From positions 124,001 to 188,000 of the forward strand of contig NZ_LXYE02000012.1 in the NCBI RefSeq assembly GCF_001659685.2: a stretch of DNA of 64,000 nt, written 5' to 3'. Position numbers and translations under genes: made by a program. The stretch comes from Labilibacter marinus (GTDB lineage Bacteria > Bacteroidota > Bacteroidia > Bacteroidales > Marinilabiliaceae). Positions 1 through 64,000 of the stretch are shown here, piece after piece. The notes below the pieces were generated by a model. That model saw only the letters and a list, made by a program, of their open reading frames with translations, was not told where the DNA came from and ran no database searches. How positions within the stretch are numbered: position 1 is the stretch's first letter; each line of letters opens with the position of its first letter.

Positions 1-130
1 AGTGTTGCTGTTTGGCTAGAGGTGTGTTTAATCATTAAATTCTGAATTAATAAGGGGGTGAAATATTGAATGATTCTATACTAACACCCGCTTCGGTTTC
101 AGTAACTTTATGAGGCCTAAATAAAAAAAC
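1..130. other. upstream region of the hybrid sensor gene
   Basis: AT-rich stretch before the first gene. I see no gene and no clear match to the Bacteroidota promoter pattern TTG/TAnnTTTG. The preceding gene lies outside the window, so the operon context of the sensor on this side is unknown. Confidence 0.5.
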
Positions 131-3100
131 ATGAAATTTAAACCGCTATTACTCATTACTCTGTTATTTGTGCTTGGTTGCTTGCATGCCCAACAACACT
201 TCCTTTTTAAAAAAGTATCTACTAAAGATGGCCTTTCTCAAAGTGATGTTCATGCCATTTATCAAGACTCAAAAGGTTTTATGTGGTTTGGTACCAATGA
301 TGGTTTAGATAGGTATGATGGTAAAAACTTTAAAAATTTCACAGATGCTAGTACTCGAAAGATAAAAACGACTAGTCACCCTATCACCCAAATAAAAGGA
401 GACATTAATGACAAATTGTATATAGGTACACTTATAAATGGAGTTACAGTAAAGAACGAAGTTAATGGAGTTACTTTTGGAATTACAAATTCTATTTATA
501 GTAAGCAATTGCTGGCGAATAACACAGTTAAGTGTATTGAAATAATTGAACCTGGATTAGTTTGGATAGCTAATACAAATGGTTTGTCTAAAATAGATAG
601 AGATAGCAAATATAGAAACCCGAAGTCTTATAAATACTATGTAAACCCAAGTGAAATTGGTTTGCCAAGTTTCTCGAATATCCAAATTGCTCAAGATTCA
701 ACCCAAAACTTATGGATACTTATTTCTGAGGGAATATATAAATGGACCTATCCGTTTGATGAAGTTCCAAGGGAAGTAAAAGCCTTTGATGATGCCCCAA
801 AGCATGTGATTGCTACTAAGGATGGATTGTATTGTGCCTTAAGGAATGAGGTTTGTTATTATGATTTTAATAATAATACTCTTAAAAAGATTAATGCTAT
901 TGAAGCAACATGTCTTTTAAAAGATAGGAGTGGACAGTTATGGGCAGGAACAACTAAGGGCTTACATGTTTTAAAATTGCATAAAAACAATATTGATACC
1001 TTAACTCACACCATTATCAAAGAAGGCAAAAGTGCAAGCCGAATTAGTAATAGTCATATCTTATCTCTTTATGAAGGTAAAGATGGATTAGTGTGGGTAG
1101 GCACAAAATTTGGAGGTATAAATATTTACGATCCAAAACGCAATCATTTCTTATTGTTTAATAATAAGAACAATGCATCTAAATTACCACACAAAAACAT
1201 AAGCTCCGCTTTCCAAGATAAAAGTAATAATTTATGGATGGGAACTTTTGATGGAGACTTTATATGTCTTGATAAGGAAAATGTAAGTGCTTTTAGTAAT
1301 AACTATAGAAATGTAAAGTTAAACAGATCTGTAGGGGTTATTAATGTTATTAAACCTGTAATACTTCCGAATAAAAACGAAATATTGTTAATTGGAACGG
1401 ATGATGGTATTGTGACTTACCCTAAAACTAATATTAACTTACCTCATATAGAATCAGGTGTAAATGATATTTTCCAGGATAAAAAGGGAGTGATATGGAT
1501 TGCTACTTCACAAGAAGGAGTTTATAGACATGATCCTTATGATAAAGTAAAAGACTGGCAAGTTTCTTTCGATTCTTCATCACCTTTAATTAATCATGCT
1601 ACTTGTTTTTGTTACGATAGTTTTAATCGGTTTTGGGTAGGAACTAAGGGCGGTCTGATGCTTTTTGAAAAGGATCAGATGCATAATGAGGTTCCTGAAT
1701 TTAGACAGATTACTTATCACGATGATAGTGGTTTGAACTATAATGATATTGTTAGCATTTATGAAACTTCTAAAAAACAGATGTATTTTGGTACCAACGG
1801 GCGTGGTATTAATGTGTTAACTAAGTTAACAGAGGGTTCTGCAAGGTTTAGCTATATTACAAAACAAGATGGATTATCTAACAATGTAATTAAATTTATT
1901 TCTGAGGATAAAAATGGGAGTATCTGGATTAGTACAAATAAAGGAATCAATCAGATTGATTCACAAAATAATAGGATTAATAGCTTTAATTTGGAGGATG
2001 GACTTCAGGATATGGAGTTTAACTCAAAAGCTTGTTTGTTATTAAATGATGGAAGATTTTTAATGGGGGGGATTAATGGTTTTAATGTGTTTAAACCAGA
2101 AGCCATTAAGCATTCTGTAAATGTTCCAAATGTTGTTTTAAATGATTTATCCATTCTAAATCGAACTATTAATAATAAGCGAGAGGTAAATGGGAGGGTT
2201 TTGCTTTGTAAGAGTATTGATTATCAAGACTCTCTTGTTTTAAAACATGATGAAAACAGTTTCTCTATTAAATATGCTTTAATTTCAAGCTCAACATCGT
2301 TAAATCAGATGGCTAGATATAGGTTAGTAGGTTTTGATGAGGATTGGAATTATAGTAATACGAATGTGGTAAAATATACCAATATACCTAGGGGAAACTA
2401 TAAGTTAGAAATAAGTGCTACGAACGATGGTTATAATTGGTCTGATAAACCCAAGGTTATTCATCTCGAAATAAAACCGCACCTAGCCTTTTCTGCTCCT
2501 ATGATAATTATATACATCATTATTTTAATGGTGGTGATATATTTTTTTACTAAGTATTCTTTTATTCAGATCAACCATAAAAATCAATTACAAATTGAGG
2601 CTTTTAAGGTAGGACAGATGGAACAATTGAACGATTTAAAGTTGAAATTTTTCACCAATATATCTCATGAGTTCAGAACTCCTCTTTCATTAATAATTAG
2701 TCCTATAGAGAATTTACTGGCTAGAGATCAATTGACTGATAAAGCGGTTACACAACGTGTACTTAGTCTTGTCTATCGAAATGCGACAATGTTAAATAAG
2801 TTAGTCAATCAGTTGCTCGATTTTAGAAGTCTTGAAAAAGGTAAGTTAAAACTTAGAGTTAATGAAGGAAATGTGGTAGCTTTTTTAAAGCATATATACG
2901 ATTCATTCTTACCAACAGCACGAGGCAAGCAGATAAATTTGAAGTTTAGCTCGGTATTAAAGGAAGAAATGGCATATTTCGATCATGATAAACTTGAGAA
3001 AGTAATTTATAATTTGATATCTAATAGTTTTAAAAATACCAGGCCAAACGATAGTATTGAGCTTATTGTAATGGAAAGTGAAGGTGAAGAATTTATTAAA

Positions 3101-4219
3101 ATATTAGTAAGCGATACGGGGGCTGGCATTCCAGAGCACATTCAACCGCATGTGTTTGAACGTTTTTTTAATGAGAATGGATCGGTAAATAATGGCTATG
3201 ATAGTTCAGGAATTGGTTTATCATATTCAAAATCATTGATAGAACATATGCATGGTTCTATTAAATTTACGACTAAAGAGAATGTTGGAACTACTTTTAC
3301 TATTCTTATTCCTTGGAAAAAAACCTTCTTCAAAAAGGATGAGCTTTATGTGGATTATGAATCGATAGATATTAAACCTGTTATTGATGTTGTTAATAAA
3401 GTAGAGAGTAAAGACTTTAAAGGTGATGTAGCTCAAGTTAATAAGGAATATACACTTTTGGTTGTTGAGGATAACGATGAATTAAGGCTATTTTTGAAAG
3501 GTATTTTTGAACAAGAATATCATATAATATTGGCTAAAAACGGTAAGGAAGGTTTAGAGTTGGCTAACGAAAAAATACCTGATCTTGTATTGAGTGATAT
3601 AATGATGCCATATATGAATGGAATTGAATTGGCTAAGTCTATTCGGAATACCTTTGAAATTAGTCATTTGCCGATCATATTGTTAACGGCAAAATCGAGT
3701 GTAGAAAATCAATTGGAGTCATATGGGGTTGGTATTGAGGGGTATGTATCGAAGCCTTTTAATGTGAGCTTGTTGAAAACACAAGTTGGAGCGATACTAG
3801 CGGGTAGACAAAAGTTACGCGAAAAGATTATTAATAAGGTGGATATTTCCCCGTCGGAGGTAATGCCAACTAATGTAGATGAAAAGTTTTTAGTCAATGT
3901 AATGAAGATTATTGAAGACAGAATTGGAGATCCAGATTTTACAGTTACTGAAATTGCGGCAAAATGCGGTGTTTCTCAACCTTCCTTAAGTAAAAAAATA
4001 ACAGCACTAACTGGCTTAAAACCAAAATTGTTTTTAAGAAACATTCGTATTAAAAGAGCAGCACAATTACTAAGGCTTAATGAACTCAATATTTCTCAGA
4101 TAACGTATGAGGTTGGTTTTATTGATTTAAAACACTTTAGAAGCTGTTTTAAGGAAGAATATGGAGTTTCACCATCGGAGTATAAGCGAAGGTATAAAGA
4201 GGAAGATATATTAACCTAG
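131..4219 (+). CDS. hybrid two-component system sensor/regulator (HTCS)
   Basis: A one-protein signalling system of 1362 residues, of the class that in Bacteroidota senses oligosaccharides in the periplasm and activates nearby utilization genes. Visible in order: an N-terminal signal segment (about 1-20), a long periplasmic region of repeated WxGT/GL-type beta-propeller motifs (Reg_prop, about 25-690), a Y_Y_Y-like domain (about 700-785), one membrane helix (about 789-811), a histidine kinase with the H-box FTNISHEFRTPLS (His near 846) and GAGIP and GIGLS ATPase motifs, a receiver domain with the phospho-acceptor Asp in LSDIMMP (near 1156), and a C-terminal AraC-type double HTH (about 1245-1362). 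Length and order are normal for the family. No SusC/SusD pair or glycoside hydrolase lies downstream in this window, so its target, if local, would be upstream of base 1. The ligand cannot be read from sequence. Confidence 0.95.
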   Translation: MKFKPLLLITLLFVLGCLHAQQHFLFKKVSTKDGLSQSDVHAIYQDSKGFMWFGTNDGLDRYDGKNFKNFTDASTRKIKTTSHPITQIKGDINDKLYIGTLINGVTVKNEVNGVTFGITNSIYSKQLLANNTVKCIEIIEPGLVWIANTNGLSKIDRDSKYRNPKSYKYYVNPSEIGLPSFSNIQIAQDSTQNLWILISEGIYKWTYPFDEVPREVKAFDDAPKHVIATKDGLYCALRNEVCYYDFNNNTLKKINAIEATCLLKDRSGQLWAGTTKGLHVLKLHKNNIDTLTHTIIKEGKSASRISNSHILSLYEGKDGLVWVGTKFGGINIYDPKRNHFLLFNNKNNASKLPHKNISSAFQDKSNNLWMGTFDGDFICLDKENVSAFSNNYRNVKLNRSVGVINVIKPVILPNKNEILLIGTDDGIVTYPKTNINLPHIESGVNDIFQDKKGVIWIATSQEGVYRHDPYDKVKDWQVSFDSSSPLINHATCFCYDSFNRFWVGTKGGLMLFEKDQMHNEVPEFRQITYHDDSGLNYNDIVSIYETSKKQMYFGTNGRGINVLTKLTEGSARFSYITKQDGLSNNVIKFISEDKNGSIWISTNKGINQIDSQNNRINSFNLEDGLQDMEFNSKACLLLNDGRFLMGGINGFNVFKPEAIKHSVNVPNVVLNDLSILNRTINNKREVNGRVLLCKSIDYQDSLVLKHDENSFSIKYALISSSTSLNQMARYRLVGFDEDWNYSNTNVVKYTNIPRGNYKLEISATNDGYNWSDKPKVIHLEIKPHLAFSAPMIIIYIIILMVVIYFFTKYSFIQINHKNQLQIEAFKVGQMEQLNDLKLKFFTNISHEFRTPLSLIISPIENLLARDQLTDKAVTQRVLSLVYRNATMLNKLVNQLLDFRSLEKGKLKLRVNEGNVVAFLKHIYDSFLPTARGKQINLKFSSVLKEEMAYFDHDKLEKVIYNLISNSFKNTRPNDSIELIVMESEGEEFIKILVSDTGAGIPEHIQPHVFERFFNENGSVNNGYDSSGIGLSYSKSLIEHMHGSIKFTTKENVGTTFTILIPWKKTFFKKDELYVDYESIDIKPVIDVVNKVESKDFKGDVAQVNKEYTLLVVEDNDELRLFLKGIFEQEYHIILAKNGKEGLELANEKIPDLVLSDIMMPYMNGIELAKSIRNTFEISHLPIILLTAKSSVENQLESYGVGIEGYVSKPFNVSLLKTQVGAILAGRQKLREKIINKVDISPSEVMPTNVDEKFLVNVMKIIEDRIGDPDFTVTEIAAKCGVSQPSLSKKITALTGLKPKLFLRNIRIKRAAQLLRLNELNISQITYEVGFIDLKHFRSCFKEEYGVSPSEYKRRYKEEDILT

Positions 4220-4220
4220 G

Positions 4221-4260
4221 GCAAAAAAAATCCCGATAAACATATGCTTATCGGGATTGT
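4221..4260 (-). terminator. terminator between the sensor gene and purA
   Basis: An 11-bp perfect stem (4229-4239 with 4248-4258) with an 8-nt loop. The A-run at 4223-4230 becomes a U-tract on the minus strand, so it best terminates purA; it can also act as a weaker end for the plus-strand sensor gene. Confidence 0.8.
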
Positions 4261-4277
4261 ATATTTTAAAGTATCAA

Positions 4278-5540
4278 TTACTTTCTAATAATCGTTTGGT
4301 CTCTATCTGGACCAACAGAAACAATGGTGATAGGTACCTCAAGTTCTTTTTCAAGATAAGCAATATAGTCGCTTAATTCCTTAGGGAACTGATCTTCTGA
4401 TTTCATTCCTGTTAAGTCCTCAGCCCATCCTGGCACTTCTGTATAAACAACCTCTATGTCTTCAGGTAATTCAAACGGAAATTCGCTTGTTTCTACACCG
4501 TTAACTTTATATGCAGTAGCTACTTTAATAGTTTTAAATGAGCTTAAAACATCACCTTTAGTCATAATTAATTGAGTAACCCCATTAATCATTACTGAGT
4601 ATTTTAGAGCTACTAAGTCTAACCAACCACATCTGCGTGGGCGACCTGTAGTTGCTCCAAACTCATGACCTGCTTTACGAAGCTCTTCACCTGTTTCGCA
4701 TTCTAGCTCAGTTGGGAATGGTCCGCTACCAACACGTGTACAGTAAGCTTTAAAAATTCCGAATACTTCACCAATTTTGTTAGGAGCAACACCCATACCT
4801 GTACATGCACCTGCGCATATTGTATTGGATGAAGTAACGAATGGATACGAACCAAAATCAATATCTAATAAAGTACCTTGGGCACCTTCCGCTAATACAG
4901 ACTTTCCTTCTTTTAAAAACTTGTTAATATCGTGCTCGCTATCAATAATGGTGAATTTTTTCAAGCACTCGATACCTTCCATTAAGCCAGCTTCAAACTC
5001 TTCAATGTTGTATTCAAAATCATACATCGATAAAAGTTGTTCGTGCTTCTTTTTTAACTCCTCATATTTTTGCTCAAAGTTATTTAGGATGTCACCTACA
5101 CGTAAACCGTTTCGTCCAGTTTTATCCATGTAAGTTGGTCCTATTCCTTTAAGAGTAGAGCCAATTTTAGTTTTTCCTTTTGAAGCTTCCGAAGCTGCAT
5201 CTAAAATACGGTGTGTAGGTAATATTAAATGTGCTTTTTTCGAAATCAATAGATTCTTTGCTAAATCCATATCTTTTGCCTCAAGCTCATCAATTTCCTG
5301 CTTAAAGCTAATCGGATCTAACACTACACCATTACCAATAATATTCATCTTGTCGGTATGGAATATACCTGAAGGAATGTTGTGTAATACGTGTTTGATA
5401 TTGTTAAACTCTAAAGTATGACCAGCGTTAGGTCCACCTTGAAAACGTGTTATTACATCATATTTAGGGGTAAGTACGTCCACAACTTTTCCTTTACCCT
5501 CGTCTCCCCATTGAAGACCAAGAAGAACATCAACTTTCAT
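4278..5540 (-). CDS. purA: adenylosuccinate synthetase
   Basis: Catalyses GTP-dependent joining of aspartate to IMP, the first committed step from IMP to AMP, in the cytoplasm. The 420-residue length is normal. The N-terminus carries the family P-loop GLQWGDEGKGK (about 8-18), followed by the substrate-binding FQGGPNAGHT and later GAQGTLLD and GRPRRCGW segments; the C-terminus ends in the usual guanine-binding region (VSVGPDRDQT). It is the last of the minus-strand series spoT-fur-purA, an order I recall as recurrent in Bacteroidota. The start used is the first Met of the P-loop leader, with a candidate -7 box about 60 nt upstream. Confidence 0.98.
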   Translation of the reverse strand: MKVDVLLGLQWGDEGKGKVVDVLTPKYDVITRFQGGPNAGHTLEFNNIKHVLHNIPSGIFHTDKMNIIGNGVVLDPISFKQEIDELEAKDMDLAKNLLISKKAHLILPTHRILDAASEASKGKTKIGSTLKGIGPTYMDKTGRNGLRVGDILNNFEQKYEELKKKHEQLLSMYDFEYNIEEFEAGLMEGIECLKKFTIIDSEHDINKFLKEGKSVLAEGAQGTLLDIDFGSYPFVTSSNTICAGACTGMGVAPNKIGEVFGIFKAYCTRVGSGPFPTELECETGEELRKAGHEFGATTGRPRRCGWLDLVALKYSVMINGVTQLIMTKGDVLSSFKTIKVATAYKVNGVETSEFPFELPEDIEVVYTEVPGWAEDLTGMKSEDQFPKELSDYIAYLEKELEVPITIVSVGPDRDQTIIRK

Positions 5541-5598
5541 GTGTATTATTTTAAAGTATTTTTTATTGCAGGATGGTATATTTCTGCTTTTCGACTGG

Positions 5599-5606
5599 CA
5601 AAAATA
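5599..5606 (-). promoter_or_regulatory. candidate -7 element for purA
   Basis: On the minus strand this reads TATTTTTG, matching TAnnTTTG. It would give a 5' leader of about 50 nt. No TTG at the expected -33 distance was seen, so confidence is limited. Confidence 0.35.
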
Positions 5607-5713
5607 GTTATTAAAACTGGTAAAATGTCATGGTTTTAGATATATTTTTCCATACCATCTGAAACCTAGCCTTAACAGCTTAAAACAGTTGGTAAGAAGC
5701 GTTGTGTGTTAGC

Positions 5714-6169
5714 TTATTCTTTTAATTTAGAACAATCTTTGCAGGTTCCGTAAATGTATAATGAGTGATGCGAGACCTGAAAATGCATGGTTTCTTTTGC
5801 ATTGTTAAGTACAGATTGAACACCTGGATCACAAAACTCCGTAACATTTCCACAGTTTACACAAATAAGATGGTCGTGTTGTTTAGATTCGTAGGCTTTT
5901 TCGAACTGTGCAATGTTTTTACCAAACTGGTGTTTAATAACCAACTTGCATTCTAAAAGCAAATCAATGGTGTTATATAAAGTTGCCCTACTCACTCTGT
6001 AATTTTTATTCTTCATAAAAATGTACAGCGATTCAATATCAAAATGTCCATCTCTCGAATAAATCTCTTCTAATATTGCAAAACGTTCAGGCGTTTTTCG
6101 GTGTCCGTTCTTTTGCAGAAATTCAGTGAATATTTTTTTCACTTCTTCCTTGGCCTTCACCTTATCCAT
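5714..6169 (-). CDS. Fur-family metal-responsive repressor
   Basis: DNA-binding metalloregulator of 151 residues. The N-terminal winged helix (about 1-85, with the family phrase RxTPERFxIL) is followed by the metal-binding and dimerization part: [10 protein letters not shown] (about 107-116), FCD and a final CKDC, giving the usual structural zinc Cys4 site, plus His residues in [12 protein letters not shown] and nearby for the sensory site. Fur, Zur or PerR type cannot be decided by eye; the position between spoT and purA is shared by Fur-like genes in related genomes. It could control the FeoAB locus at 37143-39638, but I did not find a recognisable Fur box there. Confidence 0.9.
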
Positions 6170-6274
6170 ATATAAACTAATTAAAAATAACGGCCTAAAG
6201 ATAGAAAAATCAGTAAAAAAAAGAAACGATTGTTTAGACTAAATTAAAACAAGAGAATTAATTTAATACATCTT

Positions 6275-8497
6275 CTATTTTTGTATTCTTTCTTGTCGTG
6301 TAACAGTGTGTACCCCTTTTATTTTCATTATCTTGTAAATGAGGTTGTTCAAGTCTTCTACGTTATGTATATATAAATAAATAGACCCCTCAAAAATACC
6401 ATCGTGGCTTTCTACATGGATGGAGCGCATATTTACATTTTGATCGTCAGAAATAACCTTTGTCATCTTACTAACGATACCAATTTGGTCAATTCCCGTT
6501 AGGTTAATGATAGCTAAAAAGGACAGGAGTTTGTGTGTAGTCCATTCTGCAGATACCAGCTGATTTCCTTGACTCGACATTAGTTTGATGGCAATAGGGC
6601 ATTTTCTACTATGCAATATCACCTTTTCTTCGTCATCCACATAGCCCACAACATCATCTCCAGGAATAGGATTACAGCAGCTAGCTACTATGTATGTGGC
6701 TTTATCCGTATCATCTGTTAAAACGATAGGTTTGCGTTTGTCAATTTTTTTAGATTCGGATTGTTTTGCTTTTTTACCACCTCCAAAAGATAAACCCCAA
6801 TATTTAATCCATTTATTACTGGTTTTTTCTGTTAGGATTTTATTGATATTCTTAAGAACTATAGCTCCACTTCCTAATTTAAAGTACAGATCCTCTTTCT
6901 TTTCAATATTATAATGACGTAGTAATTTACTAAGAATACGATTATTGGTAGTTAGCTTTTTACGATTAAGTGCATCTTCAACTATTTTTTCTCCTTTAGC
7001 AATATGCTCCTTACGTTCTTTTTTAAAGGCATCTTTAATAGCTGTTTTTGCTTTGGCAGTGGTAACTACTTTAATCCAGTCGTATTTAGGTTCTTGCTTC
7101 TCCGAAGTTAGTATTTCAACCTGATCACCACTTTTTAGTACGTAGCTGACCGGAACCAATTTGTAATTTACTTTTGCTCCAATACACTTATAACCAAGAT
7201 GCGTATGGATTTCAAAGGCGAAATCAAGTGCTGTAGCACCTTTAGGCAATATTTTAACTTGCCCTTTAGGTGTAAAAATCATGATTTCAGAAGCAAATAG
7301 ATTGAGTTTGAAATCATCTAAAAATTCCAATGAATCAGAAACTGGGTTTTCCAGCATATCGCGAATTCGTTGAAGCCAATTGTCTAATTCCGATTCTTTT
7401 TCTTGAACTCCTTTATATTTATAATGAGCAGCAAAGCCACGTTCTGCTATCTCATCCATTCTTTGACTACGAATTTGTATTTCTACCCATTTACCAGCAG
7501 GTCCCATCACGGTAGCGTGTAATGCTTCATATCCGTTGGCCTTAGGATTGCTCACCCAGTCTCTTAGACGGTCTGGTTTGGGTTTATAGATATCGGTAAT
7601 AAGAGAGTAAATATTCCAACATTGCGATTTTTCAGGAATCAGCTGATTGTCTTTAAAAACCACCCTGATAGCCAAAACATCATATATCTCATCTACAGGA
7701 ATGTTTTTCTTTTGCATTTTATTCCAAGTGGAATAAATGGACTTAGGTCGTGATTTTATTTCAAATTCGATACCTGCATGTTCCAAGGTTTCTTCTATTG
7801 GAGTGATAAACTTTTCCAATATATCTTTGTCCTTGTGCTCTTTGGTATCAATTTTACTGGTGATGTCTTCGTAAATAGAAGGGTGCTCGTATTTAAGACT
7901 TAAATCCTCCAGCTCTGTTTTAAGCGCATATAAACCAAGTCGGTGCGCAATAGGAGCATACATAAATAATGTTTCTCCTGCGATCTTTAATTTTTTATGC
8001 TCAGGCATAGAGCCCAGGGTTCTCATATTGTGCAGTCTGTCGGCTAGCTTCAGGATGATGACGCGAATGTCTTCAACCATAGTTAGTAGAAGCTTTCTGA
8101 AGTTTTCAGCTTGTGCCGATTGACTTTTATCAAATACCCCAGATAGTTTGGTTAAACCATCCACAATAGAGGCTACTTTAATACCAAATATGGCTTCTAA
8201 GTCTTCGTAGGTGTAATCAGTGTCTTCAATAACGTCGTGCAAAAGTGCAGCAGCAACACCAGTACTTCCCAATCCTATCTCTTCGGCTGCAATTCGCGCT
8301 ACCGCCAGTGGATGTAAAATATAGGGTTCACCCGATTTTCTACGCACACCTTTATGCGCATCACGAGCTAGCTCAAATGCTTTTTTTACCAGCTTTAATC
8401 CTTTTTCAGTTTGACACTTGGGGCATATGCTCACTAAGTCATCAAATTCTTTTTGAATTAACTCTTTCTCTTCTATTTCCGATACCGATTCCTTCAT
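6275..8497 (-). CDS. bifunctional (p)ppGpp synthetase/hydrolase (RelA/SpoT)
   Basis: Makes and degrades the stringent-response alarmone (p)ppGpp. The 740 residues show an HD hydrolase domain with an intact metal site (AALLHDVIEDTDYT, His87-Asp88), a synthetase domain with SRPKSIYSTWNKM and YDVLAIRV (about 262-290) and NGYEALHATVMGP, a TGS domain (about 405-466) and a C-terminal zinc-finger-like segment (IVASCCNPIPGD) and ACT domain (about 665-740). Both enzyme domains look complete, so hydrolase activity is expected. This appears to be the only long Rel homologue in the window. It lies upstream of fur and purA on the same strand, 105 nt before fur, so coupling to purine synthesis is plausible but not shown. 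Confidence 0.95.
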   Translation of the reverse strand: MKESVSEIEEKELIQKEFDDLVSICPKCQTEKGLKLVKKAFELARDAHKGVRRKSGEPYILHPLAVARIAAEEIGLGSTGVAAALLHDVIEDTDYTYEDLEAIFGIKVASIVDGLTKLSGVFDKSQSAQAENFRKLLLTMVEDIRVIILKLADRLHNMRTLGSMPEHKKLKIAGETLFMYAPIAHRLGLYALKTELEDLSLKYEHPSIYEDITSKIDTKEHKDKDILEKFITPIEETLEHAGIEFEIKSRPKSIYSTWNKMQKKNIPVDEIYDVLAIRVVFKDNQLIPEKSQCWNIYSLITDIYKPKPDRLRDWVSNPKANGYEALHATVMGPAGKWVEIQIRSQRMDEIAERGFAAHYKYKGVQEKESELDNWLQRIRDMLENPVSDSLEFLDDFKLNLFASEIMIFTPKGQVKILPKGATALDFAFEIHTHLGYKCIGAKVNYKLVPVSYVLKSGDQVEILTSEKQEPKYDWIKVVTTAKAKTAIKDAFKKERKEHIAKGEKIVEDALNRKKLTTNNRILSKLLRHYNIEKKEDLYFKLGSGAIVLKNINKILTEKTSNKWIKYWGLSFGGGKKAKQSESKKIDKRKPIVLTDDTDKATYIVASCCNPIPGDDVVGYVDDEEKVILHSRKCPIAIKLMSSQGNQLVSAEWTTHKLLSFLAIINLTGIDQIGIVSKMTKVISDDQNVNMRSIHVESHDGIFEGSIYLYIHNVEDLNNLIYKIMKIKGVHTVTRQERIQK

Positions 8498-8565
8498 TCA
8501 GTATATATCTGCAATCTAATTTATAATGATAAACTACCTACTAAAACAATTATAGTAAAAAAATG

Positions 8566-9843
8566 CTATTTCCCTGCAATAACAACATAGAAATCACTTT
8601 CAACTAAATATTTGTTGGCCAATTCTTTTATTTTGGCCACCGTCATGCATTTTATGCTTTTTTCCAGTGTGTCAAAATAGCTCAGATCTAGGTCAAAACC
8701 TAGCAACCCTCTTGATGCATCAGAAATGGCAAAAGGGCCATCTAAATTACGCATCAAGTCACCTAACATAAAGTTCTTCACACGGGTTAATTCTTCTTCC
8801 TCTATATCCTGAGTCCTTAGCTTTTGCATTTCGTTAAAAACCTCTTTTACGGCTAATTCTCTCTTTTCTGAAAGAACCTCAGTGGAAATTCCGAAAACAC
8901 CAGCTTTAAGAAACGAAATCATATAGGATGAAATACCGTAAGTGAGTCCTTTTTCTTCTCTTAGATTATTCATTAATCTAGAACCGAAGTATCCACCAAA
9001 TAACGTATTTAAAACCTGTAGTGGTAAAAAGTCTTCATGATCCTTTGTTACGCTAGGTCTAACAATTCTAATAGCTGACTGCATTGCATTTTCTTTGTGC
9101 TCTAAATGAAAATGCTCCTGGTTAGGACTTGCAGTTGGGAGTTCTTGAGAATCTTTAGTGTCATTGGCCCAATCGGTACCGCCAAAATGTTTGTTTAATA
9201 CCTCTTGTAAATCATCGCCAGGTTGCCCAGATACAATGATTGTACAAAGGTTAGAAGCATATTGTCGTTGATGAAAGTCCTTTACATCTTGCAAGTTTAT
9301 TTCATCAAAATGGTGCAGTTTAGCCACTTTACCATATGGGTGATCTGCACTAAATAATATTTCTTGCGATTTACGATGAGCTAAAGTTTTTACTTTTTCA
9401 GAATCTACTAAAAAGTCCTGCTTTTTCTTAGCCATATGAACATCAAACTCATGCTGAGATAAAGCTGGTTTTTTAATTATGTCTTCTAAAATGGGTAATA
9501 CATTAGGTAAATATTTTGATAGGGCGTAAAGTGTTATTTGAGCATGATGATAGTTGGTTGATTGTCCAAGGTAAGCTCCGTAAAAATCAATTTTTTCTGC
9601 CACCTCAAAAGCCGACATAGATTCAGTACCTTCGTGTATTAATGAGTTTGTAACCGCAGCGACCAATGCTTTTGGTGATTGAACTACTCCTGCAGCAAAT
9701 ACTAAATCCAACTTAGCAACTTCTTGTGTCCCTCCCTCAACAAATAATACCTGTATACCATTGTTCAGCTTATAGGTTTTTTGCTCCAAAATATTTAAGC
9801 CAGAAGGTAAGGCAAATGATGGCACTTCTTTTCTTTTTAACAT
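8566..9843 (-). CDS. M16-family peptidase homologue lacking the zinc site
   Basis: A 425-residue pitrilysin-fold protein. The family HxxEH zinc motif is absent; the matching place reads SLIHEGTESMS, so it is probably a catalytically silent partner. The C-terminal half keeps the R/Y pair region (EEKGLTYGISSY) that M16B enzymes use to bind substrate. It starts within the last codons of the active M16 gene (7-nt overlap), so the two are co-translated and very likely form a heterodimeric peptidase, as known for bacterial M16B pairs. No signal peptide is seen, so it is probably cytoplasmic. Confidence 0.9.
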   Translation of the reverse strand: MLKRKEVPSFALPSGLNILEQKTYKLNNGIQVLFVEGGTQEVAKLDLVFAAGVVQSPKALVAAVTNSLIHEGTESMSAFEVAEKIDFYGAYLGQSTNYHHAQITLYALSKYLPNVLPILEDIIKKPALSQHEFDVHMAKKKQDFLVDSEKVKTLAHRKSQEILFSADHPYGKVAKLHHFDEINLQDVKDFHQRQYASNLCTIIVSGQPGDDLQEVLNKHFGGTDWANDTKDSQELPTASPNQEHFHLEHKENAMQSAIRIVRPSVTKDHEDFLPLQVLNTLFGGYFGSRLMNNLREEKGLTYGISSYMISFLKAGVFGISTEVLSEKRELAVKEVFNEMQKLRTQDIEEEELTRVKNFMLGDLMRNLDGPFAISDASRGLLGFDLDLSYFDTLEKSIKCMTVAKIKELANKYLVESDFYVVIAGK

Positions 9844-11093
9844 CCTTTTTCCTTTTTCTCCTTTGATAAATAATATAATTTAGAACAATTACTTTGCTCG
9901 AATAAACTCTTAGCACATGCCTGAATTTCTTCGGCAGTAACCTTGTTGTATTTGTCCACTTCGTAGTTAATATCTTCGGCTTTGCCTAAAAGTTCAAACT
10001 GAGCTAGTGTCATTGCTTTATTCAGAAAATTGATTTCAGAAAATAACATGGATGACTCAATTTTGTTTTTCACTTTTTGAAGTTCGTAATCGCTTACCAA
10101 TGTTTCTTTAATGATTTTGATTTCTTCCCAAATGGCTTTTTCAGCATCATAAATATTAACATCATCCGAAACATTTCCAGCAAAAGTAAATAATCCTTTT
10201 TCGATGTCTCCTGAAACATAGGCATGTATGTCGGTAAATAGTTTTTGCTCTTTTACCAGCCGTTGGTAAATACGTGCGCTTGTTCCGTTTGAAAGAACAT
10301 CAGACAGTAAATCTGTAGCATGATATTCCTTATCCGTTCTGGAACACATATGAAAAACCAATTGTAATGTATCTGAAGGTACGTCTCTTTCAGCAACCAG
10401 TTCTCTCATTTTAGTTTGCTTCGGTTCAAGTGGTAAATTCCGTTTTACCACATCTCTTGATGGGATATCACCAAACCATTTTTTTACTTTCTCAAAAACA
10501 TCATCGGGATCAATATTACCCGTAACCGTTAAAATGGCATTGTTAGGCGCATAATGCGAATAGAAAAAGCTTTTTACTTCGTCTAAAGTAGCGTCTTCAA
10601 TATGTTTTACATCCGCTCCAATAGTTGGCCATTTATATGGATGAACCTTATAAACCAGCGGACGAAGCAATAATGGAATATCTCCGTAAGGCTGATTTAA
10701 ATAACGTTGTTTAAATTCCTCAATAACTACCTTTTTTTGCACATCAAGGGATTCTTGCGAAAAATTTAATTCCAACATTCTATCCGATTCTAACCAAAGT
10801 CCTGTTTCTAAATTTGAAGCAGGAAGGGTTAAGTAATAGTTGGTTAAATCATTGCTAGTCCAGGCGTTATTATCGCCACCTACATTTTGCAAAGGATTAT
10901 CGTACGATGGAATGTTTTTACTACCTCCGAACATAAGGTGTTCAAATAAATGGGCAAAACCCGTTTTCTGTTCATCTTCGTCTTTTGAACCTACGTTGTA
11001 TAGTACGTTTACAGCGGCTAATGGGGTGGTTTTATCTTGATGCACAACAAGGCGCAAACCATTGTCGAGCTTATACTTTTTAATTTCTATCAT
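9837..11093 (-). CDS. M16-family zinc peptidase, active subunit
   Basis: A 418-residue M16B peptidase with an intact inverted zinc motif HLFEH (His48, Glu51, His52) and the downstream Glu in VIEEFKQRY. It probably degrades short peptides or processed leader fragments in the cytoplasm, since no export signal is seen. The next gene on the strand is its zinc-site-less paralogue, overlapping by 7 nt, a classic alpha/beta arrangement. The flavoenzyme at 11097-12050 ends 3 nt before this gene begins, so the three form one operon. Confidence 0.93.
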   Translation of the reverse strand: MIEIKKYKLDNGLRLVVHQDKTTPLAAVNVLYNVGSKDEDEQKTGFAHLFEHLMFGGSKNIPSYDNPLQNVGGDNNAWTSNDLTNYYLTLPASNLETGLWLESDRMLELNFSQESLDVQKKVVIEEFKQRYLNQPYGDIPLLLRPLVYKVHPYKWPTIGADVKHIEDATLDEVKSFFYSHYAPNNAILTVTGNIDPDDVFEKVKKWFGDIPSRDVVKRNLPLEPKQTKMRELVAERDVPSDTLQLVFHMCSRTDKEYHATDLLSDVLSNGTSARIYQRLVKEQKLFTDIHAYVSGDIEKGLFTFAGNVSDDVNIYDAEKAIWEEIKIIKETLVSDYELQKVKNKIESSMLFSEINFLNKAMTLAQFELLGKAEDINYEVDKYNKVTAEEIQACAKSLFEQSNCSKLYYLSKEKKEKGC

Positions 11094-11096
11094 TCA

Positions 11097-12050
11097 CTAA
11101 AATTGAAAGGCTTTGCCTGATAAGTCCTGCAGCGTGTTTCTATATTCTGCAAGCATTTCTTCCATGATTACTTTTACTGGTTTAATATCCTCAATCATCG
11201 AAGATATCTGACCAATTTCTAATTCTCCTTCATCTAATTCTCCTAAAAACATACCTTTTTTAGCACGTCCTTTACCAAGTAACTCTTGAAGCTCTTCTAT
11301 TGTTGCACCTTTACTTTGCGCATCAGCCACCTGTGCTGAAAACTTATTGTGGATTAATCGGACTGGCCCTAGCTTTTTAAGGGTTAGCGTTGTGCCTCCT
11401 TCTCCTGCTTCAATTACTTTTTTCAGAAAGTCGGGATGTGCAGAAGATTCCTTGCTAGCAGCAAATCGAGAACCTACCTGAACACCATCGGCACCTAAAG
11501 CCATGGCAGCAGCCATTCCTCTTCCTGTTCCGATTCCGCCTGCAGCAATAATAGGCAGTTTTGTTACTTTTTTAATTTGCGGAATTAATACCATCGTAGT
11601 GGTTTCTTCTCTGCTATTATGTCCGCCAGCTTCAAAACCTTCGGCAACCAATATATCAACACCATTATCTTCGCATTTTTTCGCAAAACGACTATTGGCA
11701 ATGACGTGGGCTACTGTAATACCGTTTTCTTTTAGTTTAGCGGTATATTTTGCAGGGTTTCCAGCGCTTGTGAAAACAATTTTTACACCTTCCTCAATAA
11801 TTAAATCTATAATAGTATCAATTTCAGGATATAATAAAGGCACATTAACGCCCCACGGTTTATCTGTGGCTTGTTTCATTTTAGTAATGTGCTCTCTTAA
11901 AACTTCAGGATGCATTGAGCCAGCTCCTAATAAACCTAACCCACCTTGATTACTTACTGCCGAAGCAAGCTTCCAACCACTACACCAAACCATTCCTCCT
12001 TGAATAATGGGGTATTTAATATTGAATATAGATGTTATCTTATTTTCCAT
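11097..12050 (-). CDS. FMN-dependent nitronate monooxygenase / FabK-like enoyl reductase
   Basis: A 317-residue TIM-barrel flavoprotein of the 2-nitropropane dioxygenase/FabK group. The N-terminus IKYPIIQGGMVWCSG, the middle LVAEGFEAGGH and the phosphate-binding AAGGIGTGRGMAAAMALGADGVQ are typical. The family includes nitronate monooxygenases, which detoxify alkyl nitronates, and FabK enoyl-ACP reductases of fatty acid synthesis; sequence by eye cannot separate them. The His in AGGH fits either. It leads an operon with the two M16 peptidases, with no obvious functional link. Confidence 0.85.
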   Translation of the reverse strand: MENKITSIFNIKYPIIQGGMVWCSGWKLASAVSNQGGLGLLGAGSMHPEVLREHITKMKQATDKPWGVNVPLLYPEIDTIIDLIIEEGVKIVFTSAGNPAKYTAKLKENGITVAHVIANSRFAKKCEDNGVDILVAEGFEAGGHNSREETTTMVLIPQIKKVTKLPIIAAGGIGTGRGMAAAMALGADGVQVGSRFAASKESSAHPDFLKKVIEAGEGGTTLTLKKLGPVRLIHNKFSAQVADAQSKGATIEELQELLGKGRAKKGMFLGELDEGELEIGQISSMIEDIKPVKVIMEEMLAEYRNTLQDLSGKAFQF

Positions 12051-12369
12051 TTTTAAGCGCTTTACCAGAATTAAATAGCGGGCAAAGATACTAATTTTTA
12101 GGGCTCAGTAAACATTTTGAGAAATTAGGATATCAAATACTTAATTTAGACTTTTTGTCCGAAATGTTTGTTGTGAGAAAGAAATGGTCTTCGTATTTAA
12201 GTTTAAGTACTTTAAATACTTAAAGGTTAACGTACATGCAGTCAGTGTTTTATGATTTTGTCACGTATTTGTCACGCATGAAAAAATGAATTTTATATTT
12301 TTTTTATTAATTTCATACATCATGATACCAAAACCAAAACATTTTTAAATATAAAAATCCCAAGGAATT
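12051..12369. other. intergenic region with an inverted repeat and a tandem 11-mer
   Basis: Divergent spacer between the flavoenzyme and the small gene at 12370. It holds an 8-bp inverted repeat TTTAAGTA/TACTTAAA at 12202-12224 with a 7-nt spacer, and two tandem 11-mers, TTGTCACGTAT and TTGTCACGCAT, at 12258-12279. Either could be a regulator binding site for the small gene. No coding sequence was seen. Confidence 0.5.
12083..12090 (-). promoter_or_regulatory. candidate -7 element for the 12050-8566 operon
   Basis: Reads TATCTTTG on the minus strand, an exact TAnnTTTG match, 32 nt before the start codon. No TTG is present at the -33 spacing. Confidence 0.4.
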
Positions 12370-12573
12370 ATGGCCAGAAGCAAATCTAATGACAAACAGG
12401 TGTTTACCTGTGAACAAACACATCAATTAAATTATTTTTCGCACTTGTATAATAAAAACGAAGATGTGGAGAAGTTTTTAAGAAGAAGTTGTGCCACAGG
12501 TACAATTGATAAAAAAACGCACATTGAAGTTTTTAAACTTATAGAGGAGGAGTTAGGTTATCCTATTCCTTAA
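12370..12573 (+). CDS. small protein of unknown function (67 aa)
   Basis: I do not recognise this protein. It has no membrane segment or signal peptide and is hydrophilic, with a charged central part (NEDVEKFLRR) and two Cys residues in CEQTH and SCATG. A strong terminator follows directly and a structured 300-nt leader precedes it, which supports a real, separately transcribed gene rather than a chance ORF. The short length and paired upstream repeats would suit a small regulator or adaptor, but nothing in the sequence shows that. Confidence 0.6.
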   Translation: MARSKSNDKQVFTCEQTHQLNYFSHLYNKNEDVEKFLRRSCATGTIDKKTHIEVFKLIEEELGYPIP

Positions 12574-12575
12574 CT

Positions 12576-12618
12576 AAAAAGAATCCTTCCTGAATTTTTC
12601 AGGAAGGATTCTTTTTTT
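12576..12618. terminator. bidirectional terminator
   Basis: A 19-bp stem (12576-12594 with 12598-12616) including flanking A and T runs, with a 3-nt loop. It ends the plus-strand small gene and, through the A-run, the minus-strand TonB receptor, whose stop codon overlaps its edge. Confidence 0.9.
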
Positions 12619-15013
12619 AAAATTCTACTATAACACCTATCGTTGGTAATACTGTACCACTTTCTGTAAATAGTTTATCAAAAGCATATCGTTGTTCGCC
12701 TGGGTCTGCACCTGGGTTTTCAATAATAGGGCTACCAGAATCATCAAGCTGTTGTACGTATTTAACTGGTTCTGTTAATTTTTGGTTGTATAAATTCTGA
12801 ATATCTAGATATATGCCTAAGGACCAATTTTTAAAAGTATATGATTTATCTACTCTAATGTCTAATTGGTGAAAATTGTCTAATCTTTGTTGATTATACT
12901 GGCTGTAATCTAACTGCTCTCTACCTGTGGCATCCCACGAATCCTTTAAGGTAGTTGTATTTTCATCCACAGGTGTAAATGGTGTTCCTCCAATGAAGCG
13001 CCATTTTAAACCAATATCCCAATTATTTTTGAATGTTTTATTAATAGTAGTTGTAAATAAATGTTTGCTATCCCAAGAACTTGGAATATACGTTCCTTCT
13101 AAATCGGTAAATTCACTTCGTACAAAGGTGTAAGCAGCAATAAAGCTGTATCCTTTGGCAGACCTCTGTCGAGCCATAATTTCAAATCCGTAAGAACGAC
13201 CCTTACCTGTTGATAATACAGCCTCGTCACCGATAACTCCAAAATCGCCACCTTTACTAGCCAACGAGATAGAATCATTTAAAGAAACGGGATAGTTGCC
13301 GTAGTTTTTGTAGAAACCTTCCAGTGTTACTTTAGTGAAATTGTTGGCTCTGTATTCAAAACCAGTTACATAATGGTCGGCATGAATATGTTTTAAATTA
13401 TTTTGTTTATTAACTAGGTTTCCATCATTATCTCTAAAACCTAAAGTAGTGTATGATGGCAATTGGTAATATCTACCCACATTTAAATTGTAATAGAAGG
13501 TTGGCGATATTTCAACAGAAGCTGAAAATCGTGGACTAATTTGGTCAAGCATGTTACTCATTGCTTTGGAATAGTTGTTGCCGTCTAAGCGCACTCCTAA
13601 TGAGAGTTTTACCTTGTTGTTGAGTACAGGCATACCTACTGAGGTAAATAAACCATATTTAATAAAGTTAAGCTCCGATTCGTAGTTGATGTCAGTTTGT
13701 TCGCCATTTAAATATACCTTTTGAAAAGTACTGTTGGCATAATTAACGCCTTCTAACGAAATACCCGAATTAATACTCATTCCTCCACTTTTAGAATTTA
13801 TCTCTGCCCTAAATTTATTCTCAATTTCTTCCGACTCGTAATCGTAAGTTAAGTTCTCATCAATAGTAATATTATCACGATATTTGATGGCCGTGTTATT
13901 TAAATGACTTCTACTGGCCACCAGTGTTAAATAACTCTTTCCAAAATAGTGCTTGTAGTTGGTTCCAATGGTATAATTCCATTGTTTGTTAACGGGAATA
14001 TAAGATAGTGTATACTGGTTCTCGGGTGTGTCACTGGCGTTTTCATTTAGTTCAAAATCGTCAATGGCTCCAAAGCCTAAAAAAGTAATTTCATTTTTAG
14101 TATTGATTCGGGTTTTAGTTTTAAACTGAAAATCAGTAAAAGTGGGCAGAAATGGAAGGTCTAATGCTTTAAATAAAAACTGTAAATATGAGCGACGCAC
14201 AGAGGCAAAGGCAGTTGTTTTTTCAGATAATGGACCAGATGCCGAAAATGCAATTTCACTAGCTCCTAAGACGGCTTTATAATCTCCTTGTTCCTTGCTA
14301 CCATCTTTTTGTTTAAACTCCAAAACTGAGCTTAATGCATTTCCTCTGGCAGAAGGGAAAGCGCTTGAATAAAAATCCACTTCACGAATAAAGTCTACAT
14401 TTAACATACCAACGGGTCCTCCTGAAGCACCTTGAGTAGAAAAGTGGTTGATGGTTGGAATCTCAATGCCATCAATATAAAACTTGTTTTCGGCAGGACC
14501 ACCACCTCGTACAATAATATCATTTCTAAATGATACAGAACTACCAACACCTGGGAATGATTGAATAACCTTTGAGATATCTCTGTTTGCACCGGCACTT
14601 TTTTCAATTTGATCAATGCCAATTCTCCTTAAAGAAACAGGACTTTCAATTTTTTGAGCGAAAGGAGATGTAGTAACGGTTACTTCAGATAAAGTTTCAG
14701 AACTCGGCTCCATAGGTACTTCTATAAAGTTAGAGCGAATCTTAGAAATCATGATTTCCTCTGTAATTAAGCTTTTATATCCAAGAAACGATAATTGCAA
14801 TTGAATAAATTCGGCATCTTTAATTTCAAACTCAAACCTTCCCAATGAATCTGTTGTGGTGCCATTAGTGGTGTTGTATACAATGATATTTACAAATTGT
14901 AAAGGTTCGTTAGAGTACATGTCTTTTACTACTCCTTTAAGTGTACTTGTTTGCGCAGAAGCCCATGCCGAAACCCAAACTAAGAGCAGAGTAATATATA
15001 TTCGATAGTTCAT
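12617..15013 (-). CDS. TonB-dependent outer membrane receptor
   Basis: A 798-residue outer membrane transporter. In order: signal peptide (about 1-20, ending ASA), a carboxypeptidase-like regulatory domain (about 24-110), a plug domain (about 125-230, with VIQSFPGVGSSVSFRNDIIVRGG and FYIDGIEIP), then a 22-strand-type barrel finishing in a C-terminal Phe. Substrate is unknown: no SusD, DUF4249 or metal gene adjoins it. It stands alone between two terminator/promoter regions. A candidate -7 box sits 33 nt upstream of the start. Confidence 0.93.
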   Translation of the reverse strand: MNYRIYITLLLVWVSAWASAQTSTLKGVVKDMYSNEPLQFVNIIVYNTTNGTTTDSLGRFEFEIKDAEFIQLQLSFLGYKSLITEEIMISKIRSNFIEVPMEPSSETLSEVTVTTSPFAQKIESPVSLRRIGIDQIEKSAGANRDISKVIQSFPGVGSSVSFRNDIIVRGGGPAENKFYIDGIEIPTINHFSTQGASGGPVGMLNVDFIREVDFYSSAFPSARGNALSSVLEFKQKDGSKEQGDYKAVLGASEIAFSASGPLSEKTTAFASVRRSYLQFLFKALDLPFLPTFTDFQFKTKTRINTKNEITFLGFGAIDDFELNENASDTPENQYTLSYIPVNKQWNYTIGTNYKHYFGKSYLTLVASRSHLNNTAIKYRDNITIDENLTYDYESEEIENKFRAEINSKSGGMSINSGISLEGVNYANSTFQKVYLNGEQTDINYESELNFIKYGLFTSVGMPVLNNKVKLSLGVRLDGNNYSKAMSNMLDQISPRFSASVEISPTFYYNLNVGRYYQLPSYTTLGFRDNDGNLVNKQNNLKHIHADHYVTGFEYRANNFTKVTLEGFYKNYGNYPVSLNDSISLASKGGDFGVIGDEAVLSTGKGRSYGFEIMARQRSAKGYSFIAAYTFVRSEFTDLEGTYIPSSWDSKHLFTTTINKTFKNNWDIGLKWRFIGGTPFTPVDENTTTLKDSWDATGREQLDYSQYNQQRLDNFHQLDIRVDKSYTFKNWSLGIYLDIQNLYNQKLTEPVKYVQQLDDSGSPIIENPGADPGEQRYAFDKLFTESGTVLPTIGVIVEF

Positions 15014-15045
15014 ATTGTTTAACTTTTAAATTCATCAATTAAACA

Positions 15046-15053
15046 CAAAGGTA
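15046..15053 (-). promoter_or_regulatory. candidate -7 element for the TonB receptor
   Basis: Reads TACCTTTG on the minus strand, matching TAnnTTTG, 33 nt before the start codon. A -33 TTG was not found. Confidence 0.4.
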
Positions 15054-15180
15054 GAATAAAGGTTCATTTTATTCGAAAGTAATTTTTAAAAAATAGGATG
15101 TGTACGTTTGTCGTTAATTCAAATTTCCATTAACAGTAAATAATTCATAAATTGAGCATGTAAAAACCCTTATAAAATCA

Positions 15181-16959
15181 ATGGCAAAAGGCATTCTTCG
15201 TAAGAAATTTCTTACCTGGCGACTAAGGTATATCAGCAACCGACAGTTTATGATTATACTTAGTATTGTTATAGGTATTGCAGCAGGTTTAGCGGCTGTT
15301 ACTATAAAAAAAACAGTTGGTGTTATTCATCATTTTGTACATGGAATTACTTCTATGGAAGGATTGGAATGGCTGTATTTTGTGGCGCCAGGAATTGGAA
15401 TATTATTGGCCGTTTTGTTTATAAAATATATTGTTCGCAGACCAGTTCGTCATGGTATTCCCAATGTTTTATATGCCATTTCAAAGAATCAAGGTCAAAT
15501 GAATAGGCATAATATGATTTCTTCGGTCATTGCTAGTTCATTTACGGTAGGTTTTGGTGGTTCTGTAGGGCTGGAGGGACCAACAGTATCTACAGGAGCT
15601 GCTATTGGCGCCAATCTTGGTAAAGCCTTGCATTTGAATTATCGTCAGATAACATTGCTGTTGGGCTGTGCTTGTGCAGGAGCTATGTCTGCCATTTTTA
15701 AGGCACCTATTGCTGCCATTGTATTTGCGCTCGAGGTAATAATGCTCGACTTAACATTAACTTCACTTGTTCCCTTATTACTTTGTTCTGCTTCGGCTGT
15801 GGTGGTTTCATATTTATTCTTGGGGCAAGAGGTGGTTTACCCTTTTGATATAGAGCATACCTATACCTTAAAAGAACTCATTTTTTATGTGTTACTAGGT
15901 TTAGGTTGCGGATTGGTAGCTACCTATTTTACGCGCATGTATAAATATATCGAACGCCTTTTTGAGAAAGTTCAGAATGGCTGGACTCGTTTGATTTTTG
16001 GTGCAATATCGTTAGGTATTATATTAGTGTTTTTTCCTCACCTTTTTGGAGAAGGGTACGAAGTTATTAATGGTGCTTTAAACGGAGAGTTGTTTTATTT
16101 ACATGATGTAGGTGTTTTTGCAGGTATGAGTGACACTTTTGTCAATTTTGTGATTATTATGGCGCTTACCATAGGTGTAAAAGTAATTGCTACTTCAGTA
16201 ACTTTTGGTAGTGGTGGAGTAGGGGGGATATTTGCACCAACGTTGTTTATGGGAGCAAATACGGGAGTATTGTTTGCTACTTTAATCAACCGTTTTGGCT
16301 GGATAGATTTACCCGTTAAAAACTTTGCTTTAATTGGTATGGCTGGTTTAATTGCAGGCGTTTTACATGCACCTCTTACTGGGCTCTTTTTAATTGCAGA
16401 TTTATCGGGCGGTTACTCCATGTTTTTGCCTTTGATGATAACGGCCACCATTAGCTTTATTGTAGCTAAGTCCTTTGAGAAGCACTCTGTATATACCCAT
16501 CAGTTGGCGCATCGTAAGGAATTGCTAACGCATGATAAGGACCAGAATGTAATGACCATGATGGAGGTGAGTAAGTTGATTGAAACTGATTTTGCCATCA
16601 TTTCTCCAAAAGCCAACTTAGGTGATTTGGTTAAAGTTATTTCAAAAGCACATCGTAATTTATTTCCAGTTGTGGATGATAATGGAATTTTAAAAGGTAT
16701 GGTTAAGATGGATGATATTCGTGAAATTATCTTTGAGCCCGAAAAATATGAATCTGTTAAGGTGCAGGAATTAATGTATATGCCAGAGTATTTTATAAGT
16801 CCTGATGATAGCATGGAAGACTTGGTTGAAATATTCCGTAAATCGTCGCGCTTTAATATTGCTGTTATTGATAAAGGAAAATACCATGGTTTTATTTCTC
16901 GTGCTAACGCTTTTACAGCCTACAGAAACCAAATAAAAGAGTTTTCAGCTGATTATTAG
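15181..16959 (+). CDS. ClC-family chloride channel/transporter with CBS domains (copy 1)
   Basis: An integral membrane anion channel or Cl-/H+ antiporter of 592 residues. The ClC core (about 20-440) shows HGIPNVLYA, the gating motif GFGGSVGLEGP with its Glu at 132, and GGVGGIFAP. Two CBS domains fill the C-terminus (about 455-580). At the position of the internal proton-transfer Glu of E. coli ClC (Glu203) this protein has Val186, in FALEVIML, as in eukaryotic Cl- channels. A TACGTTTG box at 15103-15110 may be its -7 element. The 352-residue unknown gene follows 9 nt after the stop and is probably co-transcribed. A second 592-residue paralogue lies at 27511. Confidence 0.95.
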   Translation: MAKGILRKKFLTWRLRYISNRQFMIILSIVIGIAAGLAAVTIKKTVGVIHHFVHGITSMEGLEWLYFVAPGIGILLAVLFIKYIVRRPVRHGIPNVLYAISKNQGQMNRHNMISSVIASSFTVGFGGSVGLEGPTVSTGAAIGANLGKALHLNYRQITLLLGCACAGAMSAIFKAPIAAIVFALEVIMLDLTLTSLVPLLLCSASAVVVSYLFLGQEVVYPFDIEHTYTLKELIFYVLLGLGCGLVATYFTRMYKYIERLFEKVQNGWTRLIFGAISLGIILVFFPHLFGEGYEVINGALNGELFYLHDVGVFAGMSDTFVNFVIIMALTIGVKVIATSVTFGSGGVGGIFAPTLFMGANTGVLFATLINRFGWIDLPVKNFALIGMAGLIAGVLHAPLTGLFLIADLSGGYSMFLPLMITATISFIVAKSFEKHSVYTHQLAHRKELLTHDKDQNVMTMMEVSKLIETDFAIISPKANLGDLVKVISKAHRNLFPVVDDNGILKGMVKMDDIREIIFEPEKYESVKVQELMYMPEYFISPDDSMEDLVEIFRKSSRFNIAVIDKGKYHGFISRANAFTAYRNQIKEFSADY

Positions 16960-16968
16960 AATAATATT

Positions 16969-18027
16969 ATGAATAATCAAATGGATTTGCTGTATCAGAT
17001 TAGAGAGCTTCAAACTAAAACAGGATCAGAACAATTTAATAAAGGAATTTTCCCGTCGTATAGAAAGAATACCATTCTGGGTATCCAACGACCTGATGAT
17101 AATATTTTTTTCTCAGTTTCTGTTCTATATATTTTAAAAACCATATATCCGCATCTTGCCGAAAAAGAAAAGGAGATAGTAGATAAAATAGAAGGAGATT
17201 TGCTACCCAACCTTTCTTTATACACGAATAAGTCAGATAGAAATTCATTTAATTTTTGGCAGAAGCTACCGCACAAGCACTTCCCCAATGGGAGAATTTT
17301 AAGTCGCTTAAATAAGTTCCAGTTACCTGATGATGTTGATACAACGTCAATGGTTCACATGGTAAGCGGTTTACCTTATAAAGAGGTAGAGCGTACAAAA
17401 CAGGCTCTTGTTCATCATGTTAATGGGTATCGATATAAAATACAGAATGGTCATCAGCAGTTACGTAATTATAAGGCGTACTCCACCTGGTTTGGGGAGT
17501 ATATGCCCATCGAATTTGATATTTGCGTGCTGAGTAACTATTTGCTGTGGGTTAATCATTTTCAATTTAAATTGAATGAATATGATGAAGAAACTATAGC
17601 CCTTTTGATAGAGACTATTCAGCAGTCCTTGTATTTAAAATCGAGTTTTAAATCGGCGCCCGAATATCCTAAAGTAGCAGTCATCTTATATCATTTGTCT
17701 CGTTTGGCTTCAAGCACCTCATTTATTCATCGAGTTAAGAATATACTTATTAAGGATTGTTGGAATCAGTTTAATGTAAGTCAAAATCTATTTGAGAAAA
17801 TGATACTTCAAACCTCACTCCTTAAATTGGGCGAGGATGTAAGTTTTGATTATCCTTATCAATATGATGAAGAATACTGGTGGTTTACAGCAGGTCTATT
17901 ATCTGTCTATTCAAATTCAATTATTGAACAACTGGCCACGCAACCCTTATTTCACTTTAGATTTACTTGCCCTGCCTTTAATCTTGCTCTTCGGTTAGAA
18001 AATAAAGTGATAAAAGGATTATTTTAA
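16969..18027 (+). CDS. unknown protein, possibly an alpha/alpha-toroid fold
   Basis: I do not recognise a named family. The 352 residues have no signal peptide or membrane helix. The sequence looks mostly helical, with repeated short aromatic-rich helices, and contains QLPDDVDTTSM (Asp121, Asp122, Asp124), which faintly resembles the DxDD acid motif of class II terpene cyclases, although the fourth Asp is replaced by Thr. A terpenoid-cyclase-like toroid is therefore a guess only. The gene starts 9 nt after the ClC gene, so the two probably share a transcript. It converges with dus, ending 21 nt from it. Confidence 0.75.
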   Translation: MNNQMDLLYQIRELQTKTGSEQFNKGIFPSYRKNTILGIQRPDDNIFFSVSVLYILKTIYPHLAEKEKEIVDKIEGDLLPNLSLYTNKSDRNSFNFWQKLPHKHFPNGRILSRLNKFQLPDDVDTTSMVHMVSGLPYKEVERTKQALVHHVNGYRYKIQNGHQQLRNYKAYSTWFGEYMPIEFDICVLSNYLLWVNHFQFKLNEYDEETIALLIETIQQSLYLKSSFKSAPEYPKVAVILYHLSRLASSTSFIHRVKNILIKDCWNQFNVSQNLFEKMILQTSLLKLGEDVSFDYPYQYDEEYWWFTAGLLSVYSNSIIEQLATQPLFHFRFTCPAFNLALRLENKVIKGLF

Positions 18028-18048
18028 GGCAGGCCATAAATGTAAATG

Positions 18049-19047
18049 CTATTCCAGTTTACTTCTATATTCTTTTAAGGCAAGCTCTAATTCATCTATA
18101 TTATGTGTTCGCATAACCGCATCTCTTAATTGAGCAGCCATGGGCAAATGATGCGTGTAAATCTTAAAAAATCTCCGAAGAACAATCCATGGTTTTTCAT
18201 CTTTCCATGTGTTGTTAAATAAATTGGCATGTTTCAACATGGTGTTTAGTTTTTCTTCAATGCCCACTTCTTTTTTGTCACTAAACATCCAAAAGTTGTT
18301 AAATATTCCCCTACCAATCATTATGCCATCTACATTAAACGCTTTCATTTTTGCATGACCATCGGCTATGGATAATACATCACCATTTCCAAGTAGTTTT
18401 ACTGAGGGATTTATTTGATTACGGATGTCTACTGCTTTTTTAATTTCATTCCAGTCTGCAAGGCCTTCCGACATTTGTTTTTGTGTTCTGCCGTGCACGG
18501 TCAAAGCTTTAATTGGTTTCTCTAATAAATGAGAAATCCAGCTCTCTGTTTCAACTAGTTTAAAACCAATACGTGTTTTAACACTAACGGGTAATTGTGT
18601 TCCTTCAATGGTGGCTTGTATTATTTCCTTGGCATTATTTGGGTTGGTAATTAATGCACTACATGCTCCTTTTTTTATGATGTTTTTCTGGGGGCAACCC
18701 ATATTAATATCAATACCATCAAAAGGAGTATGTTCTTGAATGTATTGTGCAGTCTTATGAAATTTTTCTGGGTCTGTACCCCAAATTTGAGCAACAAGTT
18801 TTATATCGTTTCTTTTAATTACCTCTAGCTCCGATGGATTTACTTTAAAACGATGCAGTACTTTGTCGTGCCCTATGGGGTGACAAAAACCATCTGTAGA
18901 TAAAAACTCTGCAAATACTACATGTAAATTATCTGTAGCTGACTCTTCTAATACCATTTGTCTAAAAACGGTATCTGTAACATCCTCCATTGGAGCTAAA
19001 GCAAAAATATGTTGCTTCTCATTCCAAAAATTATTCTTTGTATTCAT
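18049..19047 (-). CDS. tRNA-dihydrouridine synthase
   Basis: Flavin-dependent reduction of uridine to dihydrouridine in tRNA D-loops. The 332 residues form an FMN TIM barrel with APMEDVTD at the N-terminus, the catalytic-Cys segment DINMGCPQKNIIKKGACSALI (Cys near 118), KTRIG, LTVHGRTQ, GNGDVLS and the phosphate-binding GIMIGRGIFNNFW. Length and motifs are typical. The subfamily (DusA, B or C type) is not decided here. It is monocistronic on this strand. Confidence 0.93.
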   Translation of the reverse strand: MNTKNNFWNEKQHIFALAPMEDVTDTVFRQMVLEESATDNLHVVFAEFLSTDGFCHPIGHDKVLHRFKVNPSELEVIKRNDIKLVAQIWGTDPEKFHKTAQYIQEHTPFDGIDINMGCPQKNIIKKGACSALITNPNNAKEIIQATIEGTQLPVSVKTRIGFKLVETESWISHLLEKPIKALTVHGRTQKQMSEGLADWNEIKKAVDIRNQINPSVKLLGNGDVLSIADGHAKMKAFNVDGIMIGRGIFNNFWMFSDKKEVGIEEKLNTMLKHANLFNNTWKDEKPWIVLRRFFKIYTHHLPMAAQLRDAVMRTHNIDELELALKEYRSKLE

Positions 19048-19377
19048 CGCATCAAAAACACAAAAATCGGTAAAAAGTTTGATGATGTAGCTAAGTGCTT
19101 AGTAATATAGCGGTTAATGTCTGTAGTGTAATAATGCTAAATGTTCAGATTGAACTGTCATATAATGGCTATGAAAAAAAATAGAAAAAAAGATATTTTT
19201 TCTTCGTTTGAAAAAAGGGGGGCTTCATTTAAAAAGAATGCTATTTCACATAGAAACCCCATTGAGAAGGTAGTGAAATCAAGGGTTTGGGGGACTTGTG
19301 CGAGGTTGTGTTTTTTGGTAGATAACACATAATCTACTACTTTTGACATGTAATCAAAAACAAAAAAGGTTGTTTTT
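19048..19377. other. intergenic region with homopolymer tracts; no supported gene
   Basis: AT-rich spacer between divergent genes with runs of A, a G6 run near 19217 and a CCCC/GGGG-rich middle. Overlapping 63-codon open frames exist on both strands but neither looks like a protein. The last part can fold around the start codon of the next gene (19367-19397). Confidence 0.4.
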
Positions 19378-19397
19378 ATGAGATTTTCTCACAACCT
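19367..19397 (+). promoter_or_regulatory. possible RNA hairpin covering the start codon of the HNH gene
   Basis: AGGTTG (19367-19372) can pair with CAACCT (19392-19397), and TGAGA (19379-19383) with TCTCA (19387-19391), leaving a TTTTTA bulge just before the fold. The ATG at 19378 lies inside. Such a fold could limit translation. This is inference from base pairing only. Confidence 0.3.
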
Positions 19398-19974
19398 ATT
19401 TAATTTAAGATTGGATAGAGTGGAAACAACTTTAAATCAAACCCGACCAAATCTCAGAAAGCTGGATGACGAAATCTGGAAGTCAATTCCAGGGACAGAA
19501 GGCAAGTATGAGATTAGTGACTATGGTAGAGTGAAAAGCTATTGTTACAGCAGTGAGGGGAAGATAGTAAAGTCTGGAAATATCAAAGGATATAGAAGTA
19601 TCAATCTTAAGGTTGATGGACAGAAAAAAACAATATTGATTCATAAGTTAGTGGCTGAAACATTTTTAGAAAACAGCGATGAATCAAAAGATGTTGTTAT
19701 TCATAAAGATTGGAATAAATTAAATAATCACGTTAGTAATTTAGCTTGGTTATCGCGAGAAGAAAGCTTTACTAGAGCTCAAGATAAATTGATTCAAGCA
19801 AGAAAGAAGAAAGGAAGAATTGTAACGCACTCTAAGCTTAGTGAAAAAGATGTTGCAGCAATAAAGAGTATGCTTGAAAAAGGTAGAAAGCAAAAAGTGA
19901 TTGCAGAGTTGTTTTGTGTTAGCGCTATGCAAATATCAAGAATTAAAAATAACACTAGTTGGTCAGAAGTTTAA
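19378..19974 (+). CDS. NUMOD4/HNH homing-endonuclease-like protein
   Basis: A 198-residue nuclease of the free-standing homing type. The NUMOD4 DNA-binding motif begins at EIWKSIPGTEGKYEISDYGRV (about 32-51). The HNH part is IHKLVAETF (His89) then VIHKDWNKLNNHVSNLAWLS (His109, Asn114, Asn117, Asn121), where the usual HxDGN reads HKDWN. The C-terminus (about 154-195) is a small HTH with KQKVIAELFCVSAMQISRIKN. No intron, intein or phage gene surrounds it, so it is an isolated mobile-type gene. A hairpin may cover its start codon and a good terminator follows. Confidence 0.88.
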   Translation: MRFSHNLFNLRLDRVETTLNQTRPNLRKLDDEIWKSIPGTEGKYEISDYGRVKSYCYSSEGKIVKSGNIKGYRSINLKVDGQKKTILIHKLVAETFLENSDESKDVVIHKDWNKLNNHVSNLAWLSREESFTRAQDKLIQARKKKGRIVTHSKLSEKDVAAIKSMLEKGRKQKVIAELFCVSAMQISRIKNNTSWSEV

Positions 19975-20025
19975 TTAAAACAAAAATATACCTCCCTAAC
20001 AAATCATCCTATAACTATCATAAAG

Positions 20026-20063
20026 AAGGTTGCCACCCATCCAAACCAAGGCAACCTTTTTTT
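20026..20063 (+). terminator. terminator of the HNH gene
   Basis: A 9-bp perfect stem AAGGTTGCC/GGCAACCTT (20026-20034 with 20050-20058), 15-nt loop, then a run of T. Confidence 0.88.
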
Positions 20064-20531
20064 GTGTCTTATAGTTTGGTGTGGAACAATATGATAAATA
20101 TTTAATAGTATATTGGGGTTTATGTTTTTTTTTTTTTTCTTTGTAGTGTTATTTTAGTTTAGTATAAAATAATAAAAACCTAAACCTTATGATTTTAAAA
20201 CCCCTAAAGAAAACATGTCAAACATCCGCACATTCAAGTGTATGTCCTCATAATTGGTTGTTTGTTCCGAAGTTTTAAATTTATTCAAGTGTAAAATATT
20301 TTGTTCATGTGTTCAGAAGAGCATATTTGTAATCGCTAACCATAAAAATGTATAGTATGTAATTGGTGTGGTAAGGTCTTTATTTAATTGGGTATTCTTA
20401 ATGTCTGCTTATTGATACTTTAAAGACTAGAGAAGTGCAGAAAAAAAACTTGGCTTCCGCAAATAAATAGACGCTCAAATCAATGTTATTCGCTAAGCCA
20501 AGCGTTATAAACTAATTGTAAAAATAGTATT
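20064..20531. promoter_or_regulatory. long upstream region of the 20532-25330 locus
   Basis: AT-rich spacer with a run of 14 T near 20125. A near-match promoter, TTG then CATATTTG near 20325 with about 18 nt between, is seen about 200 nt before the next gene. Close to the gene, CTTGGCTT (20449-20456) and AAGCCAAG (20495-20502) form an 8-bp inverted repeat with a 38-nt spacer, and CGCT-AAGCCA-AGCG at 20491-20504 is a smaller one. These could be leader structure or operator sites. No gene was seen. Confidence 0.35.
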
Positions 20532-21497
20532 ATGAAATTTAAAAATTGCATGTTCATTGCATTATTTGCAATAGCAGCATTAATAGCTTGTGATAAAGAG
20601 GAAGTAGTTTCAAAAGAGGAACAAAAAGAAATTGTAACGGATGCTAGAACATTTGTTTTGTCTGACTCAATAAAGGTTGATGTAGATAATGGTATTTTAT
20701 CTTTTGAAAGCGAAGAGTCACTTCAAGAATGTATCGATTACCTAAATTTTATTGGTAATGAAAGGTTATTAGATTTTGAGGAGGCATTGGGTTATACTTC
20801 CTATAAAACAAGTTGTAATCTTACAGATAAAAAATATCTGGTTGAGGATGATTTATTAGGGACTTTGATGAACCAAGATAGACAGATTATTGTGGCGGGG
20901 TATCTCTTAACAACTAATCTTAAAGACGAGACAACAGAAATCAAACCTCTTGATGATACAAGCTTGAAAAGTAGTAGTTATAGACTAGCGGAGGAGGTAA
21001 CGATTAAATGGCAAGAAGACGCTTTTGATGTAATGCAGACTGGTGAGAGAAATGGCTATTTAAAAGGGTACTGTAAAAATACCCCCAAGAAAAAAGAATG
21101 GAAACTGTTTCCAACTCCCAATATGTGGGGTGGAACAAATGATGCAAGTAGAATTCAGGCTAAGGTATGCTTTCAACGAGCTGGGTGGTATAATTCAATT
21201 GTAATTAAATTTAAATTAGAAAAGCAAACTGATTCTGGTTATTATTACAACTTGCATTATGTAACTGTTGATGCGAAGTATAAACGTAGGAGGAGAGGCG
21301 AAACCAAGTTTGATAGAGAGAAATCTTGTTATGCAAAAAAACAAGGGGATGAAATATCTCATCGTCCATATAACGGTACTAGACGTTTGGAATGGGCAAG
21401 AGTTCCTGTTAAGTTTGATTATAAAGCAAGGTGGAGAGATGATGAAAGTAAGGTTGTAGAAACAGGGGAGGTGTTGCTATTAATGAAGTGTACCTGA
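20532..21497 (+). CDS. predicted lipoprotein of unknown function (321 aa)
   Basis: I recognise no family. The N-terminus is a lipoprotein signal with lipobox LIAC (Cys20), followed by an acidic linker and DKEEVVSKEEQ, so the mature protein should sit on the periplasmic or outer face of a membrane. The N-terminal half is acidic; the C-terminal half (about 160-321) is rich in Lys, Arg and Trp, with Cys in KGYCKN, KVCFQR, KSCYAKK and at the end in MKCT, which could form two disulfides. It has its own terminator, so it is separable from the three genes after it, but all four encode exported proteins on one strand. Confidence 0.75.
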   Translation: MKFKNCMFIALFAIAALIACDKEEVVSKEEQKEIVTDARTFVLSDSIKVDVDNGILSFESEESLQECIDYLNFIGNERLLDFEEALGYTSYKTSCNLTDKKYLVEDDLLGTLMNQDRQIIVAGYLLTTNLKDETTEIKPLDDTSLKSSSYRLAEEVTIKWQEDAFDVMQTGERNGYLKGYCKNTPKKKEWKLFPTPNMWGGTNDASRIQAKVCFQRAGWYNSIVIKFKLEKQTDSGYYYNLHYVTVDAKYKRRRRGETKFDREKSCYAKKQGDEISHRPYNGTRRLEWARVPVKFDYKARWRDDESKVVETGEVLLLMKCT

Positions 21498-21512
21498 TAA
21501 GGTTAATTTATG

Positions 21513-21538
21513 GAGGGAGGTTTCTCCCTCTTTTTTTT
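21513..21538 (+). terminator. terminator after the 321-aa lipoprotein gene
   Basis: Seven-bp stem GAGGGAG/CTCCCTC (21513-21519 with 21524-21530), 4-nt loop, followed by eight T. Confidence 0.88.
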
Positions 21539-21603
21539 GCTGCTAAAGAATCTTTTGAAGCAAAAACTTTAATGATTTATCTGATTTTAAATAGAAATGA
21601 AAT

Positions 21604-22101
21604 ATGAAAATTAAGTTTATTATAGGCTTATTGTGTGTAGTAAGTTTTTGCTATTCGCAGGATAGTAAATCGTCAAAGTTGTGTATTGATTTATATACAA
21701 TGGAAACAATTAATTCTGAATTGGTTGGATATGTTAAGTTTGATTATGAGATTTTGCCAAAGTTGGCTTTGGGAGCATATATAGGTTATAGGCAGGATAA
21801 AAAGTCTCAATATGGAAGCCCGTTAGTTTATGATGGGAGTAAAATACATTTTGGTTTGAATACGAAATACTACTTATTAGATTCAAATGTTTTATTGAGG
21901 CCATATTTTTGTGGACAGCTTGGTTGCACTTATAGTAAGTATGATTTAAAACCAGAATATTACGATATACGTAGTGCTGAAATAGATTGTGGAATTTACG
22001 CAGGTGCTCAGTTTAGAATATATAAATCTTTAAAAGCTATGTTTGAAGTGGGTTATGGAAAAAATAGTATTACAAATTTTGGAATAGCGTATTGTTTATG
22101 A
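21604..22101 (+). CDS. small outer-membrane beta-barrel-like protein (165 aa)
   Basis: A signal peptide (about 1-18, ending CYSQ) precedes a series of alternating hydrophobic strands with LGAYIGYRQ, KIHFGLNTKYYL, LRPYFCGQLGCTYS and GIYAGAQFRIY, which look like an 8-strand porin-type barrel. No named family is assigned. Its stop codon overlaps the ATG of the DUF4249 gene (ATGA), so translation is coupled to it and to the TonB receptor beyond, suggesting a role in the same surface assembly. Confidence 0.7.
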   Translation: MKIKFIIGLLCVVSFCYSQDSKSSKLCIDLYTMETINSELVGYVKFDYEILPKLALGAYIGYRQDKKSQYGSPLVYDGSKIHFGLNTKYYLLDSNVLLRPYFCGQLGCTYSKYDLKPEYYDIRSAEIDCGIYAGAQFRIYKSLKAMFEVGYGKNSITNFGIAYCL

Positions 22102-22991
22102 GGTGTATAGTTTGTGCTGCTCTAATCGCTCTTTTATCCTCCTGTTTTAAAGAGGTGGATATTGATATTCCATATCAAGAACCAAAGTTGGTGGTTGGAA
22201 GTTATTTTACACATAACGAAAAAATAGAGGCTATATTAACCAGTACGGTTCCTGCTTATGACACCCTTTATAACTTAAAAGATATCGCTAATGCTAGTGT
22301 TGAGTTTGATGGTGAAATATATCCTTTGCGTCATGTCCATGATTCACTTTATCAGTCGGATATAAAAGGTCAGTATGGTGTTAATTATAAAATTATAGCC
22401 AGTGTTAAAGGGTACGAAACTGTATTTGCAGAAGATTTTATACCCCGACCAGTTGATTTTAGCATAGATAAATATGTTCCTAATGCTAATGTAGATTATG
22501 AAGGAGAAAATATATCCTCAATTACAATTACCTTAAAGGATGTTCCTAAAGAACCAACGTTTTTTGAGTTGAGAATGAAATCAACCCATAGTTATTTTAG
22601 TAATGATAAAGATCATGTGTCTACTTACTATACAGATTTAAGCAGTCAGGATATCGTGGTAAGAAATGAAGGGGTGGTTAACCTCAGTGTTAATAAAGTT
22701 GGTTTGCTGTTTAGTAATGAGCTCATTCGCGATGAGAACTATACTTTGACCTATTATTTTTATAATTGGGTAGATGATGATTATAATAATGTCGACCATG
22801 TAAGTGTTGAGTTGCGAAGTGTTTCGGAGGATTACTTTCAGTTTAAAAAGCGTTTGTATTTAAATTTGGACAATCAGGTTGGTGATTTGTGGGATGGCAC
22901 AGGTAATCCAATTGAAGCTTATACTAACATTAAGAATGGTTGTGGTATTTTTGCCGGATACAGCCAAGTATCACACTCTAAAAAATTATAA
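22098..22991 (+). CDS. DUF4249-family lipoprotein
   Basis: A 297-residue lipoprotein (lipobox LLSSC, Cys16), of the family usually encoded beside a SusC-like receptor in Bacteroidota. The start chosen is ATG at 22098, which overlaps the previous stop as ATGA; a TTG six bases earlier is possible but less likely. The IDIPYQEPKLVVGSYF segment after the lipobox and the later strand-rich region fit this family. The stop TAA overlaps the receptor ATG by one base (TAATG). It probably sits at the cell surface as a partner of the receptor; the ligand is unknown. Confidence 0.88.
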   Translation: MRCIVCAALIALLSSCFKEVDIDIPYQEPKLVVGSYFTHNEKIEAILTSTVPAYDTLYNLKDIANASVEFDGEIYPLRHVHDSLYQSDIKGQYGVNYKIIASVKGYETVFAEDFIPRPVDFSIDKYVPNANVDYEGENISSITITLKDVPKEPTFFELRMKSTHSYFSNDKDHVSTYYTDLSSQDIVVRNEGVVNLSVNKVGLLFSNELIRDENYTLTYYFYNWVDDDYNNVDHVSVELRSVSEDYFQFKKRLYLNLDNQVGDLWDGTGNPIEAYTNIKNGCGIFAGYSQVSHSKKL

Positions 22992-25330
22992 TGCATTTTT
23001 TAAAATTTCTTACCGCCTGTTTATTGCTAACGGGTAATATTTGTGCGCAATTAAATATAGCCGGTAATATATCTGATGCTAATACCGGAGAACAGTTAAT
23101 TGGAGTTAGTGTATATTGTTCGGACTTAAAGCAAGGGCAGGCAAGTAATTCGTTTGGATATTTTAGTTTTAATTTCCCCAAACAAGGAACGTACCTCATT
23201 AAGTTTTCTTATGTGGGGTATGAATCATTTGTTGCAAGAGTTAATTTAATATCGGATACATTAATTAATATAAAGCTAAAGCCGGGTATTGATATTCAGG
23301 AAGTAAGTGTAAGTGCAGAAAGTCCTATTGAAGAAAAAGCTGAAATGAGTACTGCCAAACTTACCATGAAAGAGGTTAAGCGTATTCCGGCTTTGGGAGG
23401 AGAGGTTGATTTGGTTAAAGCTTTGCAATTGTTGCCCGGCGTAAGTCAGGGGAATGAAGGTAGTAGTGGAATGTATGTTAGAGGAGGAAGTCCGGACCAA
23501 AACCTGATGCTTTTAGACGATGTTCCACTTTATTATGTCAATCACTTAGGAGGTTTTGTTTCAACATTTAATCCGGATGCTATTAATGATGTAAAGCTTA
23601 TTAAAGGTGCTTTTCCGGCGAGGTATGGTTCGCGATTATCATCAGTATTAGATGTTCGGATGAAGAATGGCAACAATAAAGAATTTAAAGGGAATGCTAC
23701 AATTGGTTTGGTGTCATCTAAGTTAACCCTAGAAGGGCCAGTGAAAAAAGACACCTCTTCTTACCTGGTTTCTGTGCGAAGAATGATGTATGACGTTTTT
23801 ATGCGCCCGCTTACCCCTTTGTTATTCAATGGGGCATCGATGGGGTATAACTTTTATGATGTAAACGCAAAGTACAACCATATGCTAAATGCTAATAATC
23901 GCTTGTATTTTAGTTTTTATTCGGGAGATGACAGGTCAATAACAACGTATAAACCTCATGATGATAATGTAAGAGCTAGTAATAAACTGCGGTGGGGAAA
24001 TACATTAGGAGCAGTACGGTGGAATCATATTTTTAACCCTAAACTATTTAATAATGTAACGGCCTCATATACCCAATATCGTAATTCAATTCAGCAGAAA
24101 TATAAAAATGATGGTTTAAATTCCGATTATCATTTTGTATCAAAAGTATCTGATGTTAGTTTGAAAACTGATTTTGATTGGTTTGTGAATAATTCATACA
24201 CAATACGTGTAGGTGCAAATGCTATTTATCATCATTACCTTCCTACTCGGATAAGTAATGAACAAAGCGTAGATGGTGTAAATAAGGATTCGGTAAGTGT
24301 TAATTATAAAGAAGAAGCCTTGGAGGCTAGTGTTTATATAGAAAATGAATTTCAGTTATCGCCTCGATTGAAACTAAACGCAGGTTTGCGATATGCAAAC
24401 TACTTACTTAAACAGAAAACATTTCCTTCTTTAGAACCGAGATTGGCGCTTAATTATCAATTTATGGCAAATCATTCTGTAAAATTGGGCTATGCTAAAA
24501 TGCAACAGAATGTTCATTTGTTAACTGCAAGCGGAACCGGTATGCCATCGGATTATTGGCTTCCCCCAACAGAAAAACTTGCGCCACAATTATCAACACA
24601 ATATAGTGTAGGTTGGGCTCATACAACAAAAAATAAAAAATATGAGTTTAGTGTTGAAGCTTATTATAAAGAAATGCAGAACCTAATCACATTTAAAGAT
24701 GGAGTTGCGTATTTCACAGGTTTAGGTAACTGGGAAAATCATGTGGAAGGTAATGGAACAGGAATTGCAAAAGGTTTAGAGTTTTTTGTAAAAAAGAGAA
24801 CGGGGAAAACAACCGGATGGATTGGCTATACTTTATCAAAGACTACAAGACAATTTGATGGTGTTAATCAAGGAAAGGAATATTTGTTCCGTTACGACCG
24901 CCCGCATGATATAAGTATTGTGGTGCAGCATCGTTTGTCTCCTAAAGTAGATTTTTTTGCCACATGGGTGTATAACTCCGGTAATGCCATAACCTTGGCA
25001 AAGGAAAGTTATATGGTGCCTCATGAGATTGGTAGCGGAGAAATGTATGATAAACCTTACGTAAGGGTTGAGAAATATGATGGAAAAAATAGTACTCGAA
25101 TGGAAGCGTATCATCGCTTGGATGTTGGGGTGAACTTTATTAAAAAGAAAAAACGTGGAGAACGAATTTGGCGCTTAAGTATTTATAACCTTTATAGCAG
25201 GTTGAATGCTTATTATTATTTTTGGGGTACCGATATTGAATCGGAGGGACTTGAGCCGACAGAACCTAGGTTATATAAGCAAACGCTTTTTCCATTTATT
25301 CCATCTGTAAGTTATAGTTGGACGTTTTAA
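22991..25330 (+). CDS. TonB-dependent receptor paired with the DUF4249 lipoprotein
   Basis: A 779-residue outer membrane transporter: signal peptide (about 1-19), carboxypeptidase-like domain (about 21-100, with GQASNSFGYFSF and FSYVGYESF), plug (about 115-220, with ALQLLPGVSQGNEGSSGMYVRGG and MLLDDVPLYYVNH), then a barrel ending in WTF. It shares one base with the DUF4249 stop codon, so the two are translated in a coupled way. No SusD homologue is present. The substrate cannot be read, but the pair resembles known modules for uptake of peptides, metals or small organics rather than glycans. Confidence 0.93.
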   Translation: MHFLKFLTACLLLTGNICAQLNIAGNISDANTGEQLIGVSVYCSDLKQGQASNSFGYFSFNFPKQGTYLIKFSYVGYESFVARVNLISDTLINIKLKPGIDIQEVSVSAESPIEEKAEMSTAKLTMKEVKRIPALGGEVDLVKALQLLPGVSQGNEGSSGMYVRGGSPDQNLMLLDDVPLYYVNHLGGFVSTFNPDAINDVKLIKGAFPARYGSRLSSVLDVRMKNGNNKEFKGNATIGLVSSKLTLEGPVKKDTSSYLVSVRRMMYDVFMRPLTPLLFNGASMGYNFYDVNAKYNHMLNANNRLYFSFYSGDDRSITTYKPHDDNVRASNKLRWGNTLGAVRWNHIFNPKLFNNVTASYTQYRNSIQQKYKNDGLNSDYHFVSKVSDVSLKTDFDWFVNNSYTIRVGANAIYHHYLPTRISNEQSVDGVNKDSVSVNYKEEALEASVYIENEFQLSPRLKLNAGLRYANYLLKQKTFPSLEPRLALNYQFMANHSVKLGYAKMQQNVHLLTASGTGMPSDYWLPPTEKLAPQLSTQYSVGWAHTTKNKKYEFSVEAYYKEMQNLITFKDGVAYFTGLGNWENHVEGNGTGIAKGLEFFVKKRTGKTTGWIGYTLSKTTRQFDGVNQGKEYLFRYDRPHDISIVVQHRLSPKVDFFATWVYNSGNAITLAKESYMVPHEIGSGEMYDKPYVRVEKYDGKNSTRMEAYHRLDVGVNFIKKKKRGERIWRLSIYNLYSRLNAYYYFWGTDIESEGLEPTEPRLYKQTLFPFIPSVSYSWTF

Positions 25331-25356
25331 GGATAAAAAATATAGGTATTTAAAAC

Positions 25357-25392
25357 AACGGGAGCTGCATTGAAAAATGCAGCTCCCGTTTC
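25357..25392. terminator. convergent terminator with GAAA tetraloop
   Basis: A perfect 15-bp stem (25357-25371 with 25376-25390) closed by a GAAA tetraloop, between the convergent receptor and helicase genes. The U-tract is short on both strands, but the stem is very stable. Confidence 0.8.
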
Positions 25393-25410
25393 TTATATGA
25401 TTGTCGTTAA

Positions 25411-27162
25411 TTACGATCTTCTTCTTCTTCCGCCGGTGAAATTTCCGCCACCACCGTTTCCGCTTCTACCGCCACTTCCGCCACGGTAACCACCTCCGCC
25501 GCCATCACTTCTTCTGCGATTGTTTTGTTTTGGTGGTTTAGCAGTTGCTATTTCAACGTGTAATTTTTCGCCTTCAAATTCTTTTCCTTTAACGGCATCA
25601 ATCACATCTTTCTGTGTTCCATCTTCTACTTCAAAGAATGAGAAGTTTCTAAGTACTTCAATTTTACCGAATCCTACTTTTTGTTTTCCAGTACTTTCGT
25701 TAACTAAACCCATCAAACGTTGTGCAGAAAGCTCATGAGCTTTACCAACATTCATATACAAACGAACGTAGTTATCGTCACTTCTTCTTCTTGGTCTGTC
25801 ACCTCTTTCTCTACCACCTCTTTCAATGTCTTTTTTATAAACATTTAAATCTTTGGCTCCTTGGTAGTAAGCAATAAAGCGGTTAAACTCAACAGATACA
25901 AAGCGTTTGATTAAGTCTTCTTTTTCCAGACCCTCAAATTTTTCGTAAATCGTTGGTAAGAATTCCTCAATCTCTTCGTGGTTAATTTCAATATTTTCCA
26001 CTCTATCTACAAGGTGTAGTAATTGTCTTCCACAAATTTCGCTTCCAGAAGGAACCATTTTACGTTCGAACTTAATGCCCGAAGTACGCTCAATACTTCT
26101 AATTTTACCAGACTCTTTAGTATGAACAATAGCTATACTAGTACCGCTTCTACCTGCTCTACCTGTTCTACCACTACGGTGAGTGTATGCTTCAATATCG
26201 TCTGGTAAGTTATAATTAATTACGTGAGTAAGTTCATTAATGTCAATACCTCTAGCGGCCACATCTGTAGCTACCAAAATTTGTAAATGACGATTTCTAA
26301 AGCGATGCATTACCTGATCTCTTTGAGCCTGAGATAAATCACCATGTAAAGCATCAGCACTGTAACCATCCGCCATTAGCTTTTCAGCAATTTCTTTGGT
26401 TTCGTGACGAGTACGACAGAATACAATACCGTAAATGTCTGGGTTGATATCGGCAACTCTTTTAAGGGCATGATATCTATCGCGAGCATGAACCATATAG
26501 TAGATGTGCTCTACCGTTGAAGCTCCTGCATTTTGCTTACCAATTTTAATTTGCATTGGGTCGGTAAGATATCTTTTGGCCATGTTCTCGATTTCGCGAG
26601 GCATGGTAGCCGAAAATAATAATGATTGTCTGCTATCTGGTGTAGTTTCAATAATAGCATCTAGCTCTTCTTTGAAACCCATGTTAAGCATCTCGTCAGC
26701 TTCATCTAACACTAACCATTGTAGTTTATCCATTTTAAGGATACCACGTTTAGTTAGGTCATTAACTCTACCAGGTGTACCAACAACAATGTGAGTTCCT
26801 CTTCTTAAATCTTTAATTTGTTTAGAGATATCAGCTCCTCCGTATACAGGAGTTACATATAAGCCCTTGATGTATTTACCAAAGTTATTTATGTCTTTGG
26901 TGATCTGTAAGGCTAGTTCCCTGGTTGGGCATAATATTAAGGCCTGAACGCTTTTGTTAGTAGTATCTATTTTTTCAATAATAGGTAAACCAAAAGCAGC
27001 TGTTTTACCAGTTCCTGTTTGCGCTAAAGCAACTAAATCCTGGTTTGTTTCTCTTAAGCCTGGAATTGTTTTTTCCTGAATTGGGGTTGGGTTAACAAAA
27101 CCCATTTCTCCAATGGCTTTTAGAACTTCCGACGATAAGCCGGTTTCTTCAAATGTAATCAT
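25411..27162 (-). CDS. DEAD-box RNA helicase (DeaD/CsdA type)
   Basis: ATP-dependent RNA remodelling enzyme of 583 residues, likely in ribosome assembly or cold adaptation. Motifs in order: Q motif GFVNPTPIQEKTIP (about 17-30), motif I AQTGTGKT, PTRELALQ, TPGRV, VLDEADEM, SAT, and HRSGRTGRAG (about 332-341). After the RecA core comes a DbpA-like RNA-binding domain (about 468-545) and a Gly/Arg-rich tail. The tail is low-complexity. A leader of about 115 nt separates the start codon from a TATCTTTG box, which suits regulation at the RNA level. Confidence 0.96.
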   Translation of the reverse strand: MITFEETGLSSEVLKAIGEMGFVNPTPIQEKTIPGLRETNQDLVALAQTGTGKTAAFGLPIIEKIDTTNKSVQALILCPTRELALQITKDINNFGKYIKGLYVTPVYGGADISKQIKDLRRGTHIVVGTPGRVNDLTKRGILKMDKLQWLVLDEADEMLNMGFKEELDAIIETTPDSRQSLLFSATMPREIENMAKRYLTDPMQIKIGKQNAGASTVEHIYYMVHARDRYHALKRVADINPDIYGIVFCRTRHETKEIAEKLMADGYSADALHGDLSQAQRDQVMHRFRNRHLQILVATDVAARGIDINELTHVINYNLPDDIEAYTHRSGRTGRAGRSGTSIAIVHTKESGKIRSIERTSGIKFERKMVPSGSEICGRQLLHLVDRVENIEINHEEIEEFLPTIYEKFEGLEKEDLIKRFVSVEFNRFIAYYQGAKDLNVYKKDIERGGRERGDRPRRRSDDNYVRLYMNVGKAHELSAQRLMGLVNESTGKQKVGFGKIEVLRNFSFFEVEDGTQKDVIDAVKGKEFEGEKLHVEIATAKPPKQNNRRRSDGGGGGYRGGSGGRSGNGGGGNFTGGRRRRS

Positions 27163-27510
27163 AAAATTGTCCTCTTTTTTCCAGTCCGCCCCTGCTAATA
27201 ATGTTCACAATTTTACCTGGAAAAGAGAAGCCTACTGAATAATCGTTTTGAAAATGAATGATTTATGCCTTTGCAAAAATCGACTGCAAAGATAGTTATT
27301 TTTAGTTGGCTTGTTGTGTGAAAGGCGTTTTTAACAAACGGTGTGGCGTAAAGGGCAGCTTAGTAGAGAGATAGGATTCGGTAATATTACATTTTTAACA
27401 TTTAAAACAGCTTAATCTAAAGGGATTCCGACATTAAATATTGATTTTCAAATTATTTTAATAAAATTTCACACACGCCCTCATCTATTTCTTATACTTT
27501 TGTAGCCCTT
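27163..27510. promoter_or_regulatory. divergent region: helicase leader and ClC promoter
   Basis: On the minus strand TATCTTTG at 27287-27294 matches TAnnTTTG and would start the helicase RNA about 115 nt before its ATG. On the plus strand TACTTTTG at 27495-27502 lies only 8 nt before the ClC ATG at 27511, so that transcript would be leaderless or nearly so. Neither has a clear -33 TTG. No gene was seen. Confidence 0.45.
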
Positions 27511-29289
27511 ATGGAGAAGGCACAGGTTATTTTTAGAAGGTTTTTGATTTGGCGAGTAAAACACATTAGTCAGCAGCATTTTGTGTTGATACTAAGTTTA
27601 CTTACGGGAGTGTTTAGTGGGTTGGCAGCGGTATTATTGAAGAATGCGATTCATGCTGTGCACCATTTTTTAACCGGTCATTTTAGTATTGAAAACGGAA
27701 ACTTACTTTATTTAGCTTACCCTGTAGTTGGTATCTTAATTGCTGTATTCTTTGCTCGAAATATTATAAAGGATAGTTTGGGGCATGGAGTTTCCAAGAT
27801 ATTATACGCCCTCAGTAAGAATGGAGGTAAAATTAAACCACACAATAATTTTTCATCTATAGTTGCCAGTACTTTTACTATCGGTTTTGGTGGATCGGTA
27901 GGAGCGGAGGCACCTATTGTATTAACCGGTGCTTCTATTGGATCTACTTTGGGGCGGGTTTTTCATCAGAACTATAAAACCATTTCCTTATTAATTGGAT
28001 GTGGTGCTGCAGGCGCTGTAGCTGGTATTTTTAAAGCGCCTATGGCGGGATTGGTTTTTACCTTGGAGGTGTTAATGTTGGGGTTGAGTATGACTTCATT
28101 GGTCCCGTTAATTATTTCTGCATTTAGCGCTGCCACGGTCGCTTTCTTTTTTATGGGTGATGGTGCTGAATTCTCGTGGCATTTAGAGAGTCCATTTATT
28201 CTTCATAATATACCTTTTTACATTGTTCTAGGTGTGCTAGGTGGGTTTATCTCGCTCTATTTCAGCCGTAGTTTAATGTGGAGCGAAAATCAGTTGAGAA
28301 AAATTAAGAGTCCTTATGTGCGCTTGTCTATTGGAGGCGCCATATTAAGTGTATTAATATTTGTGTTGCCGCAGTTGTATGGTGAGGGATATACTACTAT
28401 AACAGCCTTTTTGAATGGAAATAAAGATATTGTTTTTGACAATAGTTTGTTTTATGAGTTGAGAGATAGAGAGTGGGCTTTGCTTATTCTGTTGGGAATG
28501 TTAGTTATATTTAAAGTATTTGCATCGGCGGCTACAACGGGTAGTGGTGGAGTAGGTGGTATTTTTGCACCTTCGCTTTTTACAGGAGGTGTAATGGGAT
28601 ACTTTTTTGCTCGTGTTGTAAATGCAACGGGTTTACATGTTTTACCTGAGAGTCACTTTACCTTGGTGGGGATGGCAGCTATTATGGCTGGAGTGCTGCA
28701 TGCACCGCTGACGGCCATTTTCCTTATTGCAGAAATCACCCATGGTTATGAGTTGTTTGTTCCTTTAATGATGACTTCAACCATATCGTATTTAACGATT
28801 ATGTATTTTGAACCGCATTCAATTTACACCAAGCAGTTGGCTAGGAGAGGAGAGTTATTAACGCATCACAAAGATAAAGCAGTGCTAACCTTGATGCGCT
28901 TAAATAAAGTGTTAGAAACGGATTTTCTTCCTGTTAAATCAACGGATACTTTAGGTAGTTTGGTGAAAGTAATTGCCAAAGCAAAACGTAATTTATTTCC
29001 AGTAATAGGTTCAAAAGGACAATTAAAGGGAATTGTGTTATTAGATGATATTCGAGAAATCATGTTTAATCATGAAAGATATAACGATACTACAGTAGAG
29101 GATTTAATGCAGGTGCCACCTGGGTTTATCGAGATAAATGAGAATATGGATTCGGTGATGAAGAAGTTTGAAGAAACAGGTGCTTGGAATTTACCCGTTA
29201 TTGAGAATGATAAATACATGGGTTTTGTATCTAAATCTAAAATATTCTCGGTTTACCGTAGAGTGTTGATTCACTTTTCGGATGAGTAG
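27511..29289 (+). CDS. ClC-family chloride channel/transporter with CBS domains (copy 2)
   Basis: A 592-residue paralogue of the protein at 15181, with the same architecture: ClC core (about 22-440), then two CBS domains. The gating motif reads GFGGSVGAEAP (Glu133), with Ala in place of the Gly of GxEGP. At the internal proton-Glu position it has Val187 (FTLEVLML), as copy 1 does. The other family motifs, GHGVSKILYAL and GGVGGIFAPSLF, are intact. The two copies differ widely in sequence, so they are old paralogues rather than a recent duplication. It stands alone upstream of a repeat-rich spacer. Confidence 0.95.
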   Translation: MEKAQVIFRRFLIWRVKHISQQHFVLILSLLTGVFSGLAAVLLKNAIHAVHHFLTGHFSIENGNLLYLAYPVVGILIAVFFARNIIKDSLGHGVSKILYALSKNGGKIKPHNNFSSIVASTFTIGFGGSVGAEAPIVLTGASIGSTLGRVFHQNYKTISLLIGCGAAGAVAGIFKAPMAGLVFTLEVLMLGLSMTSLVPLIISAFSAATVAFFFMGDGAEFSWHLESPFILHNIPFYIVLGVLGGFISLYFSRSLMWSENQLRKIKSPYVRLSIGGAILSVLIFVLPQLYGEGYTTITAFLNGNKDIVFDNSLFYELRDREWALLILLGMLVIFKVFASAATTGSGGVGGIFAPSLFTGGVMGYFFARVVNATGLHVLPESHFTLVGMAAIMAGVLHAPLTAIFLIAEITHGYELFVPLMMTSTISYLTIMYFEPHSIYTKQLARRGELLTHHKDKAVLTLMRLNKVLETDFLPVKSTDTLGSLVKVIAKAKRNLFPVIGSKGQLKGIVLLDDIREIMFNHERYNDTTVEDLMQVPPGFIEINENMDSVMKKFEETGAWNLPVIENDKYMGFVSKSKIFSVYRRVLIHFSDE

Positions 29290-29366
29290 AAAAAAGGAGA
29301 AAGGAAAAGGGAGACCGAAGACGGGAAAATAAATGGTGTTGGAAATATTAGCGTCATGTAAATAAA

Positions 29367-29485
29367 GCACCAACGGTGCGATAGCAATAGCCTGGGGCAA
29401 AGCGCAGCGTAGCCCTAGGTGCATTAGGGTGCAAATCCGACGCATCATTAAGTAAATAAAATATGCAAAAGGTTTTTGCGTCGGA
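29367..29485. repeat. REP-like hairpin element
   Basis: Contains GCACC-aac-GGTGC (29367-29379), CCTGGGGC/GCCCTAGG (29391-29398 with 29412-29419) and a 9-bp arm pair TCCGACGCA/TGCGTCGGA (29436-29444 with 29477-29485). Multi-hairpin elements of this look are dispersed through many Bacteroidota genomes. No transposase of the RAYT type is in the window. Confidence 0.6.
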
Positions 29486-29523
29486 AATTAGAAAGTAAGA
29501 ATTATAGCAGCTACATCTACGAA

Positions 29524-29579
29524 TAACTTATGACCAATGACCAATGACCAACAACTATTGACCAATAACTAATCAACTA
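29524..29579. repeat. heptamer tandem array 1
   Basis: Eight consecutive 7-nt units in exact phase: TAACTTA, three TGACCAA, CAACTAT, TGACCAA, TAACTAA, TCAACTA. The array ends next to the -33 TTG of the glyA promoter (29580-29582). TGACCAA also occurs in the array at 48801. Confidence 0.85.
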
Positions 29580-29610
29580 TTGTTTATACGAACAGGATAA
29601 GTTAAATTTG
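29580..29610 (+). promoter_or_regulatory. glyA promoter
   Basis: TTG at 29580-29582, a 20-nt spacer and TAAATTTG at 29603-29610: a full match to the Bacteroidota TTG-N19-21-TAnnTTTG pattern. It predicts a leader of about 90 nt. Confidence 0.65.
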
Positions 29611-29706
29611 CATCCGTTTTACAGTGTATAGATAATAAATTGTTACATATAAAGGATGAGAAATAACGAATAGTCATTTTCCATCATCCATAAATTAATT
29701 TCTTTT

Positions 29707-30987
29707 ATGAAACGCGACGATAAAATATTTGAGTTAATTGAAAAAGAACACCAACGCCAGTTGAATGGTATTGAGTTAATTGCTTCGGAAAACTTTGTGA
29801 GTGAGCAAGTGATGGAAGCGATGGGTTCTTATATGACCAACAAATATGCCGAAGGTTACCCAGGAGCAAGATATTATGGTGGATGTGAAGTAGTGGATCA
29901 GAGTGAAACTTTGGCTATTGATCGTTTGTGTGAAATTTACGGTGCTGAGTATGCTAACGTGCAGCCACATAGTGGGGCACAGGCCAATATGGCTGTGTTA
30001 ATGACTGTGTTAAATCCTGGGGATAAATTTTTAGGATTAGACCTTTCGCATGGTGGTCACCTTTCGCATGGTTCTCCTGTAAATAGCTCTGGTTTATTGT
30101 ATGAACCAATTGCTTATGGTGTGCATGAGGATACTGGTTTGGTAGATTACGATATGATGGAAGCTAAAGCACGTGAGCACAAGCCAAAATTAATTATTGG
30201 TGGTGCTTCTGCTTATTCGCGTGAGTGGGATTATGCTCGCATGAGAAGATTAGCTGACGAGATTGGAGCTATTTTTATGGTTGATATGGCTCACCCAGCG
30301 GGTTTAATTGCTGCAGGTTTATTAGAAAACCCTGTTAAACATGCGCACGTGGTAACATCTACAACGCATAAAACATTAAGAGGTCCTCGTGGAGGAATCA
30401 TCTTATTGGGTAAAGATTTTGAGAATCCTTGGGGTAAGAAAACACCTAAAGGAGTGGTTAGAAAAATGTCTTCTTTATTAAACTCTGCGGTATTCCCGGG
30501 CGTACAAGGTGGACCTTTAGAGCACGTAATTGCTGCTAAAGCGGTTTCTTTCCTTGAAGCTTTACAACCTGAGTATGTTGAGTACCAAACGCAGGTGCAA
30601 AAAAATGCTAAAGTAATGGCTGAAGCGTTTATAGCTAAAGGATATAAAGTAATTTCGGGTGGTACAGATAACCACTCTATGTTAATTGACTTACGTACTA
30701 AGTTTCCTGATTTAACAGGTAAAGTGGCCGAAAAAACATTGGTTTTAGCTGATATAACTATCAACAAAAATATGGTGCCTTTCGATAGCCGTAGTCCGTT
30801 CCAAACTTCAGGTATCAGAGTGGGTACTTCAGCACTTTCTACAAGAGGATTAAAAGAAGAGCATATGGCTCCTATTGTAGACCTTATTGACCAAGTGCTG
30901 TCAAATGTAGATAACGAAGCTGTTCTTGCAGAAGTAAGAGGAAAGGTAAATAAGATGATGGGTGCTTTCCCATTATTTGCATTTTAA
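29707..30987 (+). CDS. glyA: serine hydroxymethyltransferase
   Basis: PLP enzyme that interconverts serine and glycine while loading tetrahydrofolate with a one-carbon unit. The 426-residue protein shows [35 protein letters not shown], the PLP-Lys segment [15 protein letters not shown] (Lys near 227) and [17 protein letters not shown] near the C-terminus. Complete and typical. It has a strong own promoter directly after a heptamer array and a possible terminator at 31168-31199. Confidence 0.98.
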
Positions 30988-31167
30988 TTTCTGATTAAAG
31001 ATATAGTGACTGTTTAGTATAAATATTTTTTATGCTAGCGGCGGCTCTTTTTGTTTCCTCTTCCGAGCTGTAGCGAAAAAGGAAAAGCCCGTCGGCTAGA
31101 GACAAAAAGGAGAGTAGGTTTATCTGAACTTATTTTTATTTGATACTAAGGTTACAAGATATAGTTG

Positions 31168-31199
31168 AGCCGATCAAGTTTACTTGGTCGGCTTTTTTA
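31168..31199 (+). terminator. intrinsic terminator downstream of glyA
   Basis: Near-perfect 12-bp stem with one G-U pair, AGCCGATCAAGT/ACTTGGTCGGCT (31168-31179 with 31182-31193), followed by six T. Confidence 0.75.
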
Positions 31200-31277
31200 T
31201 TGGCGCGGCCAACAGGTTTAATGCCTCCGAGCTTGTTTGACTTTCCTTTAGTAACAATAAAACTATTTCAAACACAA

Positions 31278-31487
31278 ATTATTTATCTTACAGAAGAGGT
31301 AAATATGATTTGACGTAAGTTAAATAATGATTGCGGCAATGTAAGTGAGTATTGCGAAGATGTAAGAATAAATTGTGAAGAGAAAAGTATATATTGCGAA
31401 GAGAGAAGTATGTATTTCTCAATGGTAAGTATATTTAGGGAATAATTAAGTATGTTTTGGGAAGAATGCAGCATCTATTACGAATAG
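31278..31487. repeat. 21-bp degenerate tandem array (ten units)
   Basis: Ten contiguous 21-nt units without spacers, starting at 31278, 31299, 31320, 31341, 31362, 31383, 31404, 31425, 31446 and 31467. The best-conserved ones follow GTAAGTATATATTGCGAAGAG, for example 31341-31361, 31362-31382 and 31383-31403. Outer units are more diverged. No insertion or deletion breaks the phase. Confidence 0.85.
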
Positions 31488-31653
31488 ATTCCTTGATATT
31501 GTAAGGATAAGCTTATTTGTTTAAGATAAATAAATAATATTTTGGAGTATGTATTTATTCTATCTAACAAGTTAAGGTTTGATTGAAAGCATATTTTACT
31601 TGGTTTGATGCATTTAAAGTACTATATTAGAGAGAATCATAATCTTACCTGAT

Positions 31654-32016
31654 ATGCTGAAATATAATTTTAAAAGAGTGTTCCGAGCCCGTGGAATAGA
31701 CAGGCCATTCACTTTCCTTAAAAAGGCTGGTTTCTCAGATAACTTTGCCTCTAAAATTAACAACAATCGTGTTTATCGTTTAGACTTAAAAGATCTGGAA
31801 CGTATATGCTTTCTGTTACGATGCACACCGCATGATTTACTCGAATGGCATCCAGAACCATCCATGGAGTCAGTAGATGCTCACCCCTTAGAGAAACTTC
31901 GAAAAAGTGGAAACGATTTGGACTTAATAAAAACCATTAGCTCCATACCTTTAGAACAAGTACAGCGTATTGAAAACCTTATTAAGGAAGAGTTAAGGAG
32001 TTTGGAGGGGGAGTGA
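31654..32016 (+). CDS. Cro/C1-type HTH transcriptional regulator
   Basis: A 120-residue DNA-binding protein. The HTH fills about residues 4-68: FLKKAGFSDNFASKINNNRVYRLDLKDLERICFLLRCTPHDLLEW carries the usual helix pair and the C-terminal CTPxDLLEW ending of this family. The tail (75-120) is a charged helix that could mediate dimerization. It overlaps or abuts the next gene, so the two are one operon; it may control that gene. The 21-bp array lies 166 nt upstream and could be its binding region, which is speculation. Confidence 0.88.
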   Translation: MLKYNFKRVFRARGIDRPFTFLKKAGFSDNFASKINNNRVYRLDLKDLERICFLLRCTPHDLLEWHPEPSMESVDAHPLEKLRKSGNDLDLIKTISSIPLEQVQRIENLIKEELRSLEGE

Positions 32017-32018
32017 AT

Positions 32019-32939
32019 ATGAGAAAAAGAATTCACCTCGCCTTATTTTTTATAATGCTAACTAATGTAATTTATTCGCAAATTACTATTACAGGAGTTG
32101 TGTTTGAAGAAGGTGATACGCTTTCGATTCCTTGTGTCATAATTACTGAAAAAGGCACAAGTAATACAGTAAATACGGATATAAATGGAGCTTATACAAT
32201 AACAGTAAGGGATTCAACTTCTACTTTGGTTTATTCATTTATTGGGTTTGTGACACGGGAAATAATTGTTGGAAATCGCGTTTTAATAAATACAACTCTT
32301 AAACCATTTGTAATTTATGAAGGTAGGAATCAGAAGTTGCGTTTATTCTTAAAAAGTGGCTTAATTCAAAATCCAGTAGGGGGACAATTTGAATTCTCAA
32401 CTCCAACTTTTATTAATGCCTTAAATATTTATGGAGGAATAGGTTATCAATCTAATTTTAAAGATAATGAATACTTTGATGCTAGTCTAAGCTTAGTGGG
32501 TGTTCGATTAGGGAAAATTGCTGATTATTATTATGTAGATGTTGGGGCAGAATCAAATTATCGTCATATAAAAAAATCAAATAAAAATGAATTTAGTGTT
32601 TTCTCAATTGAAGCAAAATGGTGGTTAAGTCTACCTTTTGTTTTATTTACAGGTTATAGTCAAATCAATTTTGAAGATGATGGTAAGGATGCTAAAAACG
32701 GTTTAACATTGGGAGGGGAGTTCTGGTTTTCAAAACCTATGAGTGTTAGAGTTAACGGAAAAGCCACCCTTTTTAATGGCTTAACTGAATATCAGGCTGA
32801 AGCTAGAACGCGATTTGGGAAGTTCGATAGGTATCATTCATTTATAAAGTATTACAATATTAATGGTTATTCTGAATTGTCATTAGGTGTTGGAGTGGAA
32901 TTTACTTATTTATTCAAACATCAGCGGAATGAATATTAG
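32019..32939 (+). CDS. exported protein with carboxypeptidase-like domain and barrel-like C-terminus
   Basis: About 306 residues. After a signal peptide (ending IYSQ) comes a carboxypeptidase-like regulatory domain (about 23-95, with TDINGAYTITVRDS and YSFIGFVTRE), as found at the N-terminus of TonB receptors, then about 200 residues of alternating strands (LKSGLIQNP, GGIGYQSNF, LGVGVEFTYLF) that look like a small outer membrane barrel. It is not a TonB receptor: no plug domain. The start is taken as ATG 32019, 7 nt after a GGAGGGGGA tract; a GTG at 32013 overlapping the regulator stop as GTGA is the alternative. Its role is unknown. Confidence 0.8.
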   Translation: MRKRIHLALFFIMLTNVIYSQITITGVVFEEGDTLSIPCVIITEKGTSNTVNTDINGAYTITVRDSTSTLVYSFIGFVTREIIVGNRVLINTTLKPFVIYEGRNQKLRLFLKSGLIQNPVGGQFEFSTPTFINALNIYGGIGYQSNFKDNEYFDASLSLVGVRLGKIADYYYVDVGAESNYRHIKKSNKNEFSVFSIEAKWWLSLPFVLFTGYSQINFEDDGKDAKNGLTLGGEFWFSKPMSVRVNGKATLFNGLTEYQAEARTRFGKFDRYHSFIKYYNINGYSELSLGVGVEFTYLFKHQRNEY

Positions 32940-32959
32940 AAAGAAATATTTATGATTGT

Positions 32960-33402
32960 AACTAGCTCCGGGTTTTAACCCGGAGAAATATAAGATTACC
33001 CACATGGCTTTAGCCCAAAAATAAGTTTCGGCTAAAGCCACCTTTGTTCAAAAAATATTAACCCAGATTAAAAACCGGGTCTAGTCAAGGCAATTGCATT
33101 TAAAGATTGAATCCCTTCACGGTTCAATAAACGAATCGTTTAAAAATCCCTCGGATTGCATCCAGGGCTATTCAAATTGAACATGCGTAGGTTTTTATGC
33201 AATAACCCTGAAAGTATTAAATCTAAATAGCCTTGTGCAAAGTGCAGGGGTGTGTTTCTAAATACTATTAACAACCACAAAGTGGTTGAATTTTAAAACC
33301 ACCTCCCCACTCATTCTTCGCGGTACTCCTCCTTAAAAATGAGGAGAACTCCGCAGCACTTTCCCCACCAGGATTTTGGGAGGCGGCCGAAGGCGGGGTG
33401 GT
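32960..33402. repeat. composite REP-like repeat island
   Basis: A 440-nt gene-free stretch of palindromes: CTCCGGGTT/AACCCGGAG (32966-32985), GGCTTTAGCC/GGCTAAAGCC (33006-33039), ACCCaG/CcGGGT (33061-33081), CCCT-GGAT/ATCC-GGG (33148-33167), CAACCAC/GTGGTTG (33272-33288) and a branched structure at 33298-33402 with an inner CTCCTC/GAGGAG hairpin. Such units recur between genes in many Bacteroidota. Confidence 0.75.
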
Positions 33403-33450
33403 ATATTATATTTTGTTTAAATGCGATTGCCGTGCGGGTCTAGTGAATAA

Positions 33451-33488
33451 AAAAAGCCAGTTAAAACAATTGTTATAACTGGCTTTTT
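33451..33488. terminator. terminator of the metal cluster
   Basis: A 9-bp stem AGCCAGTTA/TAACTGGCT (33455-33463 with 33476-33484) flanked by A and T runs, 17 nt past the stop of the minus-strand HMA gene. Symmetric runs allow both directions. Confidence 0.88.
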
Positions 33489-33504
33489 GTTCTTAAATTA
33501 TAAT

Positions 33505-33813
33505 CTATTTCTTCTCTGTTTGTGGCATTACTTTAACATCGTAATCTAATTTTTCGAGTGCTTTTTTAACGCCTTCTGTAGTGTTTTTATCTTCTCTAAA
33601 GCTTACGGTTACCAATTTATCTTCGATGTTTACATTCACACTTTTTACTCCTTTTTCGTAGGGAATATTTTTCATGATTTTTTCTTTACAACTATGGCAA
33701 TCAACACTACAGCTGTATGTAACTTCTTTAACTTTTGGTTTATCCTTGGCAAAAGATGATGTAACGCCAATAAAAAGGATAAGTGTTGCTAAAACTAATT
33801 TTAGATTTTTCAT
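33505..33813 (-). CDS. periplasmic heavy-metal-associated (HMA) domain protein
   Basis: A 102-residue protein: signal peptide (about 1-22, ending SSFA), then a ferredoxin-like HMA domain with the metal motif CSVDCHSCKEK (CxxC at Cys-His-Ser-Cys) and a C-terminal YDVKVMP strand. HMA domains bind Cu(I), Zn or other soft metals. Start: the open frame continues 21 codons upstream, but that part lies in a REP-like repeat (hairpin at 33879-33893 and neighbours) and has no signal peptide, so the Met at 33813 is the true start. It is the last gene of the metal cluster and follows the TonB receptor on the same strand, suggesting a periplasmic carrier for the imported metal. Confidence 0.9.
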   Translation of the reverse strand: MKNLKLVLATLILFIGVTSSFAKDKPKVKEVTYSCSVDCHSCKEKIMKNIPYEKGVKSVNVNIEDKLVTVSFREDKNTTEGVKKALEKLDYDVKVMPQTEKK

Positions 33814-33840
33814 GTGTTTATTTTTTTCTAGTTTTTTTTG

Positions 33841-33900
33841 CTGTATACCTAGGTTAAAATCCTGGGCTATTAACATTAAACCCCGCTGGGGTTATTCGAT
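33841..33900. repeat. REP-like palindrome
   Basis: CCTAGG...CCTGGG and AACCCC-gct-GGGGTT (33879-33893), of the same style as the island at 32960-33402. Confidence 0.55.
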
Positions 33901-33971
33901 TTTTTTTCAAAAGTTGGTATCTGCATTCTTTGAGTCCTTTAGTTTAAATATTTTAATATTGTCTAGTGGCT

Positions 33972-34055
33972 TACTGCCTACTGCAACCTGTCTACTGTTT
34001 ACTGCTTACTGAAAGCTGCCCACTGTCAACTGAATACTGCCCACTGCTCACTATT
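33972..34055. repeat. heptamer tandem array 3
   Basis: Twelve 7-nt units in exact phase, mostly NACTGNN: TACTGCC, TACTGCA, ACCTGTC, TACTGTT, TACTGCT, TACTGAA, AGCTGCC, CACTGTC, AACTGAA, TACTGCC, CACTGCT, CACTATT. The last unit contains the stop codon (34051-34053) of the minus-strand TonB receptor. Confidence 0.88.
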
Positions 34056-36264
34056 CTTTACCCAAATTATATTTTATACCTGCATACACCATTCCTCCGT
34101 ACAAAGGACCCCAAATTCTGCTGGCATCAAATTCATCTCCAAACGGATTTTCAGGATCTATAATGGCATTTTTCTGCGTAAAACGTCCAATGTTTTCTCC
34201 ACCCAAATAAAAGCTCCAGTTTCTGTGATTTTTGGTCACTTGCGCCATCCAAACTACATATTGCTCTGATTGATTTGGTCTGGTGTTTTCTGGCGAATTA
34301 TTTCCTGTGGAAGGAAGTCTTTGGTCACCATTAAACTGCGCCGTTAAATCAAACTGCCACTTATCCAGGTTGGTTCGGTACGATCCCGAAAGCAAACCTT
34401 TGTATTTATTCACAAACGGCACTTCCTCTTGCTTGCCATTAAAGGTACTTTGTACATCGTTTTGGCGATATGCAGCGGTTAAATCAAAGCGTTTAAAAAG
34501 CTCATAGTTCGCTTCTATCTGATAAATATTAGAAAACGAAGCCCCATCTAAATTGTAAAAATGAACCTCTTGACTATTTTGGTCCATATCAACCACCAGT
34601 TGGTTTACAAAATCAGTACGGAAAAACTCAATATTAAGATTCAACTTTCTTTCTCCTATAGGAATCTCATTAACCAAGCTAATGCCATAATTCCAGGCTT
34701 CTTCTTGCTTAACTTTCTCGTCGAATATAAAAGCTTTTGAACTGGCCAGTAGGTTGGAGTTTTCGCTCACTGCATCGGCGGTTCTATAGCCTTTACCAGC
34801 GCTGGCACGTACGGCTATTATTTCTGATAAATTGTATTTAGCATGCGCTCTAGGTGTAAAAAAACCTCCATGTAAACTACTGTTATCGTACCTTAAACCT
34901 AACATAAAGGTGAATTTCTCCGAAGGAATATAATTATACTCTACAAATGCCCCAGGTGTGGTTTCTTTGTAACCTACGTTTTGTTTATCACCATTAAAAA
35001 TGGCATCGTTATTATCGTGTACTACACTGATACCAGTATTGTAAGTATGTCTGGTATCGCCTATGTACGATTGAAATAATAAGTTAACAAAGATGTTTTG
35101 TTGCCTTACGTCAAAGGTTCTATTGCCATAAAACGAAGTCCTGTCAAAGTAGTTATACGATAATATGGTTCCTATGCTGGTAGCTTCTCTGTTAAAAATA
35201 AATCCGTTTTTAGCGTAGGCATTAAATCGCTCCACATCAATACCAATTCCATATAGTCCTTGTTCCGATTGCGATATGTCGTGATTGTAATCCAGTTGTC
35301 CTCCTTCTCTTTTTTCGTTGATATAAGAAAGTCCAAACTTAGAGGAGAGTACATCACCTTTGTAATCCCATTGATTAATGAAAGTTCCCATTTTAGCCAA
35401 TGGTTTATCCAGGAATCCATCATTATTCATGTCCATCTCCCTAAAATTACCACTTCCCTGAACCATAATGGAGGTATTCCATTTTTCGTTTAGCTTAAAG
35501 GCATGACCGAATGTGGTTTCTACCTTACCATCCATATTTCCGTAGGTGTAAAAATGCATTTTCTCGGTGCCTACAGGCTCTTTTAGCGAGATGTTTATTT
35601 GTCCAGTCATAGATTCATAGCCATTTTTAACGGAGGCAGAACCTTTAGAAACTTGCAGTCCTTCCATCCATGTGCCTGGTATATATTCCATGCCAAATGC
35701 AGATTCTGCTCCTCTTAAAGTGGGGATATTGCCTATGGTTAATTGTGAGTATCTACCTGAAAGACCTAATAATTGTATTTGTTTAACGCCAGAAACAGCA
35801 TCGGCGTAAGCCACATCTACAGAAGCATTGGTTTCAAAGCTCTCGGAGAGATTACAACATGCACACCTTTCCAATTCTTTAGATGATACATTTTGCACGT
35901 ATAGCGGACTTATTTTAGAAATAGAGGTGTTGGCTCTTCGGTGCGTTACGGTAACTTCGCCTAAAGCTTCGCCTTGCGCAAGGTAAACCTGAAGGGGAGA
36001 GCTGTTGTGTATAAGTACTGTATCGTTAAGATATCCCACATAGCTAAAAACCAACATGTGATATTCGTTTCCAGGCTGATTGATATTAAACTCGCCTTTA
36101 TCATCAGTAATTGTTCCTATGGTAGTTTCTGCCCAATATACATTCACGCCTAAAAGCGGAATGGATTTGTTGCCTTTTTTCTCCAATACTTTCCCTTTGA
36201 TATCTCCCGCATAAGCGGATAAGGAAACCAGTATTGAAAAAACAATGATGTATAGTTTTTTCAT
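34051..36264 (-). CDS. TonB-dependent receptor of the metal cluster
   Basis: A 737-residue outer membrane transporter: signal peptide (ending SAYA), carboxypeptidase-like domain (about 20-95), plug (about 110-225) beginning with LERCACCNLSESFETN, whose Cys triplet is unusual, then barrel. Start: a Met six codons upstream exists, but the Met at 36264 begins the signal peptide (MKKLYIIVFSILVSLSAYA). The flanking HMA and His/Cys-rich genes and the Feo locus point to a metal or metallophore substrate, copper or iron being most likely; the sequence alone cannot choose. A 7-nt repeat array runs right up to its stop codon. Confidence 0.92.
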   Translation of the reverse strand: MKKLYIIVFSILVSLSAYAGDIKGKVLEKKGNKSIPLLGVNVYWAETTIGTITDDKGEFNINQPGNEYHMLVFSYVGYLNDTVLIHNSSPLQVYLAQGEALGEVTVTHRRANTSISKISPLYVQNVSSKELERCACCNLSESFETNASVDVAYADAVSGVKQIQLLGLSGRYSQLTIGNIPTLRGAESAFGMEYIPGTWMEGLQVSKGSASVKNGYESMTGQINISLKEPVGTEKMHFYTYGNMDGKVETTFGHAFKLNEKWNTSIMVQGSGNFREMDMNNDGFLDKPLAKMGTFINQWDYKGDVLSSKFGLSYINEKREGGQLDYNHDISQSEQGLYGIGIDVERFNAYAKNGFIFNREATSIGTILSYNYFDRTSFYGNRTFDVRQQNIFVNLLFQSYIGDTRHTYNTGISVVHDNNDAIFNGDKQNVGYKETTPGAFVEYNYIPSEKFTFMLGLRYDNSSLHGGFFTPRAHAKYNLSEIIAVRASAGKGYRTADAVSENSNLLASSKAFIFDEKVKQEEAWNYGISLVNEIPIGERKLNLNIEFFRTDFVNQLVVDMDQNSQEVHFYNLDGASFSNIYQIEANYELFKRFDLTAAYRQNDVQSTFNGKQEEVPFVNKYKGLLSGSYRTNLDKWQFDLTAQFNGDQRLPSTGNNSPENTRPNQSEQYVVWMAQVTKNHRNWSFYLGGENIGRFTQKNAIIDPENPFGDEFDASRIWGPLYGGMVYAGIKYNLGKE

Positions 36265-36389
36265 GATGTTGTAAAATTGCAAACCTTGCGCTATAGCAAA
36301 TTTGTAATTGGTGCACAGGTTTTGTGTAACATTAAATACTTTTTAAGAAGTGTTTTAAAATAACACTTCAGTGGATGAAGAATTAAATG

Positions 36390-36884
36390 TTAACAGGCAA
36401 TTTTAAAAGTGTGATGAAGCGTAATTATTTCCCTACCACTATGTTGTAGTAAAGGTATTTCGGGGGGGAGTTCTCTTAATAATCCATCATCAAAAAGAGA
36501 CGAATGTAAGATGTCAATTTGATGAGGAGCGTTTATGTCAATAAGTAAAGATAGTATGCTTGGTTTAGGCGGAACTTGACGATTTGAATAGTTGTAATCG
36601 TTTTTAAGTTTAACCGTCTTGAAACTACTATTGTGGTGTTCGCAACAACTTTTTTCTTCAGCTTTATGCGTACAGCAATCATTTTGATGTTGGTGCGTTG
36701 AATGAAATAGAATTTCTGCATTTTCTTCACACATATCTTCCGTTGAATCAATATACATGGAATATATTGTCTGATTAGAATGCTGGCAGTAGTGATAAAA
36801 TAGAACCATACCACTAGTGCTTAGCAGAAAAAAGCTAAGTGCAATAATGGCGAATATACGTCTATTTATCTCTTTTAAAATCAT
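36390..36884 (-). CDS. His/Cys-rich membrane-anchored protein (HYC_CC_PP type)
   Basis: A 164-residue protein with one N-terminal membrane segment (about 12-32), directly followed by FYHYCQH and then DCCTHKAEEKSCCEHH, a dense His/Cys stretch suited to metal binding, then a Pro-rich part with VPPKP and LPPEIPLL. This pattern matches the small HYC_CC_PP family that I recall as encoded next to TonB receptors and HMA proteins in Bacteroidota. It probably handles copper or a related metal in the periplasm. It is encoded 125 nt upstream of the receptor on the same strand. Confidence 0.8.
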   Translation of the reverse strand: MILKEINRRIFAIIALSFFLLSTSGMVLFYHYCQHSNQTIYSMYIDSTEDMCEENAEILFHSTHQHQNDCCTHKAEEKSCCEHHNSSFKTVKLKNDYNYSNRQVPPKPSILSLLIDINAPHQIDILHSSLFDDGLLRELPPEIPLLQHSGREIITLHHTFKIAC

Positions 36885-36947
36885 ATTACAAATAACGACA
36901 AATTAATTGAAAGATTGCGTTAATGGTTTGTTAATGCCTTGTGTTTA

Positions 36948-37139
36948 TTAGCGTACAGGTTTAAGTTTTTTAAAATTGACCTGCTTAAGTAAATCTGTTT
37001 TAGCACTACAGCCTCCACAACTTCCAGCACAGCCTGCGTTGTTTTCTTGGTAGGCGCTCCAGATAACTTTTCCGAAGGAATAAGCTGTATAACTAAAGGC
37101 ACCAACTACGCTAATCCACATTAATATTTCTTGTACCAT
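36948..37139 (-). CDS. FeoB-associated Cys-rich membrane protein
   Basis: A 63-residue protein with one membrane helix (about 3-27) and a Cys cluster AGCAGSCGGCSAK, as found in the small protein that follows feoB in Bacteroidota and other bacteria. It begins 3 nt after the feoAB stop codon, so it is translated with it. It probably assists ferrous iron transfer at the inner membrane. An overlapping frame on the same strand (36920-37105) is a shadow. Confidence 0.92.
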   Translation of the reverse strand: MVQEILMWISVVGAFSYTAYSFGKVIWSAYQENNAGCAGSCGGCSAKTDLLKQVNFKKLKPVR

Positions 37140-37142
37140 ACT

Positions 37143-39638
37143 TTAAATGTTAAGTATTAAACTACCTCCTTGATATACTGCAAAAGATAAAATCCAAGCC
37201 AACGAAGTGGTATATATAATAGTAAAAAGAGCCCATTTCCACGACCCAGATTCTTTTCGGATGGTTGCAATTACCCCAATACAAGGGAAGTATATTAAAA
37301 TAAATACCAAAAAACTTAAGGCTACTAAAGGTGTAAACGAAGCCTCTCCCGATTCTTTTTTATCGTTTTTAATATTCTCCATTAAGCTTTTCTGCTCTTC
37401 TTCAGCAGTCTCGGAATTGCTTTGGTAAATAACAGCCATTGTACTTACAACAACTTCTTTAGCAGCAACCCCACTTAAAATACTAACACCCATCTTCCAA
37501 TCAAAACCAAGTGGACGTATGGTTGGTTCAATCGCATGTCCTATTTTTCCAATGTAAGAGCCTACTTGTGCTTCGCTTTCTTTATGAAACTCTAAGTCAT
37601 TAATTTTATTAGTAAGCTTAGCTTTCGCTAATTCATTTCCTGTACTGTTGGATAGCTGGTTTAATTCTATGCTTAACTCACTTATCTGTTGGTCGTAGTT
37701 TTGCGAATATTCAATATCCTTAGGGAAATTTTGAAGAAACCAGATAATGATAGAAGCAATCATGATAATGCCGCCCACCTTTTTTAGGTACTGACCTCCT
37801 TTGTTCCACATATGTCGAATAGTAGACCTTAATGTTGGCATTCTATAGGGCGGTAGTTCCATGACAAAAGGAACGTCTTTATCCTTAAATAATACCCTTC
37901 GGAAGATTTTAGCAACGATTACGGCAAGTAAAATTCCCAATCCGTATATTCCAAAAAGTATGGTTCCGGAGTGATCAGGAAAGAAAGCGCCTATAAACAG
38001 AATATATACAGGTAAGCGTGCACTACACGACATAAATGGGTTGATGAGCATGGTGATGAGGCGATTATTTTTGTCCTCAATGGTTCTGGTGGCCATAATA
38101 GCGGGCACGTTACAACCAAATCCCATTACAAGCGGAATAAATGATTTACCATGAAGCCCCATTTTATGCATCAACTTATCCATAATAAAGGCAGCTCTGG
38201 CCATGTATCCTGTATCTTCCATAAAAGAAATAAAGAAGAATAGGATGAGAATATTTGGCAGAAATACTACGACTCCTCCCATGCCGCTTATAATACCATT
38301 AATCAACAAATCCTTAAATGGACCTTCAGTCATTATGCCATTTAAAAATTTCATCAGCATTTCAACGCCACCTTCAATTAAATCCATGGGGTATTGCCCA
38401 AGCGAAAAGGTACTTTGAAACATGAGCCACATAAAAAACAGGAATATCGGAAAGCCAAATAACTTATGCGTTAAAAAGGTATCTAGTACTTCTGATTTTC
38501 TAACTTTAATGGTGGGTGATTCTTCATAGGTTTCTTTTAGTGCTCCTGTTATAAAGCCATATTTAGCATCAGTAATTAGTGTTTCGCAATTATCGTTGAG
38601 TTCGTTTTCAACTTTTTTGATGATGGCTTTTATTTTTTCTTTATAAGTTTCAAATTGACTGCGATTGCTAAACTTATTGTAAAAAACTTCATCTTGCTCC
38701 AGCATTTTTAAAGCTAGGTAGCGAGGCGATATATTTTTGGGTAAATCAAAGTGACTAAATACATCACCTTGTAGTTTACCAATAGCTTTTTCTAAAGTTT
38801 GCCCGTAGTTAATATGGACCCTACGTTGGTTAGGGCTTGCATCTTCATATATTTCTATGGCTTTGTCAAAGAGTTCGTCAAGTCCTTGTCGTTTAGAGCT
38901 AACGGTAGGAATAAATTGAATGCCCAGCATTTTCCCTAGGCTCTCATGGTTAAACGTATCACCTTTCTTTTTTAACTCATCATACATGTTTAAAGCTGCA
39001 ACCACCTTAATATCCATGTCAATAAGTTGGGTTGTTAGCAGTAAGTTACGCTCCAAATTTGAAGAGTCGATTACATTAATAACAATGTCAGGTGTTTCTT
39101 CAATAATATGCTTACGTACAAATAATTCTTCAGGAGAATAAGCCGAAAGCGAATATGTTCCAGGTAAATCAACGATATTGAAAGTATAACCATTGTGCTC
39201 AAATTTACCCTCTTTAGAATCGATGGTTACACCGCTGTAATTACCAACATGCTCTTTGGCTCCACTGACGTAATTAAATAATGTTGTTTTACCACAGTTG
39301 GGGTTACCAACTAAAGCTATATTAATAGATTTTCTTTGCTTAAACGCTGTTTCTCTTAAAACTTCATCACTAATGGTTCCTTCAAAAGGGGCGCTTGCTA
39401 TTTTCTTAGCTTCTTCCTTTGAAATAACCTGAACTAATTGAGCTTCACTTCTTCGTAAGGAAACTTTATAGTCCATAATCTCATACTCAATAGGGTCTTT
39501 TAAAGGAGCATTCTTAACTACTTTTACTTTTTTACCTTTCACAAAACCCATCTCAATAATGCGTTTACGAAAAGCACCGTGACCTTTAACTTTAACAATA
39601 ACAGCCTCTTGTCCTGTATGTAGTTCTGATAGATTCAT
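37143..39638 (-). CDS. feoB: ferrous iron transporter, FeoA-FeoB fusion
   Basis: Inner membrane Fe(II) uptake protein of 831 residues. The first 75 residues form the SH3-like FeoA domain, usually a separate protein; then comes the G domain with G1 GNPNCGKT (111-118), G3 DLPGTYSLS and G4 AALNMYDE-type segments, and the FeoB membrane core with two Gate motifs, including GFGCNVPAIMATRTI and the later FPCIGVIATI. FeoAB fusions are common in Bacteroidota. It heads a five-gene minus-strand metal cluster. A -7 box lies 50 nt upstream; no Fur box was recognised. Confidence 0.97.
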   Translation of the reverse strand: MNLSELHTGQEAVIVKVKGHGAFRKRIIEMGFVKGKKVKVVKNAPLKDPIEYEIMDYKVSLRRSEAQLVQVISKEEAKKIASAPFEGTISDEVLRETAFKQRKSINIALVGNPNCGKTTLFNYVSGAKEHVGNYSGVTIDSKEGKFEHNGYTFNIVDLPGTYSLSAYSPEELFVRKHIIEETPDIVINVIDSSNLERNLLLTTQLIDMDIKVVAALNMYDELKKKGDTFNHESLGKMLGIQFIPTVSSKRQGLDELFDKAIEIYEDASPNQRRVHINYGQTLEKAIGKLQGDVFSHFDLPKNISPRYLALKMLEQDEVFYNKFSNRSQFETYKEKIKAIIKKVENELNDNCETLITDAKYGFITGALKETYEESPTIKVRKSEVLDTFLTHKLFGFPIFLFFMWLMFQSTFSLGQYPMDLIEGGVEMLMKFLNGIMTEGPFKDLLINGIISGMGGVVVFLPNILILFFFISFMEDTGYMARAAFIMDKLMHKMGLHGKSFIPLVMGFGCNVPAIMATRTIEDKNNRLITMLINPFMSCSARLPVYILFIGAFFPDHSGTILFGIYGLGILLAVIVAKIFRRVLFKDKDVPFVMELPPYRMPTLRSTIRHMWNKGGQYLKKVGGIIMIASIIIWFLQNFPKDIEYSQNYDQQISELSIELNQLSNSTGNELAKAKLTNKINDLEFHKESEAQVGSYIGKIGHAIEPTIRPLGFDWKMGVSILSGVAAKEVVVSTMAVIYQSNSETAEEEQKSLMENIKNDKKESGEASFTPLVALSFLVFILIYFPCIGVIATIRKESGSWKWALFTIIYTTSLAWILSFAVYQGGSLILNI

Positions 39639-39688
39639 TCGTAAGATTAGTTCATATTACATCATAAGCGATGTTTTCCCTCAATAAA

Positions 39689-39696
39689 CAAAAATA
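39689..39696 (-). promoter_or_regulatory. candidate -7 element for feoAB
   Basis: Reads TATTTTTG on the minus strand, 51 nt before the start codon. No -33 TTG and no clear Fur box nearby. Confidence 0.4.
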
Positions 39697-39785
39697 TACC
39701 TATTAAATTAGATACCCAATCCCAATTAGTAGGGATTTTTTAGCCTGTGGTGTGGTTAAAATTAGTGTAAGACTGAATGATTAAC

Positions 39786-39793
39786 TATTTTTG
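39786..39793 (+). promoter_or_regulatory. candidate -7 element for the 39815 gene
   Basis: TATTTTTG, an exact TAnnTTTG match, 21 nt before the ATG; this implies a short leader. The -33 site is weak. Confidence 0.4.
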
Positions 39794-39814
39794 GGGACTA
39801 ATTAATTGGAGGGT

Positions 39815-40594
39815 ATGAATCAAGAGATAGAGTTTAATCAAGTATATAATAAGATTCAAGAATTGCTCAAGAGTGGTAAAAATACTATTTCGGTGCTTGA
39901 AGAACAGGTAGATGTTGAGTTACAGTTAGAATATTTTAAAACCTCAAGAAAACTTTACAATAAGGTAGATAAGGAAGTTGTGTTGATGGAGAAAAACCAA
40001 TTAACTGAGAGTGCCATAAGTATTGATGTAAAGAAAGAGTTGCTATCCTCATTGGCTAAAATTGATGACCCTTCTGCTTTTAGAGCCTTAGAAACTTATA
40101 AGGAAAATCCAGATGCAGAATTGGAGCAATGGAGTAAGTTAGCTTATCAGGAATCTAAAATGGTACTAGAAACTTCTTTATTAGGGGAGGCACCCATATT
40201 TATTTCAACAGGATTAGGAGGTAAGGGTAGTCAGTTAAGGTATTTTATTGTGCTTGTTGCTAATGAATCGGAAGCTCTTGAAGAATGGCAGCAGAACTTA
40301 GTAAGGAAAGAGCTTAATTACTTCTTTGAAAGGGATAATGGTGAGTTGGAACAAATTGATTTTGACACTGATTTGGTTTTAATTACTGGTTTGTTACCCA
40401 TCGCTATTAATATAAAGGATACGCTCACGTCTGTAGTAAAAGAGTGTAATGAGCTGGGTGGTTTTTTAAAAAAATCATTTATTGTTACCAATGTAAAAAA
40501 GTTAGAAATAAACGAGGTGCGGAATATGGTTAATGCGGCACAATCAAAAGAAGATTCGTCTGAGGATGGCGGTAGTAATGAATTAGAGCTATAA
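39815..40594 (+). CDS. conserved-looking cytoplasmic protein of unknown function (259 aa)
   Basis: I do not assign a family. No signal or membrane segment. The N-terminal half (1-120) is charged and helical, with VDVELQLEYF and VKKELLSSLAKIDDPSAFRALE; the C-terminal half looks like an alpha/beta domain with SLLGEAPIFISTGLGGKGSQLRYF and strand-like FIVLVANES and DLVLITGLLPIAI. Start is ATG 39815, preceded by a GGAGGG tract; a TTG three codons upstream is less likely. The MTH1187-like gene begins 8 nt after the stop, so both probably share one transcript and perhaps one task. Confidence 0.75.
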   Translation: MNQEIEFNQVYNKIQELLKSGKNTISVLEEQVDVELQLEYFKTSRKLYNKVDKEVVLMEKNQLTESAISIDVKKELLSSLAKIDDPSAFRALETYKENPDAELEQWSKLAYQESKMVLETSLLGEAPIFISTGLGGKGSQLRYFIVLVANESEALEEWQQNLVRKELNYFFERDNGELEQIDFDTDLVLITGLLPIAINIKDTLTSVVKECNELGGFLKKSFIVTNVKKLEINEVRNMVNAAQSKEDSSEDGGSNELEL

Positions 40595-40602
40595 ATTATT
40601 AT

Positions 40603-40908
40603 ATGGAATATATAAACAACAATACAGTAAATATTGCGGTTCAGGTTTTACCTGTTGCAAAGGATAAGGATTCGTACGATTTAGTAGATGATGCTATTGC
40701 TATTATTGAAGAATCTGGAGTGAAATACCTTGTAACACCTTTTGAAACGGTTATGGAAGGTAAGTATGATGAATTAATGCAGGTTGTAAAAGAGGTGCAG
40801 AATGCATGTTATGCTTCAGGTTCTGAAAAAGTAATGTGTTATGTAAAAATTCAATCTGTACTGAATAAGGATGTAACCATTGATGATAAAGTAGGGAAGT
40901 ATTCCTAA
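40603..40908 (+). CDS. MTH1187-family thiamine-binding-like protein
   Basis: A 101-residue protein of the small ferredoxin-like fold family (MTH1187/YkoF group), whose characterised relatives bind thiamine or its pyrimidine precursor. The sequence carries the family core VQVLPVAKDKDSYDLVDDAIAIIEESGVKY, VTPFETVMEGKYDELM and MCYVKIQ. No thiamine transport gene is near, so the ligand is uncertain. It is coupled to the unknown gene at 39815. Confidence 0.85.
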   Translation: MEYINNNTVNIAVQVLPVAKDKDSYDLVDDAIAIIEESGVKYLVTPFETVMEGKYDELMQVVKEVQNACYASGSEKVMCYVKIQSVLNKDVTIDDKVGKYS

Positions 40909-40935
40909 TAATACTTATCAAAAGTTTATAGAAAC

Positions 40936-40967
40936 AAAAAAAAGCTACTCGATGAGTAGCTTTTTTT
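40936..40967. terminator. convergent terminator
   Basis: AAGCTACTC-gat-GAGTAGCTT (40942-40950 with 40954-40962) flanked by A and T runs; it serves the plus-strand gene pair and the minus-strand PUR gene. Confidence 0.9.
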
Positions 40968-40985
40968 ATGGAAATATTTTTATGC

Positions 40986-41354
40986 CTATTCGGCTAAATC
41001 TTCAAATTCAACGTTTGTATATTCGTTGGCTGGAACTGCCTCTGCAAGTTCTGCTACAGGCTCTTCAATAAAAGGTTGGTTGTTCTTAATAAAAGAAACT
41101 ACCTCTTCTAGTCCGTCTGCAAACTTATCAAAATCCTCTTTGTAAAGAAAAACTTTGTGCTTTTCGAAATGGAACCTACCGTCTTGGTCAAATTTCTTTT
41201 TGCTTTCTGTGATTGTCAGGTAATAATCGTTTTTGCGAGTAGCCTTCACATCAAAGAAATAGGTTCTTTTTCCTGCCCTTACCGCTTTTGAAAAGATTTC
41301 TTCTCTATCATTCTTTTCAAAACCTTCTTTTTTCTCATATCCTTCCATCTTCAA
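40986..41354 (-). CDS. PUR-alpha-like DNA/RNA-binding protein (DUF3276)
   Basis: A 122-residue protein of the bacterial PUR family, present across Bacteroidota and spirochaetes. The single PUR repeat spans about 15-95 (EEIFSKAVRAGKRTYFFDVK, DYYLTITESKKK and HKVFLYKEDFDKF) and the C-terminus is acidic. Relatives bind purine-rich single-stranded DNA or RNA. Monocistronic. Confidence 0.92.
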   Translation of the reverse strand: MKMEGYEKKEGFEKNDREEIFSKAVRAGKRTYFFDVKATRKNDYYLTITESKKKFDQDGRFHFEKHKVFLYKEDFDKFADGLEEVVSFIKNNQPFIEEPVAELAEAVPANEYTNVEFEDLAE

Positions 41355-41729
41355 TAATTTGTTATTTTAAATAAAAAATAAACTGGTTTTTGTTTGCCTC
41401 CCAAAAATGGGAATTATTTTTTAATAAATCTAGATATTCAAAGTAAAATTTACTATAATTATTAATAATTGATAATGTTTTTAGCTTAAAAAGTGATAAT
41501 TCGTATTGAATAAATAGGTAATCAATTACTAAATAAAACTGATTCCATTTTAAATAGAGTCATATATTATTCTATATGTAAATTGCAAATCATCATTATC
41601 TAAGCCTTATTTTATCAATCTTTGACAACAATTTATTTTGAAGGAGTAAAAGATGTTTTTTTTTGTGGGATGATATGAAAAAAGACCTATTTTTGCGCTA
41701 ATAACAAATTATTAAAAGTTCTTTGAGGA
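41355..41729. other. AT-rich divergent region before nusB
   Basis: Very AT-rich spacer between the PUR gene and nusB. The nusB promoter lies at 41663-41695. Nothing else coding was seen. Confidence 0.5.
41663..41695 (+). promoter_or_regulatory. nusB operon promoter
   Basis: TTG at 41663-41665, a 22-nt spacer and TATTTTTG at 41688-41695, 34 nt before the nusB ATG. Confidence 0.55.
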
Positions 41730-42677
41730 ATGTTAAACAGAAGACTACTAAGAGTAAAAGTGATGCAGGTATTATATGCTCACTTCCAGCATAACGAAAC
41801 TACTATTCAAAATTCTGAGAAAGAATTATTTCACAGTATTTCAAAATCTCTGGATTTGTACTATTTGTACATTCTTCTTGTTTTAGAAGTAAGAGACTAT
41901 GCCATTGGCCGTATTGAATTTGGAAAGAACAAAAAGACGGCTTCTAAAGAAGAGCGCAATCCCAACACCCGTTTTGTAACCAATAAAGTACTATCTAAAT
42001 TTGCCGATAGCCCAGAAGTGCAGGCTTATATGGATAAGAATGGTAGTAATTGGTCAAATTACAAAGAGATTGTTAAAAATCTTTATAACGATATTCTTAA
42101 ATCTCAACAATATCAGGATTACCTTAAAAGCGAAACAACAAACTTTGAAATAGACAAAAAGTTTATGATAAAGTTATTCGAAAAGGTAATTGCTTATTTT
42201 GAGCCTATCTACCCAACTTTTGAAGAGCAAAGTATTTACTGGAATGATGAAGTGGAGTTTGTGCTTAGTATGGTTGTAAAAACTATTAAGAGCATGGAAG
42301 AGGATAAGCCTGTGCAGTTGATGCCTGAGTTTAAAGATGATGATGATGAGGAGTTTGTGAAAAAACTATTCAGAAAAGCTGCTTTAAACCATAAAGATTA
42401 TTTAGGTTTGGTTGAAAAGCACTCCAAAAATTGGGATGTGGACAGGGTTGCTTTTATGGATATTGTGTTGATGCAGATTGCTATTGCAGAGTTAACTGAG
42501 TTCTCGCAAATTCCAATTAAAGTATCGATGAACGAGTATATCGAAATTGCTAAGCATTATTCAACAGAAAAAAGTGGTGTGTTTATCAATGGAATTTTAG
42601 ATAAAGTTATACAAGAATTAACTGAATCGAAACAGATTAATAAAACTGGTAAAGGCTTAATGGACGGTGCAAAGTAA
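41730..42677 (+). CDS. nusB: transcription antitermination factor NusB
   Basis: Cytoplasmic RNA-binding factor that, with NusE, supports antitermination on rRNA operons. The 315 residues start with MLNRRLLRVKVMQVLYAHFQ, the family N-terminus. The C-terminal third (FMDIVLMQIAIAELTEF, SMNEYIEIAKHYSTEKSGVFINGILDKV) is the conserved NusB core. A long middle insertion, about twice the size of E. coli NusB in total, is the usual form in Bacteroidota. It leads a run with the DUF1573 gene, yajC, ybbR and coaE. Confidence 0.95.
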   Translation: MLNRRLLRVKVMQVLYAHFQHNETTIQNSEKELFHSISKSLDLYYLYILLVLEVRDYAIGRIEFGKNKKTASKEERNPNTRFVTNKVLSKFADSPEVQAYMDKNGSNWSNYKEIVKNLYNDILKSQQYQDYLKSETTNFEIDKKFMIKLFEKVIAYFEPIYPTFEEQSIYWNDEVEFVLSMVVKTIKSMEEDKPVQLMPEFKDDDDEEFVKKLFRKAALNHKDYLGLVEKHSKNWDVDRVAFMDIVLMQIAIAELTEFSQIPIKVSMNEYIEIAKHYSTEKSGVFINGILDKVIQELTESKQINKTGKGLMDGAK

Positions 42678-43080
42678 AGTTGTATTATTATTGAGTTGTA
42701 TAAGTTTGATGGCCTTGCTGGCATGTAATAATACTAAGCAGAGCCAAAAACAAATAAGTACAAAACATACAACGGAAATTACTTTCGAGAAATCGACACA
42801 TGCTTTCGGACAAATAAAGGGTGGAGAAACAGTAGGTTGCTATTTTAGTTTTACCAATTCTGGCGAACATCCTTTAGTGATTAATCAAGTAAAGCCAGGC
42901 TGTGGTTGTACTACCGTAAAATTTCCTCAGGAACCAATTTTGGCAGGTGAAAAGGGTGAAATTGAGATTCGCTTCGATTCCAGTGGTTTTTCAGGTCATC
43001 AGTATAAAGTAGTGCAAGTTTTTGCTAATATTGAAAATAAAATAAAAGAGTTGGTCATTTCGGCCAATGTTATAAATTAG
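42667..43080 (+). CDS. DUF1573 lipoprotein
   Basis: A 137-residue lipoprotein (lipobox LLAC, Cys20) with a single Ig-like DUF1573 domain containing the typical VKPGCGCTTVKFP. The start is GTG at 42667, overlapping the nusB stop by 11 nt; no later Met would preserve the signal peptide. It is coupled to nusB and followed by yajC. Its function is not known. Confidence 0.92.
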   Translation: MQSKVVLLLSCISLMALLACNNTKQSQKQISTKHTTEITFEKSTHAFGQIKGGETVGCYFSFTNSGEHPLVINQVKPGCGCTTVKFPQEPILAGEKGEIEIRFDSSGFSGHQYKVVQVFANIENKIKELVISANVIN

Positions 43081-43095
43081 ATAAATAGGATAAAA

Positions 43096-43413
43096 ATGGA
43101 CTTACAAAGTATTTTTTTACAAGCTGCTCCTGGAGGGTTTGATATCGTTAAACAATTATTTCCTTTTCTTTTAATCATTGTTGTATTTTATTTCTTTATG
43201 ATTCGTCCACAGATGAAGCGTCAAAAAGAATTAAAAAAGTACCGCGAAGAACTTAAAAAAGGCGATAAGGTTGTTACAACTGGTGGTATTTACGGAAAAG
43301 TAGCTGAAATCAAGGAGCCTCACGTGGAAGTAGAAATTTCTAAAGGTGTGGTAATTAAAATCGATAAATCAGCTATCATTATGGATATGTCTGATGCGCA
43401 AGCAAAACGATAG
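43096..43413 (+). CDS. yajC: preprotein translocase accessory subunit YajC
   Basis: A 105-residue single-pass membrane protein of the Sec holotranslocon. One helix (about 24-42) then RPQMKRQKELKKYREELKKGDKVVTTGGIYGKV, the family hallmark. Normal length. It follows DUF1573 by 15 nt. Confidence 0.95.
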   Translation: MDLQSIFLQAAPGGFDIVKQLFPFLLIIVVFYFFMIRPQMKRQKELKKYREELKKGDKVVTTGGIYGKVAEIKEPHVEVEISKGVVIKIDKSAIIMDMSDAQAKR

Positions 43414-43432
43414 AAGATAATTTTTTTATATG

Positions 43433-43470
43433 AGGCCAATAACTAAATTTGTGGTTATTGGCCTTTTTTT
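43433..43470 (+). terminator. intrinsic terminator immediately before the ybbR start codon
   Basis: Perfect 11-bp stem AGGCCAATAAC/GTTATTGGCCT (43433-43443 with 43454-43464), 10-nt loop, U-tract to 43470. The ybbR ATG begins at 43474. It could end yajC transcription or attenuate ybbR-coaE. Confidence 0.88.
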
Positions 43471-43473
43471 ATT

Positions 43474-44493
43474 ATGCAGCAACTAAAAAATAATATTAAA
43501 AATTGGATTGAGACAGTAAAAAAGGCTGTTCGTTCAATTAAGCAAAATCGCGATTTGTTGGCTTTTGTGTTGTTTCTAGTGCTGTCTATTGGGCTGTGGT
43601 TTTTAAATGCCTTGCGTAAAGAATACACCACAACCATATCTTATCCTGTAAAGTATGAGAACTTTCCGAAGGATTATATTTTGTTGGGAGAACCCCAAGA
43701 TAAAATAGATTTAAAAATTAAATCCTTAGGATATAGTATTTTACCTTATTATTGGGGCAAAATATTAAACCCCGAACAACTAAATGTATCTTCTTTTAGA
43801 AGGATAAAACAAGGTAATAAGTATGGAGCTTTTGTTTTAACAAGAGATATCTCCAAAGATTTTTCGAGTAAACTTTCAAATGGTATTGAGTTGCTTGAAA
43901 TATTTCCAGATACCTTATTTGTTTCTTTAGAGAAGAAAGAACGAAAACGCGTAGCGGTTAAATTTGAAGCGGACTTATTTTTTGAGCAACAATATTACCA
44001 ATCGGGTAATGTTAGCTTAAAACCTGATAGCGTTGAAATTTCTGGGCCTGCAAGCCTAGTAGATTCGGTCACTTTTGTAAGCGCTAAATTTGAGTTAGAA
44101 GAAGCCTTAAGAGATTCTTTAGTACGAAATGTAAGTATTAAAGGCATCGATAAATTAGAAATTACGCCTAGTAGGGTGGTGGTGGATATTCCTGTTGAGC
44201 CCTTCACTCAAAAGAATTTACGAATTCCTGTTGATCACCTTAATATTCCAGATAGCCTTAGTTTAAAAAGCTTTCCGGGTGTTATTAATATCACTTTTAC
44301 AGTGGCTGCCAGTCGATATAGCAGAATTAATGCACAAGACTTTTCTGCTATAATTGACTATAATCAAAGAGATACTAAAGGTTTGCCCGACAGACTAAAA
44401 GTGAGGTTGTTACAACGCCCTAGTGGGATTAAAAATGTGACTTATTCTCCTTTGTTTGTGGATTGCCTATTTGAGAAAAAAGCGAAAAAATGA
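43474..44493 (+). CDS. YbbR-domain membrane-anchored protein
   Basis: A 339-residue protein with one N-terminal membrane helix (about 27-45) and several extracytoplasmic YbbR-like beta domains (about 50-330, such as YPVKYENFPKDY and VKFEADLFFEQQ). In other phyla YbbR proteins activate or scaffold the diadenylate cyclase CdaA; here no cdaA is beside it. It sits directly after a terminator that covers the ribosome-binding region, and ends in a 4-nt overlap (ATGA) with coaE. Confidence 0.88.
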   Translation: MQQLKNNIKNWIETVKKAVRSIKQNRDLLAFVLFLVLSIGLWFLNALRKEYTTTISYPVKYENFPKDYILLGEPQDKIDLKIKSLGYSILPYYWGKILNPEQLNVSSFRRIKQGNKYGAFVLTRDISKDFSSKLSNGIELLEIFPDTLFVSLEKKERKRVAVKFEADLFFEQQYYQSGNVSLKPDSVEISGPASLVDSVTFVSAKFELEEALRDSLVRNVSIKGIDKLEITPSRVVVDIPVEPFTQKNLRIPVDHLNIPDSLSLKSFPGVINITFTVAASRYSRINAQDFSAIIDYNQRDTKGLPDRLKVRLLQRPSGIKNVTYSPLFVDCLFEKKAKK

Positions 44494-45077
44494 TTAAAGT
44501 TGGAATAACAGGTGGCATCGGTAGTGGAAAATCTACGGTTTGTACGTTGTTCAAAATGCTCCATGTTCCTGTTTATAATGCGGATATTGAGGCACGTGCT
44601 TTAACCAATAATGATGCGAAAATAGTAGCAGGTGTTAAGGGTTTATTCGGAGAAGATATATACCAAGATGGACAATTGAACCGTGCAAAGGTTGGGTCTT
44701 TAGTATTTAATAATACTGAGCTGCTATCTAAATTAAATACTATTATTCACCCAGTGGTAGCCAGTCATTTTCAAAACTGGTTATTTAAGCATCAGTACTG
44801 TCCTCTGATTATAAAAGAAGCCGCCATTCTTTTTGAAAGTGATGGACATAAACAAATGGATAAAGTAATTACCGTTTCAGCTCCTGAGGCATTACGTATA
44901 AACAGAGTTATGAAACGCGATGCATTAACGAAAGAAGAAGTGGAGAGTCGCATTAAAAATCAAATGTCAGAAGAAGAAAAGGTAAAAATGTCAGATTATG
45001 TGATTTATTGCAATGATGTTGAATTGCTTATTCCTCAGGTTGTTAATTTGCATAAAGAGCTGAAGAGTTTAAGTTAA
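44490..45077 (+). CDS. coaE: dephospho-CoA kinase
   Basis: Last step of coenzyme A synthesis: phosphorylates the 3'-OH of dephospho-CoA. The 195 residues have the P-loop GGIGSGKST (about 8-16), the YNADIEAR substrate segment and the lid region IKNQMSEEEKVKMSDYVI. Coupled to ybbR by a 4-nt overlap. Confidence 0.96.
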   Translation: MIKVGITGGIGSGKSTVCTLFKMLHVPVYNADIEARALTNNDAKIVAGVKGLFGEDIYQDGQLNRAKVGSLVFNNTELLSKLNTIIHPVVASHFQNWLFKHQYCPLIIKEAAILFESDGHKQMDKVITVSAPEALRINRVMKRDALTKEEVESRIKNQMSEEEKVKMSDYVIYCNDVELLIPQVVNLHKELKSLS

Positions 45078-45160
45078 TTGAGTGCTTAATGTTTTGGCAT
45101 GAAAAGTGATATACTTCTACAGTTAAAAAGAATTTACCGAATAACTTAAAAAATATAAAC

Positions 45161-45892
45161 ATGTTTAAAATATCAGGTTCTTCCTTATTGGGAGCAGGAT
45201 TAGGATGGTGGGCACTAGGACCTGTAGGTGCCATTTTAGGTTTTGTTGTGGGCTCATTTGCCGATGGTGTTTCTTCAGAATTTATCAACCAAGAAGGACC
45301 TGAGGGTAATCCACGTGATGGTTTTGTAGCTTCTTTATTAGTTTTAATGGCAGCCGTAATGAAAGCGGATGGTAAGGTGGTTAAAGCTGAACTTGATTTT
45401 GTAAAAGCATATTTACGTCAGGCCTTTGGCGACCAAAAGGCAGGTGAGGCTTTATTGATGCTTCGTGATATTCTTGATAGAGAAATACCTTTAAATCAGG
45501 TTTGTGCTCAAATTGCACAACACATGGATTATAATTCCAGGGTGCAATTGATTCATATGCTTTTTGGCGTAGCTAATGCAGATGGTAATATACCGCAAAG
45601 CGAACAAGATGTAATTAAACAAATAGCGCAAGGAGTAGGACTTTCGAGTGTTGATTTTGAGTCGGTGTTAAATATGTATGTAAAGAATACTGAGTCGGCT
45701 TATAAAATATTAGAAGTAGATGCTTCTGCTAGTAATGATGAAATTAAAAAAGCCTACCGTAAAATGGCCATTAAATTTCATCCCGACAAGGTAGCTCATT
45801 TGGGTGAGGAGTTTCAGGCATCTGCAAAGGAGAAATTTCAAAAGGTGAATGAAGCCTTTGAGGTAATAAAAAAGCAAAGAGGTTTTAATTAG
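45161..45892 (+). CDS. TerB/DnaJ-domain protein (DjlA-like)
   Basis: A 243-residue co-chaperone-like protein. A Gly-rich hydrophobic segment (about 7-33) could insert in the membrane; then comes a TerB-like helical domain (about 50-165) with [16 protein letters not shown] and [14 protein letters not shown]; a C-terminal J domain (about 180-243) carries the HPD motif in [14 protein letters not shown]-domain proteins stimulate DnaK. A candidate partner is DnaK, not seen here. A second TerB-only protein is at 59214. Confidence 0.93.
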
Positions 45893-45905
45893 CATGTAAT
45901 TTAAT

Positions 45906-45934
45906 TTGTAGTTAATGCTATTCTACTATTTTTG
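45906..45934 (+). promoter_or_regulatory. promoter of the DUF5606 gene
   Basis: TTG at 45906-45908, an 18-nt spacer and TATTTTTG at 45927-45934; leader about 60 nt. Confidence 0.6.
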
Positions 45935-45998
45935 CACTAAATTTTAAAGGAGCCCTACCTAATGTACAATAGGGAGTTAAATTGATAAAAGAATTGTA

Positions 45999-46442
45999 AT
46001 GAGTGAAATGTTAAAGGGAATATTGGCAGTATCTGGACAGAGTGGTTTATATAAAATGATTTCGCAAGCTAAAAGTAGCATTATTGTGGAGTCTTTAGTA
46101 GACGGAAAAAGAATGCCAGCATATGCTACTTCAAGAATTAGTGCGTTGGAAGATATTTCTATTTTTACAGAAGAAGCTGATGTGAAATTGGTGGATGTTT
46201 TTAAGAATATCTTTGACAAAGAAAATGGAGCACAAGCTATCAGTCATAAAGTGTCTGCAAATGAGCTAAAAAGCTATTTTACCGAGATTTTACCAGACTA
46301 TGATAAAGATAGAGTATATGTTTCGGATATTAAAAAGGTAATCATGTGGTACAACTTACTACTTGATAAAGATATTTTTAAGTTTGGCGAAGAGGAAGAA
46401 GCTAAAGCGGATGATTCTGCAGAAGAATCGAAAGAAGCTTAA
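45999..46442 (+). CDS. DUF5606-family protein
   Basis: A 147-residue small soluble protein with MLKGILAVSGQSGLYKMISQAK at the start and a later FTEEADVKLVDVFKNIF, matching the Bacteroidota DUF5606 family as I remember it. The C-terminal tail is acidic (EEEEAKADDSAEESKEA). Function unknown. It has a full promoter and its own terminator. Confidence 0.88.
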   Translation: MSEMLKGILAVSGQSGLYKMISQAKSSIIVESLVDGKRMPAYATSRISALEDISIFTEEADVKLVDVFKNIFDKENGAQAISHKVSANELKSYFTEILPDYDKDRVYVSDIKKVIMWYNLLLDKDIFKFGEEEEAKADDSAEESKEA

Positions 46443-46462
46443 TCAAGCTAATACTTTAGGAT

Positions 46463-46504
46463 AAAAAGAACGGGTCATGTAAATCAACATGACCCGTTCT
46501 TTTT
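46463..46504. terminator. terminator after the DUF5606 gene
   Basis: An 18-bp stem including A/T flanks (46463-46480 with 46487-46504) around GAACGGGTCATGT/ACATGACCCGTTC. Flanking A and T runs allow either direction; it faces the convergent isomerase gene, which ends 93 nt away. Confidence 0.9.
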
Positions 46505-46596
46505 ATATCAATATATTATGCTATTGCTTAAAATACAAGTGTATAGGTTTTAGGACTTTAAAGTGAGTGATAATGACTAAATGATAATTACAGGTT

Positions 46597-47586
46597 TCAC
46601 TTCTTCACCTTTAAAAAGGCTTCCGCTAGTTCCCATGAGTTAACCATGTTTTGTATAAATTTTCGTAGTTCGCTGTAGTCTTTTAAAGCATATTGCAAAA
46701 AGGCCGAACCCATTCCAATTACAGCTGGTAGCTTACTTATTTGCGTTAGGTAGTAGCCATCTAATAAGGATTTAATTCCACCCGAGATAATAATCTGCTT
46801 GCACTTCGTTTCGCCTTCATCCACAATCTGATTTACCATATGAGTCATTTCTTCAGCAGTATGGCCAACGGTTGTAAAGCTTTCAAACAAAGGTGAGTTA
46901 TCTATCCTTCGCATTTGCTCAAGTTTAGTGAAGTTAGTTCCTCCAAGTGCCCCAAACTCCAATGCTTGTATGTCAAGCTTTAAAAGAGCCTTTAAGCTTT
47001 CGTAACCCATGCCTTGTCCTACTTCTTTTACAATGATAGGAGAATCCACTTTTTCCAGTAATTCTTGAATGCATTCAATGGGTGGTCGTTTTAATCTATC
47101 ACCTTCTGGCTGAAAGGCTTCTTGAAGTGGGTTTACATGAATAAACGTACCATCAGCCTGAAGCTGTTCGTTTAAGAAATCTATTTTTTCGGTTTCATTC
47201 CTTTCTAAAAGCTGCTCCAATTGAGCAATACCAAGGTTAGAATAAAATGGATAATCATCAGTTATATATTGCCTTACCTTAAAGTCGTTCCAGTAATCAT
47301 CTGATTCAAAAAGTACTCTGCAGGAACCTAGCCCCATGCCTAGGCCAAACTCACCAGTTGCTTTAGCTAATTTGGTGTTGATGGCTCCAGCTCTTTGTGT
47401 TCCCCCAGTCATTGACGAAATCCAGAAGGGGTGATTCATCTTTTTACCTAGGAATGAAAAAGGTTTTACCTCTCCATTAGGATGTGCCGATAATAACGGT
47501 TCATACATAAATCGCTTATCTGCCATAGCCTTGCTTATATTTGACTCGAAGGCTAAATGTAGGTGTTCTTTTTTTCTATCTTCCAT
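46597..47586 (-). CDS. fni: type 2 isopentenyl-diphosphate delta-isomerase
   Basis: FMN- and Mg-dependent interconversion of isopentenyl and dimethylallyl diphosphate. The 329-residue TIM barrel has WISSMTGGTQRAG, SNLGIAQLEQLLER, IVKEVGQGMGYESLKALL, GGTNFTKLE and IISGGIKSLLDGYYL, all matching the type 2 family (Fni/Idi-2). Normal length. It lies 57 nt after the acyl-CoA dehydrogenase of the leucine-degradation operon, so a shared transcript is likely. Confidence 0.93.
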   Translation of the reverse strand: MEDRKKEHLHLAFESNISKAMADKRFMYEPLLSAHPNGEVKPFSFLGKKMNHPFWISSMTGGTQRAGAINTKLAKATGEFGLGMGLGSCRVLFESDDYWNDFKVRQYITDDYPFYSNLGIAQLEQLLERNETEKIDFLNEQLQADGTFIHVNPLQEAFQPEGDRLKRPPIECIQELLEKVDSPIIVKEVGQGMGYESLKALLKLDIQALEFGALGGTNFTKLEQMRRIDNSPLFESFTTVGHTAEEMTHMVNQIVDEGETKCKQIIISGGIKSLLDGYYLTQISKLPAVIGMGSAFLQYALKDYSELRKFIQNMVNSWELAEAFLKVKK

Positions 47587-47643
47587 GGGTAATTATACTG
47601 TACTCGTTAAGTTTTGGACCAATTTATTCCAAAAAAATAGATA

Positions 47644-48789
47644 TTACAAACCAATGTGACGCGAAATAACCATTTTCAGAATCTCGGTTGTTCCTTCGCC
47701 AATTCTTAATATACGATGGTCGCGATAAAATCTTTCTATATCTTGATTTTTGAAAAGACCTGCTCCTGCAAAAATTTGCATTCCCTCGTCAGACACTTCA
47801 GCTGCAACTTCGCTACAATATAGCTTAGCCATGGCTGCTTCTTTGCCAAATGGTTGTCCGTTGTCTTTTAACCAACAGGCTTTGTATAAGAGGTTACGAG
47901 CTAATTCAATTTTCATATCCATATCGGCCAGTTTAAACTGAACGCTCTGAAAGTTAGAGATAGTTTTTCCAAATTGTTCTCGTTCCTTCGAATAAGCTAG
48001 TGCCATTTCAAATGCACCTTGTGCTAAGCCTAAGCCCATGGCTGCAATCGAAAGACGTCCGCTATCCAGCGTTTTTAACATTTGTGATAAGCCTTTATCG
48101 GGAGTTCCTAAAACGTCTGCCTCTGAAATTTCACATTTGTCGATGGTTATTTCAGCGGTGTCAGAAGCTCGCCACATCATCTTACCTAAAGTTCTTTTAG
48201 TTGAAAAACCGTCTGTATTTCTTTTTAAGATAAAAGTAGAGTAGGTTGGTTTACCATTTTTTTCGCCTGTTAAAGCCAATACGGTTATACCATCCATTAG
48301 CTCGTTACTACCGTTGGTTATGTATCTTTTGGTTCCGTTTAATTGCCATCCATTAGTCGTTTTTGTTGCCACGGTTTCAACACCACGTGCATCCGAGCCT
48401 GCATTGGTTTCTGTAAGACCAAAAGCCCATAGTTTTTTACCACTTAATAAGTCGGGCAAAAGTGATTGTTTTTGTGCTTCGGTACCAAAATTATAGATAG
48501 GAGAAGCACCTAATGAGTTATGGGCTGCCATGGTTGCTGCTTGCGAACCATCTACTCGGGCAATTTCCTCCACCGCAATAATATATGAAAGGGTATCTAA
48601 ACCTTGGCCTCCGTATTTAGTTGGAATATCCATTCCGAAAAGCCCATTTTCTCCCATCTTTTTTGTTAACTCAACAGAAAAAGTCTCATTGGCATCTAAT
48701 TCCTGCGCTAGAGGTTTAATTTCTTTCTCGGCAAAAGCTCTTACTTTTTTTCTTAAATCTTCTTTGTCTTGGTTATAATATGGATTCAT
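47644..48789 (-). CDS. acyl-CoA dehydrogenase (isovaleryl-CoA dehydrogenase candidate)
   Basis: FAD enzyme of 381 residues that oxidises an acyl-CoA to the 2-enoyl-CoA; in this operon isovaleryl-CoA is the likely substrate. Motifs: WAFGLTETNAGSDA (about 131-144), YITNG, the FAD/dimer region YSKEREQFGKTISNFQ and MQIFAGAGLF. The C-terminal RIGEGTTEILKMV keeps Glu (about residue 365) at the place of the general-base Glu of medium- and short-chain enzymes, where isovaleryl-CoA dehydrogenases usually have Gly-Ala. Start: Met 48789 (MNPYYNQ) is chosen; six upstream codons lie in the heptamer array. Confidence 0.92.
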   Translation of the reverse strand: MNPYYNQDKEDLRKKVRAFAEKEIKPLAQELDANETFSVELTKKMGENGLFGMDIPTKYGGQGLDTLSYIIAVEEIARVDGSQAATMAAHNSLGASPIYNFGTEAQKQSLLPDLLSGKKLWAFGLTETNAGSDARGVETVATKTTNGWQLNGTKRYITNGSNELMDGITVLALTGEKNGKPTYSTFILKRNTDGFSTKRTLGKMMWRASDTAEITIDKCEISEADVLGTPDKGLSQMLKTLDSGRLSIAAMGLGLAQGAFEMALAYSKEREQFGKTISNFQSVQFKLADMDMKIELARNLLYKACWLKDNGQPFGKEAAMAKLYCSEVAAEVSDEGMQIFAGAGLFKNQDIERFYRDHRILRIGEGTTEILKMVISRHIGL

Positions 48790-48800
48790 ATAATGCTTGT

Positions 48801-48863
48801 TAGTCATTAGCCCTTAGTTAATAGTTAGTGACTAATGTCTACTGACCAATAACCAATGACTAA
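48801..48863. repeat. heptamer tandem array 2
   Basis: Nine 7-nt units in exact phase, each beginning with T: TAGTCAT, TAGCCCT, TAGTTAA, TAGTTAG, TGACTAA, TGTCTAC, TGACCAA, TAACCAA, TGACTAA. It fills most of the spacer between two genes of one operon. TGACCAA is shared with the array at 29524. Confidence 0.9.
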
Positions 48864-48866
48864 ATT

Positions 48867-50846
48867 TTATTCTGTTTCTATTAATAATTGATTTAAACTT
48901 ACCTGCTCTCCTTTATTCACATTAACTTTAGTAATGGTGGTGTCTTTCCATGCGTTTATGCTATTTTCTGTTTTCATCGCTTCCAACACCAATAAAGGAT
49001 TACCTTTTTTAATTTGTTCTCCTTCTTTTACCAAAATATCAATAATACGTCCAGGCATGGGCGCTTCTAGTCGTTTAATAAAGTCATTGTTTTCATCTTT
49101 ATTGGAACGTTTACTTCTTTCTGGTTTATCGCTGATAGCCCATTTTCTACCGCAATACTGAATATAAAAGAGCCCATCCTTACCCACTGTATAATTCAGT
49201 GAAAAATGTTTGCCCTGTATAATAAATGAAAGTTCGTTTTGTTCAATCCTGATACTTGAAATTAGAATGATATCTTCCTCGTCTATTTCAAGGCTGATGC
49301 CTGATGTATCTTGATAAATAACGGATAAATGAAGCTTGTATCCAGAAAAACGAATTTGATGTTGTTGACTTTGGCGCCAATAACCCGTTTTTCTCCAAAT
49401 GTTATCGCCACTTATTTGCGTATTATTTTTTAAGATAACGAATGCAGCCGATATAACTTCTAGTTCGGAGTTTTGCAAAGGATTTTTGGATAATAAATAT
49501 TCATGCTTCGCTTGAAAAAAGGAAGTATCATATTTACCCATTTCAAAATCTTTATCCTCCAGTGCTTTAATAATGAACTCGCGATTTGATTCTACACCAA
49601 ATAGGGCATAGTTATTTAAAAAGCTACGTAATCTTTTTATTGCTTGATCACGATTATTTCCTAAAGCAATCACCTTTTTTAATAAAGGGTCGAAGTTCGG
49701 ATTCAAGTTTTCTGTGGCTTGTGCTCCTCCATCAATTCTAATGTTAGGATGAGAGGGTATATGCGTACCAATAATCTGGCCAAATGATGGTTTGAAATTG
49801 TCTTCTGGATTTTCGGCATAAATACGTGCTTCAATGGCGTGCCCGCAGATGGTAATTTCATCTTGTGAAAAAGAAATAGGCATGCCCGAAGCAATTAAAA
49901 TTTGTTCTCGAACAATATCAACACCAGTTATTTCTTCACTTACAGGGTGCTCCACCTGTATGCGTGTATTCATCTCCAAAAAGTAATGTTCTTGATTTGG
50001 AGTCAGCAAAAATTCAATGGTACCAGCACTAACGTAGCCAATGTGTTTTGTTAATTTTAAGGCATCATTAAGGATGGCTTTTTTCACCTTGGAATCTAGG
50101 TTTGGAGCTGGAGCTTCTTCAATAACCTTTTGGTGTCTGCGCTGAATGGAACATTCCCGCTCATGCAAATGAATTATATTACCGTGCGAATCTCCAATGA
50201 CCTGTACTTCTATATGACGCGGATTTTCAATATACTGTTCGATATAAACAGAAGGATTATTAAAGTACCTTGCTGCTTCAGCGGCTGCGCGTTCAATTTC
50301 AGTTTCTAGTTCTTTAAAATCATTGACTATGCGCATTCCTTTTCCACCACCACCTGCAGCTGCTTTAATGATCAACGGTAGCTTTAGTTTTTTAGCTTCG
50401 TTAATCATCTCATCAACGTTACCATTTACTTTTTTGAGCAGCGGTACTTTACATTCTAGAGCTATTTTATTAGCTTCATCCTTATTACCCATCATCTTTA
50501 TTTGCTGGGGACTAGGACCTATAAATGCAATGTTATTAGCGATACACAATTGAGCAAACTCGTCGTTTTCAGATAAAAAACCATAACCTGGATGAATGGC
50601 ATCTACACGATAACGCTTGGCTAGCTGTACTATTTGTAATGGATTCAGATAAGTGTCCTGCAAAGAATGGCCAGTCATCATAGCCTTTAAATCTGCCTTT
50701 TCAACATGTAAGGCATCCTCTTCGGCATCGGTGTAAATGGCTACCGTTTCAATACCCATATCCCTAGCTGTTTTAATGACTCTTACAGCTATTTCACCTC
50801 TATTGGCAATTAAAATTCTATTAAACTGATGGTATGTTTTCTCCAT
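48867..50846 (-). CDS. methylcrotonyl-CoA carboxylase, biotin-containing alpha subunit
   Basis: Biotin carboxylase fused to a biotin carrier domain, 659 residues. The ATP-grasp core opens with ILIANRGEIAVRVIKTARD and includes the ATP loop KAAAGGGGKGMR and EMNTRIQVEHPVSEEITG. The last 70 residues carry the biotinylation site VLEAMKTEN (Lys about 625). Start: Met 50846 is chosen since it fits the family N-terminus; an extension of 24 codons would only deepen the overlap with the hydratase gene, already 26 nt. Fatty-acid AccC has no fused carrier, and the neighbouring hydratase and dehydrogenase support methylcrotonyl-CoA over acetyl- or propionyl-CoA. Confidence 0.92.
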   Translation of the reverse strand: MEKTYHQFNRILIANRGEIAVRVIKTARDMGIETVAIYTDAEEDALHVEKADLKAMMTGHSLQDTYLNPLQIVQLAKRYRVDAIHPGYGFLSENDEFAQLCIANNIAFIGPSPQQIKMMGNKDEANKIALECKVPLLKKVNGNVDEMINEAKKLKLPLIIKAAAGGGGKGMRIVNDFKELETEIERAAAEAARYFNNPSVYIEQYIENPRHIEVQVIGDSHGNIIHLHERECSIQRRHQKVIEEAPAPNLDSKVKKAILNDALKLTKHIGYVSAGTIEFLLTPNQEHYFLEMNTRIQVEHPVSEEITGVDIVREQILIASGMPISFSQDEITICGHAIEARIYAENPEDNFKPSFGQIIGTHIPSHPNIRIDGGAQATENLNPNFDPLLKKVIALGNNRDQAIKRLRSFLNNYALFGVESNREFIIKALEDKDFEMGKYDTSFFQAKHEYLLSKNPLQNSELEVISAAFVILKNNTQISGDNIWRKTGYWRQSQQHQIRFSGYKLHLSVIYQDTSGISLEIDEEDIILISSIRIEQNELSFIIQGKHFSLNYTVGKDGLFYIQYCGRKWAISDKPERSKRSNKDENNDFIKRLEAPMPGRIIDILVKEGEQIKKGNPLLVLEAMKTENSINAWKDTTITKVNVNKGEQVSLNQLLIETE

Positions 50847-51621
50847 TATTCCAAACTGGTTTTCTTTTTTCAAAAAATGCCTTAACGCCTTCTTGTCCTT
50901 CGTTTGACGTTCTTGCATTGGCTATTAATCGGGCACAATACAATAATGATGTTTCTTCATCAATATTTTCCTCTAAGCGATGAATCAGTGATTTAGTTTG
51001 AATCAAAGCATCGGGTGCTGATGCTGCTATGGCGTGGGCTATTTCTAATGTTTTTTCTCGTATGGGAGCATCTTTAGAAATATAATGTATTAAAGCTTCG
51101 TTGTGTGCTTCGTCAGCTGTAAAATGCTGAGGATTCAATAATCTTTTACGTGCATTACTACTGCCCATCTTACTTAATATATAGGGCGCTATAGTAGCTG
51201 GTATTAATCCCAATTTCACTTCAGGAAATGCAAACTTTGAATCGGCTTCACAAATGGTGATATCGCAACTGGCCACAATACCTACAGCTCCACCAAAGGC
51301 CGATTTTTGTACTTCACAAATTACGGGAGTTGGAAAGCTATGAATACTTTCGAATAAGGTGGTGAATAGCTTAGCATCATTAATGTTTTGAGTTTTAGAC
51401 TGTAGAATGCCATCCTTCATCCAATCTAAATCGGCACCAGAGCAAAAAGTATCTCCTTCGCCATAAATCACCAACACTCTAAAACTTCGGTTCGATTTTT
51501 CCTCGTTTAAAGTAGTAATGATTTCTTCAATCATAGTTTTGTTGATGGCATTCTTCTTTTCAGGTCGGTTTAAACCTAAAAATCCAATTTTGTCTTCGAT
51601 ATGAAAATTAATCGTTTGCAT
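50821..51621 (-). CDS. enoyl-CoA hydratase/isomerase, likely methylglutaconyl-CoA hydratase
   Basis: A 266-residue crotonase-fold enzyme. It shows the oxyanion-hole segments RPEKKNAI and FCSGADLDWM and the second GGAVGIVASCDITICEADSKFAF, with Glu in FPEVKLGLIPA as the catalytic acid region. In leucine breakdown this step hydrates 3-methylglutaconyl-CoA to HMG-CoA. It sits between the two carboxylase subunit genes, as in liu-type operons. It begins 4 nt after the beta-subunit stop and overlaps the alpha subunit. Confidence 0.92.
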   Translation of the reverse strand: MQTINFHIEDKIGFLGLNRPEKKNAINKTMIEEIITTLNEEKSNRSFRVLVIYGEGDTFCSGADLDWMKDGILQSKTQNINDAKLFTTLFESIHSFPTPVICEVQKSAFGGAVGIVASCDITICEADSKFAFPEVKLGLIPATIAPYILSKMGSSNARKRLLNPQHFTADEAHNEALIHYISKDAPIREKTLEIAHAIAASAPDALIQTKSLIHRLEENIDEETSLLYCARLIANARTSNEGQEGVKAFFEKRKPVWNNGENIPSV

Positions 51622-51625
51622 ACAA

Positions 51626-53212
51626 TTACATTCTAAAAATTCCGTAAGAGGAACTGTTGTTTTGTTTATTTTGAGCTATACTTAATCCAATGGATAATAT
51701 GGTTCGGGTGTTGGCTGGGTCTATTATGCCATCATCCCATAAACGACTGGTGGCATAATACGGAGAAGCTTCCTTTTCGAAACCGGCTTTGGTTTGCTGC
51801 TTCATATTTTCCAATTCTTCTTCCGATATTTCTGTTCCTAAAGATTTAGCTTGGTCTATTTTTACTGTAGCTAATACATCGGCAGCTTGTTGAGGTCCCA
51901 TCACCGAAATGCTTGAGTTGGGCCAGGATAAAAGCAAACGAGGGCCAAAGGCTCTTCCTCCCATGGCATAATTTCCTGCGCCATAACTACCACCAATCAT
52001 AATGGTGAAAAATGGCACTTTAGAATTAGCTAATGCATTTACCATTTTGGCGCCATCCTTTGCTATGCCCTGTTTTTCGTATGCCTTACCTACCATAAAC
52101 CCAGCAATGTTTTGTAAAAATATCATGGGTAAATTACGGTTGTTGCATAGTTGAATAAAGTGCGCACCTTTTTGTGCCGATTCGGAAAAAAGAATGCCGT
52201 TATTGGCTAAAATTCCTACTTTATTACCATTTATACTAGCGTAACCAGTCACTAATGTAGAGCCATAGTCGGCCTTAAATTCACTAAACTTTGCTTCGTC
52301 TGTTAAATGCTGTATTAACTTTCTAACATCCTTTTGCTGATGTCCTGCAGATGGTATTTCCTCATAAATATCTTCGGGTGCAAAGCCAGTAGGTTTAGCC
52401 TCTTCCTTCAGAAAATTTTCTTTTTCGGGAATAGGTAAACTTTTAAATATGTCTCTGCATATTTCAATGGCATGGTGGTCGTCATCGGCTAAATGGTCTG
52501 CTACTCCTGATTGCGAAGTATGCATCTTTCCGCCACCTAATTCTTCTGCAGTAACATCTTCGCCAGTGGCTGCTTTTACCAACGGAGGACCTCCTAAAAA
52601 TATGGTTCCTTGGTTTTTAACAATGATGGTTTCTTCGCTCATGGCAGGAATGTACGCTCCACCTGCAGTACATGATCCCATGACAATGCTGATTTGTGGA
52701 ATACCTGCGGCAGACATACGAGCCTGATTATAAAATATACGACCAAAATCATCTTTATCTGGAAAAACATTGGCTTGTTCGGGTAAAAATATACCTCCAG
52801 AGTCAACCAGATACACACAAGCCAGGTTATTTTCTGAGGCAATTTCTTGAGCCCTCAAATGCTTTTTAATAGTCTCCTTTACATAGGTACCTCCCTTAGT
52901 AGTGGCATCGTTGGCAATAATCATCGTCTCTCTGCCTTCTATTACGCCAATACCTGTAATGATACCAGCCGAAGGAAAACTATCCTTGTATTGCCCATAA
53001 GCTGCTAAAGCCGAAAGTTCTATAAAAGGAGTGTGCGAATCTACCAATAAATCAATACGTTCTTTAGTAAGCAGTTTTCCTCTTTTTTTGTGTCTTTCTT
53101 TTTGCTTGAAATTGAGCTTATCGAGGTTTTGAAGTATTTTATTGAATTCGGCCACCTCATGAGGCACCGATTCTGTATGGTTAAGATTATTATATGTTTT
53201 TGTATTTGTCAT
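51626..53212 (-). CDS. methylcrotonyl-CoA carboxylase, carboxyltransferase beta subunit
   Basis: Transfers the carboxyl group from biotin to the acyl-CoA; 528 residues with two crotonase-like halves. Recognisable parts: GGTYVKETIKKHLRAQEIA, LVDSGGIFLPEQANVFPD, GSCTAGGAYIPAMS, GGPPLVKAATGE, and in the second half LQNIAGFMVGKAYE and GGSYGAGNYAMGGRAF. FLPEQ rather than the MxxS forms of propionyl-CoA enzymes fits the methylcrotonyl type. Start: Met 53212 fits the family N-terminus; a 20-codon upstream extension is not needed. First gene of the operon. Confidence 0.94.
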   Translation of the reverse strand: MTNTKTYNNLNHTESVPHEVAEFNKILQNLDKLNFKQKERHKKRGKLLTKERIDLLVDSHTPFIELSALAAYGQYKDSFPSAGIITGIGVIEGRETMIIANDATTKGGTYVKETIKKHLRAQEIASENNLACVYLVDSGGIFLPEQANVFPDKDDFGRIFYNQARMSAAGIPQISIVMGSCTAGGAYIPAMSEETIIVKNQGTIFLGGPPLVKAATGEDVTAEELGGGKMHTSQSGVADHLADDDHHAIEICRDIFKSLPIPEKENFLKEEAKPTGFAPEDIYEEIPSAGHQQKDVRKLIQHLTDEAKFSEFKADYGSTLVTGYASINGNKVGILANNGILFSESAQKGAHFIQLCNNRNLPMIFLQNIAGFMVGKAYEKQGIAKDGAKMVNALANSKVPFFTIMIGGSYGAGNYAMGGRAFGPRLLLSWPNSSISVMGPQQAADVLATVKIDQAKSLGTEISEEELENMKQQTKAGFEKEASPYYATSRLWDDGIIDPANTRTILSIGLSIAQNKQNNSSSYGIFRM

Positions 53213-53396
53213 TTTTATAGGATATATCGCATGCCTTAATAACCATGATAAATGCAAAATGTTTGAAGGCAATTAAAATTATCAAACCTAAAGCCTATAA
53301 AAATGACATCCTCTTAAAAAATATGCACAATAGATTAAAATTGAAGCGTCCACAATAGCAGTTGTTTATTGATGAGAATCTCAAATTAAGATATAA

Positions 53397-53434
53397 AAAA
53401 ACGGAGTGCGATAATTGTATCACACTCCGTTTTG
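53397..53434. terminator. intrinsic terminator
   Basis: ACGGAGTG/CACTCCGT with an inner GATA/TATC stem (53401-53413 with 53418-53430), flanked by A and T runs. It lies after the minus-strand zinc-ribbon gene that ends at 53458. Confidence 0.88.
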
Positions 53435-53457
53435 AATAGAATAGTTATTCTGAAATT

Positions 53458-54063
53458 TTAATCTCGGTTTATATCAAATATGATATTTTCCACATACATA
53501 TTTTTTAATTCAGTCCTAGATAATATATAAATATCATCGCCATAACATGTATCATTCTCAATTTCATGTAGTCCACTTTTAGTGGTAAACCCATAATTGT
53601 TCTGTACAAAAACAATACTGTCCTCAGTAACCTCAATTACCTTAATAGTTGAATAGTTCTCAGGTCCATCTTCGTATTCATATACATCTCCTGTTAGGGG
53701 ATTGTTAATATATTCTTGTTCGTTTTGAGCCTCCACATTCGAAGAATAGCTTAAAAATGCGATTAGCAGAGCAATAAAAATTAATCCTGAGAAATGCCAA
53801 ATGGGAATTTTAGAATCTTGTTTTATTTCATTGTAGGCACGTTTTATATCATCCGGCATTTCTTTAGGTTTAAAAACGTGGTTGCACTGAATGCATTGGG
53901 CAGCACTTTTTTTGCCAAGTGAGAAGGTCGGAATCCAAAAAATATGAAAATACTTGCCAAAGAAACTACTTGTTATAGAGTCCTTTGTTTCGCAATTAGG
54001 ACATTTGCAGTTTTTAAGTTGTTGACTTTTAATGTGTGATGAACGCCATCCATAGATTACCAT
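53458..54063 (-). CDS. zinc-ribbon membrane protein of unknown function (201 aa)
   Basis: Two Cys pairs, CKCPNCET and CIQCNH, near the N-terminus form a zinc-ribbon-like unit, followed by a membrane helix (about 95-114) and a C-terminal segment likely on the outer side. No recognised domain beyond that. Such proteins often serve as membrane-anchored adaptors; nothing in the neighbourhood says what it does. Confidence 0.8.
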   Translation of the reverse strand: MVIYGWRSSHIKSQQLKNCKCPNCETKDSITSSFFGKYFHIFWIPTFSLGKKSAAQCIQCNHVFKPKEMPDDIKRAYNEIKQDSKIPIWHFSGLIFIALLIAFLSYSSNVEAQNEQEYINNPLTGDVYEYEDGPENYSTIKVIEVTEDSIVFVQNNYGFTTKSGLHEIENDTCYGDDIYILSRTELKNMYVENIIFDINRD

Positions 54064-54145
54064 AAGTATAGAGTTTAATTATTTTGCACTTGGTTTAACG
54101 TATTACTTGAACTAAGGTTACTGGTGTAAATAGGAAATTTTATTA

Positions 54146-54177
54146 TTGTTATTTATTTATAAGAGTTGCTATTTTTG
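54146..54177 (+). promoter_or_regulatory. promoter of the helicase gene
   Basis: TTG at 54146-54148, a 21-nt spacer and TATTTTTG at 54170-54177; leader about 14 nt to the ATG at 54197. Confidence 0.68.
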
Positions 54178-54196
54178 CAATTATAAAGCCAAGTGA

Positions 54197-56116
54197 ATGA
54201 GCAGAGCAGTTAAGGAACTTAAAAAAGTACTTGCACTTCTTTTACAAGAGAAGGAAGAGGATTTACTTCAGTATAAAAGAAAGGTTGCTAATACATCCAT
54301 TGTAGAAAGACGAAAAGAAGGTGTGTGTTGGTATCCTTTAAGTGTTGAGCGGACTAAATTTGATGCAGGTGAACGATTGTTGGTTAAGGTATCTCGCCCT
54401 AAAGAGCATAAAGAGTCGCATTTGTTTCAATCCGGAAAGTTGGTTTCTATATTCTCCAATGCAGGTAGTAATAATGAGCAAAAACATGCCATTACTGGTG
54501 TTGTTAACCGTTCGGGTGAGCGAGAAATGATCATTACCTTAAATAATGATGATGAGCCTGATTGGTTGCATGATGGTAATGTGGGTGTACAACTCATGTT
54601 TGATGAGAACGCTTATTTAGAGATGGAGCGAGCCTTAAATATTGTGATGAATCCGTTGGATAATCGTTTAGAGCAATTGCGCGGTATTCTGCTGGAATCC
54701 GAAGAAGCTTCTTTCACTCAAAAGTATCCTGTAGAAATTCCTCATTTGAATAGCAGCCAGAATAAAGCTCTGCAATTAATTTCTTCGGCTGATGATTTAG
54801 CCATTGTTCACGGACCACCGGGAACGGGAAAAACTACCTCCTTAGTTGAAAGTATTCATCATACTTTAAAATCGGAAAACCAAGTCTTAGTTTGTGCTCC
54901 GAGTAATGCGGCTATTGATTTGTTATGCGAAAAACTGGGAGAAAAAGGTTTAAATGTGGTTAGGATAGGACATCCTGCCAGAGTAACTGAGGAAATTTTA
55001 AGTAAAACATTGGACGCTCAGATAGCGCATCATAATAATTATAAAGATTTAAAAGCTATAAAAAAACAAGCTGATGAGTATTATAGAACGGCCAGAAAAT
55101 ACAAACGTAATTTTGGTCATGAAGAACGTCAGCAACGAAGGTTATTGTTGCAAGAATCCAGTAAATTAAAAAAGGAAGCCGAGCAATTGGAGTATTACAT
55201 TGTTAACGATATTTTAAGTAATTCTCAGGTTATTGCAAGCACTATGGTGGGTGCTTCAAATTATCAAATTAGAGATAGGAAATTTAATACTGTTTTTATT
55301 GATGAGGCAGCGCAAGGTTTGGAGCCAGCAACTTGGATTCCTATTACTAAAGCCAATCGTGTTGTTTTTGCAGGCGACCATTGTCAATTGCCACCTACCA
55401 TTAAATCATTTGAAGCTGCCAGAGCGGGTTTAGACGAAACGCTATTTGAAAAAGCTATCAAGCGGAACAAGGCCGATGTCATGTTACAGGAGCAATATCG
55501 CATGCATGCAGATATTATGCGTTTTTCAAGTCAGTATTTTTATGGAAATAAATTAAAGGCCAATGAAAATGTTGAAGATTGGAAAGTATTTGAGGAGGAT
55601 TTAGCCATAGAATTTATTGATACGGCAGGCTGTGGGTTTTTTGAGCAGGTGGATAAGGAAACTAGAAGCTCTTTTAATCCAGAAGAAAGTGATTTATTAT
55701 TAAAGCACTTTAGAGAATATTTTAGCACCATCGACCAAACCTTGGGAGATATTGAAACCAGTGTAGGTGTAATTTCTCCTTATAAGGCTCAGGTAAATTT
55801 ATTACAACAGAATTTTAAAGGAGTGGAGGAGGAGTTTGAAAATACCAAAGCATTGATTTCTGTAAATACGGTAGATTCTTTTCAGGGACAGGAGAGAGAT
55901 GTGATTTATATTAGTTTGGTGCGTAGTAACGAAAAAGGTGAGATAGGCTTTTTAGGTGATACACGACGAATGAATGTGGCTATGACTCGGGCGCGTAAAA
56001 AGCTCGTTATTATAGGGGATAGCGCTACAATTGGTCAGCATCAGTTTTATAGTAAGTTTTTAGATTACGTAAACGAGATAGGAGCATATCGCAGTGCTTT
56101 TGAAATGTTGTATTAA
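54197..56116 (+). CDS. superfamily 1B DNA/RNA helicase (Upf1/IGHMBP2-like)
   Basis: A 639-residue 5'-3' helicase. Motif I GPPGTGKTT (about 206-214), APSNAAIDLL, motif II VFIDEAAQGLEPA, AGDHCQLPPT, QYRMHADIM, then VDSFQGQERDVIYISLVRSN and NVAMTRARKKLVI. The N-terminal region (1-190) matches the bacterial IGHMBP2 group OB/stalk area. It is widespread in Bacteroidota; its exact role is unknown. Confidence 0.94.
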   Translation: MSRAVKELKKVLALLLQEKEEDLLQYKRKVANTSIVERRKEGVCWYPLSVERTKFDAGERLLVKVSRPKEHKESHLFQSGKLVSIFSNAGSNNEQKHAITGVVNRSGEREMIITLNNDDEPDWLHDGNVGVQLMFDENAYLEMERALNIVMNPLDNRLEQLRGILLESEEASFTQKYPVEIPHLNSSQNKALQLISSADDLAIVHGPPGTGKTTSLVESIHHTLKSENQVLVCAPSNAAIDLLCEKLGEKGLNVVRIGHPARVTEEILSKTLDAQIAHHNNYKDLKAIKKQADEYYRTARKYKRNFGHEERQQRRLLLQESSKLKKEAEQLEYYIVNDILSNSQVIASTMVGASNYQIRDRKFNTVFIDEAAQGLEPATWIPITKANRVVFAGDHCQLPPTIKSFEAARAGLDETLFEKAIKRNKADVMLQEQYRMHADIMRFSSQYFYGNKLKANENVEDWKVFEEDLAIEFIDTAGCGFFEQVDKETRSSFNPEESDLLLKHFREYFSTIDQTLGDIETSVGVISPYKAQVNLLQQNFKGVEEEFENTKALISVNTVDSFQGQERDVIYISLVRSNEKGEIGFLGDTRRMNVAMTRARKKLVIIGDSATIGQHQFYSKFLDYVNEIGAYRSAFEMLY

Positions 56117-56229
56117 AAAGATATTTAGGTCTTAATTGTTAAAAACTATTAAATATCTAGGGAATATTGCATTTAATGTAACATTTTTCTGTGTTTATCG
56201 ATAAAAGTACTCAAAAAGAGGGTGTTGAT

Positions 56230-56862
56230 ATGAAGCTGAAAGAAATTACTACATTACTAACTGGATTGTTATTTTTATCAAATGTTAGTGTGGCTCAATC
56301 TAATCAAAAAAGTTATTGGCAAAGAGGTTCGTTAAAAGTAGATACTACTTTTAAAAACATGTATCTCGATAATTTTCTGGTTCCATTCACCCAATTTGAG
56401 GATTTACACCATTGCAAAATCCGTATTAAAACCAAGAAGTTAAAAACTACTATGACCGCCCGTCCTGGCTTTTGGTCCTTACTTTTAGGCAAGCGAAATC
56501 GTCAATATATTATTCATGTAAATACCGACCCCAATTTTGATGGCGTACTTTTAGCCGATGTACCAGAGGAAGCTCGCATTGGTTTATTTGCGCATGAGTT
56601 AATGCATATACGCGATTACGAAAGCAGAAAAATGACTGGTGTAATGCAACGCGGATTTCAGTATCTATCTAAGGATGGAAAACGTAAGGTGGAGCATTAT
56701 ACCGATAGCTTAACTATAGCTGCAGGTTTTGGTGAGCACCTTTTTCAGTGGGCTGCATACGTGTTATACGACTCTGATGCCTCAGAAGAATATAAAGCCT
56801 TTAAATCGGAAATTTATATGTCTCCTGTTACTATCTACAATAAAATGAGTTTGGTAGAGTAG
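56230..56862 (+). CDS. exported zincin-like protein (HELMH)
   Basis: A 210-residue protein with a signal peptide (about 1-23, ending SVAQS) and a putative zinc-protease motif FAHELMHIRDYESRKMTG (HExxH followed by D/E). Beyond this I recognise no family. Start Met 56230 is chosen because it begins the signal peptide; a GTG 13 codons upstream is unlikely. The HExxH-x-x-D-Y pattern suggests a metallopeptidase or a peptidase-like scaffold acting in the periplasm. Confidence 0.72.
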   Translation: MKLKEITTLLTGLLFLSNVSVAQSNQKSYWQRGSLKVDTTFKNMYLDNFLVPFTQFEDLHHCKIRIKTKKLKTTMTARPGFWSLLLGKRNRQYIIHVNTDPNFDGVLLADVPEEARIGLFAHELMHIRDYESRKMTGVMQRGFQYLSKDGKRKVEHYTDSLTIAAGFGEHLFQWAAYVLYDSDASEEYKAFKSEIYMSPVTIYNKMSLVE

Positions 56863-56989
56863 TTCGGTTCTGTTATAAAGCTTTCCTTTGTATTATGTTT
56901 GTACGTGTATAGTCATTTAATGTACCTCAAAGTACATCTACCCCCGTTCAATGTGTATTATTGTACCGTAGTTTTTTTACGAATTATTT

Positions 56990-56997
56990 TATCTTTG
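56990..56997 (+). promoter_or_regulatory. candidate -7 element for the sulfatase gene
   Basis: TATCTTTG, 60 nt before the ATG. Upstream at 56920-56937 ATGTAC-ctcaaa-GTACAT is a 6-bp inverted repeat that could be an operator. No -33 TTG was seen at the right distance. Confidence 0.4.
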
Positions 56998-57057
56998 ATG
57001 GGCTTGTTTAAAAATGGGCTCAAGTAATAGAAAACTATTTTACATAAATATACTAAC

Positions 57058-58617
57058 ATGAAAACCTCAAATTTGATTTCTTCCTTTTTGATTGTTTTGG
57101 CATTTTTAGCGAGCTGTGCTCCTGCTAAGAAAAAGGAAGCTGAAACATCAGAAAAAACAACAAAGCCTAACATTGTTGTAATTTATTTAGATGACCTAGG
57201 TTATGGTGATGTAGGTGCTTATGGTGCTACTGAAATTGCTACGCCACATATGGATGCCTTAGCTAATGGCGGAGTTCGTTTTACTAACGGATATGCAACA
57301 TCGGCAACTTGTACTCCAAGTCGTTACGGATTATTAACTGGTGTTTACCCTTGGCGTAATAAAGATGCTAAAATTCTACCAGGAACAGCTCCATTGTTAA
57401 TTAGTACAGAGCAAATGACTATTCCTAAAATGTTAAAACCTGCTGGTTACCATACTGGTATTGTAGGTAAATGGCATCTAGGACTAGGGTCTGGTATAGT
57501 AAACTGGAACGAAAGAGTTAGCCCGGGACCTAACGAGGTTGGATTTGATTATGCTTATATCATGGCTGCCACGCAAGATCGTGTTCCAACGGTTTATATC
57601 GATAACGGTAATGTAGCTAATCTTGATCCTAATGATCCAATTGAAATTGATTATAAAAATAATTTCGAAGGACAACCTACAGGAAAAGAGAATCCAGAGT
57701 TGTGCGAAATGAAATGGCATCATGGTCATAATAGCACAATTATTAATGGTGTACCGCGTATTGGATTTATGAAAGGTGGAGAGTCTGCTCGTTGGAAAGA
57801 TGTAGATATGGCTGACCACTTTTTAGCTAAGGCGCAAGCTTACGTTAAAGCGCATAAAAATGAGCCTTTCTTTTTATACTATGCCATGCAACAACCACAC
57901 GTGCCTCGTACACCACATCCTCGTTTTGTAGGAGCTACTACATTAGGGCCTCGTGGAGATGTAATTGCTGAAGCTGACTGGTGTATTGGTGAGTTTATCA
58001 AAACACTTGAAGCGGAAGGTTTAATGGAAAATACTTTAATCGTATTTTCTAGCGATAATGGGCCAGTATTGAATGATGGCTATTACGATGACGCAGTAGA
58101 AAAGCTAGGCGACCATACTCCTGCAGGCGGATTAAGAGGTGGTAAGTATAGTTTATATGAAGCGGGTACACGTGTTCCATTCTTTACATATTGGAAAGGT
58201 AAAATTCAGCCAAAGGTATCGGATGCCTTGGTATGTCAAATGGATGTGATGGCTTCAATTGCAGAGTTAGTTGGTGTTGAAAATCCAAATTTGGATAGTC
58301 AAAATATGTTAGCTGAATTAATGGGTACTTCTGATAAAGGAAGAGACGAATTGGTTCTTGAAGCTACTTCCAGAACTGCTTTCCGTAAAGGAGATTGGGC
58401 GTTAATTCCTCCGTATAAAGGAAAGCCAGTAAATACACAAGTTAATATTGAGGTAGGTAACGGACCAGATTATCAATTGTACAACCTAAAAGAGGATATT
58501 GGTCAGCAAAAAGATGTTGCTGCTGAAAATCCAGAAAAAGTAGCTGAATTAAAAGCTGCCTTTGAAGCTATTAGAGGTGATGCTAATGCTGGTGTTCAGA
58601 AGTTAGAATTACACTAG
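57058..58617 (+). CDS. S1-type sulfatase lipoprotein
   Basis: Hydrolyses a sulfate ester, probably on a polysaccharide or fragment, outside the cytoplasm. The 519 residues start with a lipoprotein signal (lipobox LASC, Cys20). Asp-Asp at 45-46 and CTPSR with Cys85, the residue converted to formylglycine, place it in the cysteine-type S1 family; GKWHLG and a later SSDNGP segment are also typical. A maturase (anaerobic sulfatase-maturating enzyme) must act on it but is not in the window. No SusC/SusD or glycoside hydrolase adjoins it. Confidence 0.95.
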   Translation: MKTSNLISSFLIVLAFLASCAPAKKKEAETSEKTTKPNIVVIYLDDLGYGDVGAYGATEIATPHMDALANGGVRFTNGYATSATCTPSRYGLLTGVYPWRNKDAKILPGTAPLLISTEQMTIPKMLKPAGYHTGIVGKWHLGLGSGIVNWNERVSPGPNEVGFDYAYIMAATQDRVPTVYIDNGNVANLDPNDPIEIDYKNNFEGQPTGKENPELCEMKWHHGHNSTIINGVPRIGFMKGGESARWKDVDMADHFLAKAQAYVKAHKNEPFFLYYAMQQPHVPRTPHPRFVGATTLGPRGDVIAEADWCIGEFIKTLEAEGLMENTLIVFSSDNGPVLNDGYYDDAVEKLGDHTPAGGLRGGKYSLYEAGTRVPFFTYWKGKIQPKVSDALVCQMDVMASIAELVGVENPNLDSQNMLAELMGTSDKGRDELVLEATSRTAFRKGDWALIPPYKGKPVNTQVNIEVGNGPDYQLYNLKEDIGQQKDVAAENPEKVAELKAAFEAIRGDANAGVQKLELH

Positions 58618-58647
58618 AATGTAAGTTGTAGTGCTTTAAAATATATA

Positions 58648-58682
58648 AAGAGAGTGTTCCTTGTGAGCACTCTCTTTTTTTT
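58648..58682 (+). terminator. sulfatase terminator
   Basis: AGAGAGTG/CACTCTCT (58649-58656 with 58668-58675), with three further pairs toward the loop, then a run of T. Confidence 0.88.
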
Positions 58683-58751
58683 GTATAAGTGAGGCGCGCA
58701 ACCCATCTTTTTTTGTTTCGTCAATACTGAAAGAATTTGAAACGAAACCCT

Positions 58752-59105
58752 ATGAAAAAAACTATTTTATTATTATTATTATTTGTACTAGCCCTAGTAG
58801 TTGCATGTGAAAAAGAAAACACTCCGGTTGAATATGTCGATGTTGAAAAAGAAGACTGGTATATAAATCTTAAAGCACCATGCGAGGAGGATGATGTTTG
58901 TAAAACCACCATTGTAAAGGCAGTTTATAAAAAAGATACCGTTTATTATACAACTATGGTTGGTCCTTTATGTGATAATTTCTTCTATGTTGAAATATTG
59001 AATAATAAAGGAGAGCTCATTAAAAAATATGATTACACTAGCGTGGAGGAGTTTTCTAAGGAGCTTACTACTGTTTCTGTAGTTTATCGTTGTGATGAGC
59101 AATAA
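58752..59105 (+). CDS. small predicted lipoprotein (117 aa)
   Basis: Signal peptide with lipobox VVAC then acidic spacer (CEKENTPVEYVDVEKED). The mature part has two Cys in CEEDDVCKT and further ones near PLCDNF and YRCDEQ. No known family. Start: Met 58752 begins the signal peptide; a TTG five codons earlier is unlikely. Confidence 0.75.
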   Translation: MKKTILLLLLFVLALVVACEKENTPVEYVDVEKEDWYINLKAPCEEDDVCKTTIVKAVYKKDTVYYTTMVGPLCDNFFYVEILNNKGELIKKYDYTSVEEFSKELTTVSVVYRCDEQ

Positions 59106-59213
59106 ATAATAGGCTGCAGATGACTTTGGGTATTCAATACTTTCTCTGCTGTTGTTGAGTTGTGGCAATTATTATATCTTTAATGCCAAGTCAAAATATA
59201 CAAGCTTAAAACT

Positions 59214-59612
59214 ATGCAGAAAATTGAAAAATTATATGAAGTAATGGGAGAGTTACTTTATGCCGTTGCAAAAGCAGATGGAGTAATCCAGCCAGAAGAG
59301 AAGGATGCTTTAAATAAATTACTTCAAAATCATGCCTCTCAAGAGGATATTATGTGGTCGTTTGAATATGAGGAGAGTAAAAATACTACAGTAGAAGAGG
59401 TATATAATAAAGTAATTAACTTTTGCCATAGTTACGGACCAGCTGCGCAGTATCAAGAGTTTATTAATGCCATGACCGTGATTGCAGAAGCAGCGGATGG
59501 TTTAGATGAAAAAGAGTCAAAAATCATCAATTCCTTTTCTAAAGATTTATTGGCCAGATTTCAACAAGATGCTGAAAAATTGCTCGTCTTTAAAGACGAT
59601 ATGGAAGATTAA
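59214..59612 (+). CDS. TerB-family protein (132 aa)
   Basis: An all-helical TerB-like domain (VAKADGVIQPEEKDALNKLL, AEAADGLDEKESKIINSF), without the J domain of the protein at 45161. TerB folds are linked with metal or stress responses in other bacteria. It is 106 nt upstream of the glutaminase gene. Confidence 0.85.
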   Translation: MQKIEKLYEVMGELLYAVAKADGVIQPEEKDALNKLLQNHASQEDIMWSFEYEESKNTTVEEVYNKVINFCHSYGPAAQYQEFINAMTVIAEAADGLDEKESKIINSFSKDLLARFQQDAEKLLVFKDDMED

Positions 59613-59718
59613 TAGCATAAAGGGTTTTGCATAATTGAAACCCTTTTTAGGTTTACTATACCTCACATCTGTCATTTTTTTTGTGCTTCATATTCTTCAA
59701 ATTAGAAACAAAAAGAAT

Positions 59719-60633
59719 ATGGCATATCAAGCTATTATCCAACAAATCTACGAAAAGATAAAGGCCGAAGATAATATTGGTCAGGCTGCATCGTATATAC
59801 CTCAATTAACCGCTGTCGATACAAATCTCTTTGGAATTCATTTGGTCACAAAAAATCATCAGGAATATGGAATTGGTGACAGGTATGTGAAATTCTCTAT
59901 TCAAAGTATTGCTAAGTGTTTATCGTTATGCGTGGCGTATAAACTCCTAGGGTCACAAATATGGAAGCGAGTTGGTGTGGAGCCTTCTGGCACTGCTTTT
60001 AATTCGCTTACACAGCTGGAGTTGGATAAAGGTATTCCTCGAAATCCGTTTATTAATGGAGGCGCTATGGTAGTGGCTGATATGTTGGTGAGTGCTTTCC
60101 GTCATCCAGAAGAAGAATTCCTTAGTTTTATAAGAGAAATTAATGGAGATAATGATATTTCGTACAATGAGCATATTGTGCAATCGGAAAAAGAAATAGG
60201 CTATAGAAATATTGCCATATGCAATTTTATCAAGTCATATGGTAATTTAGAGAATCATCCAGAAAGGGTCTTGGATTTTTATTTTCGTATATGTTCCATT
60301 GAAATGACTTGTCAGGAATTGGCCAATACTTTTTTGTTTTTAGCAGATGATAATTTCAGAAACTCCAAAGGTGAGGCGGTTTTAAATATGAGTCAGGCTA
60401 AACGAATTAATGCTTTAATGCAAACGTGCGGTTTTTATGATGAGTCGGGTGAGTTTTCGTTTACCGTTGGTTTGCCTGGGAAAAGTGGGGTAGGTGGTGG
60501 AATAATTGCTATATTTCCTGATAAGTATTCTATAGCGGTATGGAGTCCTAAATTAAACGAAAAAGGTAACTCTTACAGAGGAATGCGCTTTTTAGAGCAA
60601 TTTACAACACAAACAGAGTCATCGATATTTTAA
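59719..60633 (+). CDS. glsA: glutaminase
   Basis: Hydrolyses glutamine to glutamate and ammonia, cytoplasmic, serine beta-lactamase-like fold. The 304-residue form starting at Met 59719 (MAYQAII) has the usual length for the family. Motifs: FSIQSIAKCLSL (Ser-x-x-Lys) and the NxxxxNGG-type segment RNPFINGGAMVV. A TTG-initiated reading would add 28 residues and a hydrophobic segment, which does not fit. Confidence 0.93.
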   Translation: MAYQAIIQQIYEKIKAEDNIGQAASYIPQLTAVDTNLFGIHLVTKNHQEYGIGDRYVKFSIQSIAKCLSLCVAYKLLGSQIWKRVGVEPSGTAFNSLTQLELDKGIPRNPFINGGAMVVADMLVSAFRHPEEEFLSFIREINGDNDISYNEHIVQSEKEIGYRNIAICNFIKSYGNLENHPERVLDFYFRICSIEMTCQELANTFLFLADDNFRNSKGEAVLNMSQAKRINALMQTCGFYDESGEFSFTVGLPGKSGVGGGIIAIFPDKYSIAVWSPKLNEKGNSYRGMRFLEQFTTQTESSIF

Positions 60634-60643
60634 ATGAAATGCA

Positions 60644-61180
60644 ATGGAAAGTATAGCACATCTTGACGAAATAATAAAAGACCAGGGTTTTATAGATTAC
60701 AAATGGATTAATACCAAAGATATTGAAGTGGCACATTGGGTAAGGGTAAAATGTCAGTTTGGTTGCAGTGATTTTGGTCTAGGTACTTGTCCTCCCAATA
60801 CTCCAGATGTGGAAGATTGCCGTAAGTTTTTTAATGAATACAAAAAAGCCATTGTAATTAGGTTGAATAAAAAAGCGGATAGAAATAATTACCCATCCGA
60901 TTGGTCTAAAGAGATGACCAATAATTTACTGAAGTTGGAGAGGGAAATATTTTTAGCAAACTACCCAAAAGTATTTTTGCTCAATCAAACATGTTGTAGT
61001 ATTTGTAAAGATTGTTCTAGCAATAGATTGCAGTGTAAGGACAAGAAGAACTCCAGACCAAGTCCTGAGAGTTTTTCGGTGGATGTTTATTCCACCTTAA
61101 AAAATGTGGGTATGGAAATTCAGGTAGTATCCGAAAATCCGGGAGAAATGAATCGTATTGCTATATTACTCGTGAGCTAA
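60644..61180 (+). CDS. DUF2284-family Cys-rich metal-binding protein
   Basis: A 178-residue protein with many Cys residues: CQFGCSDFGLGTCPPNTPD (about 44-62) and CCSICKDCSSNRLQCKDK (about 122-139), matching the DUF2284 pattern, which probably binds a metal or iron-sulfur centre. It lies 10 nt after the glutaminase stop and probably shares its transcript. Function unknown. Confidence 0.9.
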   Translation: MESIAHLDEIIKDQGFIDYKWINTKDIEVAHWVRVKCQFGCSDFGLGTCPPNTPDVEDCRKFFNEYKKAIVIRLNKKADRNNYPSDWSKEMTNNLLKLEREIFLANYPKVFLLNQTCCSICKDCSSNRLQCKDKKNSRPSPESFSVDVYSTLKNVGMEIQVVSENPGEMNRIAILLVS

Positions 61181-61184
61181 AAAC

Positions 61185-61223
61185 AAAAAACCGTTTTAGA
61201 AATTCATCTAAAACGGTTTTTTT
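61185..61223. terminator. convergent terminator
   Basis: CCGTTTTAGA/TCTAAAACGG (61191-61200 with 61207-61216), 6-nt loop, with A and T runs on both sides, between the DUF2284 gene and the minus-strand DUF2795 gene. Confidence 0.92.
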
Positions 61224-61241
61224 ACTTCTTAAAGTCCCTGA

Positions 61242-61463
61242 CTAGTACTCATCTTCATTAAAGAAAAAATCATCCTTGCTAGGATAATCAGGCCATATAT
61301 CTTCAATACTTTCGTAAATGTCCCCTTCGTCCTCAATCTCCTGAAGATTTTCTATAACTTCTAATGGTGCCCCTGAACGAATACCGAAATCGATTAATTC
61401 GTCTTTAGATGCTGGCCAGGGTGCATCCTCTAATTTTGATGCTAATTCTAGTGTCCAATACAT
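61242..61463 (-). CDS. DUF2795-family protein (73 aa)
   Basis: A small acidic protein whose core KLEDAPWPASKDELIDFGIRSGAPLEVIENL matches the DUF2795 family. The C-terminus is Asp/Glu/Phe-rich. Function unknown; it sits next to the terminator 61185-61223. Confidence 0.85.
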   Translation of the reverse strand: MYWTLELASKLEDAPWPASKDELIDFGIRSGAPLEVIENLQEIEDEGDIYESIEDIWPDYPSKDDFFFNEDEY

Positions 61464-61537
61464 ACCCTGAGTTTTTATTAATTATTTGTTAAATACATTC
61501 TTTATATTTCCTGCGAATATAAAAAAAAAGTAATAAC

Positions 61538-62098
61538 CTACAACTCGGGAACCCAAGGAATTTCATTTGAATTGTAATGTTTTGACAAATGGCGCGATAA
61601 AACGAACAAATAATCGGATAAACGATTTACGTACCTGATTACCCATGGATTTACCTCTGTATCATCGGCCATATCCAATATTCGTCTTTCAGCTCTTCTG
61701 CAAACTGTTCGTGCTATGTGGCAATAACTTACTCCAGGATGTCCTCCTGGTAAAACAAAATACTTCATCGGAGGTAATTCGTTTTCCATTCTATCCATTT
61801 CCTTTTCCAGCTCCTCTATAATACTTTCACTATAATCTAGCTTATCTCTTAGGTCGGTTACATTCGAATCTGTAGCTAAATAAGCACCTATCACAAATAA
61901 CTTGTGCTGTATGTCTATTATTTGCTTTTGGGTGTTATCATCTACCTCATACGAGCGAATCATACCTATAAAGGTATTTAATTCATCCACCGTACCGTAC
62001 GCTTCTAGCCGATAGTGATTTTTAGCAACGCGGGTTCCTCCAATTAAGCTTGTTTTTCCTCGGTCGCCTGTTTTTGTGTATACTAAACTTTTATTCAT
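61538..62098 (-). CDS. cob(I)alamin adenosyltransferase (PduO/MMAB type)
   Basis: Transfers the adenosyl group of ATP to cob(I)alamin to make adenosylcobalamin. The 186-residue protein begins YTKTGDRGKTSLIGG and has AYGTVDELNTFIG, PGGHPGVSYCHIARTVCRRAERR and VNPWVIRYVNRLSDYLF, the MMAB/PduO hallmarks. It implies the cell uses B12-dependent enzymes such as methylmalonyl-CoA mutase, not seen here. Confidence 0.95.
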   Translation of the reverse strand: MNKSLVYTKTGDRGKTSLIGGTRVAKNHYRLEAYGTVDELNTFIGMIRSYEVDDNTQKQIIDIQHKLFVIGAYLATDSNVTDLRDKLDYSESIIEELEKEMDRMENELPPMKYFVLPGGHPGVSYCHIARTVCRRAERRILDMADDTEVNPWVIRYVNRLSDYLFVLSRHLSKHYNSNEIPWVPEL

Positions 62099-62179
62099 TC
62101 TTATACTATATCAATGTTCTAATCTTTTGTTTAAAGACTGGCTTTATCATTGAAACAGCAACTATTAATAAATGTTCTG

Positions 62180-62893
62180 TTATACTACTTCGGCAGGTGT
62201 AATATTTTCGTTTACCGTATCCGATTCTATTAAACCATCCTTAAGTCGGATAATACGGTGGGCATGTTGAGCAATATCTTCCTCATGTGTAACCAGGATA
62301 ATGGTGTTACCCATGGCATGAATATCGCCAAATAAACGCATGATATCTACTGATGTTTTTGAATCTAAATTACCTGTAGGCTCATCGGCAAGAATAATGG
62401 ATGGGGTGTTGATAAGAGCTCTGGCTACTGCCACTCTTTGTCGCTGACCACCCGATAATTCGTTGGGTTTGTGCGAGGCTCTATCTTCAAGACCAACCTT
62501 TGCAATGGCATCATTTCCTTTAATTATTCTTTCCTGTTTAGATACGCCCGCATATATTAATGGTAACATTACGTTTTCTAAAGCAGAGTATCGCGGTAGC
62601 AAGTTAAAAGTTTGAAAAACAAAACCAATTTCCTTATTTCTAATTTCGGCTAATCTGTCATCTGTTAAGCGACTAACGTCGGTGCCATTTAAAACATAGC
62701 TTCCCCCGGTTGGAGTATCCAATGCACCAATCACATTCATCAAGGTCGATTTTCCAGAACCAGAAGGCCCCATAATGGCTACGTACTCACCTTTTCTAAT
62801 GTTTACGTTAACTCCTTGTAGTGCTTTTACTACCTGAGTACCTACCTCGTAAAATTTTGTGATTCCTGTTATTTCAATGACATTGTCGTTCAT
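62180..62893 (-). CDS. ABC transporter ATP-binding protein (MacB/LolD type)
   Basis: A 237-residue ATPase with Walker [10 protein letters not shown] (about 43-51), the ABC signature [15 protein letters not shown], Walker [14 protein letters not shown] and the H-loop VTHE. The family (MacB/LolD-like) pairs with FtsX-fold permeases; none is adjacent here, so its partner is elsewhere. A TATATTTG box on the minus strand (62919-62926) is 26 nt upstream of the start. Confidence 0.94.
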
Positions 62894-62918
62894 AGGTGAC
62901 TTATTTCTTTGGTTGTAA

Positions 62919-62926
62919 CAAATATA
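62919..62926 (-). promoter_or_regulatory. candidate -7 element for the ABC ATPase gene
   Basis: Reads TATATTTG on the minus strand, matching TAnnTTTG, with a short predicted leader. Confidence 0.4.
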
Positions 62927-62997
62927 GTTTTTTAATTGAATTATTGAATAAGGTATAATGGCGCAACAGCATCATGAAATAACGATGTTATCTCAAT

Positions 62998-63789
62998 CTA
63001 AACTCTTTTAATAATATAATGCTCTTTGTTTTTTTGAATTTTTAATATGGCTACACCAAACCTAAATAAATCAAAGGTTAATGATACATCAGGATGTTGT
63101 TTAATTTCGCTCCAGGCCTTGGCCATTCCTTCAGACCAATAGATATCATCAAAAATAAAAATTGCTGATTCCGAAGCTTTGCTTAAACAGATGTTGAAAT
63201 AGTTTATAGTAGCTTGATAGTCATGATGACCATCGAAATATACAAAATCAACTTCTTTTATTTTACTTATAACCTTTGGAAGTTCTGTTTCAAAAGCACC
63301 TACATTCTGATGGATATGGATGGATTTTGCAATACTAAAATTTTCCTGGGCTTCTTTAGCAATGTTAGCACAGCCTTCGATAGTATACACAGGTGTTGTA
63401 GAATTGGGAAGTGCTAGGTAAAGTGTACCGATTCCTAACGAAGTGCCTAGTTCTATGATGTTTTGGGGTTTGAAATAACTTATTAATCTCGAAATTATCT
63501 CGCCTTGTTGTTGTGAGCTAGCATTGTATTTTACCAAGTTTTTAATGCTTCTTTTATTACTCCTAAATTTTTTAGAACCCGCACCAAAGTCGCTTATTTC
63601 AATCTGTTTTTTCGATTGTAATAAATCATTTCTTATGTCGTTTATAACGACAAAATGATAATATGGATGTACTTCATAAAAAACATCTTGAGCAATGTTT
63701 TGTGCCAAGGGCGATTGAAAATCCTTATCGCGCCATTGCTTTTTCTTAAAGATATATTGAAGGTATGCCTTTGCTTGAAACCAGTTCAC
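62998..63789 (-). CDS. class I SAM-dependent methyltransferase
   Basis: A 263-residue enzyme with a Rossmann-type SAM site NIIELGTSLGIGTLYLAL (about 114-131), VYTIEGC and VDFVYFDGHHDYQ, as in O-methyltransferase-like families that methylate small molecules. The Asp in YFDGHHD fits the metal-dependent catechol-type group. The substrate is unknown. No signal peptide is seen. Confidence 0.85.
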   Translation of the reverse strand: MNWFQAKAYLQYIFKKKQWRDKDFQSPLAQNIAQDVFYEVHPYYHFVVINDIRNDLLQSKKQIEISDFGAGSKKFRSNKRSIKNLVKYNASSQQQGEIISRLISYFKPQNIIELGTSLGIGTLYLALPNSTTPVYTIEGCANIAKEAQENFSIAKSIHIHQNVGAFETELPKVISKIKEVDFVYFDGHHDYQATINYFNICLSKASESAIFIFDDIYWSEGMAKAWSEIKQHPDVSLTFDLFRFGVAILKIQKNKEHYIIKRV

Positions 63790-63818
63790 TATAGGTGATT
63801 TATTAATTATTATCTTAT

Positions 63819-64000
63819 TTATTCGTCCTCGTATTCTATTAAGTCGCTAGGTTGACATTGTAATGCCTTACAAATAGAATTTAATGTTGAAAAGCGAATT
63901 GCTTTGGCTTTATTATTCTTTAAAATGGATAGATTAGCCATTGTAATATTTACCTTTTCGGATAGTTCCGATAAAGACACCTTTCGTTTTGCTAGCATTA
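63819..64000 (-). CDS. small Cro/C1-type HTH regulator, 5' end outside the window
   Basis: The reverse strand reads MLAKRKVSLSELSEKVNITM, then ANLSILKNNKAKAIRFSTL, ending CQPSDLIEYEDE, a typical YozG-like one-domain HTH of about 65-70 residues. An internal ATG at 63998 would give 59 residues, but family proteins usually begin several residues earlier, so the gene is probably cut by the window edge. These small regulators often accompany membrane-protein genes. Confidence 0.85.
   Translation of the reverse strand, partial: MLAKRKVSLSELSEKVNITMANLSILKNNKAKAIRFSTLNSICKALQCQPSDLIEYEDE

Follow-up and report, generated by a model that had tools for sequence, protein, structure and literature searches.

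A degenerate heptamer array with opposed units in an operon spacer of Labilibacter marinus

RESULTS

The operon and its spacer

The window, by which we mean the whole 64-kb stretch of DNA analyzed, comes from the Labilibacter marinus genome (6.03 Mb in 81 contigs). On its minus strand lie, in order, genes for an MCC-beta-like carboxyltransferase, an enoyl-CoA hydratase, a biotin carboxylase with a carrier domain, and an acyl-CoA dehydrogenase. The first-pass annotation called this a leucine-degradation operon. The gene set fits that name; among the matches listed, the models specific to MCC or isovaleryl-CoA dehydrogenase fall below cut-off, leaving only general family matches. Judged by the dehydrogenase, the nearest named relatives are Saccharicrinis and Plebeiobacterium. 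The features discussed here are as follows.

48867..50918, minus strand: MCC-alpha-like biotin carboxylase with biotin carrier; precise start uncertain
48801..48863, minus strand: degenerate array of nine heptamers in 7-nt register, their orientation flipping near 48828/48829
48800..48863, minus strand: predicted mRNA hairpin, 64 nt, 27 pairs, -22.3 kcal/mol, z -4.95
48790..48807, minus strand: false six-codon extension (MTNKHY), partly array-derived, recognized from orthologue starts
47644..48789, minus strand: acyl-CoA dehydrogenase from its true start, placed by orthologue starts
29524..29572, plus strand: sister array whose TRACYAA-like units are direct, in the spacer preceding a serine hydroxymethyltransferase gene
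33972..34055, plus strand: sister array with another word (TACTGCC-like), adjoining a gene with TonB-dependent receptor matches

Dehydrogenase orthologues have as their first residue the Met found at position 7 of the longest open reading frame (ORF), so the true start is 48789, and the six codons before it are a false extension, as had been proposed. The ORFs of the carboxylase and of the hydratase upstream share 98 nt (50821-50918). Family profiles start at residues 30-34 of the carboxylase, and among same-genus orthologues the match starts at residue 31 in only two cases and at residues 1-15 in five.

Direct reading of the sequence bore out the earlier description of nine consecutive 7-mers, all T-initial, between the carboxylase and dehydrogenase genes. 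They occupy 63 of the 77 nt from the MCC-alpha-like stop codon to the true dehydrogenase start. The array is not a plain direct repeat. The five right-hand units are TRACYAA-like (30/35 positions agree with the most frequent base of their phase); the four on the left are the reverse complement of that type (22/28 positions), a reversal in the middle of the array that had been overlooked. TGACCAA itself occurs once in this array and, as previously noted, four times in the sister array at 29524 (at 29531, 29538, 29545, and 29559). Two other kinds of repeat lie elsewhere in the window. Downstream of the serine hydroxymethyltransferase gene, at 31350-31467, are two tandem arrays whose unit, at 21 nt, is three times the heptamer length. 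A palindromic element, whose arms resemble ACTAGCTCYGGGTTTTAACCC, has two copies, one at 32961-33085 of the window and one at 5898-6022 of locus L187; it is unlike the heptamer arrays and looks like a dispersed repeat.

The phase-consensus score of the array (42/63) was reached by none of 5,000 dinucleotide shuffles of the 77-nt spacer. When periods 5 to 11 were compared, period 7 scored 0.667 and the next best 0.582 (period 11, with five units only). Across 64 kb the score alone is only moderately rare, being attained somewhere in 9 of 60 whole-window shuffles. In the real sequence 90 overlapping scanning frames attain it, compared with an average of 0.88 in a shuffle. The three highest-scoring period-7 sites are the arrays at 48801 and 29524 and a third at 33970.

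A heptamer class across the genome

The suggestion that a repeat family lies within the operon gained support from a genome-wide scan, which yielded further matches together with an excess of lag-7 arrays. The pattern TGACYAATNACYAAT has 18 matches at 15 places in the genome, and its reversed control has none. Fourteen of the places lie outside long open frames, with no open frame of more than 93 codons running through them; the other, L004, which sits in an open frame spanning 943 codons or more, was set aside. Eight of the 14 TGACYAA arrays have opposed units and fold at z below -2.4, a ninth (L018) folds by means of other sequence, and five show no notable fold. In all eight opposed-unit arrays the TTAGTCA side comes first, as judged by eye.

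An 878-kb sample, taken regardless of motif save that the window itself was included, held 29 intergenic lag-7 arrays; ten shuffles averaged 6.6 and never exceeded 12. At other lags the count was 4 to 11, except for 19 at lag 14, and thus the enrichment is confined to multiples of 7. With genes called by a simple script as open frames of at least 90 or 100 codons rather than taken from the annotation, 25 of the 29 arrays fall in co-directional spacers, against 282 of 429 spacers overall (P = 0.015). The arrays are therefore dispersed, intergenic, and mainly co-directional, as in the Xanthomonas/Nostoc type described below. Several words coexist in the genome: TGACYAA, AGTATMA, and ACTGCC-like words were all found in a 722-kb sample that includes loci picked for motif matches.

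The period-7 excess is not universal in the genus. Lag-7 arrays numbered 5 versus 0.9 in shuffles for congener G005 and 4 versus 0.5 for G002 (100 kb each), and 1 versus 0.6 for G004 (31 kb), but G003 showed no excess in its 140-kb sample (1 versus 1.5). Outside the genus, 77 loci totaling 643 kb contained 36 such arrays versus 4.2 in shuffles; all of this sequence flanks the dehydrogenase gene and is not a random sample.

The predicted hairpin

The unit orientation flips near the middle of the array, and therefore the transcript can fold into a hairpin, which begins 3 nt past the upstream stop codon and stops 10 nt short of the downstream start codon. None of 200 shuffles of the minus-strand RNA was as stable. 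The plus-strand fold is weaker (-17.1 kcal/mol, z -2.82). A stable hairpin between two genes could act as an intrinsic terminator or as an attenuator inside the operon, but the coding strand has no T-run after the hairpin, a terminator scan found none, and convergent-gene spacers, which hold 1 of the 29 sampled arrays, are not enriched; we regard such a role as highly improbable. Rfam models gave no match to the array up to an E value of 1. A promoter scan found one site where shuffles give 1.3, and thus no excess, and a strict search for the hairpin pattern across the L. marinus genome had no matches.

We asked how far the two arms match each other by swapping arms among the eight opposed-unit arrays of L. 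marinus, using hand-chosen heptamer arms and leaving out L004, which is inside an open frame, and the six arrays without opposed units. Swapped arms were equally or more complementary (observed, 112.4; permuted mean, 121.5; P = 0.97 raw and 0.92 normalized), and for the array at 48801-48863, 13 of 14 swaps pair at least as well as the native arms. Because swapped arms pair equally well, a common word present in both orientations explains the hairpin, which, on these sequence comparisons, need not be selected. A first duplex-energy test had seemed to mark matched arms as a sign of selection (P = 0.004); it was discounted because it used the wrong L006 domain and unequal arm lengths. A general link between period 7 and hairpins was likewise rejected, strong intergenic hairpins as a class having no marked lag-7 signal. 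Since the 29 sampled lag-7 arrays fold no better than random spacers (10% versus 20% below z -2.5), fold-back is a property of a subset.

The same spacer in relatives

We compared the spacer at 34 loci, of which 22, including L. marinus itself, were readable; three spacers were seen twice (L064/L091, L065/L089, and L066/L090), which leaves 18 distinct relatives. At the 12 unread loci there was no adjacent carboxylase C terminus matching at an E value of 1e-20, or the gap was too long. Many of these do show an upstream frame, and some have long structured spacers (L097 and L112). In near relatives the gene order is conserved and the spacer is not. The G007 spacer consists of 120 nt of AGCTGAT/TAGCCAT fold-back units (-39.2 kcal/mol), and that of G005, at 309 nt, has direct AACYA-type units beside the start codon. 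G003 has two TATTGAC units and G002 has AGCTATC/AGCTAAT units, while no array was found in the MCC spacer of G004, a genome rich in several words. Nor was one found in Saccharicrinis aurantiacus (49-nt spacer) or two Plebeiobacterium genomes (47 and 60 nt). In Carboxylicivirga and neighbors the spacers measure 1 to 71 nt, with one of 141 nt.

These spacers bear on the idea that the hairpin couples translation of the two genes: a ribosome finishing the carboxylase would melt the 5' arm and open the dehydrogenase start, tying the two outputs together. The stability and placement of the hairpin, its weaker fold on the non-coding strand, the strong fold-back that G007 also has in this spacer, and the long structured spacers that precede the dehydrogenase in some farther relatives (L097, L112, and L117) are all in keeping with coupling. 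Against this, in 13 of the 18 distinct relatives no spacer fold is more stable than -5.4 kcal/mol, three of these spacers measuring just 1 to 4 nt, and the arms of the L. marinus hairpin show no matching beyond shared vocabulary. On balance, we consider coupling unlikely. The first-pass annotation had also suggested that the repeat could tune expression of the downstream genes; near relatives manage with no array there, and exchanging the arms costs no pairing.

Words across genomes

Word counts were made in nine genus genomes with patterns selected after the spacers had been seen. TGACYAA has 18 matches in L. marinus, 35 in G004, and 0 to 2 elsewhere; TAGCYRAT has 82 in G004, 42 in G007, 25 in G008, 1 in L. 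marinus, and 0 to 2 elsewhere. ACTGYM has 15 in G006, 2 in L. marinus, and none elsewhere, and AACYAWN has 9 in G004, 7 in G005, 0 in L. marinus and G007, and 0 to 1 elsewhere. Not all words are species specific: AGTATMA is widely shared, being present in 8 of the 9 congeners (0 to 71 matches). With spacer matches removed, the ratio of TGACYAA to TAGCYRAT is 17:1 in L. marinus versus 0:38 in G007; counted by places, it is 14:1 versus 0:24 (P = 1e-9). G005, where 4 of 7 AACYAWN matches lie outside the spacer, is a weak third case of the spacer word being the genome word. Thus, in L. marinus and G007, and weakly in G005, the heptamer of the spacer is common in that genome and rare in others.

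For some words the reversed pattern is an imperfect control. It gives more matches than the pattern itself for TGACYAA in five of the nine genomes (G002, G005, G006, G007, and G008) and for AACYAWN, which read backwards resembles another heptamer word, in six of nine, including L. marinus (7 versus 0). On contigs C111, C119, C129, C135, and C161 of G004, TAGCYRAT arrays recur about 150 to 160 bp apart, near a contig end in three of the five, and contig C132 has a perfect heptamer run of up to 13 units.

Length steps and dispersed copies

In G025, from another genus of the family, the TGACYAA pattern has 71 matches. Twenty stretches of this genome contain 24 arrays, 18 of which have a GCAGAAG flank in common and can be aligned with a mean identity of 75.5%. 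The anchor distances are 56, 71, 77, 84, 91, 98, or 119 nt, or one more, and 15 of the 16 measurable distances (among the 18 aligned copies) leave a remainder of 0 or 1 modulo 7. Such steps would be the expected trace of whole-unit gain and loss. The array had been proposed as a slippage hotspot; this is plausible from the 7-nt steps in G025 and from the differences in spacer length and sequence among the congeners read. The G025 copies (L238-L257) have the appearance of a dispersed element of about 200 nt with a GCAGAAG-rich flank, a heptamer core, and a conserved 3' flank.

Dispersed copies with shared flanks, and the Y1_Tnp matches present in all 10 genomes searched, would suit a REP/REPIN-type palindrome moved by a Y1 (RAYT-like) transposase. 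However, the surroundings of 18 of the 52 Y1_Tnp matches, taken as 16 stretches from genomes other than G002, G003, G004, G008, and G025, contained 3 lag-7 arrays in 56 kb, versus 3.6 expected from the L. marinus baseline of 56 in 878 kb. Fifteen of these stretches, among them those of L. marinus, contain no array; the remaining one has all three, two of which belong to the MCC spacer of G007. Moreover, the L. marinus arrays share words and, by eye, neither flanks, loop, nor common palindrome, and G025 itself has a single weak Y1 match. A transposed palindrome is thus, in our judgment, very unlikely. In G007, a Y1_Tnp match (L324) lies about 1.7 kb from the fold-back array of the MCC spacer.

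DISCUSSION

The array is best read as belonging to a class of heptamer repeats known from Xanthomonas, Nostoc, Beggiatoaceae, and a few Bacteroidetes. The closest known system appears to be the GGGAATC arrays of Xanthomonas. As portrayed in PMC4692102, these and the GGGGA(T/C)T arrays of Nostoc are degenerate 7-nt repeats found genome-wide, mainly between genes and mostly co-directional ones, the Nostoc arrays occurring also inside an operon. The Xanthomonas repeats often form closely spaced inverted pairs (70 cases in Xcc and 75 in Xac). Between two Xanthomonas species, array length and sequence differ widely, and most repeats, the most prominent ones excepted, lie between the same genes in both. 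The L. marinus arrays are similarly degenerate, intergenic, and co-directional, with inverted pairs as in Xanthomonas. They differ in being A/T-rich where the arrays of that account are G-rich with quadruplex potential (in the array at 48801-48863, a search for quadruplex G-tracts found one GGG on the minus strand and none on the plus strand). Moreover, one unit serves both Xanthomonas species, whereas here congeners use different units in one and the same spacer.

Direct TAACTGA repeats are reported in PMC4679880 from Beggiatoaceae, Cyanobacteria, and five Bacteroidetes. They are intergenic, like the arrays here, and often near start codons; some of the Bacteroidetes arrays contain other heptamers, and between two Cyanothece strains the arrays show indels in 7-nt increments. 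That system has one fixed word and direct units for which no self-folding is predicted, in contrast to the degenerate fold-back array of L. marinus, in which TAACTGA is found on neither strand. Both of these sources cite Mrazek 2007. A 7-nt period combined with a fold-back plan is also seen in the P6b stem of the Nostoc tRNA-Leu intron, which, according to PMC4476775, has one or the other of two 7-nt motifs as its basis; its length changes by 7 or 14 nt, and its motif class departs partly from phylogeny. Unlike the dispersed arrays here, P6b is a single locus within a group I intron. Among the matches listed in a search of open-licence literature by title and abstract start, none described heptamer arrays in Marinilabiliales.

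We favor, with reasonable though not high confidence, the reading that this is a lineage-specific degenerate heptamer array that has grown within a short operon spacer and largely replaced it. From the sequence comparisons, the array is most likely slippage-prone and mostly neutral or weakly selected. Replication slippage in 7-nt steps would account for growth and loss, and units copied in the opposite orientation could give rise to the fold-back. The same word might spread within a genome by copying between arrays or by dispersal of blocks, and arrays may be retained where co-directional spacers tolerate them. A hairpin between the reading frames may modestly affect stability or initiation, so that a side effect on dehydrogenase translation is possible; the hairpin was probably not selected for such an effect. 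Plain slippage does not account for the opposed units having a constant order, with the TTAGTCA side leading in each of the eight arrays.

A bolder proposal is that many heptamer arrays of a species, though unlinked, are rewritten together into a word peculiar to that species. We think this rather unlikely, and its generality is limited because AGTATMA is shared and G004 is rich in several words. The sharing of AGTATMA, together with the lack of a period-7 excess in G003, also slightly lowers our confidence in both the slippage and the concerted readings. If true, concerted rewriting would require either trans-acting, in-register copying of heptamers between sites or a heptamer-binding factor whose shifting specificity pulls the arrays along, and the MCC spacer, with TTAGTCA here and AGCTGAT in a congener, would be a readable instance.

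For annotators, the locus is a warning that ATG codons inside arrays yield false N-terminal extensions. Heptamer arrays are known in scattered bacteria and have been little studied. The interesting part here is the change of word at one orthologous spacer: in a single conserved operon the array is present, absent, or other-worded in sister species while the genes have not moved, and therefore a mutational versus a regulatory origin becomes testable.
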